This document shows, piece by piece, positions 1-64,000 of a stretch of DNA of 64,000 nucleotides (its first letter is position 1; each line of letters starts with the position of its first letter). Position numbers and translations under genes: made by a program. This DNA comes from Chthonomonadia bacterium. Its GTDB lineage: Bacteria > Armatimonadota > HRBIN16. Under the pieces are notes generated by a model that worked only from the letters and a program-made list of their open reading frames with translations, was not told the DNA's origin and did no database searches. Where the stretch lies: assembly GCA_013314755.1 (NCBI GenBank), contig JABUFA010000006.1, positions 1-64,000 of the forward strand, written 5' to 3'.

Positions 1-13
1 CTGAAAAAAGGAG

Positions 14-42
14 TTGCTTTTTCTGTACGCCAGTGCTACAAT
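14..42 (+). promoter_or_regulatory. Sigma70-type promoter for the dockerin-tailed protein
   Basis: A -35 box TTGCTT (14-19) and a -10 box TACAAT (37-42) are separated by 17 bases. The -10 is preceded by TGC, giving an extended -10. The predicted start near 49 lies about 40 bases upstream of the ATG at 90. Confidence 0.6.
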
Positions 43-89
43 AGGCATGTTAGTGCATTTCATTGAGCCTGCAAAGGAGGAAGGAAGGT

Positions 90-1247
90 ATGAAACTCGC
101 ACGTATGTTCGCAGTACCTCTGGTGGTAGGGATACTGGCATCTGCCGTCGTTGCGCAGACTTTCCCCATCACCGATTTTGAAGCGTTCCCTGCACCGTCC
201 AGCAACGGTTCCGTCATGTTCCGCCAGCCGAGCTTCTCGGGGTCCACAGGAAGCTACATCGACGGGGCAGTCAACACCGCGCAGGTAGTAACAGACATCG
301 CATATAGCGGCACCAAGTCGCTGAGGGTGAACTGGCGATTCCTGCCAGACAAACCCAGCGCATGGCTTCGGCTGACCACGTACAACACACCCAACCTGCC
401 CAATCCCGCCATTGATTTCGCGCACGCGCTCCGCTTCAAGATTTACGTTGCCAGCGGAACGCCCGATTTCTACATTACGCTCGGGGTGCGCGAAACCAAC
501 ACCACGGCGCCCATTGGCGGGAACGGAGGAGCAAGCGGAGGCATCGAGTGGATTGGAGCGACCAGCTTAGACCCCGGCTACGTGCGCCCTGTCGGCAAGC
601 TGATTACCGCCAAGAACCAGTGGGTGGAAGTGGTGTTCAACATTCCGGTGGAAACAGTTAACCCATTTGCCGGAGCCACCGCCAACGGCGTGCTGGATGT
701 GCCTCGCGGTGCGCTGGAGTGTCTTGCCTTCACACCGGTGGAGGCAGGGGCGATCGGGCCCTATCTGATCTATCTGGATGATTTTGAGCAGGTGGCGGTC
801 TGGTCGGTCTCCGGCAACGTGGAACTGCGCGACTTCGGCGGCGACGTCACCCAAGTGCCTGTCACGGTGGAACTGCGCCAGGACGGCAACGTCGTGCGCA
901 CCGCGACGGTCAGCCTGGACGCCGATGGCAACTACACCCTCCCCGCCGTTCTGCCGGGCACGTATGACCTCGCCTTCAAAGCCAGCCACTGGCTGAGAGT
1001 GGTCGTGCCGGGAGTGGTGGTCGCCAACGGTGACGTCACCGATGTCAACGTGTCGCTGACCAACGGCGACATCGACGGCGACAACGAGATCACCCTGTTC
1101 GACTTCGGTGCGCTGGTCGCCGCCTTCGGCAGTATGCCGGGCGACAGCAACTGGAACGCGGATGCTGACCTCGACGGCGACGAGGAGGTCACTCTGTTTG
1201 ATTTCGGTGTGCTGGTGCGCAACTTCGGCGCGATAGGGGACGAGTAG
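90..1247 (+). CDS. Secreted protein with carbohydrate-binding-like, regulatory-like and dockerin-type C-terminal domains
   Basis: The ATG at 90 is chosen because a strong purine-rich Shine-Dalgarno (AAGGAGGAAGGAAGG) lies just before it; an in-frame TTG at 63 lies upstream of that site. The 385-aa product starts with a signal peptide (KLARMFAVPLVVGILASAVVA, cleaved near residue 22). Residues about 25-235 resemble a galactose-binding or CIA30-like beta-sandwich. Residues about 240-325 resemble a carboxypeptidase-regulatory-like fold (VSGNVELRDF...LPGTYDLAFKA). The tail (about 328-385) carries two dockerin-like calcium repeats, DIDGDNEITLFDFG and DADLDGDEEVTLFDFG. It is probably exported and surface-associated. 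No cohesin partner is in the window, so the tail may serve as a cell-surface or structural module rather than a cellulosome plug. The domain calls are by motif; the exact role is unknown. Confidence 0.8.
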   Translation: MKLARMFAVPLVVGILASAVVAQTFPITDFEAFPAPSSNGSVMFRQPSFSGSTGSYIDGAVNTAQVVTDIAYSGTKSLRVNWRFLPDKPSAWLRLTTYNTPNLPNPAIDFAHALRFKIYVASGTPDFYITLGVRETNTTAPIGGNGGASGGIEWIGATSLDPGYVRPVGKLITAKNQWVEVVFNIPVETVNPFAGATANGVLDVPRGALECLAFTPVEAGAIGPYLIYLDDFEQVAVWSVSGNVELRDFGGDVTQVPVTVELRQDGNVVRTATVSLDADGNYTLPAVLPGTYDLAFKASHWLRVVVPGVVVANGDVTDVNVSLTNGDIDGDNEITLFDFGALVAAFGSMPGDSNWNADADLDGDEEVTLFDFGVLVRNFGAIGDE

Positions 1248-1255
1248 TCTGCCGG

Positions 1256-1280
1256 GGGGCGGACGCAGGGCGTCCGCCCC
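1256..1280 (+). terminator. Strong GC hairpin after the dockerin-tailed gene
   Basis: A perfect 11-bp stem (1256-1266 with 1270-1280, loop AGG) starts 8 bases after the stop codon at 1247. There is no real T-tract after it (TTCC), so it is either a terminator without a good U-run or a mobile GC palindrome that also ends transcripts. Confidence 0.55.
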
Positions 1281-1343
1281 TTCCACACTTTACAGCCGAC
1301 AAACTCCTCCAACCCGCTCCTGCGACGACACACGCAAATCGGG

Positions 1344-1349
1344 TATAAT
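1344..1349 (+). promoter_or_regulatory. Probable -10 element for mnmG
   Basis: A perfect TATAAT lies 32 bases before the mnmG ATG. The hexamer 17 bases upstream (TGCGAC, 1321-1326) is a poor -35 match, so only the -10 is convincing. Confidence 0.4.
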
Positions 1350-1381
1350 ACGCCTGCAATCTCCGGTGGTGGGCACAGGTT

Positions 1382-3268
1382 ATGGGCGATACTCGTTTTG
1401 ATGTCATCGTTATCGGTGCGGGACATGCCGGGTGCGAGGCGGCGCTGTCCGCAGCGCGCATGGGCTGTCACACGGCGGTCATCACGCTGAACTTTGACCG
1501 CATCGCGCACATGCCCTGTAACTGCTCCATTGGTGGACCGGCGAAAGGGCACCTGGTGCGTGAGATTGACGCGCTCGGCGGGCAGATGGGCATCGCCATT
1601 GACCTCAACCTGACCCATATCCGCTTCGTCGGCACGGGCAAAGGTCCCGCCATCCAGACCCTGCGGGCGCACGCCGACAAACAGCTCTATCCCCGCTATA
1701 TGCGTTCGGTGCTGGAGGCACAGCCCAACCTGGAGCTGATTCAGGGCGAAGCCACCGAGCTGATTGTGCACGGAGCGCAGGTTCAGGGCGTGTTGCTGAA
1801 GGACGGGCGCGAACTGCGGGCAAAGGCGGTCGTCATCACCTCCGGCACTTTTCTCAACGGATTGATCCATATCGGCGAGAAGCAGATGCAGGCGGGACGA
1901 GCAGGCGAGCCTCCGTCCACGGGGCTGTCGGAATCCCTGCGCAGGCTGGGCTTTCGGCTGGGACGCTTCAAGACAGGCACCACTGCGCGTGTCGCCAAAG
2001 AGAGCGTGGACTTCTCGCGCACGCAGGTGGTTCCGTCCGACCCCACTCCGCCCTTCTCGTTCCTGCATGACCGGCTGAACCCGCCGCGCGAACTGCTACC
2101 CTGCTGGCAAACGCGCACCACCAAAGAGACGCATCGCATCATCCGCGAGAACCTGCACCGCTCCGCGCTGTACGGCGGCAGGATCACCGGTATCGGTCCG
2201 CGCTACTGCCCATCCATTGAGGACAAAATCGTGCGCTTCCCCGATAAGGATTCGCACCCGGTGTTTCTGGAGCAGGAGGGCTGGGACACCAACGAGCTGT
2301 ATGTGCAGGGCATGAGCACCAGCCTGCCCGAAGAGGTTCAGCTGGCGTTCCTGCGCACACTGCCCGGTCTGGAAGAGGTGGTGATGATTCGCCCGGGCTA
2401 CGCGGTGGAGTACGACATGGTGTATCCCGACCAGCTGAAGCCAACGCTGATGACGCACGCCATCGCCGGGCTGTTCCTTGCGGGGCAGATTAACGGCACA
2501 TCGGGCTACGAGGAGGCGGCAGCGCAGGGGCTGGTGGCTGGCATCAACGCCGCGCTGTACGTGCAGGGGCGCGAGCCGATGATACTGGAACGCCACACGG
2601 GCTATATCGGCGTGCTGATTGACGATCTCATCACCAAAGGGGTGCAGGACCCCTACCGAATGCTCACCGCTCGCGCCGAGTTCCGTCTTGCCCTGCGCCA
2701 CGATAACGCCGACCAGCGCCTGACCCCCATCGGCAGGCAGGTGGGGCTGGTGGACGACCAACGCTGGGCACGCTTCACCGCCAAGCGCAGGGCGATTGAG
2801 GAGGAAACGCGCCGCCTGCAGGAGACGGTGCTTACGGGCAAGCACAACCCCCTGCTGAAGGAACGCGGTCTTGCGCCGATAGACGGACCAACCAGCCTGT
2901 ACGACCTCCTGCGTCGACCGGAGGTAACCTACGAGACGCTGTTGAGCCTGGTGCCGGTAGAGGAGCCAGCCTCGCGCGAGGTGGCGGAGCAGATAGAGCT
3001 CGCCGCCAAGTACGAAGGTTTCCTGCGCCGCCAGCAACAACAGGTGGAACAGCGCCAGCGCATGGAACACCTGCTGATTCCCGAGGACATCCAATACAAC
3101 GCCCTGCGCGCCCTCTCCCACGAAGGCAGAGAGAAGCTCTCGCGCATCCGTCCGCGCAGTATTGGGCAGGCGGCGCGCATTCCGGGCATCCGCCCCTCCG
3201 ACATCGCCGCGCTGTTGATATACCTCAAGCAGAGAAGAGAAACAGAACCAGTCGAACTCGGGGTGTAA
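1382..3268 (+). CDS. mnmG: tRNA uridine-5-carboxymethylaminomethyl modification enzyme MnmG (GidA)
   Basis: This is the FAD-dependent half of the MnmE-MnmG complex, which installs the (carboxymethyl)aminomethyl group on the wobble uridine (U34) of several tRNAs in the cytoplasm. The 628-aa length is that of the family. The N-terminal FAD-binding motif [17 protein letters not shown] (about residues 12-28) is followed by the conserved [19 protein letters not shown] segment, and GTFLNG and [10 protein letters not shown] lie further on. The C-terminal helical domain that binds MnmE is present ([15 protein letters not shown]). The ATG follows CACAGGTT, a weak ribosome site. The BrkB-family gene begins 4 bases after the stop codon, so the two are probably cotranscribed. 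No mnmE is in the window. Confidence 0.97.
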
Positions 3269-3271
3269 TCG

Positions 3272-4099
3272 GTGAGATGGCAATGGCTGGATGTGATATG
3301 GCGTGCCTATCGGAGCTGGAAGGCGCATGATGTTCCCCTGTTGTCGGCGGCAATCGCCTTTTATGCCATGCTATCGCTATCGCCGCTGCTGGTGGTAGCC
3401 GTAGCGGTGGTTGCCCTGGTGATTGACCCCGACTCCGCCTCGCGCTACCTGACAGAGGTGGTGACTCAGGTTGCCAACGAGCAGACCGCTCGGTTTGCGC
3501 AGGAAGTACTGAAGAACACGCAACGCTCTTCCAGCACCGTTTCCGCCACGAGCGTGAGTCTGCTCCTGATGCTGTTTGGCTCCGCCCGGCTGTTTCGCCA
3601 GCTGAAAACGGCGTTGAACATCGTCTGGGAGGTGCCATCCGAGGGACAGGGACTGCGTGCCGTGGTTCGCGGGCATCTGCTGGCGGTGCTGATGGTGCTG
3701 ATTGTGGCGGTTGCGCTGGTGCTGTGGCTTGGGGTGGACGTGGCTTTGCAGGCAGTCTCTTCGCGGGTGGCGACTGTGCCTGTCGTGTGGCGATGGGTGA
3801 GTTTCGGTGCGGGCTGGGTGCTGATCACTCTGCTGTTTGCCACCGCCTATCATCTCCTGCCCGACGCCCCCACCCGATGGCGAGAGATGTGGGCAGGGGC
3901 TGGCGTTGGGGCGTTCCTTTTTGTGCTGTGCAAGCTGGTGGTGGGTCTGTATCTGGGCTTTACCGGCGTGCATTCGGTGTACGGCGCGGCGAGCGCAGGG
4001 GTGGTTCTGCTGTTGTGGGCGTATTTCTCGGCGCAGGCGTTTCTATTCGGTGCAGAGTGCGCTCGCGCAGCCCGACAGCGGATGCCTGCTGAAGGGTAA
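3272..4099 (+). CDS. YihY/BrkB-family integral membrane protein
   Basis: A 275-aa polytopic protein of the YihY/BrkB family, historically mislabelled ribonuclease BN. It has the N-terminal family signature SAAIAFYAMLSLSPLLVVAVAV (about residues 25-46), the GSARLFRQLKTALNIVWEV segment, and about six hydrophobic helices ending in AGVVLLLWAYFSAQAFLFGAE. The function is unproven across the family; transport or envelope roles have been proposed. The start is GTG, 4 bases after the mnmG stop codon, which fits translational coupling. The end overlaps nothing, and a repeat-rich gap follows. Confidence 0.88.
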   Translation: MRWQWLDVIWRAYRSWKAHDVPLLSAAIAFYAMLSLSPLLVVAVAVVALVIDPDSASRYLTEVVTQVANEQTARFAQEVLKNTQRSSSTVSATSVSLLLMLFGSARLFRQLKTALNIVWEVPSEGQGLRAVVRGHLLAVLMVLIVAVALVLWLGVDVALQAVSSRVATVPVVWRWVSFGAGWVLITLLFATAYHLLPDAPTRWREMWAGAGVGAFLFVLCKLVVGLYLGFTGVHSVYGAASAGVVLLLWAYFSAQAFLFGAECARAARQRMPAEG

Positions 4100-4116
4100 A
4101 GATTCTGGTAAGCCGG

Positions 4117-4350
4117 TCGTAGGGGCAACCCTTGTGGTTGCCCTCCAGCCCCACCTGACCTCCGCACAAAAGCCCTCACCCTACCCTCTCCCACAAGGAG
4201 AGGGAATGTCCCCCTGCTTGCGGGGGGACGACAGGGGGGCTGACAACACCTGAAAACGTCCCACCTGCAGGAACACCCCTCTCCCGGCCTCTCCCCGACG
4301 CGGGGAGAGGAGATGCTCCCCCTCCCTTGCAGGGAAGGGGCTGGGGGTTA
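4117..4350. repeat. Dispersed inverted-repeat cluster, copy A
   Basis: The gap 4100-4413 has no gene. It holds three inverted-repeat units: GGGGCAACCC...GGTTGCCC near 4121-4143, a CTCTCCC/GGGAGAG-type unit near 4181-4206, and CTCTCCCCGACGCGGGGAGAG within 4276-4310. The same units recur in the same order at 60880-61055. The 35-base unit at 4276-4310 differs from the other copy (60969-61003) at one base by eye. They are non-coding and palindromic and probably form hairpins in RNA. Confidence 0.75.
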
Positions 4351-4413
4351 GGTGAACTACGGCTCGGCGGGAGCCTCGCCCTCCAGAGAACACCTCCGCC
4401 CAGTATGCCTCTC

Positions 4414-5535
4414 CTATTCCACAGCCATCTGATACACCGCCAGCGTTTCGCCTGCCGTGCGCTTCCAGGAGAAACGACCTGCCTGTTGGAAACCGCGCTC
4501 GCGCATCTGACGGCGGGTCCACTCGTTGGTCAGCACCGTATGCAGTGCCTGCGCCCACACCACCGCATCCAGCGGGGGCAACAACATACCCGCATCGCCA
4601 ACCACCTCGCGCATCACGGGTATATCACTCGCCAGCACAGGACAACCGCACCCCATCGCCTCCAGCGGGGGCAGTCCAAACCCCTCGTACAGGCTTGGGT
4701 ACATCAGCGCGTCCGCCGCCGAGTAGAACAGCGGCAGGTGTTCATCGGGCACGTAACCGGTTAGCACCGTTCTATCCTGCAGGTTCCAGCGGGCGATGGC
4801 GCGCTGTAATTCGTGCATTCCCCAGCCCGGCTTGCCCACAATCACCAGCCGATGCGGCAGGTTGCCCGGAAGCACCGCCTTTGCGAACGCCTCTACCGCT
4901 AAAGGCAGGTTCTTGCGTGGCTGGAGCACCCCAACCATCAGCGCAAAGGGCGTTTCTAACCCGTAGTAGCGGCGAAGGCTCTGCTCTGCCAGAGTGCGTT
5001 CCACCGGTTGCAGGCGTTCATCTGCGGCGTTGGGTATCGCCACCACCTTCTCGGCGGGCAGACGATACACCCGCAGGATGTCCTGCCGGCTGCTCTCAGA
5101 GACGGTAATCACCCGCTTTGCACGGCGCATGGAGGGAGGCACGGTCAGGTTGAGCAGGATGCGATGCTTGAGCGGAAAACAGCGGGGCAGGAGGCGGAAG
5201 GAGATGTCGTGCACCGTGGTGACCACGGGCATCCGCAGGCGGGTAGGAACGGTGTACTGCACATGCGCCACGTGGGCGCCGTCGGCGTTTGCCGCGTCGG
5301 GAAACAGCTTCCAGCTCCACCAGCGCAGATTGTGAGCGGGGATCACCCGATGCTTCAGCCTCGGGTCGGCGGGCAGGAGCGGCTCGGTGATGGGGGTATG
5401 GGTGTACAGCAGGATTTCATGTTCGTGCTCCAGCGCACACAGCCCGCGCAACAGCCCAAGCCAGTAGGTGCGGTCGCCGGTGTATGCTCCCGTCAGACAA
5501 CGGGCGTCAATCGCGATGCGAAGCGGCGAACTCAT
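4414..5535 (-). CDS. Glycosyltransferase family 4 (GT-B) protein
   Basis: A 373-aa GT-B glycosyltransferase of the GT4 type, transferring a sugar from a nucleotide donor to an unknown acceptor, probably in envelope polysaccharide synthesis at the inner face of the membrane. The N-terminal domain ends around the HDISFRLLPRCFPLKHR region, and VITVSESSRQDI follows. The C-terminal donor domain has MVGVLQPRKNLPLAVEAF and the EGFGLPPLEAMGCG motif (about residues 280-293), the E-x7-E signature. It starts inside the end of the upstream ppx gene (29-base overlap), so the two are likely one transcript. The substrate cannot be told from sequence. Confidence 0.9.
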   Translation of the reverse strand: MSSPLRIAIDARCLTGAYTGDRTYWLGLLRGLCALEHEHEILLYTHTPITEPLLPADPRLKHRVIPAHNLRWWSWKLFPDAANADGAHVAHVQYTVPTRLRMPVVTTVHDISFRLLPRCFPLKHRILLNLTVPPSMRRAKRVITVSESSRQDILRVYRLPAEKVVAIPNAADERLQPVERTLAEQSLRRYYGLETPFALMVGVLQPRKNLPLAVEAFAKAVLPGNLPHRLVIVGKPGWGMHELQRAIARWNLQDRTVLTGYVPDEHLPLFYSAADALMYPSLYEGFGLPPLEAMGCGCPVLASDIPVMREVVGDAGMLLPPLDAVVWAQALHTVLTNEWTRRQMRERGFQQAGRFSWKRTAGETLAVYQMAVE

Positions 5536-6427
5536 AGATAAGCCCCCACCGCAGTCCCCTCATGCTGACCGCCAGCTGGTGTGCCCCCAGACACTGCATC
5601 ACCGCATGCACAATGCACGCTCCAGTATGCAGGACAGGAGCACGTTCGGGTTCAATGCCGGGCAGGCGACGCCGTTCTTCCAATGGCAGGGCGCACAGCA
5701 GGTTCGCCAGCGCCTGGACCTGTTCGGCAGTGAGCACCGCCCCATGCACCCTATCGGGGAGGAAGTCGGTGTATTGTCCGTGAAGCGAGGCGAGGTTAAC
5801 GAACGTTCCCCCTACGCCGACCAGATATTCGCCCGTTTGCAGGGGAGGCTCATCGCGCAGGTGGGCGCGCACCTCTTCCTGCAGGTGGTGTATCTCGTCA
5901 GTGGTCGGAGGGTCGGTATGCAGGAGGGCTTCGGTCAGCCTCACCGCGCCGAGGGGGTAGCTGTGGCTTCTGGTCAGTGAACCGTTGTGTCCCCGGCTGA
6001 TTTCAGTACTGCCTCCGCCCACATCCAGCATGGTCAGGTGCGTGTATCCTGCAAACAGAGGGTCTTTCGCCACGCTCAGGTAGCTCAGGTACGCCTCCCG
6101 CTCGCCGGAGATGACCTCAACGTGCAAACCCATCTGTTCGCACGCCTGCAGGAACACCTGAGCATTGCCCGCGCGGCGCAATACCTCCGTGCCGGCGGCA
6201 ATGGTAAAATCTGCCCGATAATCGCGGACTTCATCCAGCAGGTGTTTCAACGCATCCAGAGATCGCTGCTGCGGAATCTCACCGAGGATACCCGTCTTGT
6301 TCAGTCCTTCGCCCAGTCGAGTGATACGGCTGCGTTCGCAAAGAGAGCGTATCTCGCCCCCCTGTACTTCAACAATCGTCAGGAGAATAGAATTCGTGCC
6401 GATATCGAACACTGCCAGGCGGTACAT
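5507..6427 (-). CDS. Ppx/GppA-family phosphatase (exopolyphosphatase-like)
   Basis: A 306-aa member of the Ppx/GppA ASKHA-fold family, which hydrolyses polyphosphate or pppGpp. It starts MYRLAVFDIGTNSILLTI with the phosphate-1 motif (DIGTNS), and DVGGGSTEIS provides the second glycine-rich motif. GVGGTFVNLA lies in the last third. The length fits a minimal two-lobe enzyme without the extra C-terminal HD-like domain of E. coli PPX. The ATG at 6427 is preferred because the homologous region begins there, although the frame stays open for 41 codons upstream. Its ribosome site is poor and a TATTAT sequence lies just upstream, so a short or leaderless transcript is possible. It overlaps the glycosyltransferase by 29 bases. 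Confidence 0.85.
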   Translation of the reverse strand: MYRLAVFDIGTNSILLTIVEVQGGEIRSLCERSRITRLGEGLNKTGILGEIPQQRSLDALKHLLDEVRDYRADFTIAAGTEVLRRAGNAQVFLQACEQMGLHVEVISGEREAYLSYLSVAKDPLFAGYTHLTMLDVGGGSTEISRGHNGSLTRSHSYPLGAVRLTEALLHTDPPTTDEIHHLQEEVRAHLRDEPPLQTGEYLVGVGGTFVNLASLHGQYTDFLPDRVHGAVLTAEQVQALANLLCALPLEERRRLPGIEPERAPVLHTGACIVHAVMQCLGAHQLAVSMRGLRWGLIYEFAASHRD

Positions 6428-6488
6428 CTTCGCTCTGGGTAATATAATACCACACCCATCCTCTTGGTACCGCCTGGCAGTGTGTGTT

Positions 6489-6715
6489 CTATCGTCGTTC
6501 GGGTTGTTGCATCTGCTGTTCGCGCTGAATACGTTCGCCCATTTTGCCAATCAGCGGCTGCATCTGCGGAGAGTTGTTGACACCAGGAGGTAATCTGTAT
6601 TCGCCATGCAGTCGTTGCTTCTCGCGCTGATAGCTGAACACCTGCCATGCCACCAGCACGATAGCAAGGACGAACACAACGATATGCCACGGTTAATCTG
6701 ACCGGTGTTTTTCAT
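6489..6715 (-). pseudogene. Small single-helix membrane protein interrupted by a one-base frameshift
   Basis: An ATG at 6715 with a good AGGGGG ribosome site opens a frame beginning MKNTGQIN. That frame soon leaves a sensible reading, whereas the overlapping frame continues as PWHIVVFVLAIVLVAW (a transmembrane helix), then a charged, Gln-rich cytoplasmic-like tail ending at 6489. Inserting one base near 6692-6694 would join them into a protein of about 75 residues. The only in-frame alternative start is a GTG at 6677 with no ribosome site. This is either a real lesion or a sequencing or assembly error. Function unknown. It lies 61 bases upstream of ppx in the same direction. Confidence 0.55.
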
Positions 6716-6742
6716 CGGTGTGCCCCCTGTAAAGGTTGTTTT

Positions 6743-6765
6743 GCCCCCGCCCAGAAGGCGGGGGC
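6743..6765 (-). terminator. GC hairpin after the prepilin-like gene
   Basis: A perfect 9-bp stem, GCCCCCGCC / GGCGGGGGC with a 5-base loop, lies 12 bases beyond the stop codon of the leftward prepilin gene. On that strand no T-run follows, so it is a terminator-like hairpin rather than a textbook intrinsic terminator. Confidence 0.5.
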
Positions 6766-6777
6766 GTCTTATGGACC

Positions 6778-7629
6778 TCAGTCTGCGTAGCGTGTCCACA
6801 TATTGGGAGTGGTCTGACGCAGGTACTTCACGTGTCCATCGGCAAAGGCGTGGTTTGCGCCCCTGCTATGGCGTTTATCCACGTTACCCTCTTTCTGTCC
6901 CTGAATGTAACATCCCCACAGATACGGGTTGCCGTAGACGTCGTACTCTACGTCTTCATCCACGGGATGCACGTAGATGGCGACGAAGTCTCCCTCCGTG
7001 AAGCTGCGATCGCACCAGTGGGCTGCGTCTGAAAGAGCAATGGTGGTTGCAGGCTCTTCCACAGCAGCCATTGGAGCGCCGACGTCAATGGCACCACCAT
7101 TGGGCGACAGCACCGACTGGTATACCATACCGTGATAGCAGTTCAGCCCCGAATTGCAATCGCATCGGCTGCAGAACTGGTTCTGATTGTTGTAAGCTTC
7201 GTTGTAGTAGTAACCCAGTGTCCATGGGTTTGCAGATGTACCCAGTTCCTGTCCCACTGCGGTCCCATGCAGGGATGCAACCGGGGCACAGTTCAGACGT
7301 CCGTTATCTCGCACGAACACCTGCTGAGGGCGGCTAGGGCAGCCGAACATCTGCCGGCTCTTGATGTAGGGGTAAATCAAATCCTGCCACACGAACATGG
7401 GGCACGCTCCCCATCCGTTCGCGTACACATAGGACCCGACATAGACTTCGTCGTAGTCCTGAGCGTACATCTGCACACCAAGCGCCAGCTGTTTCATGTT
7501 GCTCAGACATGCAGTGGCACGTGCTTTTTCCCGGGCTTGTGCGAACACCGGGAACAGGATGGCTGCCAGTATCGCGATTATCGCGATAACTACTAGCAGC
7601 TCAATCAACGTAAAGCCTCGCTGTTTCAT
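6778..7629 (-). CDS. Prepilin-type N-terminal cleavage/methylation protein with H-X9-DG-type C-terminus
   Basis: A 283-aa type II/IV pseudopilin-like protein. It begins [19 protein letters not shown], with the peptidase site after the glycine and a Phe at mature position 1. A single hydrophobic helix runs to about residue 30, then [26 protein letters not shown] leads into a large Cys-rich extracellular domain. The C-terminus has [17 protein letters not shown], the H-X9-DG type signature of DUF1559-like proteins common in Planctomycetes and Armatimonadota. It should be processed by a prepilin peptidase and presented at the cell surface. No pilus machinery is nearby. The ribosome site is a weak GAGAGGGAGA. 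Confidence 0.9.
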
Positions 7630-8201
7630 GGTTCGTTTCTCCCTCTCTCATGATTTGGTCTGAACGTCAACGCCAGCTCGCCAAATCATTCAGATGTCGA
7701 TCTTCCTGTTCGATGCAGAACCCAGCGCCCTGTGTGCACCTCCAGGCAATGCAAAGGGTAACTGTGCAGTCAGCACTGGGTTCAACGAATGCCTGGTGTT
7801 TATTTGCTTACACCTTATACGATAGTAAAATAAAGTCAATAGATAGCCTAAAACAATCAAATAATTTTTTTGTAAAGTCGTTATATACTCTTTAACAAAA
7901 ACAATATTGTATATATATCGCAATTTCTTCTTATTTTGTCTTTATGAGCGCCTCAAAAATAGGAACGATTAAATAGGCATAAAAAGCAATGGTTTAAGAC
8001 AATACTCTCGCGTGAGGCAAGCGACACCAAGCTTCAGACCTCCCCTGACAAAAGAAGGAGGAAGAGGGGAAAATATTAGCAGGAGTTACGCAATGCGGAT
8101 GGTCTCCGCAGGAGTCGGTTTGTTCGTTAACTGTGGCGACGTTTTATACAGCGTTGAGGGGTGCTTTGGCATGGCAGCCCTGGCGGAGCAGGTGTCACGA
8201 C
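7630..8201. other. Intergenic stretch with AT-rich core
   Basis: I see no gene here. The core (about 7800-7990) is strikingly AT-rich for this window, with runs of A and T. Around 8037-8073 there is a short CCTCCCC/GGAGGA/GAGGGG purine-pyrimidine palindrome that resembles the dispersed repeat families. The left end carries the leader of the prepilin gene. A short rightward open frame beginning at 8012 has no homology-like features. Confidence 0.5.
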
Positions 8202-8507
8202 CTAATCGAAATCGAACAGCTCCTCCAGAAACGACTTGCGCTTTTTGCGCTTGCGGTAGTACTCGTCATCGTAATCGTCATCGTAGCGCTTGCGATAGTG
8301 TTCTTCGCGTTCGGGATAGTCCCGTACAGGGGTCTGGGCAGTCGAGGGCATCCGCATCGCCGCTCGCTCGATAATCTTATCCAGCTCTCCCCGGTCCAAC
8401 CACACCCCGCGGCAGCTTGGACAGTAGTCTATTTCTACCCCATCTCTATCCACAGCAACCAGCAGCTCCTGACAGGATGGACAGAGCAATCTTCCGGTAA
8501 CGCGCAT
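8202..8507 (-). CDS. Zinc-ribbon (zf-TFIIB-like) small protein
   Basis: A 101-aa protein with a zf-TFIIB-type zinc ribbon at its N-terminus: CPSCQELLV (first knuckle, about residues 9-12) and CPSCRGVWLDRGELDKII (second knuckle). The rest is a highly charged tail rich in Tyr, Asp, Arg and Lys, ending FLEELFDFD. The ATG at 8507 is chosen over a longer upstream reading because AGGAGG lies 10 bases before it and the zinc ribbon starts directly after. Proteins of this family are small, mostly cytoplasmic and uncharacterised. It is divergent from rhaB (137-base gap). The role is unknown; nucleic-acid or protein binding is only a guess from the fold. Confidence 0.8.
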   Translation of the reverse strand: MRVTGRLLCPSCQELLVAVDRDGVEIDYCPSCRGVWLDRGELDKIIERAAMRMPSTAQTPVRDYPEREEHYRKRYDDDYDDEYYRKRKKRKSFLEELFDFD

Positions 8508-8643
8508 CTTGTACAAACCTCCTGTATCGGTAATCCCATACGCGGAATGCCCGCTCGTTTGTTCCCGTACCATAGCAGGATTCTTCCCGTCGGGCGCGAA
8601 TTCATTCAGCAAGACAAATCTTCGGCAAGGAGGTCACCGAACT

Positions 8644-10122
8644 GTGTCCTCACAGGTGTATATCGCCTTTGACCTTGGTGCGGAGAGCGGACGTGCGGTA
8701 GCGGGCGTCTACGATGGGGAGCGTCTGGAACTCCGGACTCTGCATCGTTTCCCCAACACTCCTTTGCGCCTGCCCGATGCGCTGACGTGGAACGTGTTGC
8801 GCCAGTATGCCGAAATCCTGCAGGGCGTCAGCCTGACGGTTCGCGAGTATGGCGAGAGTGTGCGTTCGGTGGGCGTGGATACGTGGGGAGTGGATTTCGG
8901 ACTGCTGGATGCACGCGGCACCCTGCTGACCAACCCGGTGCATTACCGCGATCACCGTACCGACGGCATCATGGAGTCGGTACAGGCGATGGTCGGTGCA
9001 GATACCATCTACGACGCGACCGGCATCCAGTTCATGCCGATTAACACCCTTTACCAGGTGATTGCGGTTCAGCAACAGCATCCCGGTCTGCTGGAGTTAG
9101 CGGACAGGCTCCTGATGATGCCCGACCTGTTCCATTACTGGCTGAGTGGTGCGAAGGTGTGTGAACGCACGATTGCCAGTACCTCGCAGATGATGGACCC
9201 GCGCACGGGGCAATGGGCGATAGACCTGTTGAGGCACGTTGGGCTTCCCACGCACTTCCTGCCGGAGATTGTGCCGCCGGGGACGCCTCTGGGCAAACTG
9301 CGCAGAGCAGTGGCTGAGGAAACCGGTGCGCGCGATGTGGAGGTTATCACGCCTGGCAGTCACGATACCGCCTCGGCGGTGGCGGCAGTGCCCGCATCGC
9401 TGGGTAGCGATTTTGCCTATATCAGCAGTGGCACCTGGTCGCTGATGGGGGTGGAGTTGCCGGAGCCGATGATTAACGCCCACACGCGCACGCTGAACTT
9501 TACCAACGAGGGAGGCGTGAACAATACCATCCGCTTCCTGCGCAATATCATGGGGTTGTGGCTGGTGCAGGAGTGCCGTCGGGCTTACGCGCGCGAGGGA
9601 CAGGAATACAGTTACGAACAGCTCACGCAGATGGCATCGGAGGCTCCCGCCTTCCGTTCGCTGATTGACCCCGACCGACGCGATTTCCTTGCCCCGGCGA
9701 ACATGCTGGAGGCTATCCGCTCGTGTTGTGCTAGCACGGACCAGCCTCTGCCCGAGACGCCCGGACAGTTTGTGCGGTGCTGTCTGGAGAGCCTTGCGCT
9801 GAAGTATCGGTGGGTGCTGGAGCAGCTGGAGTCTCTGCTGGGCAAGCGTTTACAGGTAATCCACGTGGTAGGTGGAGGCACACAGAACCGCCTGCTGTGC
9901 CAGTTCACCGCCGACGCCTGCAACCGAACGGTGATTGCCGGTCCGGTGGAGGCGACTGCTGCGGGCAATGTGCTGTTGCAGATGATTGCGCTGGGCGAGC
10001 TGAAGGGCATCACGGAAGGGCGTGACCTGGTGCGCCGCTCCAGCGAGATTGTGGAGTACACGCCCCAGGACACCGACGCATGGGACGAGGCGTACGGGCG
10101 TTTTGAAGCCTTGCTGGACTAA
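8644..10122 (+). CDS. rhaB: L-rhamnulokinase (FGGY family)
   Basis: A 492-aa carbohydrate kinase of the FGGY family. It should phosphorylate L-rhamnulose at O-1, the second step of L-rhamnose catabolism. The N-terminal phosphate loop is FDLGAESGRAVAG, VGVDTWGVDFGLLD and NPVHYRDHRTDG are rhamnulokinase-like, and the ATP-site motifs SGTWSLMG and HVVGGGTQNRLLCQ lie in the C-terminal half. The GTG at 8644 is chosen because AAGGAGGT ends 9 bases upstream and the domain begins at once. rhaA (L-rhamnose isomerase) is at 36750-38024, far away, so the pathway is not in one operon here. L-fuculokinase is a less likely alternative. Confidence 0.88.
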   Translation: MSSQVYIAFDLGAESGRAVAGVYDGERLELRTLHRFPNTPLRLPDALTWNVLRQYAEILQGVSLTVREYGESVRSVGVDTWGVDFGLLDARGTLLTNPVHYRDHRTDGIMESVQAMVGADTIYDATGIQFMPINTLYQVIAVQQQHPGLLELADRLLMMPDLFHYWLSGAKVCERTIASTSQMMDPRTGQWAIDLLRHVGLPTHFLPEIVPPGTPLGKLRRAVAEETGARDVEVITPGSHDTASAVAAVPASLGSDFAYISSGTWSLMGVELPEPMINAHTRTLNFTNEGGVNNTIRFLRNIMGLWLVQECRRAYAREGQEYSYEQLTQMASEAPAFRSLIDPDRRDFLAPANMLEAIRSCCASTDQPLPETPGQFVRCCLESLALKYRWVLEQLESLLGKRLQVIHVVGGGTQNRLLCQFTADACNRTVIAGPVEATAAGNVLLQMIALGELKGITEGRDLVRRSSEIVEYTPQDTDAWDEAYGRFEALLD

Positions 10123-11066
10123 TCGGTAGAGAGTGTAGGCGGCGCCTCGCCCTTGTGCGCCTGTGACTCCACGGGCGGTCTCAGTATCGAAATCACTACT
10201 GATACGCCGAGCACCAGCCCGATGATGCTCAGTGACCAGCCGATGGGTACTTTGTACCACTCGGAGATGAGCATCTTCGTCCCTACGAACACCAGTACCA
10301 CCGCCAGCCCATAATGCAGGTAGGCGAACATGTTCATGAAGCCAGCCAGCACAAAATAGAGCGCACGCAACCCCAGTATCGCGAAAACGTTGGATGTGTA
10401 AACGATGAAGGGGTCGCGCGAGATAGCGAGGATTGCGGGGATCGAGTCCACCGCGAAAATCAAATCGGTGAACTCCACAAATAACAGCGTGACAAACAAT
10501 GGAGTGGCATACAGCACTGCCTGCTTCCGCACAAAAAAGCGCGCGCCTTCATAGTCGGGAGTGATTCGGAACAGGGTGCGCGCCAGCTTCAGCACGGGAT
10601 TACGCTCGGGATGGAAGGATTTACCGTGCTGTATCGCCATCTTGATACCGGTGAAAACCAGAAACGCACCGAAGAGATAGACCATCCAGTGGAATCGGTT
10701 CAACAGCTCGATGCCTCCGGCGATGAAGATAGCACGCATCACCAGAGCACCGATAATCCCCCAGAATAGAACCCGATGCTGATAGGCAGCGGGAACGCGG
10801 AAATACTGGAATATCATCAGGAAGACGAAGACGTTATCCACGCTCAGGGACTTCTCGATGATGTAGCCGGTGAAGAACTCCAAACCGCTCTGGGTGCCTT
10901 TCCAGTAGAAGACGGCAGCATTGAACGCCAGCGCGAGTGCAATCCATACCAGTGACCACACCAGAGCTTCCTTAAAGCGCACCTCGTGGGCGTGGCGATG
11001 GAACACGCCGAGGTCCAAAGCCAGCATGACAATGACCAGAACGGCAAAAGCTACCCAGAAATACAT
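10119..11066 (-). CDS. TerC-family integral membrane protein, probable Mn2+ exporter
   Basis: A 315-aa polytopic protein of the TerC/Alx (YjbE, YkoY) family. It has acidic membrane motifs such as EKSLSVDNVFVFLMIFQYF (about residues 60-80) and EFTDLIFAVDSIPAILAIS, followed by VYTSNVFAILGLRALYFVL. TerC-family members in several bacteria export manganese, and the upstream yybP-ykoY riboswitch points to this role. The ATG at 11066 is chosen for GGAGGT 9 bases upstream; 14 further in-frame codons upstream run into the riboswitch terminator. The stop codon overlaps the end of rhaB in a tail-to-tail arrangement. The metal specificity is inferred from regulation rather than from the protein alone. 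Confidence 0.9.
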   Translation of the reverse strand: MYFWVAFAVLVIVMLALDLGVFHRHAHEVRFKEALVWSLVWIALALAFNAAVFYWKGTQSGLEFFTGYIIEKSLSVDNVFVFLMIFQYFRVPAAYQHRVLFWGIIGALVMRAIFIAGGIELLNRFHWMVYLFGAFLVFTGIKMAIQHGKSFHPERNPVLKLARTLFRITPDYEGARFFVRKQAVLYATPLFVTLLFVEFTDLIFAVDSIPAILAISRDPFIVYTSNVFAILGLRALYFVLAGFMNMFAYLHYGLAVVLVFVGTKMLISEWYKVPIGWSLSIIGLVLGVSVVISILRPPVESQAHKGEAPPTLSTD

Positions 11067-11093
11067 GCATGTACCTCCATCACAGTTTTCAAC

Positions 11094-11131
11094 AAAAAAG
11101 ACCCCCACCGCCTTTTAGCGATGAAGGTCTT
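11094..11131 (-). terminator. Intrinsic terminator of the manganese riboswitch
   Basis: On the minus strand a 14-bp stem (AAGACCTTCATCGC against GCGGTGGGGGTCTT, with some G-U pairs, loop TAAAAG) runs into six Ts. Its 5' arm includes the 3' strand of the aptamer's closing helix (CCTTC), so aptamer and terminator are mutually exclusive: a classic on-switch layout. Confidence 0.85.
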
Positions 11132-11216
11132 GCGTTTGGTGAGATTGCCGGCTGTTTTGGTACAGCGTACTGACGACAATCTCTCCTGCCCGTTCGGCAG
11201 GTGCTACTCCCCTTCT
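11123..11216 (-). ncRNA. yybP-ykoY manganese riboswitch aptamer
   Basis: Read on the minus strand, this leader begins with the closing strand GAAGG, runs into the family hallmark GGGGAGTAGC, then a GC hairpin (CCTGCC...GGCAGG), then GAGATTG, a variable stem, CAATCTC, GCAAGACCTTC. This is the yybP-ykoY consensus, with L1 and L3 loops that bind Mn2+ between the two coaxial stacks. The closing helix pairs GAAGG (11211-11215) with CCTTC (11123-11127). It lies between a promoter and the TerC-family gene and shares bases with the downstream terminator, so Mn2+ binding should turn the exporter on. Confidence 0.9.
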
Positions 11217-11225
11217 GTTATTGTA

Positions 11226-11255
11226 TACATACCTCATGTGGGGCTTCGATTGCAA
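11226..11255 (-). promoter_or_regulatory. Promoter of the riboswitch-terC transcript
   Basis: On the minus strand TTGCAA (11255-11250) and TATGTA (11231-11226) are 18 bases apart. The implied start, near 11219, would begin the RNA almost exactly at the aptamer's 5' end, which supports the assignment. Confidence 0.5.
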
Positions 11256-11313
11256 GGGGAACATGCCTGTTCGGTAATGGTACTGGTTTTTGATTACAAG
11301 GACAGGATAACTG

Positions 11314-11342
11314 TTGACAGGTCGCGAGATTCCGAATACAAT
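11314..11342 (+). promoter_or_regulatory. Perfect sigma70 promoter pointing at no gene
   Basis: TTGACA (11314-11319), a 17-base spacer and TACAAT (11337-11342) form one of the best promoter matches in the window. It points rightward. Downstream on this strand there is no plausible gene. A transcript from about 11349 would form a stem pairing AAGGGTG near 11363 with CACCCTT near 11421, then run antisense to the 45-codon frame and the two tRNA genes. Confidence 0.6.
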
Positions 11343-11433
11343 AGAGATAATTAGCTTATTGAAAGGGTGCATAGCGGCTAAAGTGTTGTGAAGCTGTATC
11401 CCCGTTGAGGTTGTCCCCACCACCCTTCGCACG

Positions 11434-11571
11434 CTAAGAAGATACATCCTGCAAACCGCTAATTTGCTTCACAGGATGCGTCTGTGCGTCCTCTAAGAGG
11501 AGTTGAACGCTCAGCTGAAAACTGTTTGTGCTTGTGTCAACAGTGCGAATCAGGAGTTCGTGCTGTTTCAT
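11434..11571 (-). CDS. Unrecognised 45-residue protein
   Basis: A short frame of 45 codons starting with ATG, preceded by AAGGAGA at a good distance. The product is soluble-looking, polar and without Cys, beginning MKQHELLIRTVDTST and ending in SGLQDVSS. I do not recognise it. In its favour are the ribosome site and the hairpin that seems to control it; against it are its length and the lack of any known domain. It lies downstream of tRNA-His on the same strand and upstream of the terC riboswitch promoter. Confidence 0.4.
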   Translation of the reverse strand: MKQHELLIRTVDTSTNSFQLSVQLLLEDAQTHPVKQISGLQDVSS

Positions 11572-11572
11572 G

Positions 11573-11602
11573 CTTGTGTCTCCTTTGTCTTGGAAACACA
11601 AG
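11573..11602 (-). promoter_or_regulatory. Hairpin that buries the ribosome site of the 45-residue frame
   Basis: On the minus strand CTTGTGT and ACACAAG (7 bp) form a stem extended, after one mismatch, by TCC pairing with GGA. GGA is the core of the Shine-Dalgarno, and the ATG follows one base after the stem. Such a structure would repress translation until opened by heat, a ribosome or a ligand. Confidence 0.45.
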
Positions 11603-11645
11603 ATGTTGTGGAGGCAAGGGGTAAAAAGTAGCACATATAGCATTA

Positions 11646-11724
11646 TGGGGCGGCTGATGGGATTCGAACCCACGACCTCCTGAGCCACAGTCAGGCGCTC
11701 TGGACCAACTGAGCTACAGCCGCC
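11646..11724 (-). tRNA. tRNA-His (GTG)
   Basis: Cloverleaf with anticodon stem CCTGA/TCAGG around loop CTGTGGC, giving anticodon GTG. The acceptor has the extra 5' G (G-1) opposite C73 typical of tRNA-His. The T arm reads GTGGGTTCGAATCCCAT, and the 3' CCA is encoded. It lies 15 bases from tRNA-Arg and is probably cotranscribed. Confidence 0.95.
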
Positions 11725-11739
11725 ACCAGGGGGAACAGC

Positions 11740-11816
<77 letters not shown>

Positions 11817-11874
11817 AGGATTGCCGCTCTTCCTGCAGAGCCATTATACCGCAAATTGCCCCCGTTCGCAAGCT

Positions 11875-12705
11875 CTACGCGCCGTTGTTGCGATGGTTTG
11901 CAATCTTGTGCGCGTGCGACACAATCTCCGCAAACGACGCCGCCGACAGGCTCGCTCCGCCCACCAGCGCTCCATCAATATGCGGCTGTGCGAGCAGGTC
12001 ATGCGCGTTGTCGGGTTTCACGGAGCCGCCGTACAGCACGCGAAGCCCTTGTGCGTTCTCTTCGCCGCACAGCTCGGTGGCGATGCGCCGGATCAGCGCA
12101 CAGACGCGGTTCGCCTCCGGGGCATCGCATACCTCGCCCGTGCCAATCGCCCACACCGGCTCGTACGCAAACACCAGACAGCCAATCTCGGCGGGGTCAA
12201 GCCCCTGCAGGTCGCGCTTCACCTGAGCGGTAATCACGGCGTCGGTCTGTCCTGCCTGCCGTTCGGCAAGGGTCTCGCCGACGCAGATGATGGGCGTCAG
12301 TCCGTGCAGAAGCGCTGCTTTTACCTTCAGGTTGACGGTGGCGTCGTTTTCGCCAAAGTGGCGCAGGATTTCATCGGTGAAGTCGGGTTCAGGAACGCCA
12401 AACCGCCCTCGCGTCTCGGAGTGACCGATGATGACGTAGCTCACGCCCAGCTCGGTCAGCATCGGCGGGGCAATCTGGCTGGTGTAGGCGCCCTGGTCCT
12501 TCCAGAATACATCCTGCGCTCCCAGTTTAATCTCGGTGCCGCGAAGCGCCTGATGCACCGCATACAGCGCAGTGAAGGGTGGACAGATGCATACCTCGGC
12601 GTTGAGGGCATCCAGATTGCGGTGCTTCAGCTCTTCTACCAAAGCCAGTGACCACGCCACCGTGCCGTGCATCTTCCAGTTACCGGCTATCAGCTGGTCA
12701 GGCAT
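11875..12705 (-). CDS. tpiA: Triosephosphate isomerase
   Basis: It interconverts dihydroxyacetone phosphate and glyceraldehyde 3-phosphate in cytoplasmic glycolysis and gluconeogenesis. The 276-aa product has the N-terminal substrate motif AGNWKMHG (Asn and Lys at about residues 8-10), the catalytic-His region YVIIGHSETR and the catalytic-Glu loop FAYEPVWAIGTG. The phosphate-binding loop LYGGSVKPDN is near the C-terminus. It is slightly longer than the usual 250 residues. It sits 71 bases after the DUF4838 gene; CAGGAGAGGAG is its ribosome site. The usual gap-pgk neighbours are absent. Confidence 0.96.
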   Translation of the reverse strand: MPDQLIAGNWKMHGTVAWSLALVEELKHRNLDALNAEVCICPPFTALYAVHQALRGTEIKLGAQDVFWKDQGAYTSQIAPPMLTELGVSYVIIGHSETRGRFGVPEPDFTDEILRHFGENDATVNLKVKAALLHGLTPIICVGETLAERQAGQTDAVITAQVKRDLQGLDPAEIGCLVFAYEPVWAIGTGEVCDAPEANRVCALIRRIATELCGEENAQGLRVLYGGSVKPDNAHDLLAQPHIDGALVGGASLSAASFAEIVSHAHKIANHRNNGA

Positions 12706-12776
12706 AACTCCTCTCCTGTTTCGTAATGGTCTCGGCTGTATTATTCATCTTCTGCTAAGGAGTATCCTGTTGGCGG

Positions 12777-15700
12777 TCAGGGCAGACCTCCCTCGCGCAC
12801 GAGGTATCGGTGTCGGAACTCCAGCCATTCGCCCGGCGCCAGCGTCTTTGGTTGCGAGAAGAGCTCCAGATTGTAGAACTCGCGGAAGGCGTACAGGTAG
12901 CACTGGCGCACCTGCGCCGGGTCAAACTCGTTGAGGATAACGATGTTGCTGGCGGGGATGCGCACGCCCCACATGCCAACGGGCAGTTCCGTTCCCCTCA
13001 GATAGGTCTCAGAACGCAGGGGATACTCTTTCCAACCACCATCAGCCCCTCTGGCGACCAGACGCAGGTCGGGTTGACCGGCGGACAGACGAAACTGTGG
13101 GTGCGTGCGCAGTACCACGTTCGGCATTGTCCCTGAAGAGCGGTTGGTCAGTCGGGTTTGTATCTCCACCGCCGGTTCGCCAGGCAGGAGGGTGACCGTG
13201 CGCGTTATCTGCAAGCCGTTGGGCAGGTTCGCGGTCAGGGTGGCGCTTCGCCTGTCTTCAGAAACGGTGCATTCGTACTTCTCGCGCCAGCCGGGCGAGG
13301 CGAACTGCTCGCCAGCGTACTCCTCGTATCCGCCGAAGTTCAGGTAGTGCTCCGCCTGATGTCCGTTCTGCACCAGATGCCACTGCAGGGTGCTGCGCCA
13401 CAGGAGGTCTTCCTTCAGCCCCTTATGGTACAGTCGCCATATTCGCCCGCCCAACGAGGGCACGATGTCCGCCAGAAAGTGCGGGCTTTCCAGCCGAATG
13501 ATGTACCGTGCCACCGCTTCGTCGCTCATGGTGCGCAGAGCGTGCTGGTAGGCTTCCTGCGGATTGTTCATCAGCTGTTGCACCTGCGGGCACTCCCACC
13601 AGCGCGAGCGTGTTGGCTCTATGCCTGTAATGGCAGTGAGCGTGTATCGCAGGCGCGGTTCCACCGTCCAGTCGCGCCCGATGGCGTGGGTAACTCTCAA
13701 CAGCTCCGCGATGCGATGGTAGTCCTGAGGTGAGGGCATCTGGCGGGTGTATCCCCGTTCACTGCTATCGGGCACGATGTCCCTGCCCACCTGCAGGTTA
13801 ACGAACAGGTCGGTGAACAGCACTCCCCACTTCTCGCGCCAGATGCGCCGTTTAATCAGCTCGCTCTCTGCCAGCGATTCAGCTCTGGCGAACAGGGGAT
13901 AGATTTGCCCGTCCAGCCAGTCGCGGGTGAACAGCTCGCGGAAGTAACGCTGTCCCGGTCCCGCGTGGCAGTCCATTACGCCCTCGCTCAGCGATTGGAT
14001 GGCGCTTTCATGCAGACGGTGCACATAGTCGCGCATCGGTCGCCACGCTTTGCCATACCATGCTTTGCAGAACTCGTCAATCAGCTGCGGAAGGTTCGCG
14101 TCGGGGTTCCACATCAGGCGGGGCATGACGTAAGAATACAGGTGCACCAGATGCCCATCGGTCAGCCCACAGATGTACACGCCGCGAATGCCCAGCCGTT
14201 TGTAGTATCTCAGGTTCTCAGCAAAGGCGTACAGGGCGGGGTAGGGGTAACCGATGTAGTAGTAGGTGGTGGGATATTCAAAGGTGATGATTCCCTGTGC
14301 GCCCAGCGGGTGAACGGCAATCCACCGCTCGAGGTCGGGAATAACGTTCAGCTTGAGGTTAATCGGGTGCGACCAGGGGCGCGCCTGGCACTCGCTGATG
14401 GCGCAGAAGATAATCAGGTGGTTGGGCAGGGGGCGTTCTTTCACGGGCGGCTTGCGTGTGGACCAGTAAGCCAGCGTGGTGATGAACTTGCCCGGAAAAC
14501 GCCTGGCGACCTCCTGCGCTATCTGGTTGTTGAACCATATCACCGCGTCGGTGAGACTGCCGTGTTCCTCGTACCACGCTTTACAGCGTTCGCACTGGCA
14601 GAACTGCCCGGTGTCGCCATAGTGCACGGGGTAGTATAGCGGGTCGGGGTCGCTTTCGATCCACTTCAGCACCGCCTCGGTCATCGTCTTTTGCAGGTCG
14701 GGGTTGGAGAGGCAGTACTGCTGGAGATGCGCTTCGGTGATGCGTCGCTCGCCGGCAATCTCCGCGAGGTACTCCTTTGGCACGGTATCGGCGGGCAGGA
14801 GAAAGCCCATCGTGTGGTGCCAGAAGCCGCGAGGCGGGATGCCCATCATCTTGGGCAGGTCGATACTGCCTACCCTCGCTTCCCATTCGCCGGGCGACAG
14901 TCCTGCGGTCATCGGGTAGATCCTGCCCCACATGGCACGCCACTCGAAGGCGGGCTTGTCCACGATGTTCAGCGGGGCGCGAATCTCGGCGTCCTTGCGC
15001 TGGGGCACTACCTCCAGCTCGGTGGAGTAGAAACGACAGCCCATCCGCTCCAGAAGGCGATACACCGCATACACCGTGCCTCGATAGCCTCCGCCCCCAG
15101 CCAGCAGGTTGTCCCCCTTCAGGCGCAGGATGAAGCCATCGCTTCCCAGCGGCTCGTATTCGGCGTCTGAGTACAGGGCGCGCTGGCGGGCAGGGTCGCT
15201 TCTACCGACGTACACCACGCCCCGCGTGGGCAGTCCTTCGCCGTTGCTCTGCACAAGGGGTATCTCCCTGCCCGTCATCTCGCGCAGATAGCGCTGGAGC
15301 TCCTGCGCCACAGCCTTCTCTGTAGCGTGCGCCTGCTCATGCACGAAAATCTGACCGATTTTCATCCGTCTGCCTCCCTCCACGAGCCACACTTTGCCCG
15401 AAGCGCGATCCCGTTCCTTTTGCTGGCTGATGGGGCGCGCGCTCAGCCTGATACCGCAGGTGACCTCGCCCTGACTCGCGGACAACTGATACAGCCACCA
15501 GTATATCCGCTCTGGCTGGGGGAAGTCGCGCGAACGCATATCGTAAAACGACGGAGCGATAGAGCCGAGGTTTTCTACCGTGAGTTCCACCTGACGCCCT
15601 GTCAGGGTTAGGCCGCGAACGCCAGAGGCTATCAGCTGCGTTCCAGCCGCCGAGGTCTGCGGCTTCTCTACGGGGAGCACCTGCGGGCGCAGTTGACCGA

Positions 15701-16172
15701 ACAGGCTCTGCAGGCGATACATGCCCCCCGCAAACTCCTCCGGCGGGAACATCACCAGCGCGCACTCCACCGGGCTGGGCTCTATGTCCCGCTGCACCCG
15801 AAGGGTGAACCATATCGTCACGCCGTCCCTTTCCACCGTAGTCTGGTGCTCTATAGTCGCCCGGATGTCGGGGATGTTCTGTCTTACAGTTATAGAATTG
15901 CCTTTAACCTCCACCTGCGCGGTGGGGGCGGTCAGGTTGGCGGCGCTGAAATACGCACCGGTGTAACCGGGTTTGAAGAGGGTTAGCCGGCTCGCGGTGA
16001 CGATGGGGATGTTTCTATAAGTGATTTGTAAGCCCGTTTCTGTCCAGCGGGCGGTGTACTCTCCCTGTCGGATGGAGAAGTCGTCTGCCCCGGCGGCGAG
16101 GCAGGAGAAAAGGAACAGAACCAGAAGGGCCACTATCCTTCGAGATGGTTGCGCGATGCGTGATACATGCAC
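12777..16172 (-). CDS. Large secreted DUF4838 / alpha-glucuronidase-like protein
   Basis: A 1131-aa exported protein. The GTG at 16172 is preferred to an ATG ten codons upstream because GGAGGAG lies directly ahead of it. The signal peptide is RRIVALLVLFLFSCLAAGADD. Residues about 280-400 resemble the GH67 N-terminal alpha-glucuronidase-like fold (KAVAQELQRYLREMTGREIPL, YAVYRLLERMGCRFYSTE). Residues about 420-760 fit DUF4838 (GDTGQFCQCERCKAWYEEHG, FITTLAYWSTRKPP, TFEYPTTYYYIGYPYPALY). A C-terminal region about 880-1131 looks like a beta-sandwich sugar-binding domain. Related proteins are found in polysaccharide-use loci, but the chemistry is not established. The likely role is in plant-glycan breakdown outside the cell or in the periplasm. 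Confidence 0.8.
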   Translation of the reverse strand: MHVSRIAQPSRRIVALLVLFLFSCLAAGADDFSIRQGEYTARWTETGLQITYRNIPIVTASRLTLFKPGYTGAYFSAANLTAPTAQVEVKGNSITVRQNIPDIRATIEHQTTVERDGVTIWFTLRVQRDIEPSPVECALVMFPPEEFAGGMYRLQSLFGQLRPQVLPVEKPQTSAAGTQLIASGVRGLTLTGRQVELTVENLGSIAPSFYDMRSRDFPQPERIYWWLYQLSASQGEVTCGIRLSARPISQQKERDRASGKVWLVEGGRRMKIGQIFVHEQAHATEKAVAQELQRYLREMTGREIPLVQSNGEGLPTRGVVYVGRSDPARQRALYSDAEYEPLGSDGFILRLKGDNLLAGGGGYRGTVYAVYRLLERMGCRFYSTELEVVPQRKDAEIRAPLNIVDKPAFEWRAMWGRIYPMTAGLSPGEWEARVGSIDLPKMMGIPPRGFWHHTMGFLLPADTVPKEYLAEIAGERRITEAHLQQYCLSNPDLQKTMTEAVLKWIESDPDPLYYPVHYGDTGQFCQCERCKAWYEEHGSLTDAVIWFNNQIAQEVARRFPGKFITTLAYWSTRKPPVKERPLPNHLIIFCAISECQARPWSHPINLKLNVIPDLERWIAVHPLGAQGIITFEYPTTYYYIGYPYPALYAFAENLRYYKRLGIRGVYICGLTDGHLVHLYSYVMPRLMWNPDANLPQLIDEFCKAWYGKAWRPMRDYVHRLHESAIQSLSEGVMDCHAGPGQRYFRELFTRDWLDGQIYPLFARAESLAESELIKRRIWREKWGVLFTDLFVNLQVGRDIVPDSSERGYTRQMPSPQDYHRIAELLRVTHAIGRDWTVEPRLRYTLTAITGIEPTRSRWWECPQVQQLMNNPQEAYQHALRTMSDEAVARYIIRLESPHFLADIVPSLGGRIWRLYHKGLKEDLLWRSTLQWHLVQNGHQAEHYLNFGGYEEYAGEQFASPGWREKYECTVSEDRRSATLTANLPNGLQITRTVTLLPGEPAVEIQTRLTNRSSGTMPNVVLRTHPQFRLSAGQPDLRLVARGADGGWKEYPLRSETYLRGTELPVGMWGVRIPASNIVILNEFDPAQVRQCYLYAFREFYNLELFSQPKTLAPGEWLEFRHRYLVREGGLP

Positions 16173-16238
16173 CTGTATGTCTCCTCCTGTGTCCATCTGC
16201 ATGCTGTTTCGATATTTTTCAAGGGAGCCTGTGCTCCT

Positions 16239-17165
16239 TCAGCCCTGTGTCAGAGCGGCTGCCGACCTGCACTGGTGAATCTCAACCGTCACGTGCGCCA
16301 GCTGGGGAAGGTGCGCCAGCCGCTGTCTGTAGCCGTCGGGCGAATCGGGGTTCTCGGCAACCACGCTCAGGATGCAGGCATAGCTGTTTTGCCCGACGCG
16401 CCACACATGCAGGTCGCTGATTCGGGTGTCGCCGTCGGACTCAATTGCCTGCACAATTTGATGGGGCAGGGAGCTGCCGTCACGGTCTAAAAGCACTCCC
16501 ACGCTATCCTTCAACAGCCCATACGTCCAGCGCAATATCATGAACGCGCCCAGTGCGCCGGCGATAGGGTCCAGCCAGTTCCAGCCGAGATGTTTTGCGC
16601 CCAGCAGTGCGACAATCGCAAAGCCCGAGGTCAGCGCGTCTGCCAGCACATGCAGGTATGCCGCGCGCAGGTTCAGGTCGTGATGGTGTTCGTGTGATGC
16701 CTCGTGAGGATGCTCGTGGTGCAGGATGCGCGCGCTCAGCAGGTTCACCGCCAGCCCAATCACCGCTACCAGCAGTGCCTGATTGTAGGCGATGGGGGTT
16801 GGCTGAAGCATCCGTTGAACCGACGCTCCCGCGATCCCTGCACCGATTATCCCCAGCAGGATGGCACTGGTGTATGCGCCCAGAACCTCTATCTTCCAGG
16901 TGCCGAAGGCAAAACGCTGGTCGTGGCGATATCGTCGTGCCAGCACATAAGCCAGCCACGAGATTGCCAGCGCACTGGTATGGGTGCTCATGTGCCAGCC
17001 GTCTGCCAGCAACGCCATCGAGCCGTATACCATACCCGCGACGATTTCCGCTACCATCGTGGCGAAGGTCAGCGCAACCACCAGTATCGTCCTGCGTTCG
17101 GCGGCGTGTTTGGCGGGGTTGAAGTGATGGTGATGTTGCCAGCGCGACAGATGCGAGTGGTGCAT
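16239..17165 (-). CDS. CDF-family cation efflux protein, DmeF-like
   Basis: A 308-aa cation diffusion facilitator that exports divalent metal by proton antiport across the inner membrane. The N-terminus is His-rich (MHHSHLSRWQHHHHF), and another His cluster (HHEHPHEASHEHHH, mid-protein) lies in the loop between helices 4 and 5. Six helices are visible. The metal site is formed by ADGWHMSTH in helix 2 and HVLADALTS in helix 5. The ADGWHM signature resembles the DmeF Co2+/Ni2+ subgroup more than zinc exporters, but specificity is inferred. Its start lies 15 bases after the dehydrogenase stop codon. Confidence 0.88.
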   Translation of the reverse strand: MHHSHLSRWQHHHHFNPAKHAAERRTILVVALTFATMVAEIVAGMVYGSMALLADGWHMSTHTSALAISWLAYVLARRYRHDQRFAFGTWKIEVLGAYTSAILLGIIGAGIAGASVQRMLQPTPIAYNQALLVAVIGLAVNLLSARILHHEHPHEASHEHHHDLNLRAAYLHVLADALTSGFAIVALLGAKHLGWNWLDPIAGALGAFMILRWTYGLLKDSVGVLLDRDGSSLPHQIVQAIESDGDTRISDLHVWRVGQNSYACILSVVAENPDSPDGYRQRLAHLPQLAHVTVEIHQCRSAAALTQG

Positions 17166-17180
17166 TGCCTCCCTGCTCCC

Positions 17181-18155
17181 TCAGACAACCCTGTCTTCTG
17201 GCAGCTCACCTCGCGCCACGCATTGCACATCGCGCACCACCTTCTCGCCCATCAGGCGCAGGGACTCGCGCGTGTAGGCAGCGATGTGTGGCACAATCAG
17301 CACATTGGGATATTTCAGCAGGCGATGGCTGGCGTCTATCGGCTCGCCCTCCACCACGTCCATCCCGATTGCCGACACCTTGCCCGATTCGAGAGCGGCA
17401 ACCAGCGCATCTTCGTCAATCAGCTCGCCCCGCGCGGTGTTGATGAGGAACACTCCCTGCTTCATCAGACCGAACTCGCGGTGCGAAAGCATATGATAGT
17501 TGCCTTCGTTCAGCGAGGCGTTCAGCGAAATGATGTCCGACTGCCGAAGCAGGTCGTCCAGTTCCACCGGTTCGGCGCACCGCTGGCGGATGGTATCGGC
17601 GTCGAGGTAGGGGTCATAGGCGACCGTGTGTGCTCCAAATCCGTGGCGCAGGATTTCCGCCACCCGGCTGCCGATGTTGCCGATGCCGATAATGCCCACC
17701 GTTTTGTCCTTGATTTCAAAGCCCACGAAGCGGGCACGTTCCGCCCAGCGGCTTTCGTAGACCGCCTGCCGCGCCTCGTGTGTCAGGCGCAGGATGTCCA
17801 AGAGGAGCGCAACAGCCAGCTCGGCGACCGCCTCGCGTTCCACCCAGGGGGTTACTTTGGTTACCATCACGCCCTTCTGCTGTGCGCTGGGCAGGTGGAT
17901 GTTATCTACTCCGATGCCGTGTCGGGCAATCAGCAGGGTGTGGTCTTTGTGCTCGAAAAACTCGCGGGTGAAGTACGGCTTGACGCTGGCGATAATCACG
18001 TTGTAGCCCTGCAGAGCCTCCGCCAGCGACCTGCCGTCAATGGTTACAGGAAAGTCAAACCGCTGGACCTCTCCCAGTTCGCGCAATCGCTGCAGGTGCT
18101 CTGGGAAGTACTTACCAAAACTGCTGGAGTTGACGATGGCGATACGCAGGTTCAT
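17181..18155 (-). CDS. D-isomer-specific 2-hydroxyacid dehydrogenase
   Basis: A 324-aa NAD-dependent oxidoreductase of the phosphoglycerate-dehydrogenase-like family. The Rossmann motif is VGIIGIGNIGSRVAEI (about residues 155-170), the catalytic Arg is in NTARGELIDEDALVAALESG, and the catalytic His is in VPHIAAYTRE. It lacks the C-terminal ACT domain of true serine-pathway PGDH, so it acts on an unknown 2-hydroxy or 2-keto acid. Given uxaE three genes upstream, a uronate-derived keto acid is possible but unproven. It follows the SGNH hydrolase after 3 bases and precedes the CDF transporter by 15. Confidence 0.87.
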   Translation of the reverse strand: MNLRIAIVNSSSFGKYFPEHLQRLRELGEVQRFDFPVTIDGRSLAEALQGYNVIIASVKPYFTREFFEHKDHTLLIARHGIGVDNIHLPSAQQKGVMVTKVTPWVEREAVAELAVALLLDILRLTHEARQAVYESRWAERARFVGFEIKDKTVGIIGIGNIGSRVAEILRHGFGAHTVAYDPYLDADTIRQRCAEPVELDDLLRQSDIISLNASLNEGNYHMLSHREFGLMKQGVFLINTARGELIDEDALVAALESGKVSAIGMDVVEGEPIDASHRLLKYPNVLIVPHIAAYTRESLRLMGEKVVRDVQCVARGELPEDRVV

Positions 18156-18158
18156 CGG

Positions 18159-18797
18159 CTAACCTATCCACTCTCCTACCGTTTGCAGCCAGTGTCGGGC
18201 GATGAGGGCGTGTCCAGCGGGGGAGGGATGTACGCCGTCACCTGCCCAGAAGGCGGGTTCACGCTGGGCGCAGACTTTTGCGAAGATGCCGTCCAGCGGG
18301 ATATAGAGAGCGTTAAACTCACGGGCGAGCCGCCGCACCACCTGAATCTTCGGGTCCAAATCTTCGCGCCAGCCTTCCATCTCCCGGCGCACATGGATCA
18401 GGAACGGTTCCATGAGGATCAGGCGGGCGCGGGTACGTTCGCGTGTGATGCGAAGCAGTTCACGATATTCGCGTTCGAAGCGGTCGGCGGGGGTGGGGTC
18501 GTTGCTGTCGTAGCGACGCCACATGTCGTTGATGCCTATCAGGATGGACACCCAGTCGGGTTTCAGGGCGATGCAGTCCTGTTCCCATCGCGCCAGCAGG
18601 TCGCGCACCCGGTTGCCGCTGATACCGCGGTTCACGAAGCGTATCTGCCGGTTGGGATGCATGGCGTAGAACAGGCTGGCTGTCATTAGCGCGTAGCCCC
18701 ATCCGAGGCTGTTGGGGTCGTTGCGGTCACGCCCGGCGTCGGTGATACTATCTCCCTGAAATAACACCAGCGAATCGTTGCCCAAAAGTCCCGACAT
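18159..18797 (-). CDS. SGNH/GDSL-family hydrolase
   Basis: A 212-aa esterase-type hydrolase. Block I is FQGDSITDAGRDR with the nucleophilic Ser (about residue 16), block II RGISGNRV, block III ILIGINDMW with the oxyanion Asn, and block V GDGVHPSPAGHALIA with the catalytic Asp and His. No signal peptide is visible, so it is probably cytoplasmic and may remove acetyl or other acyl groups from imported sugars. Lipase- and rhamnogalacturonan-acetylesterase-like members share this fold, and the substrate cannot be assigned. It starts 13 bases after the uxaE stop codon. Confidence 0.9.
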   Translation of the reverse strand: MSGLLGNDSLVLFQGDSITDAGRDRNDPNSLGWGYALMTASLFYAMHPNRQIRFVNRGISGNRVRDLLARWEQDCIALKPDWVSILIGINDMWRRYDSNDPTPADRFEREYRELLRITRERTRARLILMEPFLIHVRREMEGWREDLDPKIQVVRRLAREFNALYIPLDGIFAKVCAQREPAFWAGDGVHPSPAGHALIARHWLQTVGEWIG

Positions 18798-18810
18798 CTA
18801 TCTCCTCCCG

Positions 18811-20241
18811 TTATGCAAGCAGTTGCAGGTGTCTCCCAATATGTTCGGCAACAAGACGGTAATGCTCCTGCTCGTGTTCGTCCAGCAGGTCGCGTATTGC
18901 ACTGCCAGCCTCTTCCAGCAGGACGCCATAGGAGATATGGAACAGCTGGCGCACGTGGGGTTGTGCCAGGAAGTCAGACAGGTTGCCCGTCGGCAGAGGG
19001 GGGAACTGTTCCGGGCGGATGGAGACCTGATAGCCCCGACGGCTCTCTTCCAGATAGAGCAGGCACAGGCGATAGAGCTCCGTAAACAGCACCGCATCGG
19101 TCTGGGCAATCAGCTGTATCGCCTGGAGCCAGCTGGTGCCGGAGGTTTTCACGTGGAAATTGCCCCCGGTTGCCTCGCGGAAGAGGCGGTAGATGCTGAA
19201 CTTATCGCTTCCCGAGTGCAGGCTCAGGCGGTAGCCCTGCAGCTCCCTGCACAGCGCGGCGTGAAGACGGAAGGCTCTTCCCAGTTCGTTCAGGTCACCT
19301 TTGTAATCTACTCCTTTCTGGAACTCGCCCGGGAAGCGCAGGGCAAGGCTCCACAGGTTCACCTCACTGCGCCTCAGATACTCTACAACGTATACGTGGT
19401 CTTCCGGCGTAGAGACCTGGCTACTCTCGTCGATGGAGAGTTCGAAGTCGAATTCGCTCAGATGTGTTTTCAGGGTCGCGTACAGCCGGCACGCTTCCTG
19501 CAGGGCTTCCTCAAAGGTAATGGCGGATTGCACAAGCCGCTGTGCGTCCAGTGTGTAAACTTCTCCGTCTTCCGTGCGGATGCGCATATTGACGTGGTCG
19601 CGCACGATGCTCTGGCTGAGGGGGGATAGCGTGCGTGCTCTGTCCACGATTTCGGGCTGGGTGAGGCGGGTCACGTCGCGCAGACGGTCGCTGACGTCAA
19701 CGGTGTACATACTGTAACCTGCGTGTATCGCCTGCAGGAGCTGCTCTTCGTGCTTGATGTGGTCGGCATCCGCTCCCCACGTGCCCGTGTAGCCCGCTTC
19801 CAGCACGCCTGCCACCGCCGAAATCAGCACATCCCGGAAATCGCGCCCCGTTCGCACCAGTTCGCGCGGCGATTGCTGGGCAAGCACGGGGAATACATCG
19901 TGACCTTCAAACGCTCTGAGATGGGCGGCGGAGACCATGCCCAGCCGGTCGCCCGTGCCGAAGGAGGCGGGTCTGCTGCAGGTGGAGGGGTGCAGGGCGA
20001 GCAGGTCGCGAAGTGCAAGATAGTTATTCCAGTCCAGCGGATACAAGTAGAGGTCGCCCAGAGAGATGATGGTTATCTGTCCGTCCACAGGGAGCGGTTG
20101 CGTGCTGACGACGAAGCCCTGCCCGTCGTGTTTGGCGAAGGCAACGGAGATGCCGCCCGCCTGGCGAACCGAGCACGGGTAGAAGCGGATGTCTCTCTCC
20201 TCAAAAAAACGAGCAATAGTGTCCCAATCTGGTGTTGTCAT
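18811..20241 (-). CDS. uxaE: Tagaturonate epimerase family protein (UxaE-like)
   Basis: A 476-aa protein that I recognise as the UxaE family, which epimerises D-tagaturonate to D-fructuronate at C3 in galacturonate catabolism of Thermotoga-like bacteria. Family-like segments are GTWGADADHIKHEEQL (about residues 155-170), SIDESSQVSTPEDHVYVVEY and SLHSGSDKFSIYRLF, which carry candidate metal ligands (Asp, His, Glu). The ATG overlaps the hepT stop codon as ATGA, so it is translationally coupled to a toxin-antitoxin pair, an odd partnership. No other galacturonate-pathway enzyme is certain in the window. The family call is by motif memory. Confidence 0.75.
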   Translation of the reverse strand: MTTPDWDTIARFFEERDIRFYPCSVRQAGGISVAFAKHDGQGFVVSTQPLPVDGQITIISLGDLYLYPLDWNNYLALRDLLALHPSTCSRPASFGTGDRLGMVSAAHLRAFEGHDVFPVLAQQSPRELVRTGRDFRDVLISAVAGVLEAGYTGTWGADADHIKHEEQLLQAIHAGYSMYTVDVSDRLRDVTRLTQPEIVDRARTLSPLSQSIVRDHVNMRIRTEDGEVYTLDAQRLVQSAITFEEALQEACRLYATLKTHLSEFDFELSIDESSQVSTPEDHVYVVEYLRRSEVNLWSLALRFPGEFQKGVDYKGDLNELGRAFRLHAALCRELQGYRLSLHSGSDKFSIYRLFREATGGNFHVKTSGTSWLQAIQLIAQTDAVLFTELYRLCLLYLEESRRGYQVSIRPEQFPPLPTGNLSDFLAQPHVRQLFHISYGVLLEEAGSAIRDLLDEHEQEHYRLVAEHIGRHLQLLA

Positions 20242-20633
20242 GAATTCTTTGCCTCCTGCCTGGCGACGTTAATCAGGTCATCTACCTCAAAGAGCAGTTC
20301 AACCGCCTCGAGAAGTTCTTCCAGTGAAATCAGGTGGTATTCGTGGGCGATGAGGTTGCGCAGGTAGACCAGTCGCCTGCCCGCATCTGCCGCCTCTGAT
20401 GAAATCACGCCATGTCGCGCAAGCACCTCGAACACCTGGCGATACGTATCTGGCACCGTCATTTTACGCGCCGCAATGACTGCCTGACCGATATCGATAA
20501 GCGAGTTCACCGCCTGAAAGCACTCCATGGCGAGGGCAGTAAACACAAAGTAATCCGAAAGATCTTTCTCCTTCAGGTTACTTGCCGCCTGGCGATGGTT
20601 CTCGAAACGAGCAATGCTCTCGACAAGCCTCAT
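20238..20633 (-). CDS. hepT: HepT-like HEPN-domain toxin (DUF86)
   Basis: A 131-aa all-helical HEPN protein. The catalytic R-x4-H-x-Y motif is intact (R92, H97, Y99 in LRNLIAHEYH), as in RNA-cleaving HepT toxins, whose Tyr is the target of AMPylation by the partner MntA. The ATG at 20633 overlaps the mntA stop codon (ATGA); the same overlap joins its own stop codon to uxaE. A longer reading to 20669 is less likely. The toxic activity is inferred from family and motif. Confidence 0.85.
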   Translation of the reverse strand: MRLVESIARFENHRQAASNLKEKDLSDYFVFTALAMECFQAVNSLIDIGQAVIAARKMTVPDTYRQVFEVLARHGVISSEAADAGRRLVYLRNLIAHEYHLISLEELLEAVELLFEVDDLINVARQEAKNS

Positions 20634-21007
20634 CGCAGAATCTCCTCGTAGTAGCGGCGGTACATCCACTCCACCTCGTGATACTGGCGCATTACCTGGT
20701 AGACCGTCTCGGCGAGCTTTTCCTCGTCGCGCACGAACAGCAAACGCCCTTCCTTAATCACCTGAAACTGGATGCGCAGAGGCAGGCGATGGAACAGCAC
20801 CACATCCACCGTTGGCGAGTACATACTGCCCACATCCGCTTCGTCGCGCCGGTCGGGGTTATCCAGCAGGACGGCGATGTCCACATCGGAGATGGGCATC
20901 TGTTCGCCGCGCGCCCACGAGCCGAAAAGGAATATCGCCACCACCTTCGGGTGCTGTTGTATCTCCGCGATGATTCTCTGCGCCACCGGCGGCAGGTCTT
21001 CCTGCAT
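20630..21007 (-). CDS. mntA: MntA-like minimal nucleotidyltransferase antitoxin
   Basis: A 125-aa MNT-fold protein. The polymerase-beta signature GSWARGEQMPISDVD has G29-S30 and the metal-binding pair D41 and D43; a third acidic residue, D68, lies in SPTVDVVLFH, so all three catalytic carboxylates are present. In characterised MntA-HepT modules this enzyme AMPylates the HepT tyrosine and neutralises the toxin. The start overlaps the purL stop codon as TGATG, and its stop overlaps hepT, so purL, mntA and hepT are coupled. Here the antitoxin is encoded first. Confidence 0.88.
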   Translation of the reverse strand: MQEDLPPVAQRIIAEIQQHPKVVAIFLFGSWARGEQMPISDVDIAVLLDNPDRRDEADVGSMYSPTVDVVLFHRLPLRIQFQVIKEGRLLFVRDEEKLAETVYQVMRQYHEVEWMYRRYYEEILR

Positions 21008-23244
21008 CACGCGCCTCCTTCCAGCTTCAACATGCGCGGGATGGCTCCCTCGTAGGCGTCGATCAGCTCTTCCAGAGGAAGGTGGATGCGTTCGGTGTCG
21101 TTGACCGTGATACGCAGAGTACGCTTTGCGCTGACCGTGCCCAGTGGTCGTGCCTCCACGCCGTGTGTCCGCGCTATTTCTGCCAGCTGTGGTAGGTTCG
21201 CCTCCGGGAGCGAGACGATGATTCGTGAGGCGGTCTCGCCGAACAGCGCGGCGTCGGTGCGCTCGTCCGTATGGACCGTCACCTCTGCGCCCAGCTCGCC
21301 CATCATACAGCACTCCGCCAGAGCCACCGCCAGTCCGCCGTCCGAGCAGTCGTGTGCGCTGTGCAGCAGCCGTTGTGCGATGGCGGAACGCACACATGCC
21401 TGCAGGCGTTTCTCCGCCTCCAGGTCAATGGCAGGGGGTGCGCCCGCTTCAATGTTATGCACCACCGCCAGATACTCACTGCCGCCCAGTCCGCCCAGCG
21501 GGTCGCGCCAGCCTTCGGGTATCAGCAGGACGATATGGTCGCCAGCCTTTTGGAAACCTGCCTTGCAGTGCAAAGTGACGTCCTCCAGCAGTCCCACCAT
21601 GCCGATGGTGGGGGTGGGGAAGACCGCTGCGTCAGGAGTTTCGTTGTAGAAGGAGACGTTTCCCGAGATGACGGGCGTTTCCAGCACCTCGCAGGCGGTG
21701 GCGATGCCGTCTACCGCGCGTTCAAACTGCCAGAAGATTTCGGGTCGCTCGGGGTTGGCGAAGTTCAGGCAGTCGGTGACCGCCAGCGGTTTCGCGCCCG
21801 TGCACGAGATATTGCGCGCGCATTCGGCGACGGTGTGCATTCCGCCCACGAAGGGGTCCAGATAGCAGTAACGCCCGTTGCCGTCTATCTTGAGAGCGAT
21901 GCCTTTGCCGTTTGTGCCGCGCAGGCGCAGCACCGCTGCATCGCCGCCGGGCAGGTAAGCGGTTTGCGTTTGCACCATGTGGTCGTACTGTTCGTACACC
22001 CACCGCTTGCTGGCGATCGACGGCGAGGCGAGCAAACCCAGCAGGACGCGCCCCCAGTCTTCGGGTTCGGGCAGGCTGGCGGGGTCGAAGGCGCGCACGG
22101 TGGCGATGTAGGCGGGTTCTTCCGTTTTGAGCGTGTAGGTAGGGCAGGCGTCGGTGAGGAAGGCTGCGGGGAACTCGGCGGCAATCTGGTCGCCCTCTTT
22201 CACGCGCAGGATGCCGTCGTCGGTCACATGACCAATCACCACCGCGTTCAGCCCCCATTTTCGGAAGATGCTGGCAACCGCCTCCTCGCGCCCCTTTTTG
22301 ACGATACACAGCATCCGCTCCTGCGATTCGGAGAGCATCACCTCGTAAGGGGTCATGCCCTCCTCCCGGCGCGGCACTTTGAGCACGTCGATCTCCATGC
22401 CCGTTCCGCCCTTGAAGGCGGTTTCACTGGTGGAGCAGGTCAGTCCTGCCGCGCCCATGTCCTGAATGCCCACGATGTCGCCTGTCGCCAGCGCCTCGAG
22501 GGTGGCTTCGATTAGCAGCTTCTCGGCAAAGGGGTCGCCCATCTGCACGTTGGGGCGTCGCGCCTCCGAGTCTTCACTCAGCTCCTCGCTGGCGAAGGTG
22601 GCGCCGTGGATGCCGTCGCGCCCGGTGCTGGAGCCGACGTAAAGCACGGGGTTGCCCACGCCTTCGGCACGCGCCCGGGCTATTTTGTCAATGCGCACGA
22701 TGCCCACCGCCATTGCGTTCACCAGCGGATTGCCCGAATAACAACGATGGAAGTACACCTCGCCCGCCACGGTAGGCACGCCCACGCAGTTGCCGTACCA
22801 TGAGATGCCGCCCACGACGTGCGTGAACAGGTAGCGGTTGCGGGCGTCGTCCAGCGGACCGAAGCGCAGACTATCTAAGATGGCGATGGGGCGTGCGCCC
22901 ATGGTGAAGATGTCGCGCAGGATGCCGCCCACGCCTGTGGCTGCGCCCTGAAAGGGTTCTACGGCGGAGGGATGATTATGGCTTTCCACCTTCATCACGA
23001 TGCCCCAGCCGTCGCCGATGTCCACCACGCCTGCGTTCTCCAGTCCGCCGCTCTCCATTGCCTCGCGGTATTTGCGGAACCGGCGCAGGATAGGGCGCGA
23101 ATACTTGTACCCGCAGTGCTCCGACCACATCACGGCGAACATGCCCAGCTCGGTATAGGTGGGTTCGCGCCCCAGCAGTTGCAGGATGCGCCCGTACTCT
23201 TCGTCGTTTAAGCCCATTTCGCGATACACTTTGGGGTCAATCAT
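21007..23244 (-). CDS. purL: Phosphoribosylformylglycinamidine synthase subunit PurL
   Basis: It catalyses the fourth step of purine synthesis, FGAR to FGAM, using ammonia delivered by PurQ with PurS. The 745-aa length is that of the small (Bacillus-type) PurL without the glutaminase domain. N-terminal [41 protein letters not shown] and [14 protein letters not shown] are family motifs, and [16 protein letters not shown] marks the second half of the duplicated ATP-binding fold. It heads a train of tightly packed leftward genes; GGAG lies 10 bases before the ATG, and a TACAAT hexamer (23281-23286, minus strand) is a probable -10. purS and purQ are not in the window. Confidence 0.97.
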
Positions 23245-23635
23245 GGCTCAATCTCCAATTTCACCGCTTTTACACGTAACATTGTACCGCACTTCACGGG
23301 GCTTGTGCGGATTTATGAGGAATTAGCCGTTGAGGTGAGTGGCAGAGGGGCTCAGCCTGTTTGCCTGCTGCAAGTATACAATTTTTGTTGCCCTGAATAC
23401 TTTGATTGTCTTACTGAGCAATAGCGAAGCATCTCACAGTCAAAAGTAGTTTTTAAGTTCTTTGCTTCACTCAAAATGACAGAAGCAGGTGTGGGGAGTC
23501 CCTCTGCTATGCACCAGGTGACTGCAGGCGAAATGGCTCGGAGTAAGAACGCGCCAAAAAACTCAGGATAACAGATTGTTACGCTTGCCTGTGCTGTTTT
23601 TGTGGAACAATCCTACCGAGAAAGAGGTTTGGTCT
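23245..23635. other. Divergent intergenic region between purL and the histidine kinase
   Basis: No gene is visible. A minus-strand TACAAT (23286-23281) is the likely purL -10. Around 23424-23482 the sequence GCGAAGCATCTCAC...CTTTGCTTCACTCAAAATGACAG resembles a degraded copy of a common bacterial dispersed palindrome. TTGCCT near 23584 may contribute to a rightward promoter for the kinase, but no good -10 follows. Confidence 0.4.
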
Positions 23636-26314
23636 ATGAGGCGCCAATGTTCTGGTACATGGTCTGATCTGGCGGTGGGAGCGGTTGTTGCTGTCTTTGT
23701 GAGCGCGGGGTTGATATTTCTGCATTACTATATCGTTCAACCCTCTCGCTGGGTTCAGCATCTGCTATTCGCCCTGGTGGTGGGAGCGTTAGTTACCCTG
23801 TTAATTCGCAAGTGCAAGCAGGCGCGCCAGGCGAATACTTATGCTCAGATACACCAAACTCACCTGCAGGCGATAGTAGATAACCTGCCCGTGGTTATCT
23901 ACGCCTTAGACCGGCAGGGACGCTTTATTGCCTCCGAGGGCAGGGGATTAAAGCGCCTCGGGCTATCGCCGGGTGAGGTGGTGGGGCAAAGTGCTCTGCA
24001 GATTTACCGCGACTATCCCGAAATCGTGGATTCTATCCGTCGAGCTCTGCAGGGAGAAACCGTTGTCCGCACTTTGCGTCTTGGCGAGCTCTGGTATCAG
24101 TGTTACTTTATCCCCCAGCGAAACACACACGGACAACAAATAGGTATCATAGGAATCTCGTACGACATCACAGACCTCAAGCACGCCGAACAGCAACTGC
24201 AAAACCGTCTGCGTCTGGAGAACGTGCTTGCCAGCATTGCTTCGAACTACATCCACAACCCGGATTTCGACGCGGCGGTGGAGTGGTGTCTTGCCGAAAT
24301 CACTCAGATATGCAGTGCCGACCGAGCCGGTCTTTTCCTGTTGAACAAGGAAGGCGACACCTTCACTATCGCGCATCGCTGGTTCCGACATGACAGTGAA
24401 ACGCGCCACATAGCCCCCAGCCATCTGCCGGCACAAAGCCTGACGTGGGCAGTACGCCATCTGCAAGAAAAAGGTCCCCTGATTATCGAGAACGTGGACG
24501 CCTTACCTCCCGAAGCTGCGCCAATACGCCGCCATATGAAATCCAGCGGCTCATACAACCTTATTGCCATGCCTGTTATCATTGACCGAAAGGTTGCTGG
24601 CTTTATGACCTTTGTGAACTTCAAGCCGTCCGCCGTTTCGACGCCGGCGGACATCCGCTTCCTGCAGATGGCGGCAGACCTGACAGGGGGAATGATTCAG
24701 CGCAAGCGGGCAATGGAGGAGGCGCAGGAGCACAACGCCCGTCTGAGCGCGATTCTGCATGCCCTGCCGGATGTGATGTTCTTGCTGGACGAGGAAGGAC
24801 GCTTTTTAGACTGGTACGCTCAGGATAGCAAGCAGTCACTCATGTCGCCGGAACAGTTTCTGGGACGTACAGTGGAAGAGGTACTACCTCCCGAGATTGC
24901 CTCGCTCATCATGAGCACGATTGCCCAGGTGTTAGCCATCAGGCAGGTGGTGGCGTACGAATACGCGCTGGAGGTACCCGGTCGGGGCACACGATACTAC
25001 GAAGCTCGCATGGCGCCGTGTGAAGAACATACGGTGGTAGTCATCTTACGGGATGTAACCGAGCGCAAAACCACTGAGCAGTTTATTGCTCAGGCAAACG
25101 AACAGCTGGAGGAGGCATTGCTGCGCGCTCAGGAACTGGCGGTCGCGGCAGAAGCTGCCAGCCACGCCAAATCGGAGTTCCTTGCCAACATGAGCCACGA
25201 GATACGCACCCCGATGAACGGCATCATCGGCATGGCGGAACTGCTGATGGCTACCCCCCTGAACGAGGAACAGCGAGACTATCTCAAAACCCTGCGCTCC
25301 AGTGCAGACCTGCTCCTGTCCATCCTCAGCGACATCCTGGACCTCGCCAAGATTGAAGCGGGCAAGATGACGCTGGAGCAGGTTCCCACCGACCTGCGCG
25401 AAGTGGTGCACGACATTGTGAAACTGTTCTCTGCCCGGGCACAGCAGAAAGACCTGGCATTGCGAGCTGAACTCGCAGAGGATATTCCCCCGGCGGTGCT
25501 GGCAGACCCCATGCGCCTGAGGCAGATACTGGCGAACCTGGTGAACAACGCCATCAAGTTCACCGAGCAGGGAGAAGTGGTGGTGCAGGTGTCCTGTCTG
25601 CGCCAGGAGGAGGAAAGTGTATGGGTTCGCTTCACGGTGCTCGACACGGGCATCGGCATCCCACCGGAGCGACTGGACGCCATCTTTGGGGCTTTTACGC
25701 AGGCAGACAGCTCCACCACCCGCAGGCATGACGGAACCGGGTTGGGGCTGGCTATTTGCAAGCAGCTGGCGGAGCTGATGGGCGGGCATATCCACGTGCA
25801 GAGCGAAGTCGGCAAAGGAAGCACGTTCTGGGTAGACCTGCCCCTGCCCATCGCGCGCGATGCCTCACAGCCAGCGCAGAACAATGCTATAGAACAGACC
25901 GATATCGAACTGCCCCAGGGTCTGCGCGTCCTGCTGGTGGAGGATAACGAGGTGAACCGCAAAGTGGCTGTACGGATGCTGGAACGGTTAGGATGCGTGG
26001 TGGACATTGCCGACGATGGGCATGAAGCCGTGCAAAAGTGCGCAGAACAGGAATATGATGTGGTGTTCATGGACGTGCATATGCCTCAGATGGACGGTTA
26101 CGAAGCCACCCGCCTCATCCGCGAGCAAGAACAGCACTCCGGCAGGCATCAGACCATCATCGCCATGACCGCCAGCGCGATGCAAAGCGACCGCGAGCGG
26201 TGTCTGCAGGCTGGCATGGACGACTACCTCAGCAAACCCTTCCGCGAGGCTGAGCTGCGGCAGATGCTCCTGCGGTGGACATCCGCCCGCGAAAAGCATT
26301 TCGTTGCAGCGTAA
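23636..26314 (+). CDS. Hybrid sensor histidine kinase with PAS, GAF and receiver domains
   Basis: An 892-aa membrane-anchored two-component sensor. The ATG at 23636 is preferred to a reading 20 codons longer because GAAAGAGG precedes it. Two helices (about residues 13-35 and 42-60) flank a very short loop, so sensing is probably cytoplasmic. Next come a PAS domain (about 75-190, [19 protein letters not shown]), a GAF domain (about 200-345), a second PAS (about 355-475), and HisKA with [14 protein letters not shown] (phospho-acceptor H521). The HATPase part has [21 protein letters not shown] and [12 protein letters not shown]. The receiver (about 755-880) has [11 protein letters not shown] and [11 protein letters not shown] (acceptor D813). 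No cognate DNA-binding regulator is adjacent, so the output is unknown. Confidence 0.93.
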
Positions 26315-26390
26315 CCGCTGGCAGGACACTTGCATCCCAGCACGAATTCTTCCCTCTGAGCCGAGGAATCTGCCGGCACGGAGGGAGCCG

Positions 26391-28931
26391 ATGAAACTGA
26401 TGGGAGCCTTACTGCTGGGGCTATTTGCTCTGCAGGTCTATGCCCAGAAACAATCCCTGCGAACGTGGACAGCCACCGAGGGCACATTTACCTGGGATGA
26501 ACAGGTGAAGCGAAGTGGTACCGCCAGCGTTCGCCTGCACAACCCCACCGCCGACCTGCGCAGCGGCGTGATGCACGTGGTGCAGCTGAACCAGACGAAA
26601 CCTGTTCCATTCCGTGTAACCGCATGGAGCCGGGCTGAGAATGTCTCGGGCAGTGCCGACTCGGGCTACTCCCTGTATCTGGACCTCTACTACACCGACG
26701 GCACGCCCGAATGGGGACTGATTGCTCCATTCAGTACAGGCACACACGACTGGGAACGCCGGGAGGTGCTGGTCATTCCTCGCAAACCGGTAGGCAGAGT
26801 GTATGTGCATCTGCTGTTGCGCAATCACGCGGGCACCGTGTGGTTCGACGACGTGCAGATGGAGATACTGGAGGGACTGCAGGTGCTGGATATGCAGAGC
26901 ACACGCCAGCCCACCGTGCGTGCGGGCAAACCCGCGGTCAACTGGGGCACTCCAGACCGCCTGCAGGTGAAGTTCGACAGCAACGGACTGGTCACCGGGC
27001 TGGCCGCAGGTGGCAAGTCGCTTCCCGGTGGACAGCTGCCCGGAGGCTGGTTCCTGCGCGATATGCAGGAGCCGGATACGCTGGTACCGTTCAGGGGCAA
27101 ATGGAGGAGCACCAGTCCGCCCGTGTGGAGCGGTGAGGCGAAGGGCGTGCAGATAGAGGTACGCTACGGGCAGGCGGGAAACCTCCTGCAGGCAGAGGCA
27201 ACCCTGCGCACCGCGGAAGGCTCCCCGGACCGCGCCGTGAGCTTAATCTGGGCGATGCCGGTACGGATGGACGGGGCAAGGTGGCACAACGATATTCGCG
27301 AATCTGCGCCCGCGGGCGAAGGAGAACACGCGAACCTGATACGCATCAACGGGGGCGCGACCAACATGATGAGCCTGTATCCGCTGGCGTGCCTGACAGG
27401 AGAAGGATGGGGCATTGCCTGGGGATGGCGGATGGACGCGCCGCGCCTGACAAGGCTGTTTGCCAATCCGCAGTGGGACTGGGCGTGTGCTGTCTTTGAC
27501 TGCGTTATCAGCGGGAAGACGCGCAAGTTTCCGCATCAGGCACGATTTCACCTCCTGTTGTGGAACACGGAACCGCAGTGGGGCTTTCGCTCCGCCCTGC
27601 AAAGGTATATTGATAACTTCCCCGACTGGTTCCGAAACCGCGTGCCCAAACAGGGCATCTGGATGCCTTTTACCGCCCCGCACACGGTGCAGAAGGTGCA
27701 GGACTTCGGCGTCGTTTTCCACGAGGGCGATAACAGCGTCGCCGAGGACGACCAGCTGGGCATCCTGAGCTTCCGCTACACCGAGCCGATGAGCTACTGG
27801 ATGCCCATGCCCAAAGAGTTTCCCCGAACGGATGCAGGAGCGGACGACTGCCTCCAGCAGTACGCGCAGGGCAAGATAGGCGACGCCTGGCAGAGGTCGC
27901 AGGCGCGCGCGACGCTGAAATGCGGAATCATCACCGACGCCAGCGGTAAGCTATATCGCTACATCACCGTTGCCCCATGGAACGACGGCGCGATGTTCCT
28001 GCTGAACCCCGACCCCGACATCCCTTCTGACCCCGAGAATCCTTCCAAGGCGTACTTGAACTACTCCCCTCAACACGCCCAGCGTGCTTACACGAAATCG
28101 GGCACGGAGGGGCTAGACGGAGAATACCTGGACTCTCTGGAGATGGGCGGGGAGATGCTGAACTTCCGCGAGGAGCACTTCACGATGGTGGATGTGCCTC
28201 TGGTTTTCGACTCCAGCAGTCTGCGCCCTGCCATCCTGCAGATATTCAGCACGTGGGAGTATACCCGCTACCTCGCCGACGACCTGCGCAAGCGAGGCAA
28301 ATGGCTGTTTGCCAACGCGGTGGGCTGGCGGTTCCCCTTCCTGATGGCGCAGCTGGACGTCTCGGGCACGGAGACCAACTGGTGGCAGGGTGGCGCGTGG
28401 AGTCCAGTATCGCCCGCGCAGATGGACGTCTGGCGCAGTATGAGCTACCAGAAGCCCTATCTTCTGCTGATGAACACCGACTATGAGACCTTTGGCAGTC
28501 AGGTGGAACGCTATTTCCAGCGATGCCTGTTCTGGGGCATCTATCCGAGCATGTTCAGCCATAACGCCGCCGACAACCCCTACTGGCACAATCCAAACTG
28601 GTACAACCGTGACCGCCCGCTGTTCCAGAAGTATATCCCGCTGATTCGGCGCGTTGCGGAGGCGGGGTGGCAACCCATCACCTGCGCTACCGCCACAGGC
28701 GGCTGGGTGGAGCGGTACGGCAGGAACCTGTTCACCGTGTTCAACCCTGAACGGAGCGAGCGCAAAGTGCAGGTGCAGATTGACCTGAACGCGCTGAAAG
28801 TGCCTGCTCAGCAGGTGCAAAAGCCGGTGGAGCTGGTGCATGGGCTGTCGCTGAACTGGAAGATGGAGGCGGGGAAGCTTCGGATTACCCTGAAGCTGGC
28901 GCCCGAAGGGACGGCGGTGATTACCTGGTAG
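26391..28931 (+). CDS. Secreted CBM-containing glycoside-hydrolase-like protein
   Basis: An 846-aa exported protein starting at an ATG with GGAGGGAG upstream. The signal peptide is MKLMGALLLGLFALQVYA, cleaved before QKQ. Residues about 20-165 look like a CBM4/9-type beta-sandwich (SGTASVRLHNPTADLRSG, VWFDDVQMEIL). The rest is rich in Trp and Tyr and suggests a TIM-barrel hydrolase: WAMPVRMDGARWHND, then GLDGEYLDSLEMGG (about residues 575-590) with acidic residues suited to catalysis, and SHNAADNPYWHNPNW. A C-terminal beta domain ends the protein. I cannot name a GH family. It may act on plant or algal polysaccharide along with the DUF4838 protein. It follows the kinase by 76 bases. Confidence 0.65.
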   Translation: MKLMGALLLGLFALQVYAQKQSLRTWTATEGTFTWDEQVKRSGTASVRLHNPTADLRSGVMHVVQLNQTKPVPFRVTAWSRAENVSGSADSGYSLYLDLYYTDGTPEWGLIAPFSTGTHDWERREVLVIPRKPVGRVYVHLLLRNHAGTVWFDDVQMEILEGLQVLDMQSTRQPTVRAGKPAVNWGTPDRLQVKFDSNGLVTGLAAGGKSLPGGQLPGGWFLRDMQEPDTLVPFRGKWRSTSPPVWSGEAKGVQIEVRYGQAGNLLQAEATLRTAEGSPDRAVSLIWAMPVRMDGARWHNDIRESAPAGEGEHANLIRINGGATNMMSLYPLACLTGEGWGIAWGWRMDAPRLTRLFANPQWDWACAVFDCVISGKTRKFPHQARFHLLLWNTEPQWGFRSALQRYIDNFPDWFRNRVPKQGIWMPFTAPHTVQKVQDFGVVFHEGDNSVAEDDQLGILSFRYTEPMSYWMPMPKEFPRTDAGADDCLQQYAQGKIGDAWQRSQARATLKCGIITDASGKLYRYITVAPWNDGAMFLLNPDPDIPSDPENPSKAYLNYSPQHAQRAYTKSGTEGLDGEYLDSLEMGGEMLNFREEHFTMVDVPLVFDSSSLRPAILQIFSTWEYTRYLADDLRKRGKWLFANAVGWRFPFLMAQLDVSGTETNWWQGGAWSPVSPAQMDVWRSMSYQKPYLLLMNTDYETFGSQVERYFQRCLFWGIYPSMFSHNAADNPYWHNPNWYNRDRPLFQKYIPLIRRVAEAGWQPITCATATGGWVERYGRNLFTVFNPERSERKVQVQIDLNALKVPAQQVQKPVELVHGLSLNWKMEAGKLRITLKLAPEGTAVITW

Positions 28932-28933
28932 CT

Positions 28934-29581
28934 CTACCACAGGTCATCCGGTGGCACGCCGCGCCGCACGTCAATGAGCCGCTGTAACAGCAGGCGCGTG
29001 CAACGCACGTCCTCCAGCGCGTACAGCACCAGCGTTGCCAGCGCCTGCGAGTCGTAAAGATACTTCCACTGGTTCCACAGGTACACTGCATCTCTGCCGT
29101 GCATGTTGGCAATGCTGGGGTGGCGGGGCACGCGCAGGTGGGTCAGCAGGGTTTTCAGCTTCAGGTTGGGCGTTCTTAGTCGCCCCATATCGCGCAGTGG
29201 GATGGCGACCTGGGTATAGATGTCCAGATGTTGCCAGGCACGAACCACTGTGCGCAGCTGGGGCAGGTGGTGGACGATGAAGGGAATATCGAACTGCGAG
29301 CCGTTGTAGGTAGCCACCAGCGACAGGAACGGGGCGTGTTCCGCGAACTGCTGAAGAGGGCAGACCGTGATGCTGTCGTAACCGTACTCCTGGGCTTGCG
29401 CCTCAATAGCTTGCAAGGTTTGCACCGCATCGTGCAGGTCGTTCACATACAGCCGCGCCCGTTTTTCCTCACCCTCCTGGTAGAGTGTGATCAGCGTCAG
29501 TTCGCTGCACGCGGGCTGGATGCCGGTGGTCTCTATATCCAGAAACACCGCGTCGAGATAGTCCCTTAGTTCAAGTGCCAT
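28934..29581 (-). CDS. DEDD-type ribonuclease H-like exonuclease (YprB-like)
   Basis: A 215-aa protein with the 3'-5' exonuclease RNase H-like fold. Motif I is FLDIETTG (D and E, about residues 14-16), motif II YNGSQFDIPFI (D) and motif III YALEDVRCTRLLL (final D). It also has the LKTLLTHLRVP segment that lies between motifs II and III in YprB-like proteins. The ATG at 29581 is used because the domain begins immediately; GAGGCG is a modest ribosome site, and the open frame upstream runs through the leader of the opposite gene. It converges with the secreted protein (2-base gap). The nucleic-acid substrate is unknown. Confidence 0.8.
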   Translation of the reverse strand: MALELRDYLDAVFLDIETTGIQPACSELTLITLYQEGEEKRARLYVNDLHDAVQTLQAIEAQAQEYGYDSITVCPLQQFAEHAPFLSLVATYNGSQFDIPFIVHHLPQLRTVVRAWQHLDIYTQVAIPLRDMGRLRTPNLKLKTLLTHLRVPRHPSIANMHGRDAVYLWNQWKYLYDSQALATLVLYALEDVRCTRLLLQRLIDVRRGVPPDDLW

Positions 29582-29669
29582 GTTCGCCTCGTTGCAGGTA
29601 GATGGTCTGAACAGCACTATACTATCACACGCCGAGAGCGGAGACAACCTCCTGAGAGGAAAAAATCGT

Positions 29670-29698
29670 TTGACGAACCGATGCAAGCCAGTTATAAT
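29670..29698 (+). promoter_or_regulatory. Near-consensus sigma70 promoter
   Basis: TTGACG (29670-29675), a 17-base spacer and a perfect TATAAT (29693-29698). The expected start is near 29705, leaving a leader of about 180 bases before the ATG at 29887. Confidence 0.75.
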
Positions 29699-29704
29699 AA
29701 TATC

Positions 29705-29886
29705 AGGGGGCAGGCAATAGCGACGTGGAGATACCGGTGTCACCCCGAAGTGAAGGGTTCCTAAAAACGAGTGATAAGGCGCCGCGTGAGCGTAAAACTT
29801 CAGACTAACGACCCGCCTCTGTTGTTTTAAGGTTGCACGCAGGAGCATCACGCAGCGCACGTTCGCATGAGAAGGAGGTATCCGAC
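29705..29886 (+). promoter_or_regulatory. Long, probably structured 5' leader of unknown class
   Basis: A 180-base untranslated leader. Visible local pairings include TCAC/GTGA around a CCCGAA loop, ACCC/GGGT in the same area, and CGC-GTGA-GCG with a GNRA-type loop. It ends in GAGAAGGAGG, a strong ribosome site. It matches none of the riboswitch consensus sequences I can recall (SAM, TPP, cobalamin, c-di-GMP, c-di-AMP, M-box, glycine, guanidine, fluoride). Confidence 0.4.
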
Positions 29887-30447
29887 ATGTTACGAACGTA
29901 CGCTGACTGGTTACACCGTAATTTCTGCGCAGTGCCCATTTCGGTTGTTGCTTCCGCGGTGAAGGGTGGAATGCATCTTGAGCGCATCGCCGGCGAAGTG
30001 CGCACCGACCACGAGTACAGCCAGCTTGGACTTCCACGCCATTCACACCTGTGGCTGGTCTCCACCGAACACTGCCAGCAGCTGCTCTCCCAGCCAGATA
30101 TTCAGGAGGAGGCAGTTGTGGAGGCAGGATTCATTATCTACCGCGATGGAGATGGTCGCATCTGGCTTGGGATCGAGCCGCGCGAGGCGGAGATGGAGAT
30201 GCCAGTCGATACGATGCTGGAGCGTCACGTCAAGCCATTGTTCCACATCCTGCACGGCGAGGAGGAGACCGCTAAGCTGGCAACGACGGAGTATCGTATC
30301 GTGCGCACCACCGATGACCGCCTGATGGAACAGCACCTGAACGAGCTGGTCTCGCACGGTTGGGAAATCACCCATTTTCAGGCGGTGATTATTCAGGAAA
30401 CGCGTTCCACCCTGTTCATCGCCCTGCTTCGCAAAAAGATGGAGTAG
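29887..30447 (+). CDS. Unrecognised 186-residue protein
   Basis: The ATG is set by AGAAGGAGG seven bases upstream. The protein has no signal peptide or membrane helix. It starts MLRTYADWLHRNFCAVPISVV, contains a segment with alternating beta-strand character (EAGFIIYRDGDGRIWLGIE), and ends HFQAVIIQETRSTLFIALLRKKME. The last 60 residues resemble the short repeats seen in DUF4177-like proteins (LNELVSHGWEITHFQAVI), but this is a weak impression. It is alone between a long leader and a convergent TolC-family gene; the two stop codons touch. Function unknown. Confidence 0.7.
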   Translation: MLRTYADWLHRNFCAVPISVVASAVKGGMHLERIAGEVRTDHEYSQLGLPRHSHLWLVSTEHCQQLLSQPDIQEEAVVEAGFIIYRDGDGRIWLGIEPREAEMEMPVDTMLERHVKPLFHILHGEEETAKLATTEYRIVRTTDDRLMEQHLNELVSHGWEITHFQAVIIQETRSTLFIALLRKKME

Positions 30448-31749
30448 CTACAGATTGCCCATTGCACGAAGCAAGCGAGCCTGTGCGAGGAGCAGTTCGG
30501 TTCGCGCTTCAAATAGTCGGGTTCGCGCATCGGTCAGCGCGGCAAGGGCGTCAATCTGCTCCACAAAGGGCGCCTTGCCCTCGTTCACGCGCAGTACCGC
30601 CACACGGTACGCCTCTTCTGCGTCCTGCAGCGCCGCCTCTGCGGTCGCAAGGTTCGAGCGGGCGGTCTGAATGTCCAGCCATGCCCGGCGCACCTCGTTC
30701 TCCACCTGCAACTGCGCCGCTCTCAGGCTGGCTTGCTGTTCCCTCTCTCGCGAGGTGGCTTCGCGCACCTGCGCCTCCAGCTGTCCCCCTGTCCACAGCG
30801 GCACGCTGAGCACCAGTGCCACCGTATAACCCGATTGCGCAGACATTCCCTGCACCTTTGTCCAGTCGCCGGAGGCGGTCAGATACGTCTGCGGCAACAG
30901 TGCTCCCTGCGCGGCACGCCGCTCCAGCTGCCGCATCTGCAAAAGACGCTGTTGCGCCTGCAACAGGGCGCGGTGCTGAAGGGCACGCTGTATCGCCTCA
31001 TCCACATCGCCTGGCAGATGGAACATCGGCTCCTGCAAATCCGCAGGCAGGGTTACCTCGCCCGTCGGCGACACTCCCATGCTGACCTGCAGGTCCAGCA
31101 GGCTTTTCTGAAACTCGTTGCGGGCGGTGGTCAGCTCCTGTTTCGCCTCCGCTTCCGCAGCACGACTGCGCAGAAGGTACGCCAGTGGTACCTTGCCCAC
31201 CTCGTACAGCTGCGTCATGATGCGTGTCTGCTCTTCCTGCGCCTGCAGACGTTGCTCCGCTACTCCGACCAGCTGTCTCTTCAAGAGAGCCTGTAGGTAG
31301 CGTTCGGTGACCTCCAAACGCACCTCCAGCACCATCTCCTGTACTTCCGCGCTCATCGCTTCGCTCTCCCGGCGCGCCGCAGCCGCCATCGCCTGCAGTC
31401 GCCCACCGGTGAACAGCGGCACAGCCAGCTTCATCTGTGCGGAGGCGAACCCGTCACGCTCCGCCATGCGCATCGAGTCGGGCATCGCTCCTGGCGCCGA
31501 GGATAGCATGTTCGTCACCGTTCCCTGCGCCAGCCAACCCGACACCGACACCTGTGGCGACAACATGCCAGCGGTCGCCCGCGCCCGCACGGATGCAGTA
31601 TCCCGCCTCGCCACCACCGCTTGCAGACGGGGGTTCGTCCGCTCCGCCTGCGCAATGGCATCTTGAAGGCTGAGGGGAACCTGCCCCCACGACGGCAAAC
31701 AAAAAGCCACCACCAGAACCGCTTCCAGCACTCTGTGCAAGCGCACCAT
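30448..31749 (-). CDS. TolC-family outer membrane efflux protein
   Basis: A 433-aa periplasmic-tunnel/outer-membrane protein. The signal peptide ends near LPSWGQ. Two internally repeated halves of OEP type follow, each with long coiled helices (for example EVQEMVLEVRLEVTERYLQALL and AAQLQVENEVRRAWLDIQTARSNLATAEAALQDAEEAYRVA) and a strand segment. It implies a diderm envelope. No adjacent inner-membrane pump or adaptor is present, so the partner is encoded elsewhere. CTGGAGGTGT precedes the ATG. Confidence 0.92.
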   Translation of the reverse strand: MVRLHRVLEAVLVVAFCLPSWGQVPLSLQDAIAQAERTNPRLQAVVARRDTASVRARATAGMLSPQVSVSGWLAQGTVTNMLSSAPGAMPDSMRMAERDGFASAQMKLAVPLFTGGRLQAMAAAARRESEAMSAEVQEMVLEVRLEVTERYLQALLKRQLVGVAEQRLQAQEEQTRIMTQLYEVGKVPLAYLLRSRAAEAEAKQELTTARNEFQKSLLDLQVSMGVSPTGEVTLPADLQEPMFHLPGDVDEAIQRALQHRALLQAQQRLLQMRQLERRAAQGALLPQTYLTASGDWTKVQGMSAQSGYTVALVLSVPLWTGGQLEAQVREATSREREQQASLRAAQLQVENEVRRAWLDIQTARSNLATAEAALQDAEEAYRVAVLRVNEGKAPFVEQIDALAALTDARTRLFEARTELLLAQARLLRAMGNL

Positions 31750-31886
31750 ACACCTCCAGAGAAGGTCAATATTTCTATAGGCAATAGAATAATACGCGAA
31801 TATTGTATCGCCATGTGGCAGCGGGAGTCAAGCTCCGGCAGAATCTGTAGGCAGCCCCGCAACCGGAATCTGCGACTTTGGAGTGC

Positions 31887-32128
31887 TGAAGCTTGCTTCA
31901 ACAACCCCTAACCTGCGCCAGCAGGTTTTGCCATGTGTTGCCTGCGACTTTCAGTCGCAAGGTTGAGGTAAAAAAAGCAACCCTGCAACTGGTGGAAGTT
32001 GCGGGCTACCCAAAACAAAGCCTCCTGCGGAGGCTGTAACCTGCTTGAGCAGGTTTCGTTCTGTGTAGCTTGCGATTTTTCCAAGCGCAAGGGCAGGGCG
32101 ACAAGTGTGCTGAAGCACGGCTTCAGCA
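31887..32128. repeat. Array of eight different perfect hairpins
   Basis: The gap 31750-32182 has no gene. Eight perfect short palindromes follow one another: TGAAGC (31887-31900), AACCTGC (31910-31927), TGCGACT (31943-31959), GCAACT (31985-32002), AGCCTCC (32019-32035), AACCTGC again (32038-32055), CTTGCG (32069-32091) and TGCTGAAGC (32108-32128). Loops are 2-11 bases. The first and last share the GAAGC/GCTTC core, and the second and sixth have the same stem with different loops. Compensatory differences between them suggest selection for pairing. Confidence 0.8.
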
Positions 32129-32182
32129 CTCCATATATCTCAGCATAAATGGTACGGAGTGAAGTCTCCGGTGCACAGATGA

Positions 32183-33118
32183 TTACTCACCGGAAGTTTT
32201 GCGCTCAGACGCTCGGGGATGGGCTTTGCGGTAGACCTCTTTCAGCCGTTCGCGGCTGACGTGCGTGTAGATTTGGGTGGTGGTCAGCTGGGCATGTCCA
32301 AGCAGTTCCTGTACTGTACGCAGGTCGGCGCCGCTGTCCAGCAGGTGCGTGGCGAAGGAGTGGCGCAGAGAGTGTGGCGATGGCTTAAAATCACCGCTAC
32401 CGGCGCCCACATATCTGTCCACAATCCGGCGTACACTGCGGTCGGTCAGGCGAGTGCCTCGCCCGTTCAGAAACAGCCATCCTTCGTCGGGTGTTTTGCT
32501 CTTTGCCAGCAGGACGGGGCGTGCTCGTTGCAGGTACTCGCCCAACGCCTCGTGTGCTGCCCTCCCGAAGAGCACCAGGCGCATCTTGTTCCCCTTGCCC
32601 ATGACGCGGATGGTGTGCTGTGCAAAGTCAATATCCTGCAGGCGCAGATTCGTCAGCTCCCCCACGCGCATGCCGGTCGCGTAGAGCAGTTCCAGCACCG
32701 CACGGTCGCGCACCGAGAGCGGGTCGTCTCCGGTGGGCGCAGTGAGCAAACGCTCTACCTCACCCTGGCTCAGCACGCGAGGTAACTGCTGGTCGTGTCG
32801 GGGTGTGCCAACCGCCTGCGCCGGGTTGTGCTTTATCACTCCCTGTGCCTGCAGGTATTTGAAGAAGGCGCGCAGGGCAGCGATTTTGCGCTCGACACTG
32901 CGCGGCGACATCGCCAGCCGATGCAGTTCCGCCAGAAACGCGCGAATGGTGGCGGGTTGGACATCCGCCCAGCCTATCTGGGGAAAGTGCCCCTCCAGGA
33001 ACTGCGCAAACTGCACGATGTCGCGGGCGTACGCACGCAGGGTATGCTCCGACGCACGGCGGCGGTGCTGAAGGTCCAGCACAAAGGCGTCTATCCACGC
33101 ATATCGGTTGTCGCTCAT
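32183..33118 (-). CDS. xerC: Tyrosine recombinase XerC/XerD-type
   Basis: A 311-aa site-specific recombinase that resolves chromosome dimers at dif. The N-terminal SAM-like DNA-binding domain covers about residues 1-95, with EHTLRAYARDIVQFAQFL. The catalytic residues are in place: Arg in ATGMRVGEL, Lys in GKGNKMRLVLFG, His-x-x-Arg in HSLRHSFATHLLDSG, His in LLGHAQLTTTQIYTH, with the nucleophilic Tyr in QIYTHV. It is coupled to trmFO by an ATGA overlap, a pairing common in Firmicutes-like genomes, which supports housekeeping XerC rather than an integrase. Confidence 0.92.
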   Translation of the reverse strand: MSDNRYAWIDAFVLDLQHRRRASEHTLRAYARDIVQFAQFLEGHFPQIGWADVQPATIRAFLAELHRLAMSPRSVERKIAALRAFFKYLQAQGVIKHNPAQAVGTPRHDQQLPRVLSQGEVERLLTAPTGDDPLSVRDRAVLELLYATGMRVGELTNLRLQDIDFAQHTIRVMGKGNKMRLVLFGRAAHEALGEYLQRARPVLLAKSKTPDEGWLFLNGRGTRLTDRSVRRIVDRYVGAGSGDFKPSPHSLRHSFATHLLDSGADLRTVQELLGHAQLTTTQIYTHVSRERLKEVYRKAHPRASERKTSGE

Positions 33119-34428
33119 GCCTCCAGCTCCTGCAAAAACCGTTGCAGGGAGCGCTGTGCTCGCTCGACCTTCATCGCGATGCGCTGGTGGCGGTCGCGCA
33201 CCGGCGGTTCTGGTTCGGGCAGTAAGCCAAAGTTCGCGTTCATCGGCTGGAAGTCCTTGCCGGCGTAGTGGCTGATATAGTCCAGCAGTGCGCCCATCAT
33301 AGTATCCGGGGGTAGCGACACAGCAGGCAATCCGCGTACCAGCCTCGCCGCGTTCAGCCCGGCAACGATACCGCACATCGCGCTTTCAATATAGCCTTCC
33401 ACGCCCGTAATCTGCCCGGCGAAGAAGATGCCGGGGTCACTGCGCAGTTGCAGGGTCGGCTCCAGCAGGGAGGGCGAATGGATGTAGGTGTTTCGATGCA
33501 TCACCCCGTAGCGCACAAACTCGGCGTTTTCCAGACCGGGTATCAGCCGAAACACGCGCTTCTGCTCGCCCCATTTCATGCGTGTCTGGCATCCTACCAG
33601 CCCGTACAGCGTGCCCTGCAGGTTCTCCTGGCGCAGCTGCACCACCGCGTAGGGACGTTTGCCGGTGCGTGGGTCAATCAGCCCGACCGGCTTGAAGCGA
33701 CTGAAGCGGAGAGCTTCCCTGCCCCGTGCGGCAATCTCCTCGATGGGCAGACAGCCCTCAAAGTAACGCGCCTCTTCGAAGTCGTGAGGTTGTATCGTCT
33801 CTGCCGAGAGCAGGGCATCCACAAAGGCTTCATACTCCTCCCGCGTCATGGGGCAGTTCAGATAAGCCGCCTCGCCCTTGCCGTAGCGCGAGGCAACAAA
33901 GATACGCTCCATGTTCAACGTCAGGGCGTCGACGATGGGCGACACCGCATCGTAAAAGTACAGTCGCTGGCTACCTGTCAACCGCCCAATCGCCTGCGCC
34001 AGCGCATCAGAGGTCAGCGGACCGGTGGCGAGGATCAGCGGGCGGCTGTCGGGAATGTCGGTGATCTCTTCCCGCACGATTTCCACCAGCGGGTGCGCCT
34101 CCAGCCGACGGGTGACTATCTGTGCAAACACCTCGCGGTCTACTGCCAGCGCCTCGCCTGCGGGCACTGCGGCTTCTTCGGCGCACTCCAGCACCAGCGA
34201 ACCGAACTGGCGCATCTCCCACTTCAAAAGCCCCGACGCCGTGCTGAGCAGATTGGACTTGAAGGAGTTAGAGCATACCGGCTCCGCCAGGTACGGTGTC
34301 TGGTGAACAGGCGTCTGGCGCACGGGGCGCATTTCAAACAGGCGTACGCGCACCCCTGCTTTTGCCGCCGCCCATGCGGCTTCTGCTCCCGCAAATCCAC
34401 CACCGACAATGGTTACGCCCTTCTCCAT
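33115..34428 (-). CDS. trmFO: Methylenetetrahydrofolate-tRNA-(uracil-5-)-methyltransferase TrmFO
   Basis: A 437-aa flavoprotein that makes m5U54 in the T loop of tRNA from methylene-THF and a reduced flavin. It is GidA-like: VTIVGGGFAGAEAAWAAAKAG (FAD motif, residues about 5-25), LFEMRPVRQTPVHQT, LAEPVCSNSFKS and the C-terminal AGQITGVEGYIESAMCGIVAGLNAA. The conserved Cys of the NCPMTREEYEAF segment is present. It is read leftward into xerC with a 4-base overlap. Confidence 0.96.
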   Translation of the reverse strand: MEKGVTIVGGGFAGAEAAWAAAKAGVRVRLFEMRPVRQTPVHQTPYLAEPVCSNSFKSNLLSTASGLLKWEMRQFGSLVLECAEEAAVPAGEALAVDREVFAQIVTRRLEAHPLVEIVREEITDIPDSRPLILATGPLTSDALAQAIGRLTGSQRLYFYDAVSPIVDALTLNMERIFVASRYGKGEAAYLNCPMTREEYEAFVDALLSAETIQPHDFEEARYFEGCLPIEEIAARGREALRFSRFKPVGLIDPRTGKRPYAVVQLRQENLQGTLYGLVGCQTRMKWGEQKRVFRLIPGLENAEFVRYGVMHRNTYIHSPSLLEPTLQLRSDPGIFFAGQITGVEGYIESAMCGIVAGLNAARLVRGLPAVSLPPDTMMGALLDYISHYAGKDFQPMNANFGLLPEPEPPVRDRHQRIAMKVERAQRSLQRFLQELEA

Positions 34429-34604
34429 CCGGTCTCTACCCCCGGCACTACATGGTGCATTCAGTATACCCTACTCCTCTTTGTAACCAGCCTCCTCTTG
34501 GTTTCATCATATACAATGCGGGAGCGGGATACCGATTGCAACAGCAGAGAGATGCAACACGGCGAGGTCACTCTCGCGTAATTTCAAGAGGAGATGAATC
34601 ATCT

Positions 34605-35204
34605 ATGGATCAGCGTAAACGTGCCTTCACGCTCATAGAGCTGCTGGTCGTTATCGCCATTATCGCTGTGCTGGCGGGGATACTGTTTCCCGTGTTTGCC
34701 CAGGTGCGAGCGAACGCCCGGCGCACCGCCTGCATGAGCCAGCTGCGCCAGATTGGTATGTCTGCAAGAATGTACCTGCAGGACTATGATGCTCTGCCCC
34801 CACGATTAAGTGCACTCTATCCCGCCTACCAGCCCGCAACGCAGCTGTTCATTTGCCCATCCGACCCCCAAAAGGGACAGCACGAGGGCAATCCCCGCCT
34901 CGAGGGCACGCTGTATCTACCGACAGGCGTGAGCTATGACTACGTGCCCAACTGGGGCGTGGCGCACGAGCTGGGCTGGTGGAAACCGTTCCCCGATTAC
35001 GGCGAGGGCAAGTGGGGAGAGCAAACGCCCCTTGCCGATTGCAACTGGCACTGGGCGACCTACTTCAAACTGGAAAACCGGCGCGACACACCGCCATCCG
35101 GGCGACGAGGCTGGGTGCTGGTGCTGTTGCAGTCGGGCACGGTCAAAGCAGTGCATCTGTCCACATATCCCGACAGGTTCAGCCCCGACGGAGGCGCAGG
35201 ATAA
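34605..35204 (+). CDS. Prepilin-type N-terminal cleavage/methylation protein
   Basis: A 199-aa pseudopilin-like protein. The leader [20 protein letters not shown] has Ala in place of the usual Gly before the cleaved Phe, a tolerated change at the -1 position. A hydrophobic helix and FPVFAQVRANARRTACMSQLRQIGMSARMYLQDYD follow, strongly like the larger family member at 6778-7629. The C-terminal part is shorter and lacks an obvious H-X9-DG motif. AAGAGGAG precedes the ATG at 34605 at good spacing. It is divergent from trmFO. Confidence 0.85.
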   Translation: MDQRKRAFTLIELLVVIAIIAVLAGILFPVFAQVRANARRTACMSQLRQIGMSARMYLQDYDALPPRLSALYPAYQPATQLFICPSDPQKGQHEGNPRLEGTLYLPTGVSYDYVPNWGVAHELGWWKPFPDYGEGKWGEQTPLADCNWHWATYFKLENRRDTPPSGRRGWVLVLLQSGTVKAVHLSTYPDRFSPDGGAG

Positions 35205-35261
35205 CCCTCCACCACCGCGAATAGTTAACCGTATCATCTTTCTCAGGAGGGTTATTCTGAC

Positions 35262-36491
35262 ATGAAACGGATACGAGTAGGTGCTATTGGCACAGGTGGA
35301 ATCTTTCGCGGTGCGCATCTGCCTGCCTATCCCGACCTGCCCGCCTGCCAGCTGGTAGCGCTTTGCGACGTCTCCGCTGAAAGCCTGTCGGCGACCGAGA
35401 CGCGCATGAAAGAAATCTACAAGCAGAAGGCGAAGCAGGCAGAAGAGCGAGGCGACACCACAACAGCAGAACGCCTTGAGCGAGACCTGAAAGAGGTAAA
35501 GCTGTATCAGGATGTGCAGGCGATGCTGAAGAACGAGGCGCTGGACCTGGTGGACATCTGCACCCAGCCCGTTCTGCACGCACCGATGGCGATTGCCGCG
35601 CTGGAGGCAGGCGTGCACGTGATGTGTGAGAAGCCGATGGCGCGCACGTGGCTGGAGTGTATGCGCGTGGTGGAGACCGTTCAGCGCACGGGCAAACTGT
35701 ATCAGCATAACGAAAACTGGCTCTGGGACCCCTTTTACTACACCGCGAAGAAGCTTATCGACGCAGGCTGGATTGGCGAACCGGTGATGATGTTTCTCGC
35801 CACCGCGCATGGCGGCCCTGAAGGCAATCCGAACTTCTGGAACGCTGAGACGGGTGGAGGTGGCTCCCTGCTGGATAACGGCATTCACGCCATCGGTGCA
35901 TCATGGTATCTGTCGGGGCTGGACAAACAGCCGACCGCCGTCAAAGCCGCCGAGCCGATTGGTATCACCATCCGCATGCCCCAGCGCATCCTATCCGGGC
36001 AGTTCCAGCCGGTACGTGTGGAGGACGATGGGCATATCCTCATCCGCTTCGAGAATCCCCAGACAGGCGCATGGAGCACCGCACACGTGGAAGGCTCGTG
36101 GAGTCATCGCGACTCGCCCGACACGGTAATTATCGGCACGATGGGCAATATCCGATTCACCCACGAGGACGACAGGCGCATCGTGGTGGTGGAGGACGCG
36201 GCGGGCAACTGCCGGCGTGTGGAGGCGACCGGTCCCACATGGGAATACTGGCCCTCGTCCTTCTACGGCGAGATACGCAACATGGTGGAATGCGTGCGAA
36301 AGGGCGTTCGCTCCATCAGCGACGAGAACTTTGGCGCGGAGTGTTCCGCCATTGTGGGGACAGCGTACCTGTCGCAAAAGCGAGGCAAGCGTGCGGTAAC
36401 CCTGGCGGAGTTCAAACGCTTTGCAAACGACATCGCCCGCCGCTATCCCGACTCTGCCGATGCGGAGCTGATGGCGCGTCTCCTGCCCTGA
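35262..36491 (+). CDS. Gfo/Idh/MocA-family oxidoreductase
   Basis: A 409-aa NAD(P)-dependent sugar oxidoreductase. The N-terminal Rossmann motif is VGAIGTGGIFRGAHLPAY (about residues 5-22), the EKPMARTW segment with the catalytic Lys lies near residue 127, and GGGSLLDNGIHAIG marks the C-terminal alpha/beta domain. A 30-residue coiled insertion (MKEIYKQKAKQAEERGDTT) after the first strand-helix is unusual. It is preceded by CAGGAGGGTT and follows the pilin-like gene by 57 bases. The substrate is unknown; an inositol or deoxy-sugar derivative is typical for the family. Confidence 0.9.
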   Translation: MKRIRVGAIGTGGIFRGAHLPAYPDLPACQLVALCDVSAESLSATETRMKEIYKQKAKQAEERGDTTTAERLERDLKEVKLYQDVQAMLKNEALDLVDICTQPVLHAPMAIAALEAGVHVMCEKPMARTWLECMRVVETVQRTGKLYQHNENWLWDPFYYTAKKLIDAGWIGEPVMMFLATAHGGPEGNPNFWNAETGGGGSLLDNGIHAIGASWYLSGLDKQPTAVKAAEPIGITIRMPQRILSGQFQPVRVEDDGHILIRFENPQTGAWSTAHVEGSWSHRDSPDTVIIGTMGNIRFTHEDDRRIVVVEDAAGNCRRVEATGPTWEYWPSSFYGEIRNMVECVRKGVRSISDENFGAECSAIVGTAYLSQKRGKRAVTLAEFKRFANDIARRYPDSADAELMARLLP

Positions 36492-36548
36492 TGCAAAAAA
36501 TATCTGGGCAAAAGCGCAAAAACGCCCGTTGTGGTACGAATCTTGCAA

Positions 36549-36659
36549 TGTACAGGGGTAGAAGCCTGAGCAGGCTACCCGGTCGCTTGATCGCCCTTGC
36601 TGGGCAAGCGTTACTGCGACCACTCTGAGGTGGGAGCGCACTGATGGTTCTACATTACA
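36549..36659 (+). ncRNA. Candidate structured RNA between two convergent genes
   Basis: The 258-base gap between two tail-to-tail genes holds a compact fold. TGTA (36549-36552) pairs with TACA (36656-36659), and GTAGAA (36558-36563) with TTCTAC (36648-36653). Inside are a hairpin GCCTG-AG-CAGGC (36564-36575), a longer arm GGTCGC/GCGACC (36581-36586 with 36616-36621) topped by CGC/GCG and TTGC/GCAA, and a possible third arm CTC/GAG. This is a closed multi-branch junction. An intrinsic terminator follows at 36698. No promoter is obvious, so it could instead be a processed 3' UTR. I recognise no known RNA class. Confidence 0.35.
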
Positions 36660-36697
36660 GACGCCGCAGAATAACTGGTTAACAATCTGCAGAAGGT

Positions 36698-36745
36698 GGT
36701 CCCGGGTACGCTATCCCCCCAACCCCCGGGACCGATTTTCTTTTC
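36698..36745 (+). terminator. Intrinsic terminator
   Basis: GGTCCCGGG (36698-36706) pairs perfectly with CCCGGGACC (36725-36733); then GATTTTCTTTTCG supplies the T-rich tail. It ends rightward transcripts from the oxidoreductase or the candidate RNA. Confidence 0.85.
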
Positions 36746-36749
36746 GTCT

Positions 36750-38024
36750 CTATCGCTTCGCCAGCACTTCGCGCTCGTAGCGACGCACTTCATCCAGCCA
36801 TGCCGCACCGACCGGCACGCCCTGCATCTCGCAGTAGTAGTCCCAGACCGCGCTGTAGGGCAGGGTTTTCACCTCTTCCATCAGCGCAAGGCGGGCGGTG
36901 CGGTCGCCAGAGGCTTCCAGACTCTTTAACATGTGCGTGGGTTCCAGCAGGGCAATCAGCAGTGCTTTCAACATCGCCCTGGTGCCTATCACCCAGGCGG
37001 CCACCCGGTTGATGCTCGCATCGAAATAGTCCAGCCCGATATGCACCCTGTCCAGCGCATTCCCCCGCACAATCTCCTCGGCGATAGAGCGTGTCTCATC
37101 GTTGAGAATCACCACGTGGTCGCTATCCCAGCGAATGCCGCGGCTGACGTGCAGGAGTATCTCCGGCAGGAAGAGGAGCACCGCAGAGATTTTATCGGCT
37201 ATCTGCTCCGTCGGGTGGAAGTGACCGGTGTCGATGCATATCAGCAGGTTATGTTTGACGGCATAGGGCAGGTAGAACTCCCAAGAACCTGCCACGTAGC
37301 TCTCGGAGCCGATACCGAACAGCTTGGACTCGACGGCATCTTTCACATAGCGACTGTCCAGAGGCTCCCGGTAGATGGCATCCAGCGATTCCTTCAGCCG
37401 CTGGCGTGGCGCCCACCGGTCGGCGGGAAGGTCTTTTTCGCCGTCGGGTATCCACAGGTTATGGATGCAGGCGCTGCCCTGCGCTTTGCCCATCGCCTCG
37501 GCGATTCTCCTGCAGGCAATGGCGTGCTCAATCCAGAACTGGCGGACGCCGCTGTCTGCGCTGGCAAGTGTCCAGCCGTCACTGGCAAGCGGGTGGGCAA
37601 AGAAAGTGCCGTTGAAATCCAGAGGGATGCCGTGTTGTTTCGACCAGTCTATCCAGCTCTGGAAGTGTTTCGGCTCCAGCTGGTTACGCTCCACCTTCTC
37701 GGGATAATCCACGTAGAAGGCGTGCAGGTTCAGGCGGTGTTTGCCCGGGATGAGGCTGTATGCTTTGGCGAGGTCGGCGCGAAGCTCGTCGGGAGTGCGC
37801 GCTTTGCCCGGATAGTTGCCCGTGACCGCCAGCCCGCCTCCCAGCTCCTGCGAGGATTTTTCGAATCCGCCCACGTCATCGCCCTGCCAGCAGTGCAGGG
37901 AGATGGAAATCGCCTTCATCTGCTCCAGCACGCGGTTGGTATCCACGCCATAGAGGGCGTATACCTCCTTTGCCTGCTGGTAGCGATGCTCGATCGTCTT
38001 ACCATCCAGCCTGGGCATGTTCAT
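36750..38024 (-). CDS. rhaA: L-rhamnose isomerase
   Basis: It converts L-rhamnose to L-rhamnulose, the substrate of the rhaB kinase. The 424-aa protein has ISISLHCWQGDDVGGFE (about residues 40-56), VTGNYPGKARTPDELR, LNLHAFYVDY, the metal-ligand region CIDTGHFHPTEQ, and WDSDHVVILND with further His/Asp ligands. These are the signatures of the RhaA family with a binuclear Mn2+ site. The ATG overlaps the adenylate-ligase stop codon as ATGA, and AGGAGG lies 9 bases upstream. It shares its transcript with glycan-type genes rather than with rhaB. Confidence 0.93.
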   Translation of the reverse strand: MNMPRLDGKTIEHRYQQAKEVYALYGVDTNRVLEQMKAISISLHCWQGDDVGGFEKSSQELGGGLAVTGNYPGKARTPDELRADLAKAYSLIPGKHRLNLHAFYVDYPEKVERNQLEPKHFQSWIDWSKQHGIPLDFNGTFFAHPLASDGWTLASADSGVRQFWIEHAIACRRIAEAMGKAQGSACIHNLWIPDGEKDLPADRWAPRQRLKESLDAIYREPLDSRYVKDAVESKLFGIGSESYVAGSWEFYLPYAVKHNLLICIDTGHFHPTEQIADKISAVLLFLPEILLHVSRGIRWDSDHVVILNDETRSIAEEIVRGNALDRVHIGLDYFDASINRVAAWVIGTRAMLKALLIALLEPTHMLKSLEASGDRTARLALMEEVKTLPYSAVWDYYCEMQGVPVGAAWLDEVRRYEREVLAKR

Positions 38025-39364
38025 GGCGTTGAACCTCCTGCTTGTTCGAATTGGCGAATCACAAACGGTATCTTGTTCTGCGCGGTGCGCACCAGTTCCT
38101 CAACCACTTCAACCTCTACCTGCATCTCGGCGGGCAGCTTCAGCGAGGTGTTATGCAGTATCTGCTGTCGGTCGCGCTCACCGAAGCCGGCGGCAGGAAC
38201 CACCAGAATGCGCACACGATGCAGGGACTCCTGAATGACCTGCATGCGCACCACATGTTCCACGTCGCGCGGGATATGGTCAATGCCCATCAGGTGCGCG
38301 CCGTCAGGAGCGACAAGGTAATCTCCGTACCTGCCCAGCACGCCACCAAAGGGATCCACTCCATAGCATATAGCTTCTCGGTGCGCTTCCGATAATCCCG
38401 CCGGCAGGCGTATCAAATCGCCCGTTCGGTAGCGCACTAACGGCATCCGCAGGTTCCACAGGTTCGTGCCCACAATCTCGTACAGGACCATGCCATCTTC
38501 TTCTCCCACTGGCAGCAGCTCCACCAGCGCGTATCCCGGCAGGAACCGATACTCGCCCTCGCGGAAGCTGTAGGCAAACGCCACACGCTCCGCCTGTCCA
38601 TAGTAGTCCACCAGTTCCGCCCCCAGCACCTGCTGTGCCAGCCGCCGTGTGTGAGGTGTCAACGTTTCGGATGAGGTAACAACCAGCGGAATCTGCAGGC
38701 ACATCCCCGTCTCCTGCAGAAGCCTACACAGCGATTCCAGCGAGGTGGGATACGCCATCAGGCAGTCGGGAGCGAACGCCTGCAGGGCAGCGTGGTAGGC
38801 GTCAATCGTCTGGGGACTGAGGTGGTTCGAGGACATCACCATCCTGCGCCCGCCGGCGACAAACTTCCAGAAGGGAGGCTGCCTGTCGGCAGGGTCTTTG
38901 ATGCTATCGCCGCGAAGCACAGCCGTACGAGCGGTTCGGGGAACGATACCTTTCGCCAGTATCAGACGGTCGATACTTGCCTGCTCCACTGCCACCGAAC
39001 TGAAGGAGCGATACAGCTTCAAAGGCAAACCGGTGGTTCCGCTGGTGCTGGCAGGACTGCTCAGCCACACCGGCGCCAGCACGAACGCCAGCGGGTCATC
39101 GCGCACAAGAGATTTCTCCAGCAGGGGCCACTCGGAGAGGTTCTGTCCTGCTCCCACTTTCCTGCCGTAGCGGGTGCGAGAAGCTGCCTGCAGGACGGTG
39201 TGCAGTCGCTGTGTTGTGAACCGCTTGCGCTCCTCCAGAGGGGCGTTTTCCAGACGGTCAAACAGACGAAGTGCTGTGGGATAAAACAGCGGATTGCGTC
39301 GTAACAGCAGGTCACCAAGAACCTGTCCCTTCAGGGAGGCAGAAAGACTCTTCAGGATACTCAT
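38021..39364 (-). CDS. Phenylacetate-CoA ligase/CapK-like adenylate-forming protein
   Basis: A 447-aa member of the ANL superfamily, in the CapK/PaaK branch found in polysaccharide biosynthesis loci. The ATP-binding P-loop is STSGTTGLPLKLYR (about residues 110-123), VDYYGQAERVAF corresponds to motif A5, and LVRYRTGDLIRLP to motif A7. The C-terminal hinge region (GRYGDYLVAPDGAHLMGIDHI) is present. Such proteins activate an acyl or amino acid for attachment to a sugar or lipid; the substrate is unknown. It is coupled by 4-base overlaps to the glycosyltransferase upstream and rhaA downstream. Confidence 0.85.
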   Translation of the reverse strand: MSILKSLSASLKGQVLGDLLLRRNPLFYPTALRLFDRLENAPLEERKRFTTQRLHTVLQAASRTRYGRKVGAGQNLSEWPLLEKSLVRDDPLAFVLAPVWLSSPASTSGTTGLPLKLYRSFSSVAVEQASIDRLILAKGIVPRTARTAVLRGDSIKDPADRQPPFWKFVAGGRRMVMSSNHLSPQTIDAYHAALQAFAPDCLMAYPTSLESLCRLLQETGMCLQIPLVVTSSETLTPHTRRLAQQVLGAELVDYYGQAERVAFAYSFREGEYRFLPGYALVELLPVGEEDGMVLYEIVGTNLWNLRMPLVRYRTGDLIRLPAGLSEAHREAICYGVDPFGGVLGRYGDYLVAPDGAHLMGIDHIPRDVEHVVRMQVIQESLHRVRILVVPAAGFGERDRQQILHNTSLKLPAEMQVEVEVVEELVRTAQNKIPFVIRQFEQAGGSTP

Positions 39365-40455
39365 TTCCCCTGCTCCGCCAGGACGGACTGATATATCTGG
39401 TAAAGCTTCTGCCAGTAGTGGGCGATGTCCAGATGCTCTACGCTGGAACGCGCGTTTATGCCCATCTGCAGGCGCAGGGGTTCGTTTTCTATAAGCTCCT
39501 GCATCGCCTGCGCAATAGCGGGAATGTCCGTTGGAGGCACCAGCAGACCATTCACCCCATGCTGAACCACTTCGGGAATACCGCCAACAGGCGAGGTAAT
39601 GACGGGCAGTCCCCAGCTCATCGCCTCCAGAACGCTCATGGGCAGACCTTCGTTCAGGGAGGGAAGCACAAAGATATCCGCGCTGGCGAAGAGAGTGTTT
39701 CGCTGTTCGGCAGTTACCCAGTCCATCACGGTAACCTGCTTATCCAGCCCCAGATTGCTTACCTCTTGGCGCACACTTTCCACGTTACCATCACCCGCCA
39801 TGGCCAGATGCGCGCGCTTCAGCACTTCTTCCGGCAGGGCACTCAGTGCCTGTACCACTCGAGTTGCCCCCTTAATGTGCCCCATTCTTCCGAGAAAAAG
39901 CAGGGTAACACAGCTCCTGTTGCCTCGGCTGGGCGGTGTGCTCGGCATGTCCACCGGATTGGGGAGCACCGCAACACGCTCTGAGGGCAAGCCGAATTGC
40001 CCGGTATAATATTGCTTCCACCCTTCCGACAGGGCGATCAGCCGTCGGCTTCGCCTGAGCATTCGAGCAATCCATCGCTGGAGCACGCGTGGCTGGCGGG
40101 AGTAGAAGTCGCGAAACTCTCCTCCGTGGGCGTGCAGGATATATGGCTCGCCAGCCATTTGGGCAAGCATAGCAAAAACGGATTTCCGCCACGTGCTGGC
40201 GCGACTCGCGAAATGGATATGCACCAGGTCCACGTGCCCGACAAGCAAGGCAGGTATGAAACGTGCCACTGCCCCCAGAAAGACGAACAGCTTGTACAAT
40301 GCCGAGCCGTCGCGCATGGTGGCAATGTGGCGAATTTTTATTCCTGCAGGAGCGTGCGCCAGAATCAACTTTTCCACCGAAGAGACTCCCCCACGAACAT
40401 CCAGCGCGGGTCCGAGCATGATGATATGTATGGCATCCCTGCCCTGTGCGCTCAT
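39361..40455 (-). CDS. Glycosyltransferase family 4 protein
   Basis: A 364-aa GT-B enzyme. The N-terminal domain has MLGPALDVRGGVSSVEKLIL and HAHGGEFRDFYS; the C-terminal domain has LFLGRMGHIKGATRVVQAL, NTLFASADIFVLPSLNEGLP and MSVLEAMSWGLPVI (the E-x7-E motif is in the NEGLPMSVLE region). The ATG at 40455 with AGAGG just before it is preferred; in-frame upstream starts exist at 40473 and 40500. It lies 54 bases past the hydrogenase protease stop codon, so read-through from the hdr-mvh operon is possible. Its coupling with the CapK-like gene suggests envelope or exopolysaccharide synthesis. Confidence 0.87.
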   Translation of the reverse strand: MSAQGRDAIHIIMLGPALDVRGGVSSVEKLILAHAPAGIKIRHIATMRDGSALYKLFVFLGAVARFIPALLVGHVDLVHIHFASRASTWRKSVFAMLAQMAGEPYILHAHGGEFRDFYSRQPRVLQRWIARMLRRSRRLIALSEGWKQYYTGQFGLPSERVAVLPNPVDMPSTPPSRGNRSCVTLLFLGRMGHIKGATRVVQALSALPEEVLKRAHLAMAGDGNVESVRQEVSNLGLDKQVTVMDWVTAEQRNTLFASADIFVLPSLNEGLPMSVLEAMSWGLPVITSPVGGIPEVVQHGVNGLLVPPTDIPAIAQAMQELIENEPLRLQMGINARSSVEHLDIAHYWQKLYQIYQSVLAEQGK

Positions 40456-40509
40456 GCCTCTATTTTGCCACATCCCGTAACGAACCGCAAGACAGGGCAC
40501 ACCGGGGCG

Positions 40510-41037
40510 TTAAGAAGGCTGAGAAGCAGGGGAATCTTGACGGTGCTGGTCCGGCTGAGAGCCGGGGTTCTGCCACTCGTCCAGTATCTGCAGAGCGCGT
40601 TGGACGAGGCGGGGCAGGGAGGTGCGAACCGGCTCCGAGAAGCCGATGCCGAACTCGTAAGGGTTCAGCACCTCCATTGCGAGGATGCGAATCTCCTGCG
40701 GGAACACCACCTGCAGGCGACGTGCCATCTCCATCACTTCCGGCAAGCCGGCGTAATGCGGCGAGGGCGCCACCACCCGGCGAAAGTCCTCCGGCTGGAA
40801 CTCCAGCACGGTTCCCGGCGGATAGCGCCCTGTTACTACCGAATCGATCAACAGCGCGCGGGCGTAGCCTTCCATCAGCTCCAGCAGTGCCAGACCAGCT
40901 TCCCCAGTCTGCACCACGTCCACCGAGCCGTCCACCCGCCCGGCAATCTGGCGCGCTGCCTCCAGCCCCACGCCGTCATCGCCGAGCAGGTCGTTGCCCA
41001 GAGCCAGTACCAGCGTACGCCCGTTTTGCTCGTTCAT
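40510..41037 (-). CDS. [NiFe]-hydrogenase maturation endopeptidase
   Basis: A 175-aa HyaD/HycI-family protease, which removes the C-terminal peptide of the hydrogenase large subunit after nickel insertion. It starts LVLALGNDLLGDDGVGLEAA, the family signature with the nickel-sensing Asp (about residue 20). LIDSVVTGRYPPGTVLEFQ gives the second conserved Asp, and SPHYAGLPEVMEMA the conserved His. A Gln-, Pro- and Ser-rich C-terminal tail is extra. Its ATG overlaps the mvhA stop codon by 4 bases, and mvhA still carries a 25-residue C-terminal extension for it to remove. HypA-F are not in the window. Confidence 0.92.
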   Translation of the reverse strand: MNEQNGRTLVLALGNDLLGDDGVGLEAARQIAGRVDGSVDVVQTGEAGLALLELMEGYARALLIDSVVTGRYPPGTVLEFQPEDFRRVVAPSPHYAGLPEVMEMARRLQVVFPQEIRILAMEVLNPYEFGIGFSEPVRTSLPRLVQRALQILDEWQNPGSQPDQHRQDSPASQPS

Positions 41038-42560
41038 CGCTTCTGCTGATGGATAACCTCGCCCTGTGCGTTGTACACGCTCAGCACCAGCGGCATCTGT
41101 CCCGGCAGGGAGTGTGTGGCGCAGGCATGGCAGGGGTCGTATGCCCGAAACGCCATCTCCACCTTGTTCAGAAGCCCTTCGGACACCTCGCCGCCGTGGA
41201 TTAGCCCCTTCGCCGCCTTTTCCACGCTCATCGCCATACGGGCGGAGTTGTTCTGCGTGGCGACGATAAGGTTCACCTTGCGCAGGATGCCGTCCTCATC
41301 GGTCTCGTAGTGATGGAACAGCGTTCCGCGCGGCGCCTCCACCACCCCGATGCCGACCGTTGGGCTGGTGGTGGGGATAACGCGCAGGTTGGTGCTGGTG
41401 ATTTCAGGGTCGTTAATCAGCTCGTTGATGCGTTCGGCGGCGTATACCATCTCGATAACGCGCGCCCAGTGGTTCGCCAGCGTATGGTGCACAGGCTTCT
41501 GCCCGAAGGCGTTGAAGAACTCCTCGTAGGCTTTCTGCGCTTCGGGAGTGGCCATCCCATCGGAGGCGTTCAGCCGTGCCAGCGGCGCCACCGAGTAGAT
41601 TCCGCTCTCCCTGCCGTCGGTGAAGCCCTTCCAGCCAACGCCCTTCAGGTAGCAGAACTTCACGTAGCTCCAGGGTTCCACGTGTTCGGCGATGTAGTCC
41701 AGATATGCCTGCGCGGCGAACTTCGCATATTCGCTTCCCTCAGGCGAAACCACTCGTATCTTGCCATCGTAGAAGTTCACGCGGTTCTTCTCGTCCACCA
41801 GCCCCATGTAGTAGGTGCGATGGGTGTAAGTGTCGGAGGTGATAAGGTCCATGTAGGCAGGGTTTTTCAGCACCACGTCCTTAAACACCTGCAGGGTGAA
41901 CAGCGCAAACTCCAGAGCGTCTTTGGCAAGTTGCTGGAACTGCGGCAGGTCTTCCGGGGCAATGCCCTTCGCCACACCGCCTGGCAGTCCCAGCACGGGA
42001 TGCACCACCTTTCCGCCCAGGTAGGCGATAAACTCGCGCAGGCGACGGCGGGTAGTAATCACGCGCTTGCCGATGTCCACGCCCACGGTCTGAATCACGC
42101 CCAGCACGTTGCGCATTTCGGGCGGCGCATCGGGACCGACGATGAAGTCGGGTCCGCCCAGCACGTACACGTGCAGGGCATGGTCCTCCAGCATGAAGGT
42201 GTTGTAGACCAGCTCGCGGATTTTCTTCGCGGGCGAAGGCGGTTCCACGCGATAGAGGTCGTCCAGAGCTTTGGTGGACGCCATATGGTGCGCGGTCGGG
42301 CAGACTCCGCAGATGCGGCTGGTAATCTGGGGCATGTCCTCCGCCGGTCGCCCAAGGGAGAACACTTCAAAGCCGCGCAGTTCGGGCACCTGGAAGTAGG
42401 CACGCTCGACCTCGCCCTGCTCGTTGAGGAAGATGTCTATTTTGCCATGCCCCTCCAGACGGGTAATCGGGTCGACGGTGATACGCCTGCGCTGGGCGTG
42501 GTATGCCTCATTGGCGCGGGTTTGCGCTTCGTTCCATACGGTCTGGATGCTTTCGTCCAT
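41034..42560 (-). CDS. mvhA: [NiFe]-hydrogenase large subunit, MvhA-like (group 3)
   Basis: A 508-aa catalytic subunit that holds the NiFe(CN)2CO site and oxidises or makes H2. The proximal motif RICGVCPTAHH (C84 and C87) and the distal motif DPCHACATH (C477, C480, H483) supply all four metal-binding cysteines. The 25 residues after H483 are the expected protease-removed tail, so the gene product is a maturation-competent precursor. The N-terminal ITVDPITRLEGHGKI is also typical. Together with mvhG and mvhD and the hdr genes it forms a F420-non-reducing (group 3c-type) hydrogenase module. A second internal frame is a shadow. Confidence 0.95.
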   Translation of the reverse strand: MDESIQTVWNEAQTRANEAYHAQRRRITVDPITRLEGHGKIDIFLNEQGEVERAYFQVPELRGFEVFSLGRPAEDMPQITSRICGVCPTAHHMASTKALDDLYRVEPPSPAKKIRELVYNTFMLEDHALHVYVLGGPDFIVGPDAPPEMRNVLGVIQTVGVDIGKRVITTRRRLREFIAYLGGKVVHPVLGLPGGVAKGIAPEDLPQFQQLAKDALEFALFTLQVFKDVVLKNPAYMDLITSDTYTHRTYYMGLVDEKNRVNFYDGKIRVVSPEGSEYAKFAAQAYLDYIAEHVEPWSYVKFCYLKGVGWKGFTDGRESGIYSVAPLARLNASDGMATPEAQKAYEEFFNAFGQKPVHHTLANHWARVIEMVYAAERINELINDPEITSTNLRVIPTTSPTVGIGVVEAPRGTLFHHYETDEDGILRKVNLIVATQNNSARMAMSVEKAAKGLIHGGEVSEGLLNKVEMAFRAYDPCHACATHSLPGQMPLVLSVYNAQGEVIHQQKR

Positions 42561-42573
42561 CGTTCATCCCTCC

Positions 42574-43542
42574 TCAACGAGTCACTTTCGCACGCAGTAG
42601 CGATTTCGCCAGCGAGTAGCGGTAGAAGGTTCCCACCGGGTCCACGATACCGTCCAGTATCTTCTCGATATCCTCTGGCTCGCGCGCGTTCACCGAGGAT
42701 GCCAGCGCAGAGAGTATCTTGGCGCCCTGGTCGCGCACGCGCGAGGTGGGACCGAAACAACCGGTGCAGGGCATGTTGCCGCGAATGCACTGCGCCTCAC
42801 AGCCCGAACGGGTGGCAGGTCCCATGCAGATAATGCCCTGCGCGAGGAAGCATGTTTCGGGGTCTATTTGCGTCCAGTGCGGCCTCTTGAACTCGTTGAT
42901 CTTCAGGTCCACGGGTTTGGTCTCCTTGCGCGGACAGCTGTCGCACTGGGCGGTGTCGGGCGCCAGCACGGTTCCTTTCGGTGGCAGGTTGCCCGACAGG
43001 AGCGTCAGCACCGCCTGCTTCAGCAGTTTGGGCGTCGGCGGACAGCCGGGCAGGTAGTAGTCCACCTCCACCACCTGGTCCAGACTGCGCACCAGTCCCC
43101 GGAACTCCGGCAGGGTGACCGCCGTGCCGTTGTCGCGGTGTCGTGGTTGCGGGCGCACGCGCTCCTCGTTCACCACGCTGGGAGCCTCTTCATAGACATA
43201 GCGCAGAATCTGCTCGCGGGTGAACTGGTTGGCAAGGCTGGGGATACCGCCGGTATGCGCACATGAGCCGTAGGCGATGAGTATCTGGCTCTTGCGTCGA
43301 AGCAGATGCGCCATCTCCTCCTGTTCAGAGGTGCGGATGGAGCCGTTCACCATCGTGGCAAGGATGGAACCATCGGGCATTGCCTCCACGTCCTTGCGCT
43401 TGAAGTCCATCGCCACGGGCCAGAAGACGATGTCCACCGCCTGAGCGACCTCCAGGATGTCCTCTGCGAGGTCGACGATGGACTCCTCACATCCGCCGCA
43501 CGAGGCGCACCAGTAGAACGCGACTTTGGGCTTGTCAGGCAT
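42574..43542 (-). CDS. mvhG: [NiFe]-hydrogenase small subunit, MvhG-like
   Basis: A 322-aa iron-sulfur electron-transfer subunit. The ATG at 43542 follows GAGGAGG and begins MPDKPKVAFYWCASCGGCEES, giving the proximal-cluster cysteines. LIAYGSCAHTGGIPS and YYLPGCPPTPKLL supply the remaining proximal ligands. A C-terminal Cys-rich block (CDSCPRKE, CFLAQGIICMGPATRSGC and EAQCIRGNMPCTGCFGP) supports two more [4Fe-4S] clusters. No Tat signal is seen, which fits a cytoplasmic enzyme. It overlaps mvhD by 8 bases. Confidence 0.93.
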   Translation of the reverse strand: MPDKPKVAFYWCASCGGCEESIVDLAEDILEVAQAVDIVFWPVAMDFKRKDVEAMPDGSILATMVNGSIRTSEQEEMAHLLRRKSQILIAYGSCAHTGGIPSLANQFTREQILRYVYEEAPSVVNEERVRPQPRHRDNGTAVTLPEFRGLVRSLDQVVEVDYYLPGCPPTPKLLKQAVLTLLSGNLPPKGTVLAPDTAQCDSCPRKETKPVDLKINEFKRPHWTQIDPETCFLAQGIICMGPATRSGCEAQCIRGNMPCTGCFGPTSRVRDQGAKILSALASSVNAREPEDIEKILDGIVDPVGTFYRYSLAKSLLRAKVTR

Positions 43543-44062
43543 GGGTTGCCACCTCCTCGCTTTGTGCTTCCGCCTCGAGGGAAGCCAGCTCAGCATCCCA
43601 CTCTTTGAACCGTCTCGTCAGGCGCAGGGGGCCTAGAGCGCGCACCTGCTCCACCATCTCGTTAATGGTCTTGCTCACCTTTTCGCCTTCGGAAGCGGCA
43701 ATCCACTCCAGGCGCAAGCGCCCTTCCTCGATGCCCAAATCGCGAATCAGGCGACGGAGCAGGTGATAACGACGCAGGGTCTTGTAGTTGCCCTCCGCAT
43801 AGTGACAGTCTCCCGGATGACAGCCGCCAATCAGCACTCCGTCTGCGCCGTGCGCAAAAGCATCCAGTACAAATTGCGGGTCCACACGCCCCGAACACAT
43901 TACGCGAATCACGCGCACGTTCGGGGCGTAGCCCATTCGGGAGACGCCCGCCAGATCCGCTGCCGTATAGGTACACCAGTTGCAGAAGAACGCCACGATA
44001 AGTGGTTCCCACTGCACACTGGTGGAGAGCTGGTCGGTTACAGGTTTATCTTCCATGCTCAT
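43535..44062 (-). CDS. mvhD: MvhD-like hydrogenase iron-sulfur (delta) subunit
   Basis: A 175-aa small [2Fe-2S] protein that bridges the hydrogenase and HdrA in methanogen complexes. The cysteine pattern is CNWCTYTAADLAG, VMCSGRVD, GGCHPGDCHY. The last third is a helical extension (residues about 120-175). Its position between hdrA and mvhG repeats the archaeal order and explains how electrons would pass to HdrA. Confidence 0.93.
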   Translation of the reverse strand: MSMEDKPVTDQLSTSVQWEPLIVAFFCNWCTYTAADLAGVSRMGYAPNVRVIRVMCSGRVDPQFVLDAFAHGADGVLIGGCHPGDCHYAEGNYKTLRRYHLLRRLIRDLGIEEGRLRLEWIAASEGEKVSKTINEMVEQVRALGPLRLTRRFKEWDAELASLEAEAQSEEVATHA

Positions 44063-44070
44063 CCCTCCGT

Positions 44071-46071
44071 TTACTGGGCGTACGCCAGCACGCCCTCTAT
44101 CTCGCTGAATATCTCTTCGTCCTCAAACAGGTTCTGCCTGATGGAACCGGATGGACAGGCAGCCACACAGGTGCCGCATCCCTTGCAGAGCACCTCGTTG
44201 ATACGCGCCTTCTGCTTCTCTTCGTCAAAGCTAATCGCCGTGTACGGACACAGCGGGACGCAGGTCTTGCATCCCGAACACTCCTCTTCCACCACGTAGG
44301 CGGTGTTCGGCTCAAGCTCGAAGAAGCCGGTGTCCGCCAGCGCGATGGCTTCGGCGGCGGCGTAACCCGCCTGCATCACGGTGTCGGGAATGTCCTTCGG
44401 ACCGTGACATACGCCTGCAATGAAGATACCGTCCGTGTAGGTTGGTGCAGGCGCCAGCTTGGGGTGCCTCTCGAGGAAGAAGCCGTCCATCGAGCAGCCG
44501 ATGCCGAACAGTCTCTGTACGTTCAGCGCGTCCGGCTGAGGCTCCAGTCCTACCGCAAGCACCACCATATCCAGCGGAATGCGCCGCACAAAGCCGGTGT
44601 TGGTGTCCTCTACCCGTGCTACCAGCTTGCCTTCTTCAGACGGGTCCAGCGCCCAATCGGTAATCTCGGCGACGCGCCCGCGCACGAAGTGCACCCCTTC
44701 GTTGAGCACGCGCTGGTAGAACTCCTCGTAGCCCTTGCCGGCGGCGCGCATGTCGATGTAGAAGATGTACACCTCCGCGCCGGTGTGCTCTTTGATGAGG
44801 TGTGCCAGCTTCAGCGAGGTCATGCAGCACACGCGCGAGCACCAGCGGTTGGTGTTTTCGTCTCGCGAGCCGACGCACAGGATGATGCCTACGCTCTTCG
44901 GCACGCGCCCGTCACGGGTGACAACCTGCCCGCCGGTGGGTCCTGAGGCATTGACCAGACGCTCTACCTCCAGCGTGGTGTACACGTTGGGGTACTTGCC
45001 GTAACCGTACTGCGGCAGGCGGCGCGGGTCGAACGTCTGGAAACCGGTGGCGATAATGATGGAGCCAACGTGGATTTCCTCATAGGTCTCTTTCTGCTCA
45101 AAATCGATGGCTCCACGCTCCACGCACGCCTCCAGACAGGTTTTCTTGCACTTGCCCGTGCGCAGCTGGATACACGCCTCGGGGTCAATCACCACCACTT
45201 TGGGCGTTGCCTGCGGGAATGGGATGTATATCGGTTTGCGCTTGCTCAAGCCCAGGTTGAACTCGTCGTCGAACTTCGGGTCCTTGAACACGCAGGATTC
45301 GATGCACTCGAGGCATCCCACGCACAGGTCTTCGCGCACGTAACGCGGCTTGCGCTTCACCACCACCTTGTAGTCACCCACAAAACCGTCGACGCTGACC
45401 ACTTCTGAGTATGTCCAAAGGGTGATGTTGGGATGCTCCTTCACCGCCGACATTTTGGGGGTGAGGATACACGCCGCGCAGTCTAAGGTGGGGAAGGTCT
45501 TGTCGTACTGTGCCATGTGTCCGCCGATGGTCGGCTCGCGTTCTACCAGATAGACCCTCTTCCCCGAGTTGGCAACGGTCAGCGCGGCATGGATACCAGC
45601 GATACCGCCACCTACTACCAGTACCTCGGAGTGAATGGGCACGCGCCGCCGCTCCAGCGGCTTATGGAAGTACACGCGCATCACCGCTGCACGCACCAGG
45701 TCTTTCGCCTTCTCGGTCGCGGCGTGGCGGTCGCTGTGCACCCAGGAGTCGTGCTCGCGGATGTTCACCATCTGTACGAAGAAGGGGTTCAGCCCTGCCC
45801 TTTCCGCGGCGCCGCGGAAGGTAGGTTCGTGCAGGGAAGGACTGCACGCGGCAACGACCACGCGGTTAATATGCAGTTCCTCGATGTCTTTGACAATAAG
45901 CTCCTGTCCCGGGTCGGAGCACATATACTTGTAGTCGCGAGCCACCACCACTCCGGGCAGTGTGGCGGCGTATTGTGCCACCGCTTCCACGTCCACAGTG
46001 CCAGCAATGTTCACTCCGCAGTGGCAGACATAAACGCCGATGCGTACCTCGCCGTTTCTTTGCTCAGACAT
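44071..46071 (-). CDS. hdrA: HdrA-like FAD-containing heterodisulfide reductase subunit
   Basis: A 666-aa flavoprotein; in methanogens HdrA holds the bifurcating FAD. N-terminal VCHCGVNIAGTVDVEAVAQY and the CSDPGQ segment are typical. The FAD motif VVGGGIAGIHAALTVANSG follows, then IGGHMAQYDKTFPTLDCAAC and ILTPKMSAV, the HdrA hallmark with a conserved Cys. An inserted ferredoxin-like domain (CVGCLECIESC and CIQLRTGKCKKTCLEAC) lies at about residues 245-330. The C-terminus has two more [4Fe-4S] motifs, CSGCKTCVPLCP and CKGCGTCVAACP. All expected cofactor ligands seem present. It overlaps hdrB by 8 bases and is followed by mvhD after 8. Confidence 0.95.
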   Translation of the reverse strand: MSEQRNGEVRIGVYVCHCGVNIAGTVDVEAVAQYAATLPGVVVARDYKYMCSDPGQELIVKDIEELHINRVVVAACSPSLHEPTFRGAAERAGLNPFFVQMVNIREHDSWVHSDRHAATEKAKDLVRAAVMRVYFHKPLERRRVPIHSEVLVVGGGIAGIHAALTVANSGKRVYLVEREPTIGGHMAQYDKTFPTLDCAACILTPKMSAVKEHPNITLWTYSEVVSVDGFVGDYKVVVKRKPRYVREDLCVGCLECIESCVFKDPKFDDEFNLGLSKRKPIYIPFPQATPKVVVIDPEACIQLRTGKCKKTCLEACVERGAIDFEQKETYEEIHVGSIIIATGFQTFDPRRLPQYGYGKYPNVYTTLEVERLVNASGPTGGQVVTRDGRVPKSVGIILCVGSRDENTNRWCSRVCCMTSLKLAHLIKEHTGAEVYIFYIDMRAAGKGYEEFYQRVLNEGVHFVRGRVAEITDWALDPSEEGKLVARVEDTNTGFVRRIPLDMVVLAVGLEPQPDALNVQRLFGIGCSMDGFFLERHPKLAPAPTYTDGIFIAGVCHGPKDIPDTVMQAGYAAAEAIALADTGFFELEPNTAYVVEEECSGCKTCVPLCPYTAISFDEEKQKARINEVLCKGCGTCVAACPSGSIRQNLFEDEEIFSEIEGVLAYAQ

Positions 46072-46972
46072 AGGTTTGCGCCTCCTTCTTCACGGTGAAC
46101 CACTGTTCGACCTGTTTCCTGCCCGAGATAGCGCGGTGCAGTCCCAGTTCGCGGAAGCCACCGCCCAGTGCCCAGCCGACGACCTGCGTCAGGTACAGAA
46201 TGGGCATGTCAATGGATTCACCGCTCTGCTTGCGTATTTCCGCCTGATAGGCGTCCAGGTTGAACTGACACAGCGGACAGATGGTCACGATTGCCTGTGC
46301 GCCCTGCCGCATTGCCTCCTTGAGCAGGATGTAGTTCAAGCGCACGCCCACATCGTGAATGGTTCCGGTCAGCGGACCCCCGCAACACTTGGTCCTGAGG
46401 GTGTAGTCCACCACGTCCACCCCCACTGCCTGAAGGATTTCCTCCATGCGCGTGGGTTGATGGGGGTCATCTACCTCACCGTATGGGCGCACCGCCTGAC
46501 AGCCATAATAGCACGCCACACGCACTCCCTGCAGGCGACGGGTGGTCAATTCCCGCAGTCGTTGCACGCCCACGTCGTTGTACAGCACCTCCAGCGGATG
46601 GCGCACGCGCACCGAGTCGAGGCGTGGCAACCCTGCCTGTTCCAGATACTGCTCCACCGCTTGAGCGATCTGCGGGTGTTTCTGCACAAGCTCCTGGCTC
46701 TTGCGCAGGGTCAGGTAGCAGGCATTGCAGGGAGCCAGCAGGTCACGAGAGCCTGTCTGCCGAGCCAGCGCCAGATTCCGTGCAGCCATCAGCGTCGCCG
46801 AAGTCTCACTGACCGACATGTAGGTGGTTGCCCCACAACAGTTCCAGTCGGGCAGTTCACTGACGGGTATCTCCAGCAAGCGAAATGTGGTGAGCAGGCT
46901 CTCTTCGTAAGCGATGCCCGTGCCCTTCAGCGAACAGCCGGGGTAATACAGATACTTGGCAGAAGGTTGCAT
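46064..46972 (-). CDS. hdrB: HdrB-like heterodisulfide reductase subunit (two CCG domains)
   Basis: A 302-aa catalytic subunit with two CCG domains, each binding a non-cubane [4Fe-4S] cluster. The first domain has YYPGCSLKG (C13), NCCGATT (C45 and C46) and CNACYL; the second has YYGCQA, TKCCGGPLTG and CPLCQFNLD. The second domain's Cys set is complete, as needed for disulfide reduction. In bacteria without coenzyme M or B the true substrate is unknown. It begins one base after the hdrC stop codon. Confidence 0.94.
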   Translation of the reverse strand: MQPSAKYLYYPGCSLKGTGIAYEESLLTTFRLLEIPVSELPDWNCCGATTYMSVSETSATLMAARNLALARQTGSRDLLAPCNACYLTLRKSQELVQKHPQIAQAVEQYLEQAGLPRLDSVRVRHPLEVLYNDVGVQRLRELTTRRLQGVRVACYYGCQAVRPYGEVDDPHQPTRMEEILQAVGVDVVDYTLRTKCCGGPLTGTIHDVGVRLNYILLKEAMRQGAQAIVTICPLCQFNLDAYQAEIRKQSGESIDMPILYLTQVVGWALGGGFRELGLHRAISGRKQVEQWFTVKKEAQTYV

Positions 46973-47542
46973 TTAGTCCACCTCCCTCGATGCAGCGGGA
47001 ATGTGCTGCAGTTCGTTCGTGCGCTGAATACGCTCCATCCGCAGGGATAGCCTGCCCGTGCGCCACAGGTCCCACCCTGTACGTGCCATGGATAACAGAA
47101 TGAGCGGGTTCGAACGAAGCGCCATGCGAAACACCACCCAAAACTCGGAGTTGCGCCCGCGACGACGAACCATCTCGCAGAACTCCTGCGCCAGCACAGG
47201 GATGGGGAAGCGCTTGGGGTAGACGTTGTTCCGAATGGCTTCGCGCTTCAACTGGTACATCACGTCGGTGATGCTAATCTTCTGGGGACACTCCACACTG
47301 CAGGAATAACAACTGGCACACAGCCAGATGGTTTTCGACCGCAAAACGTCCTCGCGGAAGCCCTCACGTACCATAGCCAATACCCGACGGGGGGTTAGGT
47401 CCATGTAGATGGACAGAGGGCAGGTGCCCGAGCAGGTGCCACACTGGATACACGATAGCAGGCGTTCACAGCCCGGATGCTCGGTGAACCGGTGCGCCCA
47501 CTCGAGGTCTGCCTCCCTCTGGTAACGGATCTGCCTCTCCAC
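46973..47542 (-). CDS. hdrC: HdrC-like [4Fe-4S] heterodisulfide reductase subunit
   Basis: A 189-aa iron-sulfur subunit that wires HdrA to HdrB. Two [4Fe-4S] motifs are clear: CIQCGTCSGTCP (C31, C34, C37, C41) and CASCYSCSVECP. The start is GTG, set by AAGGAGGCG upstream. It is the first gene of the hdrCBA-mvhDGA operon. The C-terminal helical part lacks a membrane anchor, so it is a soluble HdrABC-type protein rather than a HdrDE one. Confidence 0.94.
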   Translation of the reverse strand: MERQIRYQREADLEWAHRFTEHPGCERLLSCIQCGTCSGTCPLSIYMDLTPRRVLAMVREGFREDVLRSKTIWLCASCYSCSVECPQKISITDVMYQLKREAIRNNVYPKRFPIPVLAQEFCEMVRRRGRNSEFWVVFRMALRSNPLILLSMARTGWDLWRTGRLSLRMERIQRTNELQHIPAASREVD

Positions 47543-47627
47543 GGGAAACGCCTCCTTCTTGTAGGGATATATTGATTTTTTCGCCTAATTAACTTATTTA
47601 CTTCAGTATGGTAAGTTTATCGTTTTC

Positions 47628-47656
47628 ATTGTATCACTTTCTCACTGCCTGCGCAA
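47628..47656 (-). promoter_or_regulatory. Promoter of the hdr-mvh operon
   Basis: On the minus strand TTGCGC (47656-47651), a 17-base spacer and TACAAT (47633-47628), with TGA just before the -10 (extended -10). The expected leader is about 80 bases and contains a T-rich tract. Confidence 0.6.
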
Positions 47657-47659
47657 GCA

Positions 47660-48061
47660 GTCATTTCTCTCTGCCAGCATGACAAACCCTTGCAGGGCGT
47701 ACACCCGACTGAAATAAAGTTGAAAAGTTACTTACATTTGCTGTAAACATTCACCGAAGAGTTTATAAAATCAATTTAATTGATTAACTTCAGGCGTTTA
47801 ACAGATTTAATATATTGATTAGTTTAGTACATTGTGTCAATAACGATTTTTCAGTCTTTTTGCTCGACTTTCTATAGGATGAAAAAGCGTGGGGGCGGAG
47901 AGCCATGAGACGGCGGCGAAACCTGTACCGAGCCTCGGTGAAGAGGGTGCCGTTAGTGGTGGCTGAAATTTCTCCACCCAGACAGAGTATTGCTAGAATC
48001 GCAGGAATGCACTGTCGCAACTGCGAAATTCCTAGAGTAGACCTTCGGGGGGAAACGCACT
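47660..48061. other. AT-rich intergenic region before the ankyrin gene
   Basis: No gene is convincing. The left half (47700-47880) is AT-rich with repeated TTGATTA-like words. The right half (about 47885-48061) is GC-rich and contains CCGA-GCC-TCGG and other short palindromes, so the ankyrin mRNA may have a folded leader. A short rightward frame beginning at 47905 is Arg-rich at its start but has no ribosome site or domain. Confidence 0.4.
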
Positions 48062-49135
48062 ATGGAAAGCAATGTACTGATGCAGGAGATGCTGGAGGCT
48101 ATTGACTCCGGACGGGTTATGAGGGTTCGCAAGCTGTTAGAGGAGGGATTATCGGTAAATGCACGCAACGACGGCGGGGAGACGCCTTTGCACATCGCCG
48201 TCAACTACGAAAAGCCTCGCATCGTGCGGGCACTCCTGAAAGCTGGAGCAGATGTGAATGCGCGAGATAACTGGGACTACACCCCTCTGCACATTGCAGT
48301 GGAGAACGGGAACGCGAGGATTGTCGAGTTGCTGATTGCTGCTGGCGCGGACCTGAATGCGCAGAACAGAGATGGGCACACCCCTCTGCACATCGCTTTG
48401 GAGCAAAGCTACCCAGAGATCGCTCGTATTCTGATAGGTCACGGTGCAAACACCGAAGTCCGTGACAACCATGGCTTTACGCCGCTTCAGTGGGCAGCGA
48501 TGGTAGACTGGTCGCTCCAGATGCGACATGCAATAAATACAGGTGACGCCCAAAAGCTTCGTGAAATCCTTGCGAGTGGTATATCCCCCAACACACCCAA
48601 TCGGTTTGGTGTGTTTTCCTTACGTTTGTGGCGGAAGGCGCGCCGGTGCTGGCACAACGACTACGCGGCGTGTTGCGGCGAGTCCTTTTTGCACATGGCT
48701 GTACGGTGCGGAAACGTAGAGATGGTGCAGATACTTCTGGATGCGGGGGCGGATCCTAACGTACAGGCGGGATGGAAGAAAAACACCCCTTTACATGAGG
48801 CAGCACGAGAGGGCAAGCAGAACATAGCCGAAGTGTTGATCGCTGGCGGTGCCGATGTAAACGCCCGGGACAGAAACGGTCAAACGCCCCTGCATATCGC
48901 GCTGGAAAACGGCTTTTGGGATTTCGGCTTTATGCTGGTGTGTCATGGGGCTGACCCTGAAATCCGCGACAATCAGGGCTTCACATCGATACAGTGGGCA
49001 GCAAGGGTGGACTGTGACCAACAGGACTGGGACCGGCTGAATATGGAAACCTGTGGGATTGATATGCGCGCAACAGAGTGGTATGAAGCAAGGGAAGAGG
49101 CATGGCGACTGCACACACGCCAGCACTGGCTATAA
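48062..49135 (+). CDS. Ankyrin-repeat protein with an internal duplication
   Basis: A 357-aa protein built of ankyrin repeats with no signal peptide or other domain. Clear repeats are GGETPLHIAVNYEKPRIVRALLKAG, WDYTPLHIAVENGNARIVELL, GHTPLHIALEQSYPEIA, and in the second half NTPLHEAAREGKQNIAEVL and GQTPLHIALENGFWDFGF. The two halves repeat the same order and end in similar caps (HGFTPLQWAAMVD near residue 140; QGFTSIQWAARVD near 310), so a block of about 168 residues was duplicated. Between them lies a Cys- and Trp-rich linker (RRCWHNDYAACCGES). It probably binds a protein partner. The ATG follows GGGGGGAAACGCACT, a modest site. Confidence 0.88.
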   Translation: MESNVLMQEMLEAIDSGRVMRVRKLLEEGLSVNARNDGGETPLHIAVNYEKPRIVRALLKAGADVNARDNWDYTPLHIAVENGNARIVELLIAAGADLNAQNRDGHTPLHIALEQSYPEIARILIGHGANTEVRDNHGFTPLQWAAMVDWSLQMRHAINTGDAQKLREILASGISPNTPNRFGVFSLRLWRKARRCWHNDYAACCGESFLHMAVRCGNVEMVQILLDAGADPNVQAGWKKNTPLHEAAREGKQNIAEVLIAGGADVNARDRNGQTPLHIALENGFWDFGFMLVCHGADPEIRDNQGFTSIQWAARVDCDQQDWDRLNMETCGIDMRATEWYEAREEAWRLHTRQHWL

Positions 49136-49195
49136 ACTGCCCCATCTGAATCCCCGCGCCTGCGTCTATGTCGTGTACGCCCCGTCACCGCCGTC

Positions 49196-49225
49196 TTGAC
49201 AAACCGCCTCTGTACCCTTTACAAT
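49196..49225 (+). promoter_or_regulatory. Promoter of the recG train
   Basis: TTGACA (49196-49201), 18 bases, TACAAT (49220-49225), 40 bases ahead of the recG ATG. It argues against reading recG from the TTG at 49196. Confidence 0.65.
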
Positions 49226-49264
49226 GGATGCCTGCAGGGCGCAAATACCAGCGGAGACGGAAGA

Positions 49265-52429
<3,165 letters not shown>

Positions 52430-52454
52430 CAACACCGGAGACGGGAGAACAAAG

Positions 52455-53600
52455 GTGAACATTCTGGTAGTAAACTGTGGCAGTTCGTCGGTCAAGTATC
52501 GTTTGTTCAGCGACTCGCAGGAGCGAGCGCGTGGCTTGATAGAACGGGTAGGCAGTGCCGAGACCCCGAACCATACGGTGGCTGTGCACCAGATGTTCGA
52601 GCAGCTCAGCCAGACCGAAGGGGGCTTGCCGATAGAACAAATCCACGCTATCGGGCACCGGGTGGTGCACGGTGGGGAAGCCTTCACCGGTGCGGTCGTT
52701 ATCACGCCGGAGGTCATTGAGGCGATAGAGGCGTGCGCAACGCTTGCGCCCCTGCACAATCCGCCGAACCTGCTGGGCATTCGGGCGTGCATGGAGCAGG
52801 CGCCACAGGCGATACAGGTAGCGGTGTTTGATACCGCTTTCCACCACACTCTGCCTCCACACGCCTATCTGTACGCCCTGCCTTACGAACTGCGCGAGAA
52901 ATACGGCATCCGGCGATACGGCTTTCACGGCACGTCGCACCGCTACGTCTCGGAGCGGGTGATCGAACTGCTGAGGCAGGAGAACGCCCTGCAGAGCCCC
53001 AGCAAGGTGATATGCTGTCATCTGGGCAACGGCTCCAGCATTACCGCGGTGCTGGACGGCAAGAGCGTGGATACCAGCATGGGCATGACCCCTGCTGAGG
53101 GGCTGGTGATGGGAACCCGTTCGGGCGATATCGACCCGGCGATTATCCTGCATCTTCAGCGCACGCTCGGCTGGGACGCCGACCGAGTAGACCGCCTGAT
53201 TAACAAAGAGGGTGGTCTGCTGGCGCTGGCGGGGGTTTCGGACATGCGCGACGTGGAAGCGCGTGCCTCCGCCGGGGATAGTAAAGCGCAGACCGCTTTT
53301 GAGGTATTCTGTTACCGGATAATCAAATACATCGGCGCGTATGCGGCGGCGATGAACGGCGTGCACGCTATTGCCTTCACCGCAGGCATCGGTGAGAACA
53401 GCCCGGCGGTGCGAAGCAGGGTGTGCGCTTCGCTGGAGTACCTGGGCGTGCGCATCGATGAGACCGCAAACCGCGAGGGCAAGGGCGAGCGCCTCATCAG
53501 CACTCCCGATTCGCGGGTGAGGGTATATGTCGTGCCCACCGATGAGGAACGCGTGATTGCCGCCGAAACCCGCAAGCTGGCGGAACAGATGCGCCGGTAA
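52455..53600 (+). CDS. ackA: Acetate kinase
   Basis: It interconverts acetate + ATP and acetyl phosphate + ADP. The 381-aa protein has the N-terminal NILVVNCGSSSVKYRLF (phosphate loop, residues 2-18), RRYGFHGTSHRYVSE (about 155-170), CCHLGNGSSITAVLDGKS, and the GIGENSPAVR segment. The GTG start lies 25 bases after the coiled-coil gene. No pta is in the window, so acetyl phosphate must be linked to acetyl-CoA by an enzyme encoded elsewhere. Confidence 0.96.
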   Translation: MNILVVNCGSSSVKYRLFSDSQERARGLIERVGSAETPNHTVAVHQMFEQLSQTEGGLPIEQIHAIGHRVVHGGEAFTGAVVITPEVIEAIEACATLAPLHNPPNLLGIRACMEQAPQAIQVAVFDTAFHHTLPPHAYLYALPYELREKYGIRRYGFHGTSHRYVSERVIELLRQENALQSPSKVICCHLGNGSSITAVLDGKSVDTSMGMTPAEGLVMGTRSGDIDPAIILHLQRTLGWDADRVDRLINKEGGLLALAGVSDMRDVEARASAGDSKAQTAFEVFCYRIIKYIGAYAAAMNGVHAIAFTAGIGENSPAVRSRVCASLEYLGVRIDETANREGKGERLISTPDSRVRVYVVPTDEERVIAAETRKLAEQMRR

Positions 53601-53626
53601 AAACCGAATGAGAGGGGGGACTCCCC

Positions 53627-54163
53627 GTGAAACTGGACTTGACTGAAATCGCCCAGCACGTGGGCAAACAGATGGCTTATGAGGTGGACGAGCCGGCGGA
53701 ATCTATTGAGGACCTGCAGGTGCTGAGACCGATTCGCGGAAGCCTGCGCTTTACCAACACGGGCGACCTTCTGCTGGTGCGTGGGTTCCTGCATACCAGC
53801 GTGGAGCTGGAATGCAGTCGGTGTCTGCGCCTTTTCGAGATGCCGCTGCTGTGCGAGGTGGAGGAGCAGGTGGAGCTGCGTGCCCTCGCCGCGCGCCCGT
53901 TCGAACACCCACAGGTGACCATCATTCCCGAAGAGGGCGACACCCTCTTTCTGGACGGCAACATCCTGGACCTGACGGAGCTGATCCGGCAGATGCTGTG
54001 GGTTTCGCTGCCCATCAAGCCTCTGCACGCTGAGGAGTGCAAAGGGCTGTGTCCCACCTGCGGAGCGGATTTGAACGAGGGCGAATGCGGCTGCCAGAAA
54101 CAGGTGGGGCATCCCGCTTTCGCGGTGCTGGCGAAACTGCTCGCACAGATGGAGGAGAGCTGA
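53627..54163 (+). CDS. DUF177/YceD-family protein
   Basis: A 178-aa member of the YceD/DUF177 family. It has the central segment VELECSRCLRLFEMPLLCEVEEQ with two Cys, and the C-terminal Cys-rich tail CKGLCPTCGADLNEGECGC, typical of these proteins and suited to binding zinc. YceD genes lie directly upstream of rpmF in very many bacteria, as here, and are linked to rRNA processing or 50S assembly in some. The start is GTG. Confidence 0.92.
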   Translation: MKLDLTEIAQHVGKQMAYEVDEPAESIEDLQVLRPIRGSLRFTNTGDLLLVRGFLHTSVELECSRCLRLFEMPLLCEVEEQVELRALAARPFEHPQVTIIPEEGDTLFLDGNILDLTELIRQMLWVSLPIKPLHAEECKGLCPTCGADLNEGECGCQKQVGHPAFAVLAKLLAQMEES

Positions 54164-54168
54164 TTCCG

Positions 54169-54177
54169 TGATATAAT
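54169..54177 (+). promoter_or_regulatory. Extended -10 promoter for rpmF and the fab genes
   Basis: TGATATAAT: a TGn extension on a perfect TATAAT (54172-54177). No -35 is visible at the proper distance. The start is expected near 54184, 29 bases before the rpmF start codon. Confidence 0.5.
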
Positions 54178-54212
54178 ATATCGGCGATTTTTACGCGGAG
54201 AGAGGTGAGACC

Positions 54213-54428
54213 GTGGCTTTACCGAAAAGACGACATTCTCATGCGCGAACGGCAAAGCGGCGCACGCACTATATTCTGAACGCGGCAACTGTGGTGAAGA
54301 TTGGGCGGTGTCCGACCAACAACCCGGACTGCCCGGGCGCGCATCTGTCGCATACTGCCTGTCCCGTCTGCGGCTACTACAAAGGCAGGCAGGCGGTACT
54401 GGTCAAGCGTAAGGAGCGCAAGCGATAA
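54213..54428 (+). CDS. rpmF: 50S ribosomal protein L32
   Basis: A 71-aa basic ribosomal protein. ALPKRRHSHARTAKRRTHY is the L32 N-terminus; CPTNNPDCP and CPVCGYYKGRQA form a four-Cys zinc ribbon, with a longer first knuckle than the usual CPNCG. The start is GTG after a GGAGAGAGG site. Its position between DUF177 and plsX is the classic one. Confidence 0.97.
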   Translation: MALPKRRHSHARTAKRRTHYILNAATVVKIGRCPTNNPDCPGAHLSHTACPVCGYYKGRQAVLVKRKERKR

Positions 54429-54440
54429 CCCACTGCCCGA

Positions 54441-55508
54441 ATGGAGCCGTCTCGCTCTGCCATACGTATTGCGGTTGACGCCATGGGCGGCGACCACGCC
54501 CCGCGCGAGGTGGTGCTGGGCTGTTTGAGCGTTGCCCGCGAGATGCCGCTGGTAGAAGTTACGCTGGTGGGCGACGAGTCGCGCATCTCTGCCGAACTGC
54601 GGGGCGTGTCTGTGCCGTCGAACGTCCGGGTTCGCCACGCCTCCCAGGTTATCGAGATGGGGGAAAGCCCGGTATATGCCATCCGGCGCAAGCGTGACGC
54701 CTCCATCGTGCACTGCGCACAGATGGTTCAGGAGGGCGAGGCGGATGCCTTCTTCTCCGCCGGTAACAGCGGTGCAGCGATGGCGGTAGCCGCCCTGCAA
54801 ATCGGGCGCATCCCGGGCATCGACCGTCCCGCCATCGCCGCGGCGATACCGTGTAAAAAGGGACGGTTTGTGCTGATCGATGCGGGAGCAAACGTGGATT
54901 GCGACCCCTCACACCTGCTCGAGTTCGCTATCATGGGCACGGTGTATGCCCAGGTCATCCTGAACATCCCCGACCCGAAAATCGGCTTGCTCAGCAACGG
55001 CGAAGAGGAAGGCAAGGGCAATCAGGTGGTGAAGCTGGCGCATAAGCTCCTGCATCAGAGCGGACTGCCCTTTGTGGGCAACATCGAGGGCAAGGACGTA
55101 TTTGAAGGCAGAGCGGACGTGGTGGTGTGTGATGGGTTTGTGGGCAACGTTGCGCTCAAAATCGGCGAGGGCACTGCCAGTTTCATGGTCAGCCTTCTGG
55201 AAGAAGAGGTGCGGCGCAATCCGCTGCTGATGGTACCGCTGAGCATGTTCCGGGGCGTCATCCGCCGCCTCAAACAGCGCACCGACTACGCGGAATACGG
55301 CGGGGCGCATCTGCTGGGCGTGCGAGGGGTATGCGTGATTGGGCACGGGCGTTCCCATGCCAGCGCTATCGCCAACGGCGTGCGTTTGACCGTGCGTTCC
55401 GTGCAGGAACGAATGGCGGAGCGCATTGAAAGCGCCATGCTCCAGCAGACCGCCCTGCTTAGCACACTACCTTTCCTCCTGCAGGAGAGCGACACCGATG
55501 CGCAGTAA
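54441..55508 (+). CDS. plsX: Phosphate acyltransferase PlsX
   Basis: It makes acyl phosphate from acyl-ACP as the first step of phospholipid synthesis in the PlsX/PlsY route. The 355-aa protein begins AIRIAVDAMGGDHAPREVVLG, with later FFSAGNSGAAMAVA, GRFVLIDAGANVDC, LLSNGEEEGKG and VVVCDGFVGNVALKI, all family hallmarks. Its end overlaps the start of fabH by 11 bases. Confidence 0.96.
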   Translation: MEPSRSAIRIAVDAMGGDHAPREVVLGCLSVAREMPLVEVTLVGDESRISAELRGVSVPSNVRVRHASQVIEMGESPVYAIRRKRDASIVHCAQMVQEGEADAFFSAGNSGAAMAVAALQIGRIPGIDRPAIAAAIPCKKGRFVLIDAGANVDCDPSHLLEFAIMGTVYAQVILNIPDPKIGLLSNGEEEGKGNQVVKLAHKLLHQSGLPFVGNIEGKDVFEGRADVVVCDGFVGNVALKIGEGTASFMVSLLEEEVRRNPLLMVPLSMFRGVIRRLKQRTDYAEYGGAHLLGVRGVCVIGHGRSHASAIANGVRLTVRSVQERMAERIESAMLQQTALLSTLPFLLQESDTDAQ

Positions 55509-56493
55509 GGTGCGGGCGGGCATTGTGGGGGTCGGCGTGGGGATTCCTGAACCTGTGCTGACCAATCATGACCTTGAACAGCGCATCGATACCAGCGACG
55601 AGTGGATTGTGACTCGCACCGGCATCCGCGAGCGGCGCGTTGCTCCCCCCGATGTGGCGACTTCCGACCTCGCCGCGCAGGCGGCACATCAGGCTCTGCA
55701 GAACGCGGGCAGGGGCGCCGAGGAGGTTGACCTGATTGTGGTCGCCACCGCTACTCCCGATATGCCCTGGCCCTCCACCGCCTGCCTGGTTCAGGCGAAG
55801 ATTGGGGCGGTTCGGGCGGCGGCGTTTGACCTCAATGCGGTGTGCTCGGGGTTTGTGTACGCGCTGTGGATGGCGGCGCAGGCGGTGGAGACGGGAGCGT
55901 ATCGCTGTGTGCTCGTGATTGGTGCCGACATCCTGTCGCGTCAGGTCAACTGGGAGGACCGCAGCACCTGCGTGCTGTTTGGCGACGGCGCAGGTGCGGT
56001 GGTGCTGGCACCGGTGGAAGAGCCTTATGGCGTGCTGTCCGGCGTTCTGGGCGCGGATGGCACGGGCGCACCGCTGTTGAACGTTCCCGCCGGCGGCACG
56101 CGCGAACCGCTCAGCCCGGAGGTGATTGCCTGTAAGCGTCACACCATCCACATGCGCGGGCGTGAGGTGTTCAAGTTTGCGGTGACCATCATGGGCGAGG
56201 TATCGGTGCAGGCGCTGGAAAAAGCAGGCATCGCCCCCGAGGAGGTGAACCTCTTCATCCCGCACCAGGCGAATATCCGCATCATCCAGGCGGCAGCCGA
56301 GCGACTGAACCTGCCGATGGAGCGGGTGTTCGTGAACGTCGACCGCTACGGCAACACTTCGGCGGCGTCCATCCCCATCGCTGTCTACGAAGCGTGGGAG
56401 CAAGGACGCCTGAAGAAGGGCGACCTGGTGGTGGTGGTCGGTTTCGGCGCGGGGCTGACGTGGGGAGCCTGTGTGATACGGTGGGCATATTAG
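55498..56493 (+). CDS. fabH: 3-oxoacyl-ACP synthase III
   Basis: It starts fatty-acid synthesis by condensing acetyl-CoA with malonyl-ACP. The 331-aa protein has the catalytic triad: Cys in AFDLNAVCSGFVYAL (about residue 113), His in LFIPHQANIRII and Asn in RYGNTSAASIPIA. The N-terminal segment SDEWIVTRTGIRERRVA is family-typical. The ATG within the plsX end is set by CAGGAGAG upstream. Confidence 0.96.
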   Translation: MRSKVRAGIVGVGVGIPEPVLTNHDLEQRIDTSDEWIVTRTGIRERRVAPPDVATSDLAAQAAHQALQNAGRGAEEVDLIVVATATPDMPWPSTACLVQAKIGAVRAAAFDLNAVCSGFVYALWMAAQAVETGAYRCVLVIGADILSRQVNWEDRSTCVLFGDGAGAVVLAPVEEPYGVLSGVLGADGTGAPLLNVPAGGTREPLSPEVIACKRHTIHMRGREVFKFAVTIMGEVSVQALEKAGIAPEEVNLFIPHQANIRIIQAAAERLNLPMERVFVNVDRYGNTSAASIPIAVYEAWEQGRLKKGDLVVVVGFGAGLTWGACVIRWAY

Positions 56494-56504
56494 GAGGTAC
56501 TGGC

Positions 56505-57437
56505 ATGATTGCGCTGGTTTTTCCGGGACAGGGTTCGCAGACGCCGGGCATGGGCAAAAGCGTTGCCGAAGAGTTTGGCTCGGCGCGGTGCGTCTATGAA
56601 GAGGCAGATGAGATACTGGGCTACCGACTGAGTGCGTTGTGCTTTGAAGGAAGCGAAGAGGAGCTGCGCCAGACGGTTCACGCCCAGCCTGCGCTGTTCG
56701 TGACGAGCATCGCGATATGGCATGTCCTGCGCGAGCTGGTGGATCCGAAGCCGGTGTGCGTGGCGGGGCACAGCGTGGGCGAGTACGCTGCGCTGGTTGC
56801 GGCTGGCGTGCTGGACTGGCAGGATGGGCTGAAGCTGGTGCAGGCGCGGGCGCGGGCGATGCAGGAAGCGGCGGAGCGAACGCCGGGCACGATGGCGGCG
56901 GTGCTGGGACTGGATGCCGACGCGGTGGAAGCGGCGTGCAAGGAGGCGTCATCCGCAGGCGTTGTGGTGGTGGCGAACCTGAACTGTCCGGGTCAGATAG
57001 TTATCTCAGGTCAGAGCGAGGCGGTAGCAAAGGCAGGCGAGCTGTGCAAAGCGAAAGGCGCGAAGCGGGTAATCCCCCTGCGCGTCAGCGGGGCGTTCCA
57101 TTCGCCGTTGATGCAGGATGCCGCTGAGCGGTTCCGCGAGGCTCTGCAGGCGGTCACTTTCCATCCACCGAAGGTACCCGTTGTGGCGAACCGCACGGCG
57201 GACGTTCTGCCGGAAGATACCGATTTCGTCGCCCTGATGACCGAGCAGTTGCTCAACCCGGTGCGCTGGGAGGAGAGCGTGCGCCGGATGTGGGACCTGG
57301 GGGCGAGGCTGTTTGTGGAGCTGGGCCCCGGGGACGTGCTGAGCGGGCTGGTGCGCCGCACGGTGGCAGAGGCACAGACGCTGGGCGTGCATACTGCAGA
57401 GGACGTGCGCCGCGCCGCAGAGGTGTTGAGGGTATAA
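56505..57437 (+). CDS. fabD: Malonyl-CoA:ACP transacylase
   Basis: It loads malonyl onto ACP. A 310-aa enzyme with the N-terminal FPGQGSQTPGMGK loop, VAGHSVGEYAALVAAG with the catalytic Ser (about residue 91), and VSGAFHSPLMQDA with the catalytic His (about 203). TAGGAGGT precedes the ATG at 56505; a longer upstream reading is an out-of-frame shadow of fabH. Confidence 0.96.
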   Translation: MIALVFPGQGSQTPGMGKSVAEEFGSARCVYEEADEILGYRLSALCFEGSEEELRQTVHAQPALFVTSIAIWHVLRELVDPKPVCVAGHSVGEYAALVAAGVLDWQDGLKLVQARARAMQEAAERTPGTMAAVLGLDADAVEAACKEASSAGVVVVANLNCPGQIVISGQSEAVAKAGELCKAKGAKRVIPLRVSGAFHSPLMQDAAERFREALQAVTFHPPKVPVVANRTADVLPEDTDFVALMTEQLLNPVRWEESVRRMWDLGARLFVELGPGDVLSGLVRRTVAEAQTLGVHTAEDVRRAAEVLRV

Positions 57438-57464
57438 ACGAAAAACACACACGGGGAGGACGGG

Positions 57465-58217
57465 TTGAGGCTGGAAGGCAAGATTGCGCTGGTAACCGGC
57501 GCAGGAAAAGACAGTCGGGGCATCGGGCACGGTATCGCGCTGGCGCTGGCGCGTGAGGGCGCGGATGTAGCGGTGGCATCTCATACCCTGGCGAACGCAC
57601 TGAGGGTGGTAGATGCCGTGCAGTCACTAAGCAGGCGCGCACTGGCGGTGGAGATGGACGTCTCGCGGGCGGAATCGGTGGAGGCGGGCGTGAACGAGGT
57701 GTTGAACGCCTTCGGGCGGATAGACATTCTGGTCAACAATGCGGGTATCACGCGCGACGCCCTGCTGGTGCGCATGAGGGAGGAAGACTGGGACGCGGTG
57801 CTGGATGTGAACCTGAAGGGGGCGTTTCTGTGCAGTCGCGCCGTCGCCAAGGTGATGATGAAACAGCGGGCGGGCTGTATCGTGAACATCACCTCCATCA
57901 TGGGGCTGACGGGCAACGCCGGTCAGGCGAACTATTCCTCCGCGAAAGCGGGACTGATTGGTCTGACCAAATCGCTGGCGCGGGAGCTGGGTTCACGTGG
58001 TATCCGTGTCAACGCGGTGGCGCCCGGCTGGATAGAAACCGCCATGACCGACTCCCTGCCCGACGCGGTGCGTGAGGCTATCCTGAAGCAGATACCGCTG
58101 GGGCGGCTGGGCAGGGCAGAGGATGTGGCAGGAGCGGTGGTGTTCCTGTGCAGTGAGGAATCCGCCTACATCACCGGGCAGGTCTTGACGGTGGACGGCG
58201 GTCTCGTTATGATATAG
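57465..58217 (+). CDS. fabG: 3-oxoacyl-ACP reductase
   Basis: The NADPH-dependent keto-reduction step of fatty-acid elongation. A 250-aa SDR: cofactor loop TGAGKDSRGIGHGIA (longer and less usual than the TG-x3-GIG of most FabG), NNAG (about residue 86), ITSIMG with the catalytic Ser, YSSAK with Tyr and Lys. PGWIETAMTD and VDGGLVMI are family-typical. The start is TTG after a GGGGAGGA site. A proteobacterial FabI-like reductase has a similar loop, but the YSSAK spacing supports FabG. Confidence 0.93.
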   Translation: MRLEGKIALVTGAGKDSRGIGHGIALALAREGADVAVASHTLANALRVVDAVQSLSRRALAVEMDVSRAESVEAGVNEVLNAFGRIDILVNNAGITRDALLVRMREEDWDAVLDVNLKGAFLCSRAVAKVMMKQRAGCIVNITSIMGLTGNAGQANYSSAKAGLIGLTKSLARELGSRGIRVNAVAPGWIETAMTDSLPDAVREAILKQIPLGRLGRAEDVAGAVVFLCSEESAYITGQVLTVDGGLVMI

Positions 58218-58263
58218 GGAAAAGTAGCATCAGATTCAAAAAATCAAAAAACGGAGGGTACGG

Positions 58264-58503
58264 ATGAGCACATTTGACCGCATCAAGAAGGTAATCGTGG
58301 AGAAGCTGGATGTGGACGAAAACGAGGTCACTCCGCAGGCATCCTTCGCCGAAGACCTCGGCGCGGACTCGCTCGACGTGGTGGAGCTGATTATGGCGCT
58401 GGAGGAGGAGTTCAACATCGAGATTCCCGACGAGGATGCCGAAGGCATTCGCACGGTGCAGGATGCGGTGAACTACATCGAGCAGAAGCTCTCTGCAGGT
58501 TAA
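58264..58503 (+). CDS. acpP: Acyl carrier protein
   Basis: A 79-aa acidic carrier. The 4'-phosphopantetheine attachment site is the Ser in [18 protein letters not shown] (about residue 37). The ATG follows ACGGAGGGT. It lies between fabG and fabF as usual. Confidence 0.98.
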
Positions 58504-58509
58504 TCGGCG

Positions 58510-59760
58510 ATGGAAGCGGTGTGGCGGCGGGTAGTAGTCACTGGGATGGGCGCCATCACCCCGTTGGGGCTGGATGTCTCCTCCTTCTGGGAGGGGCTGA
58601 AAGAGGGACGCAACGGGGTGGCGACCATTACCTCTTTCGACCCCACAGGACAGCCTGTGCGCTTCGCTGCGGAGGTCAAGGACTTCACCCCTGAAAACTA
58701 TATCGAGCGCAAAGAGGCGCGTCGCATGGACCGCTTCACGCAGTTCGCCATCGCAGCCACCATCGAAGCGCTCAACAGCTCTGGTCTGCAGATTACCGAC
58801 GAAAACCGCACACGAATCGGCACGCTGATAGCCAGCGGTATCGGCGGACTGCAGACCCTTGAGGAGCAACATAAGGTCTTTCTGGAGCGTGGTCCCGACC
58901 GGGTTAGCCCCTTCCTGATACCCATGATGATTGCCAACATGGCTTCGGGGCAGGTGGCGATTCGGTTCGGTCTGCAGGGACCCTGTACCACGGTGGTCAC
59001 TGCCTGCGCGGCGGGCACCAATGCGATTGGCGATGCGTGGGAGATTATCCGCCGCGGCGACGCCGACGTGATGATTGCAGGCGGGACAGAGGCGGCGATT
59101 ACCGCGCTTGCGCTCGCCAGTTTTGCCAACGCGCGGGCGCTCTCCACCCGTAACGATGACCCCGAACACGCCAGTCGCCCCTTTGATGCCGAACGCGACG
59201 GCTTCGTGATGGGCGAGGGGGCAGGCGTGCTGGTGCTGGAGGAGCTGGAACATGCCCTTCGGCGTGGCGCACCGATCCTGGCAGAGGTTATCGGTTATGC
59301 GATGACTGCTGACGCCTACCACATCACTGCACCCGACCCGGAAGGCGACGGGGCAAGGCGGGTGATGGAACTGGCGATGCGCAAAGCAGGCATCGCGCCC
59401 GATGAGGTGGACTATATCAATGCGCACGGCACTTCTACCCCCGCCAACGACCGGTTAGAAACCTTAGCCATCAAACGCGCCTTCGGGGAGCACGCTTACC
59501 GGCTGGCAGTAAGCTCCACCAAGTCGATGACGGGACACCTGCTGGGCGCGGCGGGCGCGGTGGAGGCGATTGCTACCGTGCTGGCTATCCAGCACCAGAC
59601 GGCACCGCCTACCATCAACTATCAGGTTCCTGACCCCGAATGCGACCTGGACTACGTACCGAATACCGCCCGTCCGATGAAGATAGACATTGCGCTCTCT
59701 AACTCCTTCGGCTTCGGTGGGCACAACGCCACGCTGGTTTTCAAGCGATGGGAGGCGTGA
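58510..59760 (+). CDS. fabF: 3-oxoacyl-ACP synthase II
   Basis: A 416-aa elongation condensing enzyme. The catalytic Cys lies in [15 protein letters not shown] (about residue 166), the first His in [12 protein letters not shown] and the second in [15 protein letters not shown]. The N-terminal [11 protein letters not shown] is the family start. It begins 6 bases after the acpP stop codon and is followed one base later by the UroD-like gene. Confidence 0.96.
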
Positions 59761-59761
59761 T

Positions 59762-60832
59762 ATGGGCGAACTGAGCACGCACGAGCGCGTCCGGCGGATG
59801 TACGAGCACCGCGAGGCAGACCGCGTGCCTATCACCGACAGCCCCTGGGGCGCCACGCTGGAACGATGGCACCGGGAGGGGATGCCGGCGGATGCCGACT
59901 TCGCCGAGTTCTTCGGGCTGGACCGGTTCGCGCATATCGGTGTCGACAACAGTCCCCGCTACCCGGGGCGGGTGGTGGAAGAGACGGAAGAGTACATCAT
60001 CACGACCTCGCCCTGGGGCGTGACGATGAAGAACTGGAAGCATCGGGGCGGCGTGCCCGAGTTTCTGGATTTCACCATTGTGGACTGGGATACCTGGCGC
60101 GAAGCCAAAGCCCGCATGACTCCCACACCCGACCGCATTCCCTGGGACTATCTGCGCCAGAACTACCGCCGGTGGCGTGAGGAAGGTTACTGGATCAGCG
60201 CAGGACTGTGGTTCGGCTTTGATGCGACGCACTCGTGGGTGGTGGGCACCGAGCGCGTGCTGATAGCAATGGTGGAACAGCCCGAATGGCTGGTGGACAT
60301 GTTCCACCACTTCTTGGATGTGAACCTTGCCCTGCTGGATATGGTCTGGGAGGCGGGCTATACCTTTGATGAGGTCACCTGGCCCGACGATATGGGCTAT
60401 AAAGGGCATCAATTCTTCTCCTTAAAGACCTATCGCGAGCTGTTGAAGCCTGCTCACCAGAGGGCGTGCGAGTGGGCACAGGCGCACGGCGTGTATGTCC
60501 GACTGCACTCCTGCGGCGACGTGCGCCCGTTCATCCCCGACCTGATCGAGATAGGCGTGAACATGCTCAACCCGCTGGAGGTCAAGGCGGGCATGGACCC
60601 CATTGCGCTCAAACAGCAGTATGGCGACCGTCTGGGCTTTCACGGCGGGCTGAACGCCGTGCTCTTTTACGATATGGACGCCATGTTCGCCGAGATGGAG
60701 CGGGTTATCCCCGTGATGAAGCAGGGCGGAGGCTATATCATCAGCTCCGACCACTCCGTGCCCGATAGCGTCAGCCTTGAGCAGTTCCGCGAGTTCGTAC
60801 GCAAGGCAAAGGAGCTGGGGAGATACGGGTAG
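59762..60832 (+). CDS. Uroporphyrinogen decarboxylase-like (URO-D superfamily) protein
   Basis: A 356-aa TIM-barrel member of the URO-D superfamily, starting MGELSTHERVRRMYEHREADRVPITDSPWG, a head typical of methyltransferase-like members rather than of heme-pathway HemE. VTWPDDMGYKGHQFFSLKTYREL is followed by VYVRLHSCGDVRPFIPDLI, whose His-x-Cys pattern matches the zinc site used by corrinoid-dependent methyltransferases of the MtbA/MtaA type. ISSDHSVPDSVSLEQFREFV ends the barrel. Its ATG is 2 bases from the fabF stop codon, so it is cotranscribed with the fab genes. The substrate is unknown. Confidence 0.8.
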   Translation: MGELSTHERVRRMYEHREADRVPITDSPWGATLERWHREGMPADADFAEFFGLDRFAHIGVDNSPRYPGRVVEETEEYIITTSPWGVTMKNWKHRGGVPEFLDFTIVDWDTWREAKARMTPTPDRIPWDYLRQNYRRWREEGYWISAGLWFGFDATHSWVVGTERVLIAMVEQPEWLVDMFHHFLDVNLALLDMVWEAGYTFDEVTWPDDMGYKGHQFFSLKTYRELLKPAHQRACEWAQAHGVYVRLHSCGDVRPFIPDLIEIGVNMLNPLEVKAGMDPIALKQQYGDRLGFHGGLNAVLFYDMDAMFAEMERVIPVMKQGGGYIISSDHSVPDSVSLEQFREFVRKAKELGRYG

Positions 60833-60879
60833 TTTGGCATCCGAAATGGTCGTCGGAAGCGCTCAGTAGTTTCACACCT

Positions 60880-61055
60880 CTGTAGGGGCAACCCCCTGTG
60901 GTTGCCCCTTTCTGAATAGAGTCCTCACCCCGACCATCTCCCACGAGGAGAGGGCAATACAGGGTAAACCCCTCTCCCGACCTCTCCCCGACGCGGGGAG
61001 AGGGGAATCTTCCGGTGAGCCGACTGCAGGGGCAACCTCTTGTGGTTGCCCTCTC
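60880..61055. repeat. Dispersed inverted-repeat cluster, copy B
   Basis: The 234-base gap between the UroD-like gene and ctaA contains two GGGGCAACC-type palindromes (60884-60907 and 61027-61052), a CTCTCCC-type unit near 60926-60955 and the 35-base CCCCGACGCGGGG-containing unit at 60969-61003. Units and order match copy A at 4117-4350, with one extra terminal palindrome. No gene is seen. Confidence 0.75.
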
Positions 61056-61066
61056 GCTTTCCAGCG

Positions 61067-62011
61067 TTATGGGTGGCTGGGCGAAGGGACAGAAGAGGGA
61101 GAGGGTATCGTTTGCTCCTGCCTCGCCACCGATAGCGATACCGCCGCCAGCAACACCAGCACCACCCAGATGAGGTCAGATAGTAATAGATGCACAATCT
61201 GCATCCAGACCGGCGCTTTCAGAACCACGTTGATACTGCCTGCCAGCATCTGCACTACATACAACAACATCAGCGCAATCACCAGACGGGCGGTCAGGGG
61301 CTGGGGACGCAGATCCAGCAGGCGAAAGCCCATCACCGAAAGGTATATCCCCACCAGCACGGCAACAATCGGGTGAATCGGGCGGATGGCAACCAGCGTA
61401 CGCACCAGGGGCGACTCCTGCGGCGTTACCCCCAGCCCCAGAAACAGCGTGTCGCCCAGTGCAATCACCGCGCCGGTCATGCCCAGCACCAGCACGCTTA
61501 ACATACCTGCCCCCAGCCAGCGCAGGACCGCACCCTGACCGCGCAGACGGATTGCCTCGCCACCGGACGCCCACCACGCTGTGAGCGTGAGCGCACCCAG
61601 CAAGAGAAAGGTGTTGACCAGATGCACTGCCATCGACACGGCACGGGCGACCGAGGTATTGTGCGCCACCCATTCAAAAAGCACCAACCCCGCTCCCACC
61701 AGCGCCTCGGTGGTGATGAACAGCAGGGATAGCGAAGCGCCAAGACGCACAATGTGGCGGCGCGGATAGGCACGAAACGCCCAGATGAACATCGTTAGGA
61801 CCGCCAGCAGTGCTATACCGCTGGTAGCGCGATGCGTGAACTCGATCAGCATTTCCACCGATTGGGGACGGGGGATAATCTCGCCGTTGCAGGTGGGCCA
61901 GTGGCTTCCGCAGCCCGCGCCGCTGCCCGTCGCCCGCACATACGCTCCCCACAGAACCACGGCGACGTTGTATACCAGCACGCCCCAGCAGAACTTTGCA
62001 AATCGGTTCAT
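61067..62011 (-). CDS. ctaA: Heme A synthase (COX15/CtaA)
   Basis: It converts heme O to heme A for aa3-type oxidases. A 314-aa protein with eight predicted helices. The first helix pair includes VRATGSGAGCGSHWPTCNG, which carries the conserved Cys pair, and FTHRATSGIALLAVL holds the first heme-ligand His. Later HLVNTFLLLGALTL and IHPIVAVLVGIYLSV supply further His residues. Its presence implies aerobic respiration through a heme-copper oxidase. It lies 37 bases after the glycosyltransferase gene and is probably cotranscribed. Confidence 0.93.
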   Translation of the reverse strand: MNRFAKFCWGVLVYNVAVVLWGAYVRATGSGAGCGSHWPTCNGEIIPRPQSVEMLIEFTHRATSGIALLAVLTMFIWAFRAYPRRHIVRLGASLSLLFITTEALVGAGLVLFEWVAHNTSVARAVSMAVHLVNTFLLLGALTLTAWWASGGEAIRLRGQGAVLRWLGAGMLSVLVLGMTGAVIALGDTLFLGLGVTPQESPLVRTLVAIRPIHPIVAVLVGIYLSVMGFRLLDLRPQPLTARLVIALMLLYVVQMLAGSINVVLKAPVWMQIVHLLLSDLIWVVLVLLAAVSLSVARQEQTIPSPSSVPSPSHP

Positions 62012-62048
62012 GGCAGACCCCTCACACGTTCTTCTGCCTGATTATACC

Positions 62049-63917
62049 TTATCGGCGTGCTATCGCTGTCGGGCGCGGGCGAACCTCGAAGACCACCACC
62101 GACCGCTCGCGGAACCTCTCTATCAGTGCCCCCCGTGCGATGGCATCGTTCAGCAGGCGGCGCCAGTGTTCCTGTTCTGAACCGGGCGGCACGAAAGCCA
62201 GATTCTGCATCACATACTGATACCCCATCCGGTGCAGGGCACGTACCAGCATATCGCCGTCGGTGAACGATTCGTAGTCAATCAGCGTGTGGTGACCGGG
62301 GTTGCCCCACAGGTAGCGTCGCTGAAGGTAGAAGCCGCGCGTTTCATCGTACAGGATGACGCCTGCTTCGCGCGGGGTGTTGCGGTTGAGCCAGTCAGAG
62401 GCTTGCCACACGCCAGCCAGGGCGCGGTCCAGATAGGCAGAGCTTCCTTCCCTCCATACCGTCAGCGCGCGGCTCCACAGCGGCGAAATGCCCATCACGC
62501 ACCACAGCACCTGCAGGGCTATCGCTACCTGCATCGCTCGCGCAGTGAAGCGAGAGGTATTTTGCACCGCCAGCCAGCCGCACAGCAGAGACATCAGTGG
62601 GAAGACAGGCATCAGGTAGCGCACCTGCTGCATCAGCACGAACCACAACGCCAGCGATACCAGCAGGAACGGTATCCACCAGCGCGAGGCGGAAGGCAAA
62701 CCTCGGGCGAACAGCAGGGGGATGAACCCTGCCAGATACACGAACCCCGCCGATCCCACGAAGGGAAGCGGATCGAAGAAACGGCTCCAGTAGAACGTCA
62801 GGTTGAACGGCGCCATCAGCAGTTTATACGGCTCCCTACCCAGCCCAAACGCCAGCTGCGCTTCGCGGTAGATACGCGCGTTTTCCGCCGTCCAGTTGCG
62901 CCCGCCGAAAATCTCGTAAAAGTAGGGATAGACAGGATTGCCCGTGTAGAGGTAGGTCTTGATATACCATGGTGCACCCACCAGCACGGCAATACCCACA
63001 CACAGTGCGATGTCTGCAATCCGCACCCGTTTATGGCGCACAGCCTCCCACAGCAGGAACAGCGCCACCAGCCCCACACTGCCCAGCGCGGTCATCTTCG
63101 TGCCCAGCGCGAGACCGCCCATCAACCCTGCCAGCACCAGCCATCGCCGACGTGTGGATGGGTCGCTTTCGCCGACGGCATTCCAGCCCGCAAGTAGAAA
63201 GAGCAAAGTATAGGCGGTGGTGGCTACGTCTGCATAGGCGACGGTCGCTTCCCACAGCACCACCGGCACCGAAATCAGGCTGGCAACCGCCCAGCTACCG
63301 CTGTAGCCCGACCGTCGTGCGAAGGCAAGAATCGCCGCCAGCGTGAGGAGCAGTGTCGCCCAGTGAAAAAGCTTTGCACCGCCTGCCCCTGCGCCGATGC
63401 CCAGCGCCCACAGGTACTGCATCTCTATCACGAACGGGAAGTTAGAGTGGTGCATGAAGGGGATATAGCCGATGCGCCCCTCACGAAGCCAGATGGCAGG
63501 AGCAGCCAGATGGTAGGAAAGCCCATCCCAGTCGGTCGCAGCGGGAGGCGATGCCACCATCGGCAGAGCCAACAACGCGATGAGCCCTCCTGCCAACCAC
63601 TCCCGCCATGTCGGTTTAGGTTCGCGAGATCCATCGGCGCGTCGCCGGAGCAGCAGCGCCGAGAGCAGTATCGCTACCAGCACCGCCCACAACGCCCACG
63701 GTGTGGTCCAGCCGGCAAGCCCCAGAGCCAGCACCAGATAGGATAGCGCGCCAGTGCTTAAAGCCAGCCCGAACGCCAGCCGCTCCGCCGTGTCCGCGAA
63801 CGGCAGGCGTAGTCTCGCACACCATACCCCCCCGCTCCATGCCAGCAGGGCGACGATGGGAAGGATAACCACCCAGACCCAGGGGTGATACAGCACCACG
63901 TTTGCCAATCCCGCCAC
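62049..63917 (-). CDS. Membrane glycosyltransferase of the GT39/PMT type (ArnT-like)
   Basis: A 622-aa polytopic protein with about 12 helices, read from a GTG at 63917. The N-terminal catalytic loop has DWDGLSYHLAAPAIWLREG (about residues 130-148), the acidic motif of dolichyl- or undecaprenyl-phosphate-sugar mannosyltransferases of the PMT_2/GT39 fold. A soluble C-terminal part includes NTPREAGVILYDETRGFYLQRR and ends with a basic tail. It probably glycosylates proteins, lipids or polymers outside the membrane. The start is uncertain because other GTG codons lie close by (for example VVLYHP). Confidence 0.82.
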   Translation of the reverse strand: MAGLANVVLYHPWVWVVILPIVALLAWSGGVWCARLRLPFADTAERLAFGLALSTGALSYLVLALGLAGWTTPWALWAVLVAILLSALLLRRRADGSREPKPTWREWLAGGLIALLALPMVASPPAATDWDGLSYHLAAPAIWLREGRIGYIPFMHHSNFPFVIEMQYLWALGIGAGAGGAKLFHWATLLLTLAAILAFARRSGYSGSWAVASLISVPVVLWEATVAYADVATTAYTLLFLLAGWNAVGESDPSTRRRWLVLAGLMGGLALGTKMTALGSVGLVALFLLWEAVRHKRVRIADIALCVGIAVLVGAPWYIKTYLYTGNPVYPYFYEIFGGRNWTAENARIYREAQLAFGLGREPYKLLMAPFNLTFYWSRFFDPLPFVGSAGFVYLAGFIPLLFARGLPSASRWWIPFLLVSLALWFVLMQQVRYLMPVFPLMSLLCGWLAVQNTSRFTARAMQVAIALQVLWCVMGISPLWSRALTVWREGSSAYLDRALAGVWQASDWLNRNTPREAGVILYDETRGFYLQRRYLWGNPGHHTLIDYESFTDGDMLVRALHRMGYQYVMQNLAFVPPGSEQEHWRRLLNDAIARGALIERFRERSVVVFEVRPRPTAIARR

Positions 63918-64000
63918 TCCGTCTCTGCGTTATCGCTCACAGCAAGTATAACCGAAAGGGCGGGCGCAATGCCAGTGCCGTGCTTGCCTTTCCCCTTCTA

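Follow-up and report, generated by a model that had tools for sequence, protein, structure and literature searches.

A mosaic array of probably mobile palindromes between xerC and tolC in a Chthonomonadia bacterium

Why should eight hairpins with different stems stand in a row in one intergenic gap, between genes for a XerC-type recombinase and a TolC-family efflux protein? The window (the whole 64,000-nucleotide stretch that was analysed) belongs to a 3.95-Mb assembly of 88 contigs. The original prediction, made from the letters of this stretch, offered either a repeat family that keeps its pairing by compensatory change or a structure that serves the neighbouring genes. The array is, in our view, quite probably a BIME-like mosaic of non-autonomous mobile palindromes that have accumulated in the gap.

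Eight stems of 6–10 bp were found within 31887–32129, both by direct reading and by script. Sequence simulated with the same dinucleotide steps contains 0.41 ± 0.60 hairpins per 242 bases and at most 3 (500 simulations; a hairpin was counted when it had a perfect stem of at least 6 bp and a loop of at most 8 nt). The predicted run of eight head-to-tail hairpins in about 240 bases was thus confirmed. It is the densest 240-base bin of the window, with folding z-scores of about -8 on both strands. Seven of the hairpins, beginning at 31887, 31910, 31943, 31985, 32019, 32038 and 32107, are perfect as claimed, but in the eighth (32069–32091), a decayed copy of the hairpin at 31943, the loop enclosed by the perfect 6-bp stem (CTTGCG/CGCAAG) is 11 nt long. 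The stems do differ, as had been stated, but the hairpins are less independent than was thought: the one at 32107 repeats that at 31887, the one at 32038, correctly predicted to share its stem with 31910, is a second copy of it, and the two at 31985 and 32019 are related as a pair, in inverted and diverged form, to those at 31943 and 31910. The core that the first and last hairpins were said to share proved to be part of a 14-bp perfect inverted repeat joining them (31879–31892 and 32120–32133).

Table 1. Features of the xerC–tolC gap and its flanking genes (window coordinates; model E-values are rough).
Feature	Position	Strand	Remarks
TolC-family outer membrane efflux protein gene	30448..31749	-	PF02321, TIGR01844
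tolC promoter-like element and palindrome	31773..31831	-	TTGACT-18-TACAAT at 31831-31802, then palindrome TTCTATtgcctATAGAA at 31789-31773; outside array
Whole hairpin array	31879..32133	.	Ends are a 14-bp perfect inverted repeat
Hairpin A, GGAG-tagged, REP-like palindrome	31879..31903	+	TGGAGTGCTGAAGCttGCTTCAACA; A2 variant flanks RAYT
Half-cassette 1	31910..31959	+	Model R1, 72.0 bits, E 2e-18; hairpin B 31910-31927, 15-nt linker with GTTGCC 31937-31942, hairpin C 31943-31959
Complete mirrored four-hairpin cassette D-E-B-C without A insertion	31984..32091	.	2-nt E/B junction
Half-cassette 2, inverted	31984..32035	-	Model R1, 59.2 bits; hairpin D 31985-32002, CTAC tag 32006-32009, 16-nt linker, hairpin E 32019-32035
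Half-cassette 3, partly decayed	32038..32091	+	Model R1, 45.9 bits over 32038-32089; B copy 32038-32055, GTAG 32065-32068, C copy with broken stem 32069-32091
Hairpin A, second copy, inverted	32107..32133	-	GGAG tag, - strand, 32129-32132
XerC-type tyrosine recombinase gene	32183..33376	-	TIGR02224, 348 bits; true start probably near 33100

The constituents of the array recur throughout the genome. The exact B hairpin (AACCTGCnnnnGCAGGTT) is present 95 times and the exact C hairpin (TGCGAnTnnnAnTCGCA) 111 times, against none of either in a reversed control; A palindromes number about 200–206, against 0–1 in the control, and are intergenic at the loci read. The original prediction had regarded single, fixed copies scattered over the genome as the mark of an ordinary repeat accumulation. 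BLAST with a 300-base query did find more than 40 loci (many 75–88% identical over 110–260 bases), but they are ordered mosaic arrays and not fixed single copies. Several lie at contig ends, as repeats in assemblies do.

The stretches read contain 45 clusters, in most of which D, E, B and C are represented, and their grammar is strict: D and E are separated by 16 nt, next come 0–3 nt or one A hairpin, and next B and C separated by 15 nt. Successive modules meet head to head, mostly with 22–33 nt from C to D (C>-22/33-D<), in arrays of up to 15 hairpins. The E-D pair is the inverted homologue of B-C, and the resulting order, D<-16-E-B-15-C>, gives the two inverted units with a spacer, capable of folding into a hairpin or clover and often clustered in tandem, by which BIMEs and REPINs are recognized. 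Among 90 C and D stems, 40 are GCGATT/AATCGC, 31 GCAACT/AGTTGC, 14 GCGACT/AGTCGC and 5 mixed; an AGCCTCC hairpin accompanies the GCAACT stems. A CRISPR repeat was considered and rejected, since the match to CRISPR-DR28 is sub-threshold (25.3 bits against 35), the spacers are conserved and the order is mosaic. Further abundant hairpin families of the same genome were seen on contig G000:C66, namely CCTCTCCCCGcgtCGGGGAGAGG (29 copies in 449 kb), CCCCTTCCCTgcgAGGGAAGGGG (13), GGGCAACC..GGTTGCCC (11) and CCCTCTCC..GGAGAGGG (10).

Two nested layers can be told apart, the A hairpins and the cassette. There is one Y1-type transposase in the genome, a protein of 183 aa that matches NCBIfam NF047646 (REP-associated tyrosine transposase, RAYT) with 104.6 bits (cut-off 80). 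Ten of the genome's 12 A2 hairpins (GCGGAAGC..GCTTCCGC) lie beside this gene on contig C57, six on one side and four on the other, an arrangement with a chance probability of about 1e-34. A and A2 are one compensated base pair apart and have loops and foot in common (TTTGGAG..., TATGGAG...). A is a palindrome of high intergenic copy number, and A2 has copies on both sides of the RAYT, as RAYT-associated REPs do, but the foot of A is GGAG, sometimes GGAC, and not the GTAG or GTGG that described REPs carry (PMC2817692, PMC3686654). Because the features are REP-like and the foot is not, we regard A as a REP-like element with a variant tag. Its mobilizer is most likely the genome's single RAYT-type HUH transposase, acting on A as a folded single strand of DNA. 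The RAYT motifs NHYH and YVHYNP resemble subclass 2.8 of PMC6006769, which is a lead only.

At the E/B junction, nine sites are empty (0–3 nt), and A is present fourteen times in one orientation and five times in the opposite one, as an insert that is always 35–40 nt long; the site in the window array (32036–32037) is empty. D-E-B-C units without A were also found in related species. Together with the empty junctions, these are most simply explained if A was inserted later into an older cassette. The nesting of the two palindrome families thus takes place at one exact junction, and the only RAYT of this genome stands amid variants of just one of the two.

In two relatives, different hairpins flank the RAYT, GCACGCTaaAGCGTGC and GTAGTGCAGGCTttAGCCTGC at L083 (1210–2250, genome G005) and GTAGCCGCAGGCTttAGCCTGCG at L084 (1340, genome G009); each species has its own REP type. 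In related species (L086 at 1651–1800, L087, L091, L093), hairpins such as GGGGCAACC..GGTTGCCCC and GGGGCAGAC..GTCTGCCCC lie inside RAYT-like open frames, a location of REPs that has been described for subclass 2.4 (PMC6006769).

The cassette itself is built of a module and its inverted counterpart; in the module a linker of 15–16 nt, containing a GTWG tag, separates two hairpins. A covariance model (R1) was built on the 50-nt half-cassette, the layout of which is constant: a hairpin A-R-Y-C-N-S-C, TTYGT, about six free bases, GTWG(C)CC, and a hairpin GC-G-A-Y-T. The half-cassette is usually adjoined, before or after, by its own mirror image. In this genome the foot tag of C and D is GTAG in 65 of 90 cases and GTTG in 23; GTTG is found in most relatives. 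At one locus of another genus (L187, 1451–1549) the halves stand head to head with a 3-nt gap, whereas the usual order is tail-to-tail. An attC-like reading was rejected, as the core GTTRRRY does not, by reading, fit GTTGCCC.

The stem letters vary and the pairing is kept. In an alignment of 43 distinct rows, fitted to the model, pairing is kept in 97.8% of pair cells and both sides vary in 11 of 13 pairs. Double-changed cells number 115 (32 ± 6.8 in shuffles), and G-U occurs once. A MAFFT alignment of 26 sequences gave 40 double changes against 14.5 ± 3.5 when shuffled, and 97–98% of stem pairs are kept in both alignments. The compensatory change proposed in the original prediction is therefore borne out. 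On the tagged strand, mismatches in the window's genome are GT in 22 cases and AC in 18, equally rare and with no RNA-like wobble bias. Since G-U is also nearly absent, the pairing seems to belong to palindromes in DNA and not to an RNA. Selection on foldability while the stem letters drift would lead to compensatory changes of this kind. One DNA element in many genera, with drifting stems and pairing almost without G-U, amounts to a natural covariation experiment; such drift suggests that DNA is recognized in folded form, and what an enzyme may read is to be seen in the constant letters of linker and tag.

With the covariance model, half-cassettes were detected in 42 of 251 genomes of the phylum (expected false genomes about 0.3–1.3), representing 28 genera and often with more than 20 copies per genome. 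The model also detected the half-cassette in Nostoc plasmids (31.8 and 29.0 bits) and, more weakly, in Allocoleopsis, so the cassette reaches Cyanobacteriota. BLAST with a hand-typed consensus matched three cyanobacterial plasmids, and the model search of plasmids is independent of that query. Real cassette copies gave no BLAST matches to plasmids, nor did the consensus match phage. A strict DNA pattern had two matches in GTDB contigs, of which the model scored one at chance level and missed the other, and a literature search by sequence string returned no relevant match. The small dispersed repeats of cyanobacteria that were treated by Elhai et al. in 2008 are said to be very small and mobile and to insert into other repeats.

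Comparison of relatives bears on mobility. The order xerC–tolC is kept in four related species, the gap of which is without such hairpins. Between the sister species G003 and G005, one cassette copy is present in G005 and absent from G003 at the same gene end; a clean empty site, exact excision or a target rule was sought there, but the edges are ragged and none could be read. In these two species the cassette forms the core of a MITE of about 180 bp with terminal inverted repeats (TIRs) AGTACTCTGTCAA...TTGACAAAGTACT and TA at its ends. These TIRs were not seen around the cassette in the window's genome or in the copies read from other genera, and the MITE would therefore be one vehicle of the cassette and not its definition. 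Elements of about 130, 193–206 and 228 bp in G003 and G005 (L237, L233, L243, L247, L278) have the same TIR, AGTACTYTGTCAA, as the MITE that bears the cassette, so that several MITE families may depend on one transposase, as yet unseen. Seven genes were found between neighbouring cassettes of the two species (cellulase-like, DNA methylase, type III restriction subunit, M50 peptidase, MscS channel, GH127 and PhyH), none of them a transposase. We suggest that D-E-B-C is an older mirrored cassette whose copies spread inside genomes throughout the phylum, probably with the help of an enzyme recognizing folded hairpins and linker, or as passengers of MITEs, as in the two sister species.

That the RAYT also moves the cassette is not supported. 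None of 39 loci with RAYT-like genes in the phylum has a cassette module within 1.5 kb, and RAYTs above the cut-off occur in 16 of the 42 genomes with the module and in 5 of the 20 without it (p = 0.40, 62 genomes); in G003, a genome of 100% completeness, the module was matched at least 23 times and no RAYT-like gene was found at E <= 1e-6. The same results bear on a wider proposal, that everything here, cassette included, is a classical RAYT-driven REP/REPIN family the cognate RAYT of which has been lost from these genomes. The GTAG/GTTG foot of C and D, the inverted doublets and the intergenic clusters would suit it, and REPtron loss has been described (PMC3733652). Given that neither proximity to a RAYT nor association with one was found, and that a second hairpin at fixed spacing falls outside the REP definition, we consider this proposal unlikely. 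A separate and so far unnamed superfamily of mobile palindromes, present in at least two phyla, read through two fixed-spaced hairpins and GTWG and moved by an enzyme other than the known RAYTs, is a tentative alternative that we rate somewhat below even. What moves REP-like DNA without a RAYT becomes a directly testable question.

The proposed stabilization of tolC and xerC mRNA ends is not supported. The tolC promoter-like element lies between the array and the tolC start, which places the array outside the likely tolC transcript; this element and the palindrome TTCTATtgcctATAGAA are kept in the four relatives, while the rest of the gap is not conserved. (The palindrome, just downstream of the promoter, is a candidate operator for the efflux gene.) Arrays sit before, behind and between many genes: for the 32 that could be scored on both sides, the gap is tandem in 18 cases, divergent in 9 and convergent in 5, by rough gene calls. 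The array is thus not read as a device for xerC or tolC mRNA, and a role at the xerC 3' end, should there be one, is not the reason for the element's existence. A transcribed structure that ends or stabilizes the xerC transcript, or is processed into small RNAs, could still appeal to the array's beginning 55 bases past the xerC stop, to one terminator-like hairpin with a T-rich tail (32035–32019) and to three cyanobacterial copies 8–36 nt past stop codons. It is improbable in view of the hairpin-free gap of the relatives, the divergent gaps, which have no adjoining 3' end, and the structured-RNA test, in which no Rfam match came near threshold and the covariation in the 43 cassette sequences, almost free of G-U, was not of the G-U-tolerant kind. 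Symmetric palindromes in alternating orientation and BIME-like order might instead suggest a double-stranded protein-binding array, a nucleoid or gyrase site kept for chromosome organization, and BIMEs of E. coli are targets of IHF, gyrase and Pol I (cited in PMC2817692). Array positions are not conserved, however, and stem letters that change freely under kept pairing fit recognition of a folded strand better than of duplex sequence, which makes such a role very improbable. The preferred reading remains a mosaic of mobile palindromes.

Among known systems, MITEs (PMC10969869) resemble the cassette-bearing element of G003 and G005 in its TIRs and TA flanks, but elsewhere the cassette lacks these TIRs. 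The "double-foot" REPs of TnpA-REP subclass 2.4 likewise combine GTAG and CTAC in one unit; theirs is one hairpin with a tag at each end, whereas the cassette has four hairpins with inward tags (PMC6006769). Tail-to-tail dimers of GTAG REPs with structured spacers (PMC3733652) share inward-facing GTAG, differing partner stems and hairpins in the spacer. There, structured spacers are described family by family, while the spacer hairpins and distances of the cassette are constant in 28 genera; the cyanobacterial families GTAG-12/15/16 of that source may be identical with the cassette, the cyanobacterial copies of which may already be named. From the REP/BIME/REPIN and RAYT (TnpA-REP) systems (PMC2817692, PMC3116915, PMC3733652, PMC8266576), A differs in its GGAG, and the cassette in a second hairpin 15–16 nt before the GTWG-tagged one and in having no adjoining RAYT. 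The likeness extends to short intergenic palindromes, a foot tetranucleotide, inverted doublets, mosaic clusters, compensatory stem changes and, for A, a single-copy RAYT between palindromes.
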